A stretch of DNA of 31,522 nt, taken from positions 1-31,522 of IMG/VR virus record IMGVR_UViG_3300032288_001687; one strand, given 5' to 3'. Source of the DNA: a virus. Of the stretch, positions 1 through 31,522 are shown one piece after another (position 1 is the stretch's first letter; each line of letters opens with the position of its first letter). Below the pieces are notes generated by a model. The model saw only the letters and a list, made by a program, of their open reading frames with translations, did not search any database and had not been told where the DNA came from. The position numbers and the translations under genes were made by a program.

Positions 1-1
1 A

Positions 2-37
2 GTTGGTGCAGGTATAACTCGAGGAGCATTAAGTTAA
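2..37 (+). CDS. C-terminal end of the preceding virion gene (partial)
   Basis: Frame 2 is open from the window edge and reads V-G-A-G-I-T-R-G-A-L-S before TAA at 35-37. That stop overlaps the ATG at 37 as TAATG, the same stop/start fusion seen at 15671-15675 and 30753-30757. Only the last 11 residues are visible, so no function can be read from them. If the final base of the window and base 1 are the same nucleotide, this frame continues the gene that starts at 30755. Confidence is in the reading frame, not in any function. Confidence 0.55.
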   Translation, partial: VGAGITRGALS

Positions 38-1545
38 TGGCGGGCGAGGATTTATTGGCGAGCCTACTTGCCAATTCATATACAGGCGGAGAGACAGGCT
101 GGGGAATAGCGGCGCAAGGTGTATCGAGCGCACTTCCTGCATTGGTCGATCCTTACGGCTCGCCAGGTCGTAATTTTGCCACGGTATTAGGCGGAGCATT
201 GGTCGCCGGTCTTTTGGGATATCAGGCACGACAAGCGGCCGACGAAAGAAACGCAGCCTCAGCCAGTTATCTCACCGAGCTATTGAGTCCGACTATCACA
301 CCGGAGAGGCGATCTCAGATTTTGCAGGCAGAGCCACGACTCGCGGGCGCATCGCGATACATGGCGATCAACCAAATGCAGCAGCAGCTTGAGGACGAAA
401 AACTTCGACGCCAGGAAGGAATTAAGGCGGAAATAGAATCAAAACGAAAGGCGGCCGAGGATCTAGGTATCTCGATTAGTGAATACGACACAATGCGAGC
501 GGCAGGCACGGCAGCAGCGCAAGAGGCGGGGACAAGTTCGGAGTTCCTTGGCACTAAAGCGGAAGGCGAATTGAAGTCAATTCAAGACAACCTAACCAAA
601 TCCGACGCATACAAAAACTATCAGTACAGCAAGGGCGTCGTTCAAAGACTGGCGCAAGGCGTAATGAAAACCGACGCCGTGTCCGATGTTGAGTTCGCCA
701 AGGGCGCTGTCCAGGCAATCGAGCCAGCTTTGGCAGTAAACGAGGGCGAGGTCCGTGCTATTATGGGCAGCCCGAGCATACCGGAGCAGTTCAAGGCTTT
801 GATGGCAAACGCAGCCGAGGGCAAAGGGAAACTCAGTCCGCAAATCAGAGCGCAAATCCTTGGAATTGCGCGAAACGCCTATAACTCGTACGCCAATCAA
901 TATCAGCAGGTGATCAACTTTGCCGAGAACGAAGCGTTGACTCGCACACGACGTGCAGACCGTGCCGATGTTATTCGCCAACGCATTTCACCGCTCGGGC
1001 CAGCGCAAGCATACGAAGACGTCGTGCAGAAGTGGTTTAGAGTTCCAGGCGTTGAGGATCTAGGCGACGCAAGTGCTTCTCAGATACTCGACAAGCTTGC
1101 CAGTGGGGAGCTGAGTCCAGAAAGAATTATTTCGGCGCTATCGAGCCAACAGCAGGCGCCGGCGGCAGTTCCGTCAGCACAATCCGCTCAAATGCCACAG
1201 GCGGCGATGTCGCCTACACCACAACCGACTAAGCAAAAGGAGGTGATCCCGTTAGTATCAGCTACGCCGGAGAGCAAGCTTGTGAAAGCGATGACACCGA
1301 CAGCAACGGCGACTCCGGCAGCCGTGGTCGGCGCGACAGCGGCACCAGCGCCAACAACCCAAACGGTTGTCGTTCCGGTTGCACAGCCTACAGCGGCTCC
1401 AGCGGCGACAGCACAGCCAGCGGCGGCAGCGTTAGCGATTGCAGAAGCTAAACTTCGAATCAAGGCGTTACAGCAGGTCGGCCGCAAAAACTGGAGCGAC
1501 GCTCAAGAACGCGAGTATGCAGCTTTGTATCAGTTAGTGAGATAG
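37..1545 (+). CDS. Putative internal virion / ejection protein, Ala-Pro-rich C-terminus
   Basis: A 502-aa protein with no family I recognise. The ATG at 37 has a GAGGAG ribosome binding site at 21-26, which decides the start even though the frame is open upstream. Residues about 50-66 are Gly/Ala-rich and hydrophobic, followed by a long charged, mostly helical region (about 68-165) rich in Gln, Glu and Arg. Residues about 370-470 are a low-complexity Ala/Pro/Thr stretch, and the last 35 residues return to charged helix. It sits between another structural gene and a transglycosylase-bearing virion protein, the place where podoviruses keep DNA-ejection proteins. The role as an ejection protein is inference from position and composition. 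Confidence 0.6.
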   Translation: MAGEDLLASLLANSYTGGETGWGIAAQGVSSALPALVDPYGSPGRNFATVLGGALVAGLLGYQARQAADERNAASASYLTELLSPTITPERRSQILQAEPRLAGASRYMAINQMQQQLEDEKLRRQEGIKAEIESKRKAAEDLGISISEYDTMRAAGTAAAQEAGTSSEFLGTKAEGELKSIQDNLTKSDAYKNYQYSKGVVQRLAQGVMKTDAVSDVEFAKGAVQAIEPALAVNEGEVRAIMGSPSIPEQFKALMANAAEGKGKLSPQIRAQILGIARNAYNSYANQYQQVINFAENEALTRTRRADRADVIRQRISPLGPAQAYEDVVQKWFRVPGVEDLGDASASQILDKLASGELSPERIISALSSQQQAPAAVPSAQSAQMPQAAMSPTPQPTKQKEVIPLVSATPESKLVKAMTPTATATPAAVVGATAAPAPTTQTVVVPVAQPTAAPAATAQPAAAALAIAEAKLRIKALQQVGRKNWSDAQEREYAALYQLVR

Positions 1546-1547
1546 CG

Positions 1548-3848
1548 ATGGCCGACGAGGATATCAGCAGCATACTTGCCGAGCTTGGACCACCAACAAA
1601 AGAGGCCGAGCTTGCCGTTACCGGCGGAGGTGTTTACACCGGTGCAGGCGCTCCTCAAGCCTATTCAAGCTACGGTCCAACGAGCGACGCAGTCATGGGC
1701 TTGTCACGCAGCTATCTATCGGGCCTAACATTAGGGCAGTGGCCGAAGTTCGAGGCAGGTGTTTTACAACCGGCAGCAGAGACGGTCGGATCTCTTTTTG
1801 GCGCACAATATCCAGAAACTACATATGCGCAACGTTTGAAAGACATCGAGACAGCGCAAGCTGCTTTCGGAGCGCAAGCGCCGGTCGCGTCGACCGTTAC
1901 CGAAGTTGTTCCAGGAATGATCGTAAACCCCCTCGGTATATTAGGCGTAGTCGCAAAGGGTAAAACGGCAGCGACGGCGGCGGAAAACTTGCCGACGCTT
2001 TACAAGGCTTTGACCGAGGGAGCAAAAACAGCAAAAGCAACAGAGAAGGCGCTCGACGTCGTAAAGGCGGCAGAGAAGGCAATTCAAACGGTCCCGGGTG
2101 GAATAATTACCGCAAAAGGGCTTGCATCCGTTCCAGGTCAAGCTTTTGTTGAGGGCGCGTTGCGAGCGAAAGAGGATCAGAGCGCTCTTGTCGAGGGATT
2201 AAAATCCGGAGCGTTTGGAACGGCAGGGTCGGTGGTCAGCAACGTTGCAGGGCGAGGACTCAGTCGCCTTGCAAACGAAAGCGACCGTTTGAAGTTAAGT
2301 GCTTATGGTTTTCGTCCGATGGACGTGGGGCGCAGCCTCAAAGGAGCCGAGGCAAAGGGCGTCAAAATAACCGATGCCGATCAGGCGCCAATTCTGAAAA
2401 ATATAAAACAATTTGAAAAAGACGGCATCATCGACAATGAGGCGGAAGCTCTTGGCAACGCTACGCGATTGGGGCAATTTCAAAACGCCTTAAACAATGA
2501 GCTGGAAGTAAGGCTTTCACAAGCAAACACCATTGTTCCGCCGATTGCTGATTTTAATCGCTCAAACTCCGATGCGTTTTTGTCGAAATTATCCGGTGAT
2601 GCAAAAGACGAAGCAAAGAAAATTATTGAAAAAGAGCGCTCGGCAATTATCAACCAAATGAATGAGGCCGAAGGCGGATCTATTATGGATCTTCAACGTG
2701 CTAAAGTTGGCTTGAATTACGTTTGGAGCAACAAACCTTACGCCGAAGACGTGCGAAAAGCGATTCGGGCCGACCTTCGACAAGAGATTGAAAACAGAAT
2801 TGCGCTTGCCGAAGTAGGCGGTGGAATACAAAAGGGGACAGCGGCCGAGATTAAGGAAATCAATCGGGTGTGGGGCGACGCAGCCGATTTGAAAAGCGAT
2901 TTCGGAAAGATTGCTTTTAAGGACCTCGGAGCTGACGTCGTCGAGGACGCTTTCAATTCAATGCGAACGTCGGGAGGGACCGGCACGCTAAACATAATGA
3001 GCGGCGTTACTGGCAATCCGCTGCCAGCGGTTATTGGGCAGATCCTAAACGCAGCGCGAACGTCAGAAGGAAAGCAGTTTTTAAGCGATATCACAGCCGA
3101 TCCAGCGTTGCAAAAATACGCCGCACAGGCGGGCGAATTGCTTCAGGAGTATGGGCGTGGTCGAGGCTTTGCGATTGCGGGCGCTTTACAGTCTCAGCGA
3201 GCGGCAGACAAGGAGCGAAAGGCCGAAACCGTCCAGGACACTATTATTCAAAAGCTTGGAGCATTGAGCGACAAGAGCACCGACAAGGAGATCCTTGATG
3301 CGCTCCGTGGTATCGCAAAGGAGCAGAAACAACAGTCGAAAACGACGGCGCCAGAGCTACAGCGCACCAGTGGGGAGCCAGCCGACGTCCAGAAGCTTAT
3401 CCTCGACCAAGACGCTATAACGCAGGCGATTATCAGCGCCGAGAGCAAAGGTAATCCAAAAGCAAAAAGCGCAAAAGATGCGGTCGGCTTGATGCAGCTT
3501 GTGAAAGGCACAGCAAGCGACTTAGGCGTTGCGGACAGAACGGACCCAGCCGAAAACGTGCGAGGCGGGAAACAATACTATCAACAACTTTTGTCAAAGT
3601 ACGACGGCGACAAGAGTTTGGCGTTGGCGGCGTATAACTGGGGTATGGGCAACGTCGACAAGGCTTTGGCAAAAGTAAAGCGCAGCAATCGGACGCCAAC
3701 CTACGACAACGTGATCAAGTATGCGGCGGTCCCGTCAGAAACCGTCAACTATGTTGACTACGTGTTGAAGCAGGAAAAGAAAATTACCGCAGATCCTCAA
3801 AAGTATTGGAACGATATATTTAAACGCAGAAAACAGGTGGAGGCTTAG
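1548..3848 (+). CDS. Internal virion protein with C-terminal lytic transglycosylase (SLT) domain
   Basis: A 766-aa protein. The C-terminal part, about residues 622-720, matches the SLT (goose-lysozyme-like) lytic transglycosylase fold: a catalytic-type Glu at E632 in S-A-E-S-K-G-N-P, the G-L-M-Q motif starting at G647, a downstream E-N-V-x-G-G-x-x-Y-Y motif, and the A-A-Y-N-W-G-M-G-N-V motif. Such domains cleave the MurNAc-GlcNAc bond with formation of 1,6-anhydro-MurNAc. In podoviruses they sit on ejection proteins that bore through peptidoglycan during DNA entry. Residues about 120-240 are Ala-rich with hydrophobic segments, and the middle is charged helix. The gene follows its neighbour by two bases with only a weak ribosome binding site, so translational coupling is likely. 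The unusual point is the C-terminal placement of the enzyme domain, since T7 gp16 carries it at the N-terminus. Confidence 0.85.
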   Translation: MADEDISSILAELGPPTKEAELAVTGGGVYTGAGAPQAYSSYGPTSDAVMGLSRSYLSGLTLGQWPKFEAGVLQPAAETVGSLFGAQYPETTYAQRLKDIETAQAAFGAQAPVASTVTEVVPGMIVNPLGILGVVAKGKTAATAAENLPTLYKALTEGAKTAKATEKALDVVKAAEKAIQTVPGGIITAKGLASVPGQAFVEGALRAKEDQSALVEGLKSGAFGTAGSVVSNVAGRGLSRLANESDRLKLSAYGFRPMDVGRSLKGAEAKGVKITDADQAPILKNIKQFEKDGIIDNEAEALGNATRLGQFQNALNNELEVRLSQANTIVPPIADFNRSNSDAFLSKLSGDAKDEAKKIIEKERSAIINQMNEAEGGSIMDLQRAKVGLNYVWSNKPYAEDVRKAIRADLRQEIENRIALAEVGGGIQKGTAAEIKEINRVWGDAADLKSDFGKIAFKDLGADVVEDAFNSMRTSGGTGTLNIMSGVTGNPLPAVIGQILNAARTSEGKQFLSDITADPALQKYAAQAGELLQEYGRGRGFAIAGALQSQRAADKERKAETVQDTIIQKLGALSDKSTDKEILDALRGIAKEQKQQSKTTAPELQRTSGEPADVQKLILDQDAITQAIISAESKGNPKAKSAKDAVGLMQLVKGTASDLGVADRTDPAENVRGGKQYYQQLLSKYDGDKSLALAAYNWGMGNVDKALAKVKRSNRTPTYDNVIKYAAVPSETVNYVDYVLKQEKKITADPQKYWNDIFKRRKQVEA

Positions 3849-3851
3849 GTT

Positions 3852-5273
3852 ATGCCATGGACGGGTGGAGTATTCAACAGAGCAAACGGACCGACGGGAT
3901 GGCAGGATGACGCAGCCGCATCGATAGGAATTGAGGCCGACCGGCACGATACGCAAGACAACGATTTCCGCAACGGAATAAACAACACGCTAACCAAGGA
4001 CGGAACAAACACGCCGACAGCAAACCTTAACTTTGGCGGATTTAAAATCACCAGCTTGGGCAACGGCACAGCATCCGGCGATGCGATTAACTATACACAG
4101 ATCACCAACGGCGCTCCTCTTGGTGTCGATTACGCAAACAGTCGAGTAGGCATCGGCACAGCGGCGCCGACTTATATTGCCGATGTAAGTCGAAATGCAA
4201 ACGATGCAAATTCGCGAGTTAGGATTTCAAACACGAGCAACGGAGCGGCAGCGCAGAGCGGATTTCAAATTGCTAACGATACCGGCACCGGATCTCTCCT
4301 GATGAACAGCTCCGGCAATTCGACCGGCGGCGGAGCAAACTCGCTGAACATAGTTCAGAGTGGGAACGCTCCCGTTCACGTTTGGACCAACGGTACTATC
4401 AAGCAAACCATTCTCGGAGCAAACGGATTTGTTGGTTTTAACGAAACAAGTCCAGGCGTGTTAGTCGATGCAGTTCGATCGGCCAATGATGCGTTGACAG
4501 CAGTTCGAGCGCGAAATGCCAACACGGGATCTTCAACCTATTCATCTTTTACGCTTGGAAACAACACAAACGCAAGCGGCGCCTCAGTTCGACTAAACAG
4601 CAGCGCAAATACATCTTTGGGTGGCGCAAATTCTCTCAACGTGGTGAACAGCTTAAACGCTCCGTTAACGCTTTGCACCAATGGAACGGTGCGGGTTACA
4701 GTTCAAAACGACGGTGATTTTCAAATTAACAGCGGAGTTCTTCTTGTAAACACCGCATCACAGTTGGCGGTCGGCGCTCGATTAAGTGTTTTTGGTAGTG
4801 GCACTACAAGCGGAACGTTCAATTTAATATGTCAAGACTCAGCTTCAACGAATTTGTTTTACGTTCGAGACGACGGATTGATCAACGGAGGACTTTCAAC
4901 CGCATCACCTTATAACAACACAACAGGCGGAGCCGCTAACTGTAACATTACAAGCGGTGGAAGCTTTGCGCGATCTACTTCGTCTTTGCGTTATAAAAAG
5001 AACATCACAAACTATGCAAAAGGACTTTTAGAGTTGTGCTCGTTGCGTCCCGTCAGTTACGAAACATATACCGATGGCGATGTGCAATATGCGGGATTTA
5101 TAGCGGAAGAAGTGGATGCGGTTGGACTTTCGGAGTTTGTTGTTTACGATAGCGAAAATCGTCCCGATGCGTTGCATTACGGGAATATGACGGCGCTCCT
5201 CGTGGCAGCCGTCAAGGAATTGGCAACAAAAGTCGAGACACTCGAGGCACGCGTTGCGGCGCTTGAGGCATGA
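3852..5273 (+). CDS. Tail fibre/spike with C-terminal peptidase S74 intramolecular chaperone
   Basis: A 473-aa receptor-binding-type protein. The N-terminal about 80 residues match a phage tail-fibre head I know from many podoviruses: M-P-W-T-G-G, then A-D-R-H-D-T, then L-N-F-G-G-F-K-I. The middle holds two tandem repeats of about 95 residues, starting near V99 and V194, each opening with a V-G-[IF]-x-x-x-x-P segment and containing A-N-D-A and G-G-A-N-S-L-N blocks. The C-terminus is an S74 self-cleaving trimerisation chaperone: S377 and K382 fit the S-x-x-R-x-K catalytic dyad with R380, and the end is a short coiled coil (V-E-T-L-E-A-R-V-A-A-L-E). Autoproteolysis just before S377 would release about 97 residues. 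AGGTGGAGG at 3835-3843 supports the ATG at 3852. Confidence 0.9.
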   Translation: MPWTGGVFNRANGPTGWQDDAAASIGIEADRHDTQDNDFRNGINNTLTKDGTNTPTANLNFGGFKITSLGNGTASGDAINYTQITNGAPLGVDYANSRVGIGTAAPTYIADVSRNANDANSRVRISNTSNGAAAQSGFQIANDTGTGSLLMNSSGNSTGGGANSLNIVQSGNAPVHVWTNGTIKQTILGANGFVGFNETSPGVLVDAVRSANDALTAVRARNANTGSSTYSSFTLGNNTNASGASVRLNSSANTSLGGANSLNVVNSLNAPLTLCTNGTVRVTVQNDGDFQINSGVLLVNTASQLAVGARLSVFGSGTTSGTFNLICQDSASTNLFYVRDDGLINGGLSTASPYNNTTGGAANCNITSGGSFARSTSSLRYKKNITNYAKGLLELCSLRPVSYETYTDGDVQYAGFIAEEVDAVGLSEFVVYDSENRPDALHYGNMTALLVAAVKELATKVETLEARVAALEA

Positions 5274-5668
5274 AACGTCTTCAGTTAGTGCGCATTTCCG
5301 ATTACAACGGAGCGACTTTTGGCGTGCTACTATGCGACAAGCGACCCATAGCGTTAACGCTTGAGGATTCTTGGCGCAACAACGAAAAGATGGTCTCGTG
5401 TATTCCACCAGGCAAATACGCAATTAAACGGCATAACAGCCCGAAGTTTGGGGAGGTTTTTTTAGTAGTCAACGTCCCTGGTCGATCTCATATACTGATT
5501 CACGCCGGCAACACGCATCACGACACGCACGGGTGTATTTTGCTTGGGCTACGATTTGGACCGATAGGAACAGAATGGGGCGTTCTGCAAAGTCGAGAAG
5601 CGATGCAGCTATTTATGACGTGCTTAAAGGGCCACGACGCGGCAAGCTTGGAGATTTCTTTGGTATGA
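5270..5668 (+). CDS. DUF5675 family protein, probable lysis-block enzyme
   Basis: A 132-aa protein resembling the phage DUF5675 family: T-L-E-D-S near the N-terminus, I-P-P-G-K-Y, V-P-G-R-S-x-I-L-I-H-A-G-N and T-H-G-C-I-L-L-G. H78 and the H87-G88-C89 group are spaced like the catalytic His and Cys of YkuD-type L,D-transpeptidases (H-x-n-G-C). I therefore infer, without proof, a peptidoglycan-acting thiol enzyme. The ATG overlaps the tail-fibre stop as ATGA, and the next gene begins with the same overlap, so this gene opens a tightly coupled lysis block. No signal peptide is present, so access to the cell wall would need a holin. The family call is from memory of conserved motifs. Confidence 0.75.
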   Translation: MKRLQLVRISDYNGATFGVLLCDKRPIALTLEDSWRNNEKMVSCIPPGKYAIKRHNSPKFGEVFLVVNVPGRSHILIHAGNTHHDTHGCILLGLRFGPIGTEWGVLQSREAMQLFMTCLKGHDAASLEISLV

Positions 5669-5901
5669 GCGATCCAACAAACTTTCCCTATTGGTTGGAC
5701 CTACTTATTAAAGCGGCAATCGGTGTTGTGATTTCGCTCGTGGGCATCGACTATCGTTCGGTTAAAAATAGCCTCGTTGAGTTAGAGCGGGCAAAATACA
5801 CGCTATCAACCGACGTGCAGATCATACAGTCAAACCTGAATCACCTCCGAGACTCAATGCAAAACATCGACAAGAAACTCGACAAGGCGCTCGACAAGTG
5901 A
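5665..5901 (+). CDS. Small membrane-anchored coiled-coil protein (i-spanin or holin-like)
   Basis: A 78-aa protein with one hydrophobic segment at about residues 10-28 (W-L-D-L-L-I-K-A-A-I-G-V-V-I-S-L-V-G), followed by about 45 residues of charged heptad-like sequence ending in K-K-L-D-K-A-L-D-K. That topology, an N-terminal anchor plus a coiled coil, fits an inner-membrane spanin, and it sits in a lysis block. It could also be a single-span holin accessory protein. I chose the ATG at 5665 because it overlaps the previous stop as ATGA and has a GGAGA upstream. A longer frame to a GTG at 5533 lies inside the DUF5675 gene and adds 44 residues with no ribosome binding site. Confidence 0.65.
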   Translation: MSDPTNFPYWLDLLIKAAIGVVISLVGIDYRSVKNSLVELERAKYTLSTDVQIIQSNLNHLRDSMQNIDKKLDKALDK

Positions 5902-6716
5902 GAGCGCTTTTTGTTGTGTTGCTGTTTGCTCAGTGTGCACACGCCGAGGCGGGCTTGAGTTATCTTGGACTATGTTCGCCGTCCTGGAATTGCTCCGAAA
6001 GCTTGCGGGCGTTTAACGGTCGGGATCGTATTGTCACGGGATGGCTGGAAAACACGTTTGCAAAAGATTGCAAATGCGGCGAGCGGATACTCAAAAGCGA
6101 GCGGGCAAAAACGATACGGGTGAACATTGTAAACTCACCGTGTCTCAGAAACCGGCGTTGCGGCAAGTACGAAGTATTTTCAGGGGAGACTATCACCAGC
6201 GCAAATCGGAAGGTGGCACGTCGAGATAAAAAACTTTTAGGCAAGTATCGCGCCGTGCTGATGCGATTCAGGAATCGACTAAACCGAGCAAAGGGAGAGG
6301 TGGCCTGCTATGTTGCGCCGTGTTTGGAGTGTGATCTCGGAGCCTCGGCTCGAAGGGTGTTGCTCAATCTTGTCCGTCGTCGTCTTCCTGGTTGCGTGCC
6401 TGTGGATAGCGTTATCGGCGGTCGGTGTCTTGCGGGAACCGTTTGCGAGCGACACGGACCAAATCCTCGTCTTGCTGCGCCGTGTATAGCCGATTTAGAC
6501 GGAATCAACGGGAACGCCGTGAATCTTGAGCAGTTCGGGCGGCGGGTATCAACCTGCGATGTTCGCTATTACTGGGAGCCATCGTACAACTGTATCCGAA
6601 GCAATTTTTTTGTTGACCCACGATCAAGGGATTGTCGATACTCGAAAGAAACCTATCGTCGAGCGAAGAGGAAACTATGCAGCTTATCTTTGGATCAATC
6701 GTCCGGCACTTGCTAA
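5898..6716 (+). CDS. Exported cysteine-rich protein of the lysis block, unknown function
   Basis: A 272-aa protein starting at a GTG that overlaps the previous stop as GTGA. Residues 1-16 are a clear Sec signal peptide: M-R-A, a hydrophobic core L-F-V-V-L-L-F-A, then A-H-A before E17 as a signal peptidase I site. C13 has Gln at -1, so it does not fit a lipobox. The mature part has 18 cysteines, an even number, spread along its full length, together with many Arg residues, so it is likely a disulfide-rich basic periplasmic or secreted protein. I recognise no catalytic motif. Position between an i-spanin-like gene and a holin-like gene suggests a role in lysis, wall remodelling or superinfection exclusion, but this is inference. 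Its last 40 bases overlap the holin-like gene. Confidence 0.7.
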   Translation: MRALFVVLLFAQCAHAEAGLSYLGLCSPSWNCSESLRAFNGRDRIVTGWLENTFAKDCKCGERILKSERAKTIRVNIVNSPCLRNRRCGKYEVFSGETITSANRKVARRDKKLLGKYRAVLMRFRNRLNRAKGEVACYVAPCLECDLGASARRVLLNLVRRRLPGCVPVDSVIGGRCLAGTVCERHGPNPRLAAPCIADLDGINGNAVNLEQFGRRVSTCDVRYYWEPSYNCIRSNFFVDPRSRDCRYSKETYRRAKRKLCSLSLDQSSGTC

Positions 6717-6865
6717 CCCTGTTCGCAGGCGGTCTCATTTCAATCGGAATCAACGAGAGCGATACCGCAAACTTGGTCACGGCAGTCGAGCCGGTCTTAA
6801 CCGGAGCGGCACTGTACGGAGCGGCGCAAGTATGGTCGCTAGTCGATAAAAAAAAGTCACGTTAG
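6677..6865 (+). CDS. Small holin-like protein (Pam3-gp28-type)
   Basis: A 62-aa protein: M-Q-L-I-F-G-S-I-V-R-H-L-L-T-L-F-A-G-G-L, an N-V-T-A-V-E-P-V-like middle, a second apolar segment L-T-G-A-A-L-Y-G-A-A-Q-V-W-S, and a K-K-K-S-R tail. It resembles small phage holins with the I-x-G-x-x-R-H-x-L-T-x-x-G-G pattern. Two hydrophobic segments and a basic C-terminus fit a pore-forming holin in the inner membrane. The ATG at 6677 has AGAGGAA at 6667-6673. An upstream in-frame start at 6632 lies in the previous gene without a ribosome binding site. The gene ends 9 bases inside the convergent minus-strand gene, so it closes the late transcription unit. Confidence 0.7.
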   Translation: MQLIFGSIVRHLLTLFAGGLISIGINESDTANLVTAVEPVLTGAALYGAAQVWSLVDKKKSR

Positions 6866-7366
6866 GAGTTGGCGTTTTGTCTCGCGAGCCATTGAACGCA
6901 GATCGGCTTGGTCTAAAGTTTTTGGATGAATTGAGCGTCGAAAACGCTTGCGGTACAGCTCAACGAGAGGGGCCAATTCAGGCGATGAAGCGTAGACGTC
7001 GAGAGCAGCTTTGTGGGCGGCTTCACACTTTTGACGAATCGAGTCGCAAAGTCCCGTGCCTGAAGCGAATACGTTTTCGCCGATCCATTCGAGATTGAAA
7101 GGCTCGGCTACGGGATAAAACAGAAACCACTCAAGCGCTCGGAGTTCTCTAATCATCGCAACTTCCGTTGTGTTTGACTTGCGTTTGACCTTTGTACCTT
7201 GTTCGTTGATCAGGCGCTTGCAGTACCACTCAGCGAAATTGCTGAAATCGTGGACGGCCATGTAAACAACTTGAACCCATAAAAGGTATTCCGGTTGAAC
7301 GTCTCGGGGCAGTTCGATATCAATCGACCATTCGCCGTTGAATGAGTTTTTAAGATTGTAAGGCAA
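6857..7366 (-). CDS. Hypothetical phage protein, last gene of the leftward operon
   Basis: A 169-aa protein of unknown function, rich in Trp, Tyr and Arg with mostly helical character, and a basic C-terminus (E-T-K-R-Q-L). I chose the TTG at 7366 as start because GGAG lies 7 bases upstream of it. A longer frame begins at another TTG at 7414, but that start has no ribosome binding site and would overlap the nuclease gene by 65 rather than 17 bases. The gene ends tail to tail with the holin-like gene, overlapping by 9 bases. After its stop the minus strand reads a run of nine T residues without a convincing stem before it. Confidence 0.6.
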   Translation of the reverse strand: MPYNLKNSFNGEWSIDIELPRDVQPEYLLWVQVVYMAVHDFSNFAEWYCKRLINEQGTKVKRKSNTTEVAMIRELRALEWFLFYPVAEPFNLEWIGENVFASGTGLCDSIRQKCEAAHKAALDVYASSPELAPLVELYRKRFRRSIHPKTLDQADLRSMARETKRQLLT

Positions 7367-7763
7367 GGTAATTCTCCAACGTTTGAATTGCTTCCGATGC
7401 AGAGTAGCATACAACGGCGAGGCATCCGTTTGCGTTCAACTGCTCGATGACTCGTTTTTGCTTTTCGCTCGGCTTGTTAGGCTTAATCTTCAGCTCGATA
7501 TAAAGAGCGGCATACTTGCCAGAGGGAATTGGAACGCAGATGTCGGGAACCCCAGCGAGCACGCCAGCTTTTTGCATCGTCATGCGGCGTTGTATACTTG
7601 ATTTTCCCTCGTTGGGCGTATGATACGCCACAGACAATCGAGGATCTTGATTGGCACGGAGGCGGCAGAAGTCGAAGAAGGCGACCATTTCGCGCTCCTC
7701 CGGTCCCTGTTTGTAGGTCCGATTGCGATATGCGTTCCATGCTTGCTTAATAGTGGTGCTCAT
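7350..7763 (-). CDS. VRR-NUC domain nuclease
   Basis: A 137-aa single-domain protein of the VRR-NUC branch of the PD-(D/E)XK superfamily. The motifs are H-T-P-N-E-G-K at 48-54, G-V-L-A-G-V-P-D with D74, and Y-I-E-L-K with E90 and K92, followed by S-E-K-Q at about 99-102 and a C-terminal helix with E-A-I. D74, E90 and K92 are the expected metal-binding and catalytic residues. In phages such stand-alone domains act as structure-specific or Holliday-junction nucleases. Here it shares an operon with an annealase and an SSB-like protein, so a role in recombination or in resolving packaging substrate is reasonable. It overlaps both neighbours by 17 bases. Confidence 0.88.
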   Translation of the reverse strand: MSTTIKQAWNAYRNRTYKQGPEEREMVAFFDFCRLRANQDPRLSVAYHTPNEGKSSIQRRMTMQKAGVLAGVPDICVPIPSGKYAALYIELKIKPNKPSEKQKRVIEQLNANGCLAVVCYSASEAIQTLENYLALQS

Positions 7764-8361
7764 CCGTATCCGCTACCGACCATCGAGAAGAATCCTCAGC
7801 CTGCCAAACGGTATCGAGAGTCCGGTACTTTCGGTCTCCTGGACGAGGATCGTTTCCGACGTAATAGGCATCGGCAAAGGCGACTCGATTGGTTGGCAGA
7901 GCGGCGACTTGTCCGTTGGCCAGCAGTATGACATGAGCGCATTTGTTTTGCTCGGGAATTGACAGCCAGCCAGAGCGGTCATCGCTATCAGCCAGCCAGT
8001 CAATCGTAAACCAATAAACACCTTGCACCGTCTCTCTATTTCGCAGCGTTGCGACGCATTGATGATCTCGCAGAAAATCGAAGCACGTCACGACCGGTTT
8101 AAATGAAAAACAATCCCATAACTGCAACTGCTCGAGGTCGTGAATGTCTTGAGGTTTATACTCCTCTATGGGAGTTGTCCACAGGAAATGCACAGGCACG
8201 TGGCGAAAGTGGGCTCCGCTCTTAAACAGAACGTGAAACTGGAGGGCGCGTCCACGATACGATTGTATCGCAAACGCAACTCCCTCTTCAAACCCCGTCC
8301 CGTCGGCGATTATATGCTGCCTAGGAACATAAACCTTTTTTGGCGGAATGTCGGCGTTCAT
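7747..8361 (-). CDS. Hypothetical protein, 204 aa
   Basis: I do not recognise this family. It is rich in aromatic residues, Asp and His, with alternating hydrophobic patterns suggesting mixed alpha/beta folding, and a very polar C-terminus ending D-T-D-E-H-H-Y. No signal peptide, membrane segment or nucleotide-binding motif is visible. The ATG at 8361 overlaps the upstream stop as ATGA. Its ribosome binding site is unusual: a purine run (G-A-A-repeats) that also encodes the lysine tail of the upstream protein. Position between a small basic protein and the nuclease suggests a DNA metabolism or host-takeover role, but nothing in the protein shows this. Confidence 0.7.
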   Translation of the reverse strand: MNADIPPKKVYVPRQHIIADGTGFEEGVAFAIQSYRGRALQFHVLFKSGAHFRHVPVHFLWTTPIEEYKPQDIHDLEQLQLWDCFSFKPVVTCFDFLRDHQCVATLRNRETVQGVYWFTIDWLADSDDRSGWLSIPEQNKCAHVILLANGQVAALPTNRVAFADAYYVGNDPRPGDRKYRTLDTVWQAEDSSRWSVADTDEHHY

Positions 8362-8498
8362 TTCTTTTTCTTTTTCTTCTCAGCACCGGTTATTTTGCCA
8401 GCGTTAATAGATGCGTAAAACACTTGTTCGCCTTTGTCCTTGCCATACTCTTTCTCGAGCGCAGCTCTTATCTTTTGTCCCTTTTTAGTCAGCGGCAT
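8358..8498 (-). CDS. Small conserved phage protein with poly-lysine tail
   Basis: A 46-aa protein beginning M-P-L-T-K-K-G-Q-K-I, then Y-G-K-D-K-G-E-Q-V-F-Y-A-S-I-N-A-G-K-I-T-G and ending in six lysines. I recognise the type from many phage genomes, where similar 45-60-residue proteins of unknown function occur. A perfect AGGAGG at 8505-8510 with a 6-base spacer fixes the ATG at 8498. A longer frame upstream to 8582 is the shadow of the neighbouring gene. The strongly basic protein could bind nucleic acid; that is inference. The A-rich tail doubles as the translation signal of the next gene. Confidence 0.75.
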   Translation of the reverse strand: MPLTKKGQKIRAALEKEYGKDKGEQVFYASINAGKITGAEKKKKKK

Positions 8499-8679
8499 GA
8501 TTTTCCTCCTTGTTGTCGTTTTCAAATCGTAGGCGGTCCAGCGGCATCCAAACCGGCCGGTGGTCCCACTCGACGACTGCACCGGCGATTTCTTCTATGG
8601 CCATCCAGCCGCAGAAAAATACTGGTACCCAGATATCTTCGCTCAAATTTTTACAAGCTTGCATCCTAATTTTGTACAT
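8485..8679 (-). CDS. Small hypothetical protein, 64 aa
   Basis: A short acidic protein with a Trp-rich centre (D-I-W-V-P-V-F-F-C-G-W, V-E-W-D-H-R-P-V-W) and a polar tail. No domain is recognised. The ATG at 8679 is preceded by CGGAGG with a suitable spacer, and the 14-base overlap with the next gene matches the compact operon style. The wording of the centre, W-M-P-L near the end, recalls short DUF551-like or substrate-clamp proteins, but it is too weak to assign. Confidence 0.6.
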   Translation of the reverse strand: MYKIRMQACKNLSEDIWVPVFFCGWMAIEEIAGAVVEWDHRPVWMPLDRLRFENDNKEENHAAD

Positions 8680-8690
8680 GCAGTCCTCCG

Positions 8691-9014
8691 TTAAAAAGGT
8701 ATGTCGTCGTCGTCAAAAGGAACGCCACCGTCGAACCCAGCTTTCGGCACCGCTATATCGACTCCCAGGACCGACACAGTACGGATCTCGCCTCGAGGCG
8801 TATCGAATGTCCGCAAAAAGTCAATCGCCTTTGTCAGGCAGTGAGACAGATCCTCGAGATCGCGCAGGTAGTAGTACCGGCTATCCTTGTACTCTCCCGT
8901 AGTCTTGTCCTTGTACCGTTTTGAAATACTCGCCGAATGCCTTCCGTCGTCTCCCCAGATTGTAACCTTGACGCCTGTGCTTTCTCCTCTAAACTCGTGT
9001 TTTGGTTTTCCCAT
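8691..9014 (-). CDS. SSB-like single-stranded DNA-binding protein with acidic tail
   Basis: A 107-aa protein. The last residues, F-D-D-D-D-I-P-F, are the classic acidic tip of bacterial and phage SSB proteins, through which partners are recruited. The body is short, with a basic, strand-rich N-terminus (G-V-K-V-T-I-W-G, S-A-S-I-S-K-R-Y), an aromatic patch Y-Y-Y and one helix (about 52-68), and it does not show an obvious OB fold. It may be a PC4/whirly-like or otherwise divergent ssDNA-binding domain. GAGGG precedes the ATG at 9014. Being in the same operon as an annealase supports a role in ssDNA handling. The tail is seen; the binding activity is inferred. Confidence 0.65.
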   Translation of the reverse strand: MGKPKHEFRGESTGVKVTIWGDDGRHSASISKRYKDKTTGEYKDSRYYYLRDLEDLSHCLTKAIDFLRTFDTPRGEIRTVSVLGVDIAVPKAGFDGGVPFDDDDIPF

Positions 9015-9015
9015 G

Positions 9016-9324
9016 TTATTCCCTCATAAACTCGTCAATCGCATCACGGTCCCGAAACGCCAAGGGCGCTCGAAACAACTGGACGCCGTTACGGTTATAG
9101 TCCAACACCTCCACCGCACTACAGTCCGCCAGAGCATCCAGGATGGCCAAGGCGAGGCTTTCGGCGGTCAGTTCGTAGTTGGCCTCAACCAGCTCTTTCA
9201 GCTCCGTGGCGGTCGCTATAGCGTGCGTGTAGTCGTGAGGAACCCGTCGCCAGATCCGCACGTCCCATTTTCCGGTCGAAACCCGCTCGACCCGTCTCAC
9301 CATTACGTCAAATCTACAGATCAT
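9016..9324 (-). CDS. Hypothetical protein, 102 aa
   Basis: Unknown family. The ATG at 9324 has GGAGGG 9 bases upstream and overlaps the previous gene by 11 bases. A longer frame to a TTG at 9357 lacks a ribosome binding site. The protein begins with a basic strand-like region (M-I-C-R-F-D-V-M-V-R-R-V-E-R-V) and continues with an Ala/Leu-rich helical part from about 40 to 75. It lies one base upstream of the SSB-like gene, so the two are probably co-translated. Confidence 0.6.
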   Translation of the reverse strand: MICRFDVMVRRVERVSTGKWDVRIWRRVPHDYTHAIATATELKELVEANYELTAESLALAILDALADCSAVEVLDYNRNGVQLFRAPLAFRDRDAIDEFMRE

Positions 9325-9661
9325 CGCTTTGAACCCTCCGAAACTCAAAGAAACCAATATGCTCAGGGTATTTCAGGACGAAAACCCGTGCATAATACGG
9401 AGCAAACGTATTGTTAACTTTCCAGTCCTTGCCTCCCTCGACCGTCGTGTCCCATCGTATACGCTCCAGGATTGCATTTGCGCCAGCCGTTTTTTTGCGT
9501 GCTATGAGGTCCAACGTCATCGCCTCAAACGCCTTCCACACGTCCGGATTTTCCGCATACTGATTCAGAAACCGAGCCACCTTTTCGGGCTCGTATCCCC
9601 ACTCGACCAGGTACCGCTCGACCTCCGACCGACTCAACTTACGTTTTACAATTTCACTCAT
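9314..9661 (-). CDS. Conserved phage protein of unknown function, 115 aa
   Basis: A 115-aa protein of a type I recognise from many phage early regions: an N-terminal helix-rich part with N-P-D-V-W-K-A-F-E, then A-N-A-I-L-E-R-I-R-W-D-T, N-N-T-F-A-P-Y-Y-A-R and P-E-H-I-G-F-F-E-F-R. No biochemical function is known to me. It is the first gene after the 281-base gap. GGAGG lies 11 bases upstream and TAGG closer to the ATG at 9661. It likely starts a separately controlled sub-operon. Confidence 0.75.
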   Translation of the reverse strand: MSEIVKRKLSRSEVERYLVEWGYEPEKVARFLNQYAENPDVWKAFEAMTLDLIARKKTAGANAILERIRWDTTVEGGKDWKVNNTFAPYYARVFVLKYPEHIGFFEFRRVQSDDL

Positions 9662-9774
9662 ATACCTACCATCCTCCGCATACTTACCACGTAACTGAAA
9701 ATTATTTTCACAAATCTACACTTTTCCCCTCTTGACAACCATTTTGCGACCACGCTAGATCACTCGTATTGGCT

Positions 9775-9796
9775 GTCAATCCTAGATCGGATTGAC
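9775..9796. promoter_or_regulatory. Perfect inverted repeat, candidate operator
   Basis: GTCAATCC and GGATTGAC form perfect 8-base arms around a 6-base spacer TAGATC. Size and spacing suit a dimeric repressor. It lies in the leader of the 115-aa gene and overlaps a second hairpin at 9787-9803. The function is inferred from symmetry only. Confidence 0.5.
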
Positions 9797-9803
9797 GATC
9801 CGA
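9787..9803. promoter_or_regulatory. Hairpin overlapping the 9775-9796 palindrome
   Basis: TCGGAT, loop TGACG, ATCCGA: a perfect 6-base stem with a 5-base loop. It shares bases 9789-9796 with the neighbouring palindrome, so in RNA the two stems exclude each other. No T-run follows on either strand, so it is not a simple terminator. Confidence 0.4.
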
Positions 9804-9856
9804 ACCGCGAGTAAAGTGCTTTCCTCGATAGTCGTTGTCTTTCCTCCTCAATATAA

Positions 9857-9885
9857 AATTAAAAAAAGCTTGCTTGTTACAACTT
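9857..9885 (-). promoter_or_regulatory. Possible leftward promoter in the gap
   Basis: On the minus strand a TTGTAA element is followed after about 18-19 bases by TTTTAT/TTTATA, within a T-rich tract, upstream of the 115-aa gene. Several -10 registers are possible and none is close to consensus, so this is a weak candidate. Confidence 0.25.
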
Positions 9886-9942
9886 GCGACGACAATCGCA
9901 TAGCCGACTGCACAAGGCGTGCGCCGTCGCACGAGCGTGTAT

Positions 9943-10242
9943 CTACGCATCGGGAGGAGTTATTAGACTGACGTGATCCTCGTCGATTTGTAGTGCGAGA
10001 TGCCGACATACGACCGCCATCCCCATTTTGAAACCGGCGAGAAACTCCTCCGGATTTTGATGCGTATCGTCGTCGTCCAGCATCGTGACTTTTGTTTCCC
10101 CAGCCGCACATTCAACAGCAGCTCGGAACATCCAAAACGCTCCCGATACGAAAGCATCCTCAACTCCCTCCTGGCATTCGAAACCGTGACTATCCGGATT
10201 CTCCTTGTAATAGTCTAACGCTGTTTTTCTAATCTTTTTCAT
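9943..10242 (-). CDS. Hypothetical protein, 99 aa
   Basis: Unknown family. The N-terminus is basic (M-K-K-I-R-K), then comes an acidic, helix-rich body with two similar small-residue motifs: A-F-V-S-G-A-F-W-M at about 30-38 and F-L-A-G-F-K-M-G-M at about 67-75, suggesting an internal helical repeat. AAGGGG precedes the ATG at 10242. The start overlaps the stop of a small reading frame (10239-10340). It is the last gene before the 281-base gap. Confidence 0.65.
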   Translation of the reverse strand: MKKIRKTALDYYKENPDSHGFECQEGVEDAFVSGAFWMFRAAVECAAGETKVTMLDDDDTHQNPEEFLAGFKMGMAVVCRHLALQIDEDHVSLITPPDA

Positions 10243-10340
10243 TTTAGACCCCTTAAAACTAAGTAACTTTCCAGCATGTCCAAGTAAACTTCGTTCGCAG
10301 ACGTGCCGGTCTTTTTGGCAAGTTCCTGCAACGCCTTGTC
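10239..10340 (-). pseudogene. Small gene-like frame lacking a start codon
   Basis: This frame reads D-K-A-L-Q-E-L-A-K-K-T-G-T-S-A-N-E-V-Y-L and ends L-R-G-L-K before a TGA that overlaps the next ATG as ATGA. Composition and the coupled stop are those of a real gene. Upstream is a perfect AGGAGG with a well-spaced ATG at 10342, but that ATG is in a different frame and reaches a stop after 22 Cys/Arg-rich codons. One missing G after the ATG, or a -1 slip straight after initiation, would give a 34-aa product. It is either a frameshifted gene or a sequencing error. Confidence 0.5.
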
Positions 10341-10351
10341 ATTTTTCCCTC

Positions 10352-11254
10352 CTATATGTTTGGAAAATCATCTTGTTTACCTTCTTCGATTGCTTCTTCC
10401 GGTACGATGCACTGGGTAAGTTTTTTCAGCCTAATACGCGACCGCCAGAAGTTATCTCGCACACGCTCGGCGAGATTGTGCGTCAAGTAGGCTTCGGCCT
10501 TTTCCTTCGCCTCTCCCTCGAGCGCTCCTGTATCGTAAAAGGTCGTGAGCTGGGCAATATGGTCGCTCCCCTTACGTGTGGGCGCTTTTGGTGCAGCGGC
10601 AATCGCGTCGGCTATAGTCACAGCCTCCCGCACATAGCCGTTTGCTTTCGCCTCAGTGTGGACCTCCTCCGGCTCCGTCGTGCGGCAGTCTTCAAAAATC
10701 TCGACCGTTTTCCCTTCGAACCTTGGCGGTTGGTATTCAGCCGGCATTTCCTCAGCGGTATACAAACCGTTTAATTGACTCGGGAAGGCTTTCCGAAGCG
10801 CTATCGACTCAGCGACCTTCTTAATCATGATGCGAGGAGCGCTCGTCCACATTCCGCGAGGCTTTTTGTAATCAGCGAGGAGCGCTTCTCCTTCCTGTGG
10901 TATGCGTCGATCTTTGCGGTATACACGGCACCAAGCGCCGATAAAACTGCCGTCCGGTACGCTCTTGACCCATTCGCCGGTAGCCGAAATCATGCCAGTC
11001 TCAGCGCCGTCAAACTCGGGAAAAGAGTTAGCGAGCGTCCAGAAACCGTTGATGCCTGTCATCATTTGCAGGCGGCCGGATTGTTGATCTTTGATAAACC
11101 AAATCTCCTTCTTGAACGGGTTTAACCCCGTGCTCTTGCAGAATTGAACAAACATCTCAAACTCTGCCACGGTCGCTCCGACTGCTACGGTATTACGCAG
11201 CGTCGTCAAAAGTTCCTGCGAGCTATAGTCGATTGTCGTTAGTGCGTTAGTCAT
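10352..11254 (-). CDS. bet: Bet/RecT-family single-strand annealing protein
   Basis: A 300-aa protein matching phage recombination protein Bet (Red-beta/RecT superfamily). The signature is in the N-terminal half: F-V-Q-F-C-K-S-T-G-L-N-P-F-K-K-E-I-W-F at about 32-50, then M-T-G-I-N-G-F-W-T-L-A, G-A-W-C-R-V-Y-R-K-D-R, and a C-terminal core part with M-I-K-K-V-A-E-S-I-A-L-R-K-A-F-P. These proteins anneal complementary ssDNA and usually pair with a 5'-3' exonuclease. None is recognised here, but a VRR-NUC nuclease and an SSB-like protein are in the same operon. The ATG at 11254 has AGGAGG 6 bases upstream. The C-terminal about 100 residues are acidic and variable. Confidence 0.9.
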   Translation of the reverse strand: MTNALTTIDYSSQELLTTLRNTVAVGATVAEFEMFVQFCKSTGLNPFKKEIWFIKDQQSGRLQMMTGINGFWTLANSFPEFDGAETGMISATGEWVKSVPDGSFIGAWCRVYRKDRRIPQEGEALLADYKKPRGMWTSAPRIMIKKVAESIALRKAFPSQLNGLYTAEEMPAEYQPPRFEGKTVEIFEDCRTTEPEEVHTEAKANGYVREAVTIADAIAAAPKAPTRKGSDHIAQLTTFYDTGALEGEAKEKAEAYLTHNLAERVRDNFWRSRIRLKKLTQCIVPEEAIEEGKQDDFPNI

Positions 11255-11504
11255 TGTTTCCTCCTAAGGTTTTTGACATTTTATTTTGTAAATCTTGATC
11301 TACTCGTACCGCATACCCCAGGGCCAGAGCCGTTGAGATAGCCTTGCGATAGGTCGAAAACGTTGGGTACACGTCGGAAAAAGTTCCGTGCGGATAGTCC
11401 GCTTGAGGGTGTTTCCAATATGCCGTTCCCGACTTGGTTGTCGTTACCTCCACGATCCGCTGGTCGGCTTGGTATGCGTTTGCTGGGTATATTTTTGTTT
11501 GCAT
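11247..11504 (-). CDS. Hypothetical protein, 85 aa
   Basis: Unknown family. AAGGAG with a 6-base spacer fixes the ATG at 11504, and the gene overlaps the bet start by 8 bases, so the two are coupled. The middle reads G-T-A-Y-W-K-H-P-Q-A-D-Y-P-H-G-T-F, followed by a helix with L-A-L-G-Y-A-V. It may be a small accessory of the annealase; this is only positional. Confidence 0.65.
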   Translation of the reverse strand: MQTKIYPANAYQADQRIVEVTTTKSGTAYWKHPQADYPHGTFSDVYPTFSTYRKAISTALALGYAVRVDQDLQNKMSKTLGGNND

Positions 11505-11519
11505 GGTGGTCTCCTTTGC

Positions 11520-11657
11520 TTATACGGTTGCAGTTTTGGTGGAGGCTTGTGCCGCTCGTGACGCTTTGATTGCTTGGGCTTTTGTCATGTAGTCTAACGA
11601 GCCGTCAGCCAAAAGTATGGCGTAATCGGGGAAGCCTTTATTGCCACGAAAATCTTT
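11520..11657 (-). pseudogene. Downstream part of a gene cut by an in-frame TAA
   Basis: Directly after the TAA at 11658-11660, the same frame stays open for 45 codons: K-D-F-R-G-N-K-G-F-P-D-Y-A-I-L-L-A-D-G-S and on to T-K-T-A-T-V and a TAA at 11520-11522. It has coding composition but no ATG or ribosome binding site at its head. In related phage proteins I recall, the sequence G-D-I-x-A-R-G-Q-K-D-F-R is continuous, so the TAA replaces a CAA Gln codon. This is a nonsense mutation, a readthrough site or a sequence error. Confidence 0.6.
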
Positions 11658-11837
11658 TTATCCGTGCATGATAATGTCGCCGGCGTTAGCCTCAATCTCT
11701 AACAAGCCTTCCTCGCCAGGCGTTCCGAGCCAAATGCCCCACTCGATAACTTTGCCGTCCGAGTTGGCGATCCGTGCAATATACGGGCGGCCGTATCTTT
11801 TTTCGTTGTATGCGTGTGTCTTTATTGATTGCTTCAT
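11658..11837 (-). CDS. First leftward gene, conserved early phage protein, truncated by a stop
   Basis: A 59-aa product: M-K-Q-S-I-K-T-H-A-Y-N-E-K-R-Y-G-R-P-Y-I-A-R-I, then W-G-x-W-L-G-T-P-G-E-E-G-L-L-E-I and A-N-A-G-D-I-I-M-H-G before TAA. The pattern is one I recognise from many phage early genes that normally extend to about 100 residues; the rest is present in frame beyond the stop. The function is unknown. GGAG at 11844-11847 with a 6-base spacer supports the ATG at 11837, rather than an upstream in-frame start at 11903 that lies inside the promoter region. It is the first gene from the leftward promoter. Confidence 0.65.
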   Translation of the reverse strand: MKQSIKTHAYNEKRYGRPYIARIANSDGKVIEWGIWLGTPGEEGLLEIEANAGDIIMHG

Positions 11838-11863
11838 AACTATCTCCAAAACGCTTAATTGCG

Positions 11864-11883
11864 TATTGTGAAAATACACAATA
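11864..11883. promoter_or_regulatory. Operator palindrome over the leftward -10 element
   Basis: TATTGTG and CACAATA are perfect 7-base arms around AAAATA. The spacer is exactly the -10 hexamer (TATTTT on the minus strand) of the leftward promoter, so a bound dimer would block it. The half-site TATTGTG recurs at 11965-11971 inside the HTH gene. Confidence 0.6.
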
Positions 11884-11899
11884 GCCGGACGATGCGCAA
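11871..11899 (-). promoter_or_regulatory. Leftward promoter of the early operon
   Basis: On the minus strand TTGCGC (plus 11894-11899) lies 17 bases upstream of TATTTT (plus 11871-11876), a sigma-70-type arrangement. The predicted start near 11864 gives a 27-base leader containing the GGAG site of the first gene. Confidence 0.6.
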
Positions 11900-11923
11900 G
11901 CAATTATTGCAAAAAAGCGCATC
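11891..11923. promoter_or_regulatory. Nested palindromes between the divergent promoters
   Basis: Outer arms GATGCGC (11891-11897) and GCGCATC (11917-11923) enclose an inner palindrome GCAAT-T-ATTGC (11900-11910). The element covers both -35 hexamers, leftward TTGCGC and rightward TTGCAA, so it is a likely shared operator or activator site. Confidence 0.55.
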
Positions 11924-11935
11924 ATGACGTAAAAT
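11907..11935 (+). promoter_or_regulatory. Rightward promoter giving a leaderless mRNA
   Basis: TTGCAA (11907-11912), a 17-base spacer, TAAAAT (11930-11935). With the usual spacing, +1 falls at 11942, the A of the HTH gene's ATG. No ribosome binding site precedes that ATG, which agrees with a leaderless transcript. Confidence 0.6.
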
Positions 11936-11941
11936 AATTGA

Positions 11942-12163
11942 ATGAGACGTGAACCCCTCCCGATTATTGTGCGGAAACATTTAGGCGTGACCCAGTATAA
12001 GTTAGCGAAACTTATGGGGAAAAGTCCGAGTACTTATCGGGCAACGGCGATGCACGCAAAGAAAATGTCGTTGTCGGATCTTGCTCGTTTGCGAAAAGTC
12101 GGAGGGTATTCTTGGCAAGCTTTTGGGGCTCTTATCGATGCGCAGGCGGGGTCGGATGACTAA
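11942..12163 (+). CDS. Small HTH (Cro/CI-like) transcriptional regulator, leaderless
   Basis: A 73-aa basic protein with a helix-turn-helix core at about residues 15-45 (V-T-Q-Y-K-L-A-K-L-M-G-K-S-P-S-T-Y-R-A, then S-L-S-D-L-A-R-L). It is close to the length of Cro-type proteins, with no oligomerisation or cleavage domain. It is the first rightward gene and faces the early operon across overlapping operators, the classic position of a phage switch regulator. No ribosome binding site precedes the ATG, and the promoter places +1 on the ATG itself. It probably represses the leftward promoter and perhaps its own. The HTH call is from pattern, and the regulatory targets are inferred. Confidence 0.75.
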   Translation: MRREPLPIIVRKHLGVTQYKLAKLMGKSPSTYRATAMHAKKMSLSDLARLRKVGGYSWQAFGALIDAQAGSDD

Positions 12164-12362
12164 AACACCTGAAGAGTTGGCAGAGGACTGGATTATTAAA
12201 GAAGTAAGCCCTCATACTGCTGAAAGACTAGCTAAAAAAGCATTTTTAGCGGGTTGGAAAGCTGGCTATGGAAAAGGTTTTCATCAAGGAACCAATACAA
12301 ATTGGGAATCTATTATGAGTCAGGTTTACAAACAAATAGGATATGACGATGAAAACACCTGA
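12156..12362 (+). CDS. Small protein related to the N-terminus of its neighbour
   Basis: A 68-aa protein starting M-T-K-T-P-E-E-L-A-E-D-W and containing K-A-F-L-A-G-W-K-A-G. The next gene begins M-K-T-P-D-E-L-A-R-D-Y and contains K-A-F-L-A-G-Y-Q-A, so the two are paralogues. This copy lacks the DUF551 domain. The ATG at 12156 lies 8 bases inside the HTH gene with GCGGGG upstream. A longer frame to 12081 is a shadow of the HTH gene. The function is unknown. Confidence 0.65.
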   Translation: MTKTPEELAEDWIIKEVSPHTAERLAKKAFLAGWKAGYGKGFHQGTNTNWESIMSQVYKQIGYDDENT

Positions 12363-12735
12363 TGAGTTGGCGAGAGATTATTGCGATCCTATTTTATCCG
12401 ATGAATACGCAAAGGCTATAGGTCGAGAGGATTGGATTGGCACTAAATGTGTTTGGGTTGGCGAAGGTCATGAAATGTATAAAGCCTTTCTTGCTGGCTA
12501 CCAAGCCGCAGCGCCGCAGTGGATTAGCGTGGAGGATAGGCTGCCGGAGATAGGCAATCGAAGGAGCAAAGATGTATTGATTTTGGATGAGTATGGAGAA
12601 ATGAGTGTTGAGCCATTTGAAATAATTAACAATGAAATTGTAGTTGAATGGGGGGAGGCTGGTGCACGTCCATTATCCGATTTTACCCATTGGATGCCAT
12701 TACCTGAGCCGCCGAAGGAGGAAGGATGGACATAG
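12349..12735 (+). CDS. DUF551 domain protein
   Basis: A 128-aa protein. Residues about 58-122 match DUF551: W-I-S-V-E-D-R-L-P-E at the start, V-L-I-L in the middle and T-H-W-M-P-L-P-E-P-P at the end. The domain is common in phages and prophages of Gram-negative bacteria and its function is unknown. The N-terminal about 55 residues are a paralogue of the preceding 68-aa protein. I prefer the ATG at 12349, which has AGGA with about 8 bases spacing, to the in-frame ATG at 12343. It overlaps the previous gene by 14 bases and the methyltransferase by 10. Confidence 0.8.
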   Translation: MKTPDELARDYCDPILSDEYAKAIGREDWIGTKCVWVGEGHEMYKAFLAGYQAAAPQWISVEDRLPEIGNRRSKDVLILDEYGEMSVEPFEIINNEIVVEWGEAGARPLSDFTHWMPLPEPPKEEGWT

Positions 12736-13976
12736 TTGAGGCAGATATCAATTCGGTTATTCCTTACGCTTTTAACAACCGCAAACATGGCGCCGTGCAG
12801 GTCGAGCGGATTGCAAACTCAATTCAATCGTTCGGATTTAACCAGCCGATAGTTGTCGACGAAGGGAGCGTGATACTGGTAGGGCATGGGCGACTTGAGG
12901 CGGCAAAACGTTTGGGATTAAAAACCGTCCCCGTGTTGCGCATTGAAAACCTCACGCCGACGCAAAAAAAAGCGTATCGCATACTCGACAACAAACTACA
13001 AAACGATTCCGAATGGGATTTTGATTCGCTACGGATTGAGCTTGCCGAGCTTGAAGAGGCCGATTTTGATTTGGACGAATGGGGATTAAATGATTTAACA
13101 AGCTTGTTTGAAAAGGAAACCGAAGCGGTTGAAGACGATGATTTTGAGTCGCAAATTGCGGAAGAACCGTACATTAAAGCAGGCGATTTGATTACATTGG
13201 GCAGCCATCGATTATTGTGTGGCGACTCGACAAAGGCCGAGGAAGTGGCGCGGCTGATGGATGGGGCGAAGGCGGATATGATTCTCACCGACCCGCCGTA
13301 CGGAGTCTCTTATGTCGGCAAGACCAAGGACGCCCTCAAGATTGAGAACGACGCGCTTGGCGAGGATGATCTGACGGCCTTGGCGGTCGCGGCTTTTGAC
13401 AACGCCGAGGCAACCTGCCGTTCCGGTGCGTACTGGTATGCAACGGTCCCGCCGGGACCGTTGCATATTCTTTTTGCCGACGATTGGAAGCGGCGAGGAA
13501 TCCTGCGGCAGATCATGGTGTGGGCGAAGGATTCAATGGTGCTCGGCCATAGTGAGTACCACTACCAGCACGAGCCGATCCTGTTCGGATGGATTCCAGG
13601 CGACCGCCATAAGAACTCTGATCGCACGCGGACAACGCTTTGGCAGTACGACAGGCCAAAAGCAAACCGAGAGCATCCGACCATGAAGCCAGTTGCCCTG
13701 TGGGCGCAGGCCGTGACTGACGGCTCGCGGCAGGATGACATCGTGTACGATCCGTTTCTCGGCTCCGGCACTACCCTAATCGCCGCCGAGCAACTGGGCC
13801 GAAAGTGCTACGGCATGGAGATCAGCCCGCAGTATTGTCAGGTAGTAGTTGAACGATACAAAAATTATTGCAAAACAGCGGGCAAAAAGTTCGAGTGTAC
13901 TATCAACGGAGAGGTGATCGATGAAGCGTGGACGGAAACCGAGGCAGCTAACCGACGAGGACCGCGAAAGGATTAA
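12726..13976 (+). CDS. ParB-like nuclease domain fused to DNA N6-adenine/N4-cytosine methyltransferase
   Basis: A 416-aa two-domain protein. Residues about 1-110 are a ParB/Srx-like domain with G-H-G-R at 53-56 and the preceding G-F-N-Q-P-I-V-V strand. Residues about 145-390 are a class-beta S-adenosylmethionine methyltransferase: D-P-P-Y at 189-192 (catalytic motif IV) comes before D-P-F-L-G-S-G at 342-348 (motif I). A spacer of about 35 acidic residues joins them. Such fusions are frequent in phages beside terminase genes and probably protect DNA from host restriction or mark it for packaging. AAGGAGG with a short spacer supports the ATG at 12726. The target sequence cannot be read from the protein. 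The terminase small-subunit gene overlaps its last 56 bases. Confidence 0.9.
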   Translation: MDIVEADINSVIPYAFNNRKHGAVQVERIANSIQSFGFNQPIVVDEGSVILVGHGRLEAAKRLGLKTVPVLRIENLTPTQKKAYRILDNKLQNDSEWDFDSLRIELAELEEADFDLDEWGLNDLTSLFEKETEAVEDDDFESQIAEEPYIKAGDLITLGSHRLLCGDSTKAEEVARLMDGAKADMILTDPPYGVSYVGKTKDALKIENDALGEDDLTALAVAAFDNAEATCRSGAYWYATVPPGPLHILFADDWKRRGILRQIMVWAKDSMVLGHSEYHYQHEPILFGWIPGDRHKNSDRTRTTLWQYDRPKANREHPTMKPVALWAQAVTDGSRQDDIVYDPFLGSGTTLIAAEQLGRKCYGMEISPQYCQVVVERYKNYCKTAGKKFECTINGEVIDEAWTETEAANRRGPRKD

Positions 13977-14325
13977 ACGCGCCGCAGGATTGGTCAATAT
14001 TGAAGATATCGCGGCTATATGGGGCATGAGCAAAACGACCTTGTATAAGCTTGCAACAGAGGAATTGCAGCAAGGACAAGCCAGCGCAAAACTATACGTT
14101 GCGGGTAAATTGTTGGACGCAATTAAAAGGGGAAACATCGCAGCCACGATTTTTTACTTGAAGACCCGAGCGGGATGGCAGGAGACCCATCGAGTTGAAG
14201 CGGTTAGCGAAGTGACGCACAAAAGCGTTATCAAGGAGGAACCTCTTGACGAAGATGAGTGGCAAAAACAGTACGGAGTCGGTGGCGTGGGCGCCGCAGC
14301 GGGGTCGCCAACACGCTCTCATTAA
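13921..14325 (+). CDS. terS: Terminase small subunit
   Basis: A 134-aa protein with an N-terminal DNA-binding region: a basic K-R-G-R-K-P-R start, then a helix-turn-helix at about 25-45 (V-N-I-E-D-I-A-A-I-W-G-M-S-K-T-T-L-Y-K), followed by a helical oligomerisation part with G-N-I-A-A-T-I-F-Y-L-K-T-R-A-G-W, a motif typical of small terminases. It selects viral DNA for packaging and lies directly upstream of the large subunit. GGAGAGGTG precedes the ATG. The last 80 bases overlap the large-subunit gene in another frame, and that part of the protein is Gly/Ala-rich and probably disordered. Confidence 0.88.
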   Translation: MKRGRKPRQLTDEDRERIKRAAGLVNIEDIAAIWGMSKTTLYKLATEELQQGQASAKLYVAGKLLDAIKRGNIAATIFYLKTRAGWQETHRVEAVSEVTHKSVIKEEPLDEDEWQKQYGVGGVGAAAGSPTRSH

Positions 14326-15673
14326 AGCGCCGCATCCCCTCATCGGATACGGAGGAGCACGAGGCGGAGGCAAGACCGACGGCGTACTGGGCAAGTTCGG
14401 CATCTTGGCGCTCAAGTGGGGCAAGCCTTTCAACGCTGTTTTTTTCCGTCGCGAAATGCCTCAGGCCGACGATTTAATGGAGCGGGCCAGGGAGATATAC
14501 TTGCCAGTCGGGGCCGAATGGTACGAGCAAAAACGCATGTTCGTATTTCCTTCGGGCGGCCGCATTCGGTTTCGACCGTTGGAGAACGACGCCGACGCTC
14601 AAAAATACCAGGGCCAAAACTTGACCAACGCAGCCGTCGAAGAGGCGGGAAACTATCCCGACCCTGCGCCAATATGGAAACTTTTTGGAGCGCTCCGGTC
14701 GGTCGGTGGCGTGCCTATCCAACTGATTCTAACGTTCAACCCAGGCGGTCCTGGACATCGATGGATACGGGAGGTGTTCTACAAACCCGCACCGCTAGGT
14801 ATGCGCACGCTCGAGTGGAAACTACCCACGGGCAACTCGGTCAAATACGTGTATATCCCGTCAACCGTGCAAGACAACCGCATTCTTCTCGAGAAGGATC
14901 CAGGGTATATCGACCGTCTCCATTTGGTCGGCTCTCCCGAATTGGTGCGGGCGTGGCTGGAGGGCGACTTTGAAATTACGCAAGGAGCATATTTCCCAGA
15001 GTTCGGCAGCCGTCACATCATCGCACCATTTGCGATTCCGACGCATTGGCCGAGATATCTTGGCTACGACTGGGGATATGCTTCGCCGTTTGCAGCCGTG
15101 TGGGGCGCGGTATCGTCGGGCAAGGATGACAGCGGGCGGGAGGTGCCGTATCCCAAAGGCTCAATCGTTATCTATCGCGAGCTATGGGGCAAGCTGGTCG
15201 AGAACGCCGACCAGGGTGTGAAAGTAGCGGCGGCTGGTCGTGGCGAGAAACCTATTTGCGTGGGCGATCCGGCGATGTTCAAACACGACGGCGGGCCAAG
15301 TATCGCCGACCAAATTAACGCGAAACTTGTCGAGGGCGGGCATCCGACGCTTAAGCGGGCAGACAACGACCGGATCTCTGGATGGTCGCAGATACGACAA
15401 CGGCTTATGAGCAATCCGGCGATGCTATACGTCACCACATCTTGTCCGTATCTGATTGACTCGTTGCCGGCGTTGCAGTTTGATCTAACCCGCACGGAGG
15501 ACGTTGATACGACCGGCGACGACCACGTTGCGGATGCGCTCAGATACCTATGCAAAGAGAGACTCCTCGACAGCGAGCATAAAAAAGTGGTAGAACCGGC
15601 ACGCGATGGTAAGATATTGATCGGCGAGTATATCGCGCAAGTCAGGCGCAACAACGCAAGGACGCAGCTTTAA
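14246..15673 (+). CDS. terL: Terminase large subunit (packaging ATPase and nuclease)
   Basis: A 475-aa protein. The ATPase domain has Walker A G-G-A-R-G-G-G-K-T at 36-44 and a Walker B region A-A-V-E-E-A at about 129-134 with E132/E133. The RNase H-like nuclease domain shows acidic residues at D275 (Y-D-W-G-Y), D341 (V-G-D-P) and D425/D426/D430 (G-D-D-H-V-A-D-A-L-R-Y-L). It powers DNA translocation into the prohead and cuts the concatemer. The start is a TTG at 14246: a perfect AAGGAGG at 14233-14239 lies 6 bases before it, while the in-frame ATG at 14255 is 15 bases away. The stop overlaps the portal ATG as TAATG. Confidence 0.95.
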   Translation: MTKMSGKNSTESVAWAPQRGRQHALIKAPHPLIGYGGARGGGKTDGVLGKFGILALKWGKPFNAVFFRREMPQADDLMERAREIYLPVGAEWYEQKRMFVFPSGGRIRFRPLENDADAQKYQGQNLTNAAVEEAGNYPDPAPIWKLFGALRSVGGVPIQLILTFNPGGPGHRWIREVFYKPAPLGMRTLEWKLPTGNSVKYVYIPSTVQDNRILLEKDPGYIDRLHLVGSPELVRAWLEGDFEITQGAYFPEFGSRHIIAPFAIPTHWPRYLGYDWGYASPFAAVWGAVSSGKDDSGREVPYPKGSIVIYRELWGKLVENADQGVKVAAAGRGEKPICVGDPAMFKHDGGPSIADQINAKLVEGGHPTLKRADNDRISGWSQIRQRLMSNPAMLYVTTSCPYLIDSLPALQFDLTRTEDVDTTGDDHVADALRYLCKERLLDSEHKKVVEPARDGKILIGEYIAQVRRNNARTQL

Positions 15674-18039
15674 TGGCCAAGTCAGAGACCGTCGGAACCC
15701 TCGAAAAGTACACACCTCGCTACTGGAAAAGCGAAATCCAACTCGCTGAAGAACGGCATAAGAAGTTCTTTGACCGCTCCGAGGAAAGCATAAAGCTTTA
15801 TCGCGCAGAACGGGATTTAAACAACGTTCAACGTCGGCTCAACGTGTGGTGGTATTGTGTAAACACACTGCTCCCAGCGTATTACAGCAGCACACCGAAG
15901 GCACAGGCGAAACTAAGGAAACGAGCCGGCGGAATGGCTGCGGAGCTTGGCGCCGTGGTCCTCGAGCGCAACGTTCAGTACGCTCTCGATGAGTATTTTG
16001 ATTTCGACGCCGTAGGATACAACGCGGCACTCTCTTTCCTGCTTACCGGTCGGGCGGTATTGTGGGCTCGATATGATTGCTCGTTCGAGACAGAGGTAAC
16101 CGAAATCGCTCTGATTAGAACACCGGATGGAAATCTTGCAGACCAGAGCGGAGCGATCTTTGACGTGACCCAGGAAGGGATCGAAATCATTGAACCGACC
16201 GACGGCACAGAGATTGTCACGGTGCGCATACAGGTAGAAAAGAAGGACGACGAAAAGGCAATTCTTGACGTCATATCTTACAACGACTTCCTCACCAACG
16301 ACGCTCGAAACGAAAGCGAAATTGAATGGGTGGCGCGACGGGCGTTTCTCGACAAGGCGGCAGCACGCAAAATCTTTGGGGCCGAGGCAGCGGAGAAACT
16401 AAGCTACGACGCTTTTCCCGAAGCGATACAGCGCGACTGGAGGCGGGATCGCGAGGCATACGAGGGCAAGGCCGAGGTGTTTGAGATATGGTGCAAGGCG
16501 ACCGAGCGTGTATATTGGATGCAGCAGAATGGCGACCGCTCAATTATTCAGGAAGGCGAACCTCCGGTCGAGTTTGAAGGCTTTTTCCCGTGTAGTGTAA
16601 TCAGCCAGTCGGTCGATCCGGACTCGGTGATTCCCGTCTCGGATTACGTACACTGCAAGGACCAAATCCTACAGATTGAACGGCTTACTACACGCATCGC
16701 AGCGGTCGTTGAGGCTATTCGAACCAATGCGCTCTATGACGCTACCATGGGCACGCAGGTCGAGCAGTTACTACAGGGCGACCTAAAGTTCATTCCGGTG
16801 ATGAATTGGCCAAGCTATAAGGGCCGAGGCGGTGGGGCCAACGGGGTGGAATACTTCGACGTGTCCCCTTTCATTAACGCTTTGCAAGTACTCGGTGAGG
16901 CACGGGCAAACGCTTTGGGACAGCTATACGAAACCCTCAAAGTATCCGACCTCCTTCGGGGCGCCAGCGATCCAAGCAAGACCGCTACAGCCAACCGACT
17001 CGAGTCGGCGTGGTCGTCGCTTGGTCTTATTGTTCGGCAAAATCAGTTCGCCAAGTTCGTATCGGACGGCATTAACAAGCTTTCCGCTATCATAGCCGAA
17101 ATGTTTGATCCGGCGGTTATTATGGACGTGGCGGACGCCGACGCTCTTATTGGTCCAATGATTCCGGAGCCGGAGCCAAGCGAAGATCCGAACATGCCTC
17201 CACCAGACCCTCAACTGATGATCGAGTCGATCAAGGCTCAAATATACGAGGTGATCAGCGACGACGAGCAACGGGCATACCGAATCGAAGTATCCTCCGA
17301 CAGCATGGTTGCTCTCGACCAGCAGCGAGAGAAGGCCGAAGGGCTTGAAATGATCGAATCGGTCAGTTCATTCTTTCAGCAGATGAGCGGCATGATCGAG
17401 CAGTATCCTCCCCTCGCAAACTTCTCTATGGCGCTTCTTCAGAACGTCGTACGTCGATACAAGGGCGGCGAAGAGCTGGATGGTATGTTCCAGAGCGCTC
17501 TTGCGACCATTACCAAAATCACCGAAGCACGGGAGGCAGCGGCCGCACAGCAGGAGCCACCACCAGATCCGAACATTGAACAGATACAGGCCAACCTACA
17601 GATTGCGTCAATGGATGCGCAACTACGGTCGCAAGAGATGCAGAACAAGGCGTACTTTGACCAGGAAAGCCTACTCCTTAAAAACAAGGAGTTGGAATTG
17701 AAGAACGCTCAACTACAAGTCGAGATGATGCGCATACAGGCACAGAGCGACAACGAAATGTCGAAGCAGGAAATCACAAAGGAAAACAATCGTGTAAACA
17801 ATATCCTTGACCTGCAACGGCTTGAGCTGGAGCGCATGGCGACACGGTTAGCCGAATCGGAAAAGATGCTTGAGGAGCGACGGTTGGCGGACGAGCAGGA
17901 GCTTGAGCGCATCCGAATTGCACTAAGGACGATGCAGGAAACGCCGGTTGCTGCGCCGAAGCCAGCAGGTCGAAAGGTCGGAAAAATTATCAGCGACGAG
18001 ACCGGCAATCCGGTCGGAATTGAAATCACTGAGGAGTAA
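15673..18039 (+). CDS. Portal protein with long glutamine-rich coiled-coil tail
   Basis: A 788-aa protein in the canonical position after terL. The N-terminal half has the portal pattern: W-K-S-E-I-x-x-A-E-x-R-x-K-x-F, R-R-L-N-V-W-W-Y-C-V-N-T-L-L-P-A-Y-Y-S-S-x-P, then D-P-D-S-V-I-P-V-S-D and a central crown/wing region with L-L-R-G-A-S-D-P-S-K-T-A-T-A-N-R. Twelve copies would form the DNA channel. Residues about 615-755 are an extended Gln/Glu/Met-rich helix with heptad character, like the barrel of P22 gp1, which projects into the capsid. The length is at the upper end for podovirus portals. AAGGA precedes the ATG that overlaps the terL stop. Confidence 0.93.
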   Translation: MAKSETVGTLEKYTPRYWKSEIQLAEERHKKFFDRSEESIKLYRAERDLNNVQRRLNVWWYCVNTLLPAYYSSTPKAQAKLRKRAGGMAAELGAVVLERNVQYALDEYFDFDAVGYNAALSFLLTGRAVLWARYDCSFETEVTEIALIRTPDGNLADQSGAIFDVTQEGIEIIEPTDGTEIVTVRIQVEKKDDEKAILDVISYNDFLTNDARNESEIEWVARRAFLDKAAARKIFGAEAAEKLSYDAFPEAIQRDWRRDREAYEGKAEVFEIWCKATERVYWMQQNGDRSIIQEGEPPVEFEGFFPCSVISQSVDPDSVIPVSDYVHCKDQILQIERLTTRIAAVVEAIRTNALYDATMGTQVEQLLQGDLKFIPVMNWPSYKGRGGGANGVEYFDVSPFINALQVLGEARANALGQLYETLKVSDLLRGASDPSKTATANRLESAWSSLGLIVRQNQFAKFVSDGINKLSAIIAEMFDPAVIMDVADADALIGPMIPEPEPSEDPNMPPPDPQLMIESIKAQIYEVISDDEQRAYRIEVSSDSMVALDQQREKAEGLEMIESVSSFFQQMSGMIEQYPPLANFSMALLQNVVRRYKGGEELDGMFQSALATITKITEAREAAAAQQEPPPDPNIEQIQANLQIASMDAQLRSQEMQNKAYFDQESLLLKNKELELKNAQLQVEMMRIQAQSDNEMSKQEITKENNRVNNILDLQRLELERMATRLAESEKMLEERRLADEQELERIRIALRTMQETPVAAPKPAGRKVGKIISDETGNPVGIEITEE

Positions 18040-18042
18040 GAC

Positions 18043-18465
18043 ATGTCAAACGTATTGTATCCAAAGTTCCTCCAGAAGCTTATAGGGGCGTCGACTATAT
18101 CAACCGGCACGCCTATCGATCTTGCCACCGACAACATACGTATCGCATTGATTGACACAGGCACATACGCCTACAGCGCAACGCATGAGTTTTGGTCGGC
18201 AGCGTCGTCGGCGTTGGTGGGTACAACGCAGCTATTGGGCAGCAAAACCGTGACCAACGGATTATTCGATGCGGCCGATGTCACTTTTACCAGCGTAACC
18301 GGTAACACTATCGAAGCTCTTATCATATACAAGGATACCGGATCGGCAGCGACTTCCCCGTTGATAATGTATATGGATACGGTCGTCGGCGGTCCGATTA
18401 ACGTCACACCAAACGGCGGCAATATTGAAATTCAATTTGATCCAACAGGTATATTTTCGCTCTAA
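18043..18465 (+). CDS. Conserved phage structural protein, 140 aa
   Basis: A small Ser/Thr/Gly-rich beta-strand protein starting M-S-N-V-L-Y-P-K-F, with I-R-I-A-L-I-D-T-G-T-Y-A-Y, a G-x-x-D-A-A-D-V-T-F-T-S-V-T-G-N-T segment and I-I-Y-K-D-T-G-S-A-A-T-S-P-L-I-M-Y. This pattern occurs in many phage structural regions; the role is probably head or fibre decoration but is not established to my knowledge. GAGGAG lies shortly before the ATG. Confidence 0.75.
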   Translation: MSNVLYPKFLQKLIGASTISTGTPIDLATDNIRIALIDTGTYAYSATHEFWSAASSALVGTTQLLGSKTVTNGLFDAADVTFTSVTGNTIEALIIYKDTGSAATSPLIMYMDTVVGGPINVTPNGGNIEIQFDPTGIFSL

Positions 18466-18467
18466 TC

Positions 18468-18680
18468 ATGTTCGGCAAGCCACCAGCACGACCAAGTCAG
18501 GCGATATCTCCACAGCCGTTAAAAACGTTTTACCGGCTTGTGAAGTGTCCGATTTGCAAGGAGTTGGTGCACATAAACTGGGACGACGAGCGGGAGTTGG
18601 TAACTTGCACAAAAGAACATATTTTTGCGGCCAACCTGAACCCAGTTTCTTTGACGGAGGTCGTTCGTGGCGCTGCTTAG
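18468..18680 (+). CDS. Small zinc-ribbon-like protein, 70 aa
   Basis: A short protein with C-P-I-C-K at about 27-31 and V-T-C-T-K-E-H further on: two cysteines of a CxxC, a third Cys and a His, which could bind one zinc ion as C-C-C-H. There is a Pro-rich N-terminus and the function is unknown. It begins 3 bases after the previous stop without its own ribosome binding site, so it is probably translated by coupling. Confidence 0.55.
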   Translation: MFGKPPARPSQAISPQPLKTFYRLVKCPICKELVHINWDDERELVTCTKEHIFAANLNPVSLTEVVRGAA

Positions 18681-19434
18681 TTTTGGCGATTACATTACAC
18701 AGACGGCAGCGGGTTATATTCAACAGGCGCATTTCATTTCGCAAGTGGACAGCGGAGCCAGCGACATCTATGCAGGTCAATTATTACAGGCACAAACGCT
18801 AATTGGGGGAGCAATCGACCCCTTGCCTGTCGGGGTTACGGAATACCGATTAAGCAATATCGAAACCCGCAGCAGTAACAACACGCCCATTTTGGTCGCA
18901 AAGATTGTGCTGTTGGCTCAGTATGAGTTTGATACGTCAACACTAACCACGTTTTCAGGAATGCCAACCATAACGGAAGGCGACACCTCCCGCCAAATAT
19001 ACGGCAGTCTTTTTGGCTATACGGCATACAGCCTAACAGCAGGAACCGCTAACACAATGGAGGTCGAATACATTGATCAAGACGGCAACGCCGCTACATG
19101 GTCGCCAGCCGTTACGCTCAAAAGCACTCCAGTCCCGTTAGGATCGAGCGGGTTTATTCCCTTAAACGCAGGGGACTACGGCGTTCAGGATGTAACCGAT
19201 ATGCGTTTTACAGGCGCAGGGACATACACAGGGACGATGTTAGTTGGCGGAGTTGTGCCAATCTGTATGATGAATCAGTCGACGCAATCAACCGGAGCGG
19301 GAGCGCAAGTCAACTTTTTAACTCAGAAGCCAGCGCCGGTTCCGTTAGCAGGTGGAGAGTTGATTTTGCTAATTGCTTTCAATAACACCGGTACAACCAT
19401 TATTGGGTCAGCAAATCTTGTGGGAGTAACCTAG
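18667..19434 (+). CDS. Virion-type beta protein, paralogue 1 of 3
   Basis: A 255-aa Gly/Thr/Ser-rich protein. It starts at a GTG with GGAGGT at 18656-18661 and a 5-base spacer, so the start is decided by the ribosome binding site. The signature shared with the next two genes is Y135-I-D-Q-D-G followed 37 residues later by G172-V-Q-D-V-T-D, then a G-T-x-x-G-T-M-x-V-x-G strand. It is probably a head-surface or fibre protein, judged from composition and position between portal and scaffold. No family name is known to me. Confidence 0.65.
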   Translation: MALLSFGDYITQTAAGYIQQAHFISQVDSGASDIYAGQLLQAQTLIGGAIDPLPVGVTEYRLSNIETRSSNNTPILVAKIVLLAQYEFDTSTLTTFSGMPTITEGDTSRQIYGSLFGYTAYSLTAGTANTMEVEYIDQDGNAATWSPAVTLKSTPVPLGSSGFIPLNAGDYGVQDVTDMRFTGAGTYTGTMLVGGVVPICMMNQSTQSTGAGAQVNFLTQKPAPVPLAGGELILLIAFNNTGTTIIGSANLVGVT

Positions 19435-20228
19435 TGGGCAGCAACTTTACTTTCCAGAGCGCTACGATTGACAAGGCGATAGCAGCCGATGCCAATTATG
19501 GCTCTTTTTATCGTACGGTGTATGCAGAGGTGTCATCGACGAGCGCCGTTCCAGCGGCAGCGGTTACGATTGCGCAACGCTTCCCGATAGCGATTACAGT
19601 TCCGTCCGTTGGAGCGGATGTCGAAGGGTTTATCGCTACGAATTGCAGCATGATTACCAGCGATACCGTCGGTGTCAATGTCGTAGCGTTGGAGTACCTA
19701 TTGGGCGAGCTGGATTTGGCGTCAACTTTTGTCGATGGCGTTACGATGCCAACTAAGGAAATTAAAGGCGCATCAATACAAACGGCAAGCGGTCTTACGA
19801 TGATCGTTTGCGATACTCAGTGTGTTTCAAGCAACGGCTCCGGCGGTGGCGGTACGTTGGATATCGAATATACAGACCAGGGCGGCGTAACGGCAATTAC
19901 AAACTCAATTCAACTTAAGCCAACCATGGACGCAAACACTGCGTTTATGTTTCAACCAACCGCACCAGGCGGTAGCAAAGGCGTTCGAGACGTAACCGAC
20001 ATCACCATTACAGCAACAGGATCTCCAACGGGTACGGTGAAAGTATACGGGCTTTTGCCGTTGTACATTGGACTGCAAAATAAAACACAGTGGGACATGA
20101 GCTTTTTTCGTCAAACAATGGTGCCGTATTTAATTGAGCCGACGGAAACTATTGCAGCGTATCGTTTTTTTACGACAGCGGCGGGAGCGGCGGTCATAAA
20201 TCTAGGGTTAGTACCTGAGCCTGTATGA
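19434..20228 (+). CDS. Virion-type beta protein, paralogue 2 of 3
   Basis: A 264-aa protein starting at a GTG fused to the previous stop (TAGTG). It shares the Y146-T-D-Q-G-G motif and, 37 residues later, G183-V-R-D-V-T-D followed by G-S-P-T-G-T-V-K-V-Y-G. The N-terminal third differs from paralogue 1. It contains a flexible G-S-G-G-G-G-T segment just before the shared motif. It is likely structural, and the function is unassigned. Confidence 0.65.
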   Translation: MGSNFTFQSATIDKAIAADANYGSFYRTVYAEVSSTSAVPAAAVTIAQRFPIAITVPSVGADVEGFIATNCSMITSDTVGVNVVALEYLLGELDLASTFVDGVTMPTKEIKGASIQTASGLTMIVCDTQCVSSNGSGGGGTLDIEYTDQGGVTAITNSIQLKPTMDANTAFMFQPTAPGGSKGVRDVTDITITATGSPTGTVKVYGLLPLYIGLQNKTQWDMSFFRQTMVPYLIEPTETIAAYRFFTTAAGAAVINLGLVPEPV

Positions 20229-21025
20229 ACATAAACCAGATTATTCAAAATCTTGCAGAGTATGGCGGTGTTTATAACATCGGAACAACCGTCACATCCT
20301 CAAACACAACAGCAGCCAACAGCACCAGCGGCAATATCTCGTTTCAAATTCTACCCCTCGTCACGGGAACTTTTGGCAGCACACAAGAAGATATCAACTT
20401 TTGTGGATCAGAGGATCAACTAAATCAGTCCTTGGAATACGCCAACGTTGGCGGGACAGGTGGTGGAATCGCTCGCATCTATGAGGTGGGTTACTGCGAT
20501 TTCAATTTAACGGGCAGTCGTTTTACCCGCACCGCTGGAACGCTTCCTCTTTTGCGTACCGTTATGGGACAGAGTAACGCAGCCGTTGCATACATCCCGT
20601 TTATAATGTTGGCAGCCCCTATCGGAACAGCTCCATCGTTTACGGTTGATTACGTTGCGGCAGATGGTACGCCTACAACCGGCACGCTTGTTACAACGCT
20701 ACCAGCCAGCGCCGTTACAGGATCGTGCTTTTTCTTACGGCTAGAGGACCAGGGATCGGCAGTTCAGGATATCACGGATATCGTAGTTAGTTCAGCATCG
20801 AGCACTAGCGGCACCACATACGTTTATATGATGGAGCTTTTGTCGCATGGTCAGGACATCGTACAGGGCGCATCGGTGTACGACACTTTGGTTGGAAGTG
20901 GTGCACGATTTACAGTTTTACAACCAGCGACACCGACATCTGGATCTATCGACTCGTGGGTCGTTTGTGTCAATTATTCAACAACAGCAGCAACTAACTC
21001 ATTTATCAGCGTGGGCTTTTCATGA
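20225..21025 (+). CDS. Virion-type beta protein, paralogue 3 of 3
   Basis: A 266-aa protein with its ATG overlapping the previous stop (ATGA). The same core is present: Y143-V-A-A-D-G and, 36 residues later, A179-V-Q-D-I-T-D, then T-S-G-T-T-Y-V-Y. It is the most diverged copy. All three genes overlap end to start, which suggests they are made together and may assemble together. It is likely structural, and the function is unassigned. Confidence 0.65.
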   Translation: MNINQIIQNLAEYGGVYNIGTTVTSSNTTAANSTSGNISFQILPLVTGTFGSTQEDINFCGSEDQLNQSLEYANVGGTGGGIARIYEVGYCDFNLTGSRFTRTAGTLPLLRTVMGQSNAAVAYIPFIMLAAPIGTAPSFTVDYVAADGTPTTGTLVTTLPASAVTGSCFFLRLEDQGSAVQDITDIVVSSASSTSGTTYVYMMELLSHGQDIVQGASVYDTLVGSGARFTVLQPATPTSGSIDSWVVCVNYSTTAATNSFISVGFS

Positions 21026-21666
21026 GTTATGGATCAGAGTGGGACGGCTTTTTGAATTGGGATTATGGCAACGCGGCGACGCGTGACCAACTTCCTACCG
21101 TTCCTTTGTCGGTAGACGAGCAAGTTCTTGAGACGGTGTTTTTGCCGTCGGGTTATTCCATTAGTCTCCCGACTATCACGCAGCCAGTTCAAACGATTCA
21201 GGCCGTCTTCTCCAGCTTTCCGACAACGTTTTATTTGCCAACGATAACGCAAACGACAACAGCGACCATTATATGCTTACCGTGGGTAGTCAGCACCGTT
21301 ATACCGTTGCCAACCATTTCGCAGCCTGTACAGGTGATCCAGTGTATCAGGCGCAACAGCGAGACCGTGATACCGCTCCCTCGATTGATCGGTCCACCGC
21401 TGGATCTATCTGACATACTACACAAGGCCAAGCGGTATCGCCGAAAGCAACTTGCTGAAGAGGAAAAGATAGCGGCGCAGATATTGCGAGAGCGCTATGC
21501 GGCGGAAGGCAAACAAGAGCGCAAGCAAAAAAGCATCGACGAAACCATTAAAGAAACCTTGCGGGCGATGGTGTCAGTGGAACGCGCAAAGGATAGCGGT
21601 TTAAGCAAAGAGGAAATCAAAAAACGAAAATTAAAAGTTCTTTTGTTGATGTCTTTGTTGGATTGA
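21022..21666 (+). CDS. Repeat protein with LPTITQ motifs and a basic helical tail
   Basis: A 214-aa protein. The motif L-P-T-I-T-Q or a variant occurs at residues 49, 72, 96 and 119, a regular period of 23-24 residues, with V-I-P or I-S before it and P-V-Q-x-I-Q after it in two copies. Each unit probably gives two beta strands, suggesting a stacked or intertwined fibre. Residues about 130-214 are a highly charged helix rich in Lys and Glu. It overlaps the third paralogue by 4 bases and is likely part of the same structure. No known family is recognised. Confidence 0.65.
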   Translation: MSYGSEWDGFLNWDYGNAATRDQLPTVPLSVDEQVLETVFLPSGYSISLPTITQPVQTIQAVFSSFPTTFYLPTITQTTTATIICLPWVVSTVIPLPTISQPVQVIQCIRRNSETVIPLPRLIGPPLDLSDILHKAKRYRRKQLAEEEKIAAQILRERYAAEGKQERKQKSIDETIKETLRAMVSVERAKDSGLSKEEIKKRKLKVLLLMSLLD

Positions 21667-21667
21667 T

Positions 21668-21985
21668 ATGGAAAAGCACAAATTATTTCAGTGGTGTCCG
21701 GTACAATGCAAAGTCGTGCCAGTCGAGGAAGTACAGGTCAGAGTACCAGCGGATATAGCTCATGGGTACATTCGCGACGAGATGCCACCAACCAAGAACC
21801 CGCTAAATCCCAGGGAAATATATACAAGCAAATCGAAGCTTCGGGCGGCATACAAGGCGGCCGGAGTCATCGAGGTCGGTGACGCTTATGATCGAGGCTA
21901 CTCTCCCGAAAAGCGGGAAGCAGAGCGCGAAAAGGCGTTGATCAATCGTATAAACCAACAAATAAGGGACAGATACAATGGATGA
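21668..21985 (+). CDS. Conserved small phage head-region protein, 105 aa
   Basis: It contains W-C-P-x-x-C near the N-terminus, then I-R-D-E-M-P-P-T-K-N-P-L-N-P-R-E-I-Y-T-S-K-S-K-L-R and V-I-E-V-G-D-A-Y-D. Similar small proteins are common next to portal and scaffold genes in podoviruses and related phages. The function is unknown to me. It overlaps the scaffold gene by 8 bases, which suggests a stoichiometric link or a role in prohead assembly. Confidence 0.7.
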   Translation: MEKHKLFQWCPVQCKVVPVEEVQVRVPADIAHGYIRDEMPPTKNPLNPREIYTSKSKLRAAYKAAGVIEVGDAYDRGYSPEKREAEREKALINRINQQIRDRYNG

Positions 21986-23051
21986 GAACACAGTCGAAAC
22001 GGAATCCAATGGGCACGAGTCAACGCTTAACATTCGCGGAGCGCTAGAAAAGAGCTTCGATATGGGCGACGAATTGCAGGCGCAAAAGGCCGACACTTCA
22101 GTCGAGCCGACTAGGGCAACGGTCGAGCGGGAAATCGAGACAGAATCGCAACAAACGGAAGCGCAGGCCGGCGAGGAAATCGCAAACGTACCCAGGGCGG
22201 TTGCTCCTCCTCGCGACATGAATAAGGCGGAGCGGGAGGCGTTCCTTAACCCTACGGCGGAAAATGCGCACGTTCTCCAGGCGTACTTAAGTCGACGGGC
22301 GTTTGAAACTCAGGCGGAATACGACCGCAAACGAGCCGAGGTCGACCGGATGCGAGCCGAGACGGAAGGCGTGCATAAGGTGTATCAAAAACACGAGAAG
22401 GAATACCAAGAGCTTGGATTGACGCCAGAAAAGCTTACCGAGCGATCTATTGAGTGGGATCTTGCGATGAAAGACAACCCGATACAGACCGCTCTTGAGT
22501 GGCTCGACGGGTACGGATTGAGAATCGATGACCTGTATGCGGCAAGCCAAGGGCAGCTCGAGGGATACTATCCTCCGGAACCGGAGACGCCGCAATACCT
22601 AACACGGGAGGAGGCCGAAAGGGTAGCGGAATCAAAAATCCAGGCGATGATAAACGAGCAGCAACAAAATTATGTTGCGCAGCAGAATCTCGCTACCGTA
22701 CAGTCATTCATGCAGAGCAAACCCCTTTTCACTGCGACCGACGCACAAACGGCGGCGCAACTAGAGGAGAAGATGGCTCCGATAGTGTCGGCTTTGACAC
22801 AACAGCAGGCGGGCTCCCCTCAAGAGATTCTTGAGACAGCCTACAACTACGTTGTCAAAGGCGATCCGGTGTTCAGCAGCTTGGCGGGGAAACTCGAGGC
22901 GGCCACACAAATAAAAACGCAGACTCAGACAGTAAAAAAGGCGAAGGCCGCATCTAGAGCCGTATCGGGCAGCGTAGGCAGTGGCTCTCCTCGATTAGGC
23001 ATACGGGATCTTCGCGAAAACTTACGTAGACGCCTCAACGGGCTCGACTAA
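21978..23051 (+). CDS. Capsid scaffolding protein
   Basis: A 357-aa highly charged, Glu/Gln/Ala-rich protein, mostly predicted helix, immediately before the major capsid gene. The basic C-terminus (L-R-E-N-L-R-R-R-L-N-G) is typical of scaffold tips that touch the coat. The N-terminal about 75 residues look disordered and acidic. It would direct prohead assembly and leave before DNA fills the head. The identification rests on position and composition rather than a sequence motif. Confidence 0.75.
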   Translation: MDENTVETESNGHESTLNIRGALEKSFDMGDELQAQKADTSVEPTRATVEREIETESQQTEAQAGEEIANVPRAVAPPRDMNKAEREAFLNPTAENAHVLQAYLSRRAFETQAEYDRKRAEVDRMRAETEGVHKVYQKHEKEYQELGLTPEKLTERSIEWDLAMKDNPIQTALEWLDGYGLRIDDLYAASQGQLEGYYPPEPETPQYLTREEAERVAESKIQAMINEQQQNYVAQQNLATVQSFMQSKPLFTATDAQTAAQLEEKMAPIVSALTQQQAGSPQEILETAYNYVVKGDPVFSSLAGKLEAATQIKTQTQTVKKAKAASRAVSGSVGSGSPRLGIRDLRENLRRRLNGLD

Positions 23052-23064
23052 AAAGGATTAAAAA

Positions 23065-24021
23065 ATGGCAACTTTAGAGGAAGCAATCGTCACAACCTTG
23101 TTCGATCAGTCGGACGAGATTGCGGACGAGATTACACATCACAACCCCGTCCTGAAGTATATGGACGACGAGGGCAACGTTCGACGCTTCACCGGCGGAT
23201 ATGAGTTACGCAAGCCAGTCATGTATAATGATGATGCGCAAGGCGGATTCTATAGCGGGTACTCGAGCTTCAACTTGAATGCAATCGACGACATGACTGC
23301 TTTTCGCTTTGCGATTAAGCAGTGTTATGAGCCGATGGCAATCAGCGGTTTTGAGCGTCGCTCCAACCGCGACGAGGCGCAGCTCCTTGACGTAGTAGAA
23401 AACAAAATCAAGGCTTCGATCTCGCGATTGAAGAATACAGTATCGACGTCACTCCGTGGCGATGGCACTGGGTTTGGCGGTCTTGAGTTCGACGGCTTGA
23501 AGAAGGCGGTATCGACCTCTCCATCCTCCGGAACCTACGGCGGAATTGATCGTGCTGCAAACCTTTGGGCGCGAAACGTAGCGGTAAACACAACTCTTTC
23601 GTCAACAAACGTTCAGGAGACTATCTCGGATACCATTTCCCAGGTAACTCGGGGCGATGAGATGCCGAAGCTTGGTATTTGCGGTCGTACAGCGTGGAAG
23701 TTCCTCCACAGCTCGTTGACAGCAATCCAGCGTATTCAGGCTCCGACGAAAAAGGGCGAGGCGGGCTTTCGCGTTCTTAACTACGACGGCGCCGATTTCA
23801 TCTTCGATGGTGGATACGGCTCGGCAGAGTTGGAGACAAACTCGATCCGACTTCTCAACTTGAAATATTGGACTTTCGACATGCGTCGCGGGGCCGATTT
23901 CAAACCGTTGCAGAACGAGATGGCTCGACCAGTTGACCAGGATGCTTTCTTCACTGTTATCCTTTGCGAAGGAAACTTGTGTTGCTCGGCTCCTGCGCTT
24001 CAGGCGGTTATTTACGCTTAA
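23065..24021 (+). CDS. Major capsid protein
   Basis: A 318-aa protein in the standard position after the scaffold. Its pattern fits HK97-fold coat proteins of podoviruses: an N-terminal arm with D-E-I-A-D-E-I-T-H-H-N-P, G-G-Y-E-L-R-K-P-V with Y-S-G-Y-S-S-F (E-loop region), A-I-S-G-F-E-R-R-S-N-R-D-E-A-Q-L-L-D-V-V-E (spine helix start), G-L-x-G-x-x-like middle and a terminal beta region with Y-W-T-F-D-M. AAGGA lies upstream. The identification is from order and fold-level similarity. Confidence 0.88.
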   Translation: MATLEEAIVTTLFDQSDEIADEITHHNPVLKYMDDEGNVRRFTGGYELRKPVMYNDDAQGGFYSGYSSFNLNAIDDMTAFRFAIKQCYEPMAISGFERRSNRDEAQLLDVVENKIKASISRLKNTVSTSLRGDGTGFGGLEFDGLKKAVSTSPSSGTYGGIDRAANLWARNVAVNTTLSSTNVQETISDTISQVTRGDEMPKLGICGRTAWKFLHSSLTAIQRIQAPTKKGEAGFRVLNYDGADFIFDGGYGSAELETNSIRLLNLKYWTFDMRRGADFKPLQNEMARPVDQDAFFTVILCEGNLCCSAPALQAVIYA

Positions 24022-24039
24022 TCATAGGAGGAACGAGAA

Positions 24040-24525
24040 ATGTCACAGGTAGGATCTTTTGGTGTAAATTACACGCGAACCTTCACAATCGCTGAATATC
24101 CACATCTCCCCGCAAAGGTGGGAGACGTTGGAAGTTCACCGGTTGGCGAGTTTGTATTTGTTCAGGCCGATGGCGCAATCGATCAGTATGGTTGGGTTAA
24201 AATTGATCAAGGGCAGGCCGATATGATTACGACAACCAACGCAGGGTCGAACAACTTGTTGGTAGGTGTTGCACAAGTAGCAGCAGCAAACGACGAGTAC
24301 CTTTGGGTGTGGGTCGGAGGCTTGAATGGCGGCGGCCAAGGCAGTGGGATCAAGGGCAAAGTAGCAGCGGGGTACGTTGCGAAAGCAAATCTTTTTACCA
24401 CTGCAACCGATGGAGTCGCGGACGATTCAACTACAACGAGGATTGCTTACGTTGTGGGCGTTACAGGCACGACACCGGCAGCGGCTGTTGAGCTTATCTC
24501 AACTGCTCACATGAAGGTAAACTAA
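24040..24525 (+). CDS. Head decoration-like protein, 161 aa
   Basis: A Gly/Ala/Thr-rich beta protein with V-G-V-A-Q-V-A-A, Y-L-W-V-W-V-G-G and a C-terminal A-T-D-G-V-A-D-D-S-T-T-T segment, features seen in small capsid decoration proteins. AGGAGG precedes the ATG. It is followed directly by a strong terminator, so it should be made at levels like the coat protein. The decoration role is inferred. Confidence 0.7.
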   Translation: MSQVGSFGVNYTRTFTIAEYPHLPAKVGDVGSSPVGEFVFVQADGAIDQYGWVKIDQGQADMITTTNAGSNNLLVGVAQVAAANDEYLWVWVGGLNGGGQGSGIKGKVAAGYVAKANLFTTATDGVADDSTTTRIAYVVGVTGTTPAAAVELISTAHMKVN

Positions 24526-24532
24526 GGGAAAC

Positions 24533-24560
24533 GGGGAGGGGAAACCCTCCCCACATTTTT
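24533..24560 (+). terminator. Rho-independent terminator after the capsid genes
   Basis: GGGGAGGG (24533-24540), a GAAA tetraloop (24541-24544) and CCCTCCCC (24545-24552), then ACA and five T (24556-24560). A perfect GC-rich 8-base stem with a stable loop. It lies between the decoration gene and the connector genes, and probably lowers expression of the latter relative to coat. Confidence 0.9.
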
Positions 24561-24571
24561 AAGGATATACA

Positions 24572-24973
24572 ATGGCGCTCGATTCAAATCTTATTGGTCT
24601 CGGAGTTCCCGCAAAGGTAGCGGAGCAGATAGCAACTTTTACAATTTCAGCGGCTCCGACACTGGCGACCGCCAGCGGCTTAACAGCGACGGGATCTACG
24701 ATTGCGAACGCTTTGCAGCTTACATCGTTTTCGTCTTCAATCGCATCGACGCCAGCGGGATCGGGCGTGAAACTTCCTGATTGTCCGGTCGGCTTTCCGA
24801 TCTTTATTTCAAACGCCGATGCGGTGGAAACACTCGAAGTATATCCCCTCAACAGTTCGAGCCAAATTACAGGAATCGCACCAGGCGGAGCGGGTACAGC
24901 GGTTACGTTAGCAGCTCCAGGATTGGGCGTTTTTTTCCGAGTATCGGCGACTGAATACGTTCAATATGCATAG
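24572..24973 (+). CDS. Conserved small structural protein, 133 aa
   Basis: A Ser/Ala/Gly-rich protein starting M-A-L-D-S-N-L-I-G-L-G, with a G-F-P-I-F-I-S-N-A-D-A-V-E-T-L-E-V-Y-P segment and a beta-rich C-terminus G-V-F-F-R-V-S-A-T-E-Y. AAGGA lies 7 bases before the ATG. First gene beyond the terminator. Probably a virion protein; the function is unknown. Confidence 0.65.
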   Translation: MALDSNLIGLGVPAKVAEQIATFTISAAPTLATASGLTATGSTIANALQLTSFSSSIASTPAGSGVKLPDCPVGFPIFISNADAVETLEVYPLNSSSQITGIAPGGAGTAVTLAAPGLGVFFRVSATEYVQYA

Positions 24974-24980
24974 GTGATTT

Positions 24981-25301
24981 ATGCCAATAACAGCGGGGCT
25001 ACTTGACGGCGTCAATCCGACGATTCAAACGGCGACCAGCACGTTGGTGCTTGCGGCTCAGAAGGATCGTCGATTCTTAATGATTCAAAACAACAGCGGT
25101 GCACCAATCGCTATCAGTTTTAGAGGCATTAACATTACAAGTTTGACTCCATCCGCAACGAATCCTGTTTTCGTATTGAGCAACACTCCAGGGATCAACG
25201 TTTGGATGAGTGGTTCCGAGGTAGTTCCCTCGGGAGCGATTACAGTCTACCAAACATCGGGCGGACCAATCAGTTCGATCAGTTGTTTTCAAATGATATA
25301 A
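24981..25301 (+). CDS. Small structural protein, 106 aa
   Basis: A beta-rich protein with a Q-K-D-R-R-F-L-M-I-Q-N-N-S-G-A-P-I-A-I-S-F strand pair, typical of small phage virion proteins containing a R-x-x-L-x-I-x-N pattern. AGGTG precedes the ATG at 24981. It probably works together with the preceding 133-aa protein. The function is unassigned. Confidence 0.6.
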   Translation: MPITAGLLDGVNPTIQTATSTLVLAAQKDRRFLMIQNNSGAPIAISFRGINITSLTPSATNPVFVLSNTPGINVWMSGSEVVPSGAITVYQTSGGPISSISCFQMI

Positions 25302-25350
25302 ATCGTGTATTGTAACCATGGGCAATAACGCCCGTTTACGGTGAGGATAC

Positions 25351-26043
25351 ATGACAAACTTCGACTGGCAGCAAGTTCAGCAGCAGATGAGCGGCTATAA
25401 TCAGCCCCAGAAGCGATACCGTGGCGCCAACGTAAAGTTCTTTTACGCATACAACCAAAACGTGCAAAAGACTTACGACGCAGGCCGACCGATTTTTGAC
25501 GAGGTCGAATCGATATCGATACAGTGGCCAGGAATGGACGAAACCGTGAGGGCGGTTGAGCCTCGCGACGTGCAGGAGTACCCAGAGGAATACGCTCGTT
25601 TTAAGGCCGGTTCGGAACCCGTTCAGGCTGGCACGCCGTTGATGGAGTGGTCGTTGCTACCAGGTACGGCGATGCGAGAGCTTCAGCACATGGGCTTTCG
25701 GACAGTTGAGCAGTTAGCCGAGGCGAACGACGATATCAAACGACGAATCGGTCCGTTGTCTCAGTTCATAAAAAAAGCAAAAGAATGGATCGAAGCGGCA
25801 AACGCTCCTCAGAACGAGATAGTCAGCTTGCGTGAACAGTTGGAGCGAGAGCGAAAACGCACTGAAAAGCTCGAGCGGGACTTGGCGATGTTGATTCAAC
25901 GAGTGAATGCGACAGAGGGTAATTCAATGGGCAACACGTTTTATGTTGCGCAGGGAATGGGAATTGCGGCAGAACAATATGAGGACCAGGACGTTACCTT
26001 ACCAGCGCCTCCAAAAACACGAAAACGGCAATCAACGGATTAA
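25351..26043 (+). CDS. Phage protein with helix-hairpin-like segment and coiled coil, 230 aa
   Basis: The N-terminus (about 20-105) is a mixed alpha/beta domain with P-G-M-D-E-T-V-R. A segment at about 108-135, T-A-M-R-E-L-Q-H-M-G-F-R-T-V-E-Q-L-A-E-A, looks like a helix-hairpin-helix of the RuvA type, and residues about 150-190 form a coiled coil rich in Glu and Arg. GAGG lies 5 bases before the ATG. Proteins of this build are found in the connector region of several podoviruses. A DNA or nucleoprotein contact is possible. It is not a recognised named family. Confidence 0.6.
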   Translation: MTNFDWQQVQQQMSGYNQPQKRYRGANVKFFYAYNQNVQKTYDAGRPIFDEVESISIQWPGMDETVRAVEPRDVQEYPEEYARFKAGSEPVQAGTPLMEWSLLPGTAMRELQHMGFRTVEQLAEANDDIKRRIGPLSQFIKKAKEWIEAANAPQNEIVSLREQLERERKRTEKLERDLAMLIQRVNATEGNSMGNTFYVAQGMGIAAEQYEDQDVTLPAPPKTRKRQSTD

Positions 26044-26046
26044 ATA

Positions 26047-26910
26047 ATGAGCCTCATTTTTTACATTCAAAACGTGGCAAATGAGGCGGGTTATACCGTA
26101 GCACCAACAGCCGTCGGAAGCACCGACACGACAACGAAGCAGCTTTTGACGATAGCAAATCGCGTCAATCGCGAAATGGCCGAGCAGTATCCGTGGCCAT
26201 TGTTGTATGCGTCCAGCTCAATAACCCTTGTTGCGGGGCAGGCGAGTTATAGTCTCCCGACGGCTTTCTCTTATTATCATTACGAAACGTTTTGGAATCA
26301 GTCGACACGGTGGCGTGTACTTGGTCCGATTACTGAGCAGGAATACGCAGAGATCCAAGGGTACGGACTAAACACGACCGTATATCAAAAGTTCCAAATT
26401 CGAGGGATCTCAAACACGCAGCTTTTGATATCTCCAACGCCAACGTCGGCAAACGCCGGTCAGATCATCATCTTCGAGTACATGATGGATCGTTGCGCTC
26501 GGCCAAGGACATGGGCAACGGGCGTTATTTACACAGCCGACAGCTATACTTTTTACAACGGCAACTACTACGTCACGACAGGCGGTGGAACGACCGGCGC
26601 AACTCCTCCAACGCATACCAGCGGCACCGTGAGCGATGGCGGCGTGTCGTGGACGTATTACGATGGCGCCTACAACGATTTCCTCGCCGATACGGACGTT
26701 ACCCTATTCAATCCCAAAACGCTTGAATTGGGGATGATGGAACGTTTCGCAGAGATTCACGGGCTTACAACGATTCAACCGCGATACGCTTTACAACTTA
26801 ATGAGGATTTCAGCCGTCAAAATCCTGGAAAGAATCTTTGGGCCGGAGGTCCGGAGCAAACCATTCTTTTCGCTCGAAGCGGCGTGGCTATCTTTGGAAC
26901 ATGGATTTAG
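26047..26910 (+). CDS. Head-to-tail adaptor (gp4/gp11-like) with an inserted domain
   Basis: A 287-aa protein. The frame of the protein resembles podovirus adaptors: L-L-T-I-A-N-R-V-N-R-E-M-A-E-Q-Y-P-W-P at the N-terminus, L-V-A-G-Q-A-S-Y-S-L-P, then L-L-I-S-P-T-P and a C-terminal helix part with L-E-L-G-M-M-E-R-F. Between about W156 and Y206 there is an insert with W-A-T-G-V-I-Y, Y-Y-V-T-T-G-G-G-T-T-G-A-T-P-P-T-H-T and D-G-G-V-S-W-T-Y, resembling small carbohydrate-binding-like modules of phage fibres. It would form a dodecameric ring under the portal. The adaptor call is from position plus pattern. Confidence 0.78.
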   Translation: MSLIFYIQNVANEAGYTVAPTAVGSTDTTTKQLLTIANRVNREMAEQYPWPLLYASSSITLVAGQASYSLPTAFSYYHYETFWNQSTRWRVLGPITEQEYAEIQGYGLNTTVYQKFQIRGISNTQLLISPTPTSANAGQIIIFEYMMDRCARPRTWATGVIYTADSYTFYNGNYYVTTGGGTTGATPPTHTSGTVSDGGVSWTYYDGAYNDFLADTDVTLFNPKTLELGMMERFAEIHGLTTIQPRYALQLNEDFSRQNPGKNLWAGGPEQTILFARSGVAIFGTWI

Positions 26911-26913
26911 AAC

Positions 26914-28509
26914 ATGGCAAGCTATCAAGAGAAACTCGCACGATATCAGGAGCTCCGACGACAGGGATACAGCGGACCTCAAGCGGCGGAAATGGCGTTC
27001 GGTCCAGGTGGACTACAGGCGATGCAGCAGGAGCAGGCAAAAGAGTCGGCTCGAGCACGTCAGGCCGGTCAGCTCGGGCAAGTGGCAGGAACAGTGGGCG
27101 GGGCTTATGTTGGCAGAGAAGCTTATGGGGCTTTATTTCCAGGCAAGGAGGCCGCAGACGTTGCGAAACCGGTTGCGGATGCCACCAGTGGGGCCGGAGC
27201 CGTTAGCGGCACAGCGGGCGGCGGAGCGCCTTTAGGCGGGGCATTACAACAGGCGATGACAGTCCCACAGGGAAATGTAATTCCACAGGGCGGGTCGATT
27301 CCAAGCGGCTATGAGGCCGTTGGGTCAGCTCCAAACGGCGGCACAATCGTTGCTCCGAAGGGAGCCGTTCAGAGCCTTCCTCCAACCGCTCAAACCGATC
27401 CAGGTTTTCTTGCCGGTGTAGACTGGGCCAAAGTGGGGCAGGGAGCAGCAGGAGCGGCGCAGCTCTACAGCGCATACAAAGCGGCGCAGAATAAAGATTA
27501 CGCCGGAGCGGGCATTTACGGAACCGCCGGAGCAGCCAACCTTGCGGCGGCAACGGGCGCTATGTCTACCGGCACGGGCACACTAGGTGCAACGGTAGTG
27601 CCAGGCGCAAATCTCTTGGCCGGTGGATATGGTGCTTATCAAACCGCCGAAATGACGGGGAACATGGCAGCGGGGAAACAACGAGATATTGCTGCATCCG
27701 TTGGTGGTTTAAGCGCCGGAGCGGGGCTCGGTGGAGCAGCGGCGGGCGCAATATATGGGTCAGCAGCCGGTCCGGTAGGTATGGCAATCGGTGCAGCCGT
27801 GGGGCTGGCTGCCGGATATTTGGGGAGCAAATTCGGTAGCTCAAAGAACAAGGCACAGGCGACTCGCGACGCGATCCGTAAGGGATTGAAAGAGAATAAA
27901 ATCCTCGACGACAACTACATGGGAACCCTTGCCGACGGCAGCACGTACGATTTTGGCAAGGACGGATCGACCTTAAAGTGGAAGGAAATTGACAAGATTG
28001 CGGCGGCTAATCCAGAGGCATGGAAAGAGGCGGTCGAGCTTTCCGACGCACTGGTGGCCGGTTACAATTTCGTCGGCCAAAACAACAGCAATATCTCAAT
28101 CATGTATGCCAAAGGCGCTATTTCAAACGCCAACAATGATCCAGCCGTTGCAGCGGCTAACATGAAGCATTTCGCTCGGCAGCAGGGTTTCACATACGAT
28201 CAGATCAAAGAAAAACTTGACGTCGCAAAAAGCGAAAATCGAATCAATGACAGCCAGTACAACTACTATCTCGGAGGCGCTCGAAAGTTGTTTGATGGCG
28301 CACCGGCAGGCGCTCCAGGCGCTCCTACAGCACCAGGAACAACGGCAGCCAAAACAGCACGAGCGGCAAAGGGTGAAGTGGCTCGGCAATCGGCGGGCTT
28401 GTATCGAGATGACAAGGGGAAACTTGTTCGGGGTCAGTCGATGAGACAGGCGCTTGAGCGGGCATACAAACAACCAGGTAAAAAGGAAACAAAACGGAAA
28501 GAGGCATAA
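26914..28509 (+). CDS. Internal virion-like protein with glycine-zipper membrane segment
   Basis: A 531-aa protein. The first 45 residues contain a Y-x-E-L-R-R-Q-G-Y-S-G-P-Q-A-A-E helical motif. Residues about 50-310 are Gly/Ala-rich, and about 225-305 are a glycine zipper with apolar G-x-x-x-G repeats, a likely membrane-inserting region. The C-terminal third is charged helix and ends in a very basic tail. Such proteins are packed in the head and ejected to build the channel through the envelope. The start at 26914 follows a stop by 3 bases with only a weak ribosome binding site. The role is inferred. Confidence 0.65.
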   Translation: MASYQEKLARYQELRRQGYSGPQAAEMAFGPGGLQAMQQEQAKESARARQAGQLGQVAGTVGGAYVGREAYGALFPGKEAADVAKPVADATSGAGAVSGTAGGGAPLGGALQQAMTVPQGNVIPQGGSIPSGYEAVGSAPNGGTIVAPKGAVQSLPPTAQTDPGFLAGVDWAKVGQGAAGAAQLYSAYKAAQNKDYAGAGIYGTAGAANLAAATGAMSTGTGTLGATVVPGANLLAGGYGAYQTAEMTGNMAAGKQRDIAASVGGLSAGAGLGGAAAGAIYGSAAGPVGMAIGAAVGLAAGYLGSKFGSSKNKAQATRDAIRKGLKENKILDDNYMGTLADGSTYDFGKDGSTLKWKEIDKIAAANPEAWKEAVELSDALVAGYNFVGQNNSNISIMYAKGAISNANNDPAVAAANMKHFARQQGFTYDQIKEKLDVAKSENRINDSQYNYYLGGARKLFDGAPAGAPGAPTAPGTTAAKTARAAKGEVARQSAGLYRDDKGKLVRGQSMRQALERAYKQPGKKETKRKEA

Positions 28510-29243
28510 TGGCACGCAGAACAGCACTAGAGAGAAGACCAGGTCAAAGACCACAGGCACCGAGAGGCGGTCGTGGACGCGAAGAGATGGTGCGAGTAAG
28601 TCCAGGCGTATATCGTCGAGCCGATGGCGGACTGCAAAGAGCGCAAGAGCGGATGTCGGATCGAGGGATGCGACGTGGACCTCAACAGTTTGATCGCGGC
28701 GTGGGAGCGTTGGAAGATGCGATGCGAAAGGGGCCGGCTCGATGGCCTGAAGGTCAATCGCCTATGGGCGGCGGCAGAGCTTATGATGATCTGATGGAAT
28801 CAATCGGTCGTGGCAGCGGCGAGGCGTTCGCGGATCGAGTTAACATGACCCCGAACATTGAGGCTGGGGAAGCGCTCGGCTTTGCGGCCGGACAAGGTCA
28901 GCGATTCGAGGACATGTATCAGCCGAGTCGAAATCAAGGCGGGCGCTTTCGGCTTTCGCCAGGAGTATACGGCACTCGAGAGCAGGCCATGCGGCAATAT
29001 GAGCGAGAGATGGGTCCAGGTAATATCGGACAAGTAGCGGGTCGAATGGTTCAGTACCCGCAGCAAATGGCCGAAAACATGGGAAGACGAGTCGGCAACG
29101 TGGTTGAGTCCGACTATGATACTGCTCGCGAAATGGGCGAGGCCGTCGTCGACAACAACCTTTTCCGTGGAAATCCGTTACGACGACCTGAACGCTTAGG
29201 CGGCGCAGCGGTTGGCGGACTCCGTCGTAAACTTCGGTGGTAG
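28509..29243 (+). CDS. Arg/Gly-rich virion-type protein, 244 aa
   Basis: A strongly basic protein. The S-P-G-V-Y segment occurs at residues 31-35 and again at 150-154, each preceded by a V-R-V or F-R-L strand and followed by a Q-E-R/E-R-E-M helix, so an internal duplication is likely. AAAGAGG lies before the ATG, which overlaps the previous stop as TAATG. It is rich in Met and Arg and probably binds DNA or another virion protein. No family is recognised. Confidence 0.6.
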   Translation: MARRTALERRPGQRPQAPRGGRGREEMVRVSPGVYRRADGGLQRAQERMSDRGMRRGPQQFDRGVGALEDAMRKGPARWPEGQSPMGGGRAYDDLMESIGRGSGEAFADRVNMTPNIEAGEALGFAAGQGQRFEDMYQPSRNQGGRFRLSPGVYGTREQAMRQYEREMGPGNIGQVAGRMVQYPQQMAENMGRRVGNVVESDYDTAREMGEAVVDNNLFRGNPLRRPERLGGAAVGGLRRKLRW

Positions 29244-29246
29244 CAA

Positions 29247-30755
29247 ATGGCCGTCGAGTCGGTAACACTTCCAGCGCCGTTCGGAGGGCTTGATCTTGTC
29301 ACACCTATAGACCAGATGGAGCCACAATTTGCGTTGGACCTTGTAAACTTGTTTCCAGCTCCGACGGCGCCAGAAATGCGCAAAGGATATATAGAGCTTG
29401 ACGACCTCGGCACTGCGTTAACGGTTAAAACCCTAACATCGCTACCCTTGCAGAGTGGAGCAACTCAACTTGTCGCAGTTAGCGGCGGAAACATCTTTTC
29501 GTTAGTCGGAGGCGTTACAACTACAGTCACAGGTACAACTGCCATCACAGAGAACGCATGTCAAACGACGGTGTTCGCTAATCGTTTGTTCATCGTAAAC
29601 GGCACAGACGTTGCGCAGGTATACAACGGAACAACGACAGCGGATTCGACCTTTACTGGGGTATCTCTTTCAAGCTTGGTGAATGTTTCGAGTTATAAGT
29701 CGCGTCTTTATTTTGTTCAGGAAAATACGCTCAGTTTTTGGTATGGCGGAACAAACGCCGTCGGAGCGAGCGCTCTTACCCAGGAGGATCTGCAATATGT
29801 TTTCACACGGGGCGGCTTTTTGGTCTTTGCTGGGTCGTATACTAATCAGACTGCGCAGACGTCGGCCGACTTATTCTTTGCGTGCAGCAGCGAAGGAGAG
29901 CTTTTGTTTTATGCAGGCTCGTCGCCAGCCGGAGCGCCGACGGGCGATTGGGGTATTGTTGCGAGGTACTTCATTGGAAAACCGCTCGGGTATAACGCCT
30001 TCGTCAGGGTCAACAACGATATTTGGATACTTACGCAACAAGGCATTGTCCCGATTTCGGTCCTTTTTGCGTCAGATCCTCAGCAAGCGACGGAAACGAT
30101 AGGCGGCAGAATAAACCCGCTCCTTTCCCGATACGCTGCGATCTTTCCTTTTTCTTACCGATGGCACGGTGTTTTCAATCCTACGACACGGCGTGTTTAC
30201 TTGGCCGTGCCGGTATCGGCGACAGAAACTTGCATTTTAGCATGGTCGATTGATTCAAAGGCTTGGTGCAAGTACGGCTTGTATTCGCAGAGTGACGATA
30301 TCATGGTAACGGTCGCTGGCACCGAAACTTTTTACGGCAGCGATGATGGCATCATATACACAGCCGAAACCGGATACACGGACAAGGGCTTTCCGATTGA
30401 CCTTACAATCGAAATGCCGTTTTCGTTTTACGGAGTTCGTGGCAACTACAAAAACTGGAAAGACGTCCGACCGCTGATACAAACGCAAAGAGGCGTTGGT
30501 TACCAGATAGCGATGAACACGGATTTTCGTAGACAGGCGCCAAGTGGAACAATTACAACAGGACCAGGGGCAACAACGTTTTGGGGCGCTCCGTGGGGGT
30601 CGAGTTGGTCCGGCGGGCTTGAGTACATATACGACCGAGCCTCTCTCAAGGGGCAGGGACACAGCGGGTCGATCTATATGAAGGTGAGCGTCAACGATTC
30701 AGCGTTTAAGCTTTTCGGATTCGAGGTCCGTTTTGAGATAGGGGGGCAAGTATAA
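29247..30755 (+). CDS. Tail stabilisation/nozzle protein (P22 gp10 / T7 gp12-like)
   Basis: A 502-aa beta-rich protein with repeated strands of propeller type: an N-terminal F-G-G-L-D-L-V-T-P segment with N-L-F-P-A-P-T-A-P-E-M-R-K-G-Y (the pattern of podovirus nozzle proteins), repeated S-x-L-Y-F-V, D-I-W-I-L-T-Q-Q-G and W-H-G-V-F-N-P-T-T-R-R-V-Y-L motifs, and a C-terminal strand-rich region. It would close the tail tube below the adaptor. The start at 29247 has GGTGG upstream. The order adaptor, internal proteins, nozzle fits podovirus genomes. Confidence 0.85.
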   Translation: MAVESVTLPAPFGGLDLVTPIDQMEPQFALDLVNLFPAPTAPEMRKGYIELDDLGTALTVKTLTSLPLQSGATQLVAVSGGNIFSLVGGVTTTVTGTTAITENACQTTVFANRLFIVNGTDVAQVYNGTTTADSTFTGVSLSSLVNVSSYKSRLYFVQENTLSFWYGGTNAVGASALTQEDLQYVFTRGGFLVFAGSYTNQTAQTSADLFFACSSEGELLFYAGSSPAGAPTGDWGIVARYFIGKPLGYNAFVRVNNDIWILTQQGIVPISVLFASDPQQATETIGGRINPLLSRYAAIFPFSYRWHGVFNPTTRRVYLAVPVSATETCILAWSIDSKAWCKYGLYSQSDDIMVTVAGTETFYGSDDGIIYTAETGYTDKGFPIDLTIEMPFSFYGVRGNYKNWKDVRPLIQTQRGVGYQIAMNTDFRRQAPSGTITTGPGATTFWGAPWGSSWSGGLEYIYDRASLKGQGHSGSIYMKVSVNDSAFKLFGFEVRFEIGGQV

Positions 30756-31522
30756 TGGCCGAGCGAAAAACAGCATTAAGCAAAAGTCCTTCGACGAAAC
30801 GTGGCGATAAAAAGAAGCGAAAAGAGCGTCGAGAAGAGCGAGCATACAAGCGCGAGCAGCGTGAGATGCAGCGGCAAGGCGAGCGAAACGTGGCGGCAGT
30901 GGGCCAGGAAGTAACGCAGAGCGTTCAGGATTTTCTAAACCAAGCCCAATCTCAAGGGGCTTTTAATCCAGGGGAATACGATGACCTGTATCAGAGCGCT
31001 TTTCAAAACGTGATGGACAATTTTGAGATCGAAAATAGCGAGCAGTTCAGGGATGACGAATTGCAGTTAGAGCAGATGATTGCCGAGCGTGGACTTGATC
31101 CAATGGGCGCAGGAGCGGCAAAGATGCGCGACCAAATGTATAAGTCGCAAGATAGGGCGCGACAGCAGGCGATGCTAACAGCAGAACAAGCGGGTCGGGC
31201 GTTGCAGGGTCAGCGATTCGATCAAGAGCTTGCGCGATACAATGTACCGATTGATCAAGCGGCGAAGCTGGGCAGCTTTTTCGGCGTACAATCGGCAGCG
31301 GTCGAGCAGGAAAAGCAGAGACAATGGGAAGCAAATCAAGCGAAACTCGAGCGGCAGGCACGGGCGTCTATGGCTCGAGGCGGCGGCGGCGGAGGTCCAG
31401 ATCCTTTCGCTCTGATGGCGGCGGAGTACGGATACAAGCGGGATCTATTGTATGACCAAGCGGCGCTCCAAGCGGCACAGGAAGGAAAGAGTCCGAGCGC
31501 ATGGAATCAGGCGATTGGCGGA
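30755..31522 (+). CDS. Charged helical virion protein, cut by the window end
   Basis: 256 codons are visible, ending exactly at the last base on a complete codon. The ATG at 30755 overlaps the previous stop as TAATG. The first 45 residues are a very basic Lys/Arg-rich region, followed by Gln/Glu-rich helices with coiled-coil character, and a short G-G-G-G-G-G run near residue 210. It lies where ejection or internal virion proteins are expected. The visible end A-I-G-G reads smoothly into the frame at position 2-37 if one base is shared, giving about 267 residues in all. The function is inferred from position. Confidence 0.65.
   Translation, partial: MAERKTALSKSPSTKRGDKKKRKERREERAYKREQREMQRQGERNVAAVGQEVTQSVQDFLNQAQSQGAFNPGEYDDLYQSAFQNVMDNFEIENSEQFRDDELQLEQMIAERGLDPMGAGAAKMRDQMYKSQDRARQQAMLTAEQAGRALQGQRFDQELARYNVPIDQAAKLGSFFGVQSAAVEQEKQRQWEANQAKLERQARASMARGGGGGGPDPFALMAAEYGYKRDLLYDQAALQAAQEGKSPSAWNQAIGG

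Follow-up and report, generated by a model that had tools for sequence, protein, structure and literature searches.

The closest described counterparts of the locus analysed here are the Cro/OR region of lambdoid phages (lambda, P22 and 434), the Cro operator of the telomere phage PY54 (PMC4488713), the PaaR2/YdaS region of a cryptic prophage (PMC8630535) and the controller (C) proteins of restriction-modification (R-M) systems, such as C.Esp1396I. Leaderless mRNAs have been documented for lambda cI, PY54 cI and cro, and paaR2 (PMC4488713, PMC8630535), and C-protein genes are frequently leaderless as well (PMC4824078). With the lambdoid region our locus shares a small HTH protein, predicted divergent promoters and putative sites over both of them, and negative autoregulation would be expected. 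It differs in having neither a CI partner nor a recognised integrase, in offering one good palindrome instead of three similar operators, and in the position of the HTH gene, which heads an arm with terminase and structural genes. PY54 provides a parallel in the single palindromic operator of its Cro and in repressor mRNAs that lack a leader and begin at AUG, as predicted for our HTH gene, but PY54 is temperate and has cI, and its Cro has been inferred not to repress itself, whereas one of the sites described below (O2) would permit autorepression. The PaaR2/YdaS region is similar in its 97-bp divergent gap and its leaderless regulator mRNA, the latter being a probable feature of our locus; unlike our locus, it contains a toxin-antitoxin operon and a pair of regulators that oppose each other. 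C proteins of the C.Esp1396I type, finally, resemble the HTH protein considered here in size and fold, in the proximity of a methyltransferase and in their leaderless genes, which ours would match, but the two types of C-box that we tried are absent from our locus and no restriction enzyme was recognised.

The window, i.e. the whole stretch of DNA that was analysed, is the complete IMG/VR virus record IMGVR_UViG_3300032288_001687 (31,522 nt). A mostly collinear near relative (G001, 31,387 b) bridges the end of the window and its start with 11 bases in between, and the termini of G001 itself overlap by ~128 bases, from which a circular map of ~31.5 kb follows for the genome. The 104 bases at 11838-11941 constitute the sole divergent gap of this genome. 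Between 11837 and ~6857 the genes are all oriented leftward and make up the early arm, with a VRR nuclease, small unknowns and a RecT-family single-strand annealing protein (10352-11254, minus strand; PF03837, 112 bits). All genes from 11942 through the window ends and round the circle to 6865 point rightward; they encode the HTH protein, a DUF551 protein, a methyltransferase with a ParB_N and an N6/N4 DNA methyltransferase part (12726-13976, plus strand), TerS, the large terminase TerL (14246-15673, plus strand), and portal, capsid, tail and lysis proteins. The compact divergent control region postulated by the original prediction is thus supported, with genes pointing away from it on both sides. 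Neither Rfam nor tRNA searches yielded any match, and the large terminase used as a query against a collection of bacterial and archaeal genomes, in search of a host, retrieved no relative.

Next to recT, the segment 10243-10351 is what is left of a gene encoding 114 aa, which the near relatives G001 and L007 possess in intact form; the window is without ~240 b at 10335/10336. The methyltransferase is swapped for other methyltransferases in the same two relatives, and the window's version contains a 31-b palindrome with perfect 14-b arms followed by a T run (13437-13467); no hairpin of this type was found in the rightward arm of L008, L007 or G001. In the wide family, some terminases carry in-frame insertions (in L113 1380-2246 of G023, in G006 and G016, and in L112 1145-2170 of G011). 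The insertion of G023, at about residue 427, matches Intein_splicing (PF14890) above the cut-off, and that of G011 (342 aa at about residue 128) has no Pfam match.

The gap is present in three near relatives (G001/L003, L007/L002 and L008/L004). Their alignment with the window, four genomes in all, reveals two near-invariant blocks, one (11855-11883) holding the main palindrome together with the -10 box of the leftward promoter and the other (11903-11941) the entire rightward promoter as far as the ATG, and the 19 bases between the two diverge strongly. L007 has a different first leftward gene, yet it retains the control block up to GCTTAATTGC, which looks as if the block had been exchanged as a unit. 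The gene replaced there (11658-11837, minus strand) is intact in G001, where it encodes 105 aa; in the window an in-frame TAA at 11658-11660 shortens it to 59 aa, and the frame beyond this codon remains readable.

The rightward promoter (TTGCAA-17-TAAAAT, 11907-11935, plus strand) is present as previously claimed. Scored with a sigma-70 matrix, it takes second place in the window as a whole and first place when intergenic candidates alone are counted; its hexamers and spacing are invariant in the four genomes. The -10 box ends at 11935, which leaves 6 nt up to the start codon (ATG) of the HTH gene at 11942, and the predicted transcription start (~11942) coincides with the A of this codon. The anti-Shine-Dalgarno pairing of the HTH gene (-0.3 kcal/mol) is the weakest among the 37 genes tested, the next one reaching -2.6 kcal/mol. 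From the short distance and the poor pairing we infer, with some force, that the HTH mRNA probably has no leader and starts at its AUG, a point that the original prediction had missed. In the wide family, the start codons of the HTH genes are ambiguous.

The leftward promoter (TTGCGC-17-TATTTT, 11899-11871, minus strand) presents a more mixed picture. The letters are where they had been reported, the -35 boxes of the two promoters are indeed 7 b apart, and the position is conserved; as a promoter, however, the element is weak, ranking 437th in the window by the sigma-70 matrix and staying under the threshold of a separate promoter scan. Its counterpart in G001 and L007 (TTGTAA-17-TATTTT) scores better, and the TTG of the -35 box is kept at exactly 17-bp spacing although the surrounding 19 bp diverge. 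The predicted start at ~11864 would leave a 27-nt leader that includes the GGAG Shine-Dalgarno sequence of the first leftward gene (anti-Shine-Dalgarno pairing -6.4 kcal/mol). An alternative leftward -10 box, AATAAT (11908-11903), was discarded, as its final T is lost in G001 and L007. The polymerase footprints of the two opposing promoters would overlap, so direct competition between them is possible.

The gene at 11942-12163 (plus strand) encodes a 73-aa regulator that belongs to the Cro/CI (XRE, HTH_3) type by both profile and fold: it matches HTH_3 (PF01381) with 24.6 bits (cut-off 23), and its AF2 model (pLDDT 83) displays five helices arranged in an all-helical HTH fold. Among the near relatives the gene is 92% conserved at the DNA level and 99-100% at the protein level, and a tblastn search of 50,697 phage records with the protein gave no match. 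No genome has more than one HTH_3 match above the cut-off (a second, weak match in G001 scores 10.5 bits), which supports the earlier view of a regulator that stands without a CI-type partner.

The solved folds nearest to the model are those of P22 C2 and of R-M controller proteins, with a significance that is generic. The presence of P22 C2 among them, together with a divergent layout and a leaderless repressor mRNA reminiscent of lambda cI, PY54 cI and paaR2 (PMC4488713, PMC8630535), could be taken to mean that the protein is an immunity repressor (CI/C-like) of a temperate phage or phage-plasmid, which would sustain lysogeny by repressing the leftward arm. We consider this very improbable, given that a tyrosine integrase (PF00589) was detected in none of 13 records by a search for this family whose control succeeded in 14 of 14 cases, that the 73 aa accommodate no dimerisation or cleavage domain, and that the HTH gene opens the arm encoding terminase and structural proteins, no conserved terminator separating it from them. 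A lambdoid lysis-lysogeny switch comprises two opposing repressors and an integration module; here we see a single HTH_3 protein above the cut-off and, in the 13 records, no tyrosine integrase. Nothing favours the "switch" of the original prediction in a bistable sense.

The matches to the controller proteins C.Esp1396I, C.BclI and C.AhdI (TM 0.64-0.77) raise another option, namely that the HTH protein works as a controller of the C-protein type and times the DNA methyltransferase encoded in the same operon. It would be in keeping with the frequent lack of leaders in C genes (PMC4824078) and with the methyltransferase, of changing type, that lies between the HTH gene and TerS in the near genomes. 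Still, we find it quite unlikely: small HTH proteins generically give fold matches with E-values like those obtained here (0.02-0.1), the C-boxes GACT-N3-AGTC and CTAAG-N5-CTTAG are absent from the gap even when 2 mismatches are allowed, the proteins scanned include a methyltransferase and no recognisable restriction endonuclease, and the best operator-like site is located on the opposite, recT-side promoter. Moreover, G010 has an HTH gene before the terminase with no recognisable methyltransferase between them.

That site, here called O1 (TATTGTG-AAAATA-CACAATA, 11864-11883), lies over the leftward -10 box and start, its spacer being the complement of the -10 hexamer. The palindrome highlighted by the original prediction thus exists exactly as described and is conserved, but on its own it is marginal (P 0.05-0.10): a repeat with perfect 7-bp arms occurs in 5% of shuffles of the 104 bases with loops of 3-8, and in 10% with loops of 0-12, so that the support for O1 comes from its conservation and from the recurrence of the motif. 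The left arm reads TATTGCG in G001 and L008, a change that is uncompensated. In CRP-type sites TGTG and CACA are separated by N8; the two are separated by N6 in O1, and this assignment was rejected. A second, weaker site unnamed in the original prediction, O2 (TATTGCA-AAAAAG-CGCATCA, 11905-11924), covers the rightward -35 box and is invariant in the four genomes. The proposed overlap of promoters and operators is hence supported, at the level of the DNA letters, for O1 and O2 as candidate sites. A third site, O3 (TATTGTA-ACCATG-GGCAATA, 25308-25327), is found in a 49-b intergenic gap of the late arm (25302-25350), before the gene at 25351.

Two further elements fared less well. The nested palindrome GATGCGC-N19-GCGCATC (11891-11923) is there as letters, but its left arm is lost in relatives, for which reason we judge it a chance occurrence; at least one perfect 7-bp repeat with a loop of up to 30 appears in 19% of shuffles of the 104 bases. 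The additional TATTGTG half-site (11965-11971, plus strand, codons 8-10 of the HTH gene) is present and conserved, but its conservation is uninformative because it lies within codons of a protein that is 99-100% identical, and as an isolated half-site it remains doubtful.

Could the dyads simply reflect promoter or untranslated-region constraint, or chance, so that the gap would be no more than two divergent promoters, with the HTH protein acting elsewhere or on host genes? The P-value of 0.05-0.1 for the palindrome, the uncompensated change in the left arm of O1 and the lack of counterpart palindromes in the gaps of the wide family are all compatible with this possibility. We nevertheless regard it as doubtful in view of a relaxed motif, TATTGYR-N6-YRCAATA, written from the gap sites and their variants, with a degeneracy chosen after those sites had been seen. 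With up to 2 mismatches allowed, this motif retrieves only O1 (0 mismatches), O3 (1) and O2 (2) from the whole window, and the same three sites and no others from G001, so that the best genome-wide sites agree, at one spacing, in two genomes. When spacers of 0-12 were tried, matches with at most 1 mismatch occurred in the window at N6 alone; G001 has one further such match, with spacer N2, inside its covarying hairpin. The number of sites with at most 1 mismatch expected by chance is 0.067 (order-2 Markov model), and two such sites were obtained with 0.5% of 840 scrambled half-site controls.

O3 calls for more caution. It is kept exactly in three other contigs with varying flanking bases, and L026 exhibits a single spacer change together with a different upstream flank. 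However, many distant relatives of the gene at 25351 (48-65% identical) have TTAGTGCTATAA or a similar box plus a hairpin at the place of O3, and the left arm of O3 coincides with the position of a TATAA-type -10 box in wide-family relatives. In L029-L079, the region upstream of the orthologue of 25351-26043 has a conserved TTAGTGCTATAA-like extended -10 box and, after it, a hairpin whose sequence varies. Such a box with a hairpin reads as a late promoter, on which O3 would then sit; conservation of O3 could stem, at least partly, from the -10 box and the hairpin loop with no repressor involved.

Eight genomes of the wide family encode homologues of the HTH protein (25-29% identity) upstream of TerS/TerL, in most cases adjoining left-pointing genes, which indicates that the arrangement is old. 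In G005, a small HTH gene is divergent from a recT operon and is accompanied by a GACAAG-N4-CTTGTC dyad. No palindrome like O1 was found in the HTH-upstream regions of the wide family, and in the eight genomes the late hairpin shares short words, and no dyad, with the region upstream of the HTH gene. The operator model therefore rests on the close group, for which use of O1, O2 and O3 by the repressor is a candidate interpretation.

Starting from the layout, the conservation, the lack of a Shine-Dalgarno sequence, the three motif sites and the lack of a recognised integrase, all read from the sequence, we infer promoter use, transcription starts, dimer binding and the order of shut-off as follows. 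The strong rightward promoter would produce the leaderless mRNA of a Cro-like repressor that heads the methyltransferase-terminase-structural arm, and the weaker one, facing away from it, would drive the leftward arm with its RecT/recombination and nuclease genes. A repressor dimer would bind TATTGYR-N6-YRCAATA. As the protein accumulates, O1, the best site, covering the leftward -10 box and start, would be occupied and the leftward arm closed first; at higher repressor levels, occupation of the weaker O2 over the rightward -35 box would establish a negative feedback loop, and O3 would reduce the activity of a promoter within the late arm. In this way one protein, through sites of graded affinity, would hand over from the leftward arm to the rightward one, with no bistable lysogeny switch. 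A Cro-like repressor closing first the leftward arm and later itself is the simplest account, and we lean slightly towards the view that the gap is a Cro-like control region of this kind, serving a handover by one small HTH repressor and not a lysis-lysogeny decision.

According to the original prediction, about 100 bases seemed to contain all control of the phage genome. This is overstated, since other candidate control features exist elsewhere, namely the gap 25302-25350, which resembles a promoter region, the terminator position at 24533 and the non-coding stretch 9662-9942. A terminator-like hairpin (24533-24552) follows the capsid/cement genes, and near the matching position G001 has an unrelated, stronger terminator, i.e. 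the position is conserved. Within the leftward arm, the non-coding stretch (9662-9942, 281 b) is ~93% conserved, and the two arms of its hairpin have covaried (GTCAATCC..GGATTGAC in the window versus GTTATTGC..GCAATAAC in G001 and L007); it is possibly a structured RNA, and a comparison with Rfam produced no match.

The control region described here is an element of an ordinary kind, well kept within its lineage, and it leaves the general picture of phage gene control unchanged. A broader generalization, which we put forward as an unlikely proposition, is that widespread integrase-less environmental phages of 31-37 kb pass from early to late expression by means of one HTH repressor, made from a leaderless mRNA and acting at three graded sites (on the early promoter, its own promoter and a late-arm promoter), with operators diverging fast between lineages. 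If the Cro-like reading of the gap is true, a group of environmental phages that is common though uncultured would have a control circuit reduced to one protein, with an operator prediction (O1, O2 and O3) that is easily testable, and a divergent region of the Cro-like kind would not have to imply a temperate phage.
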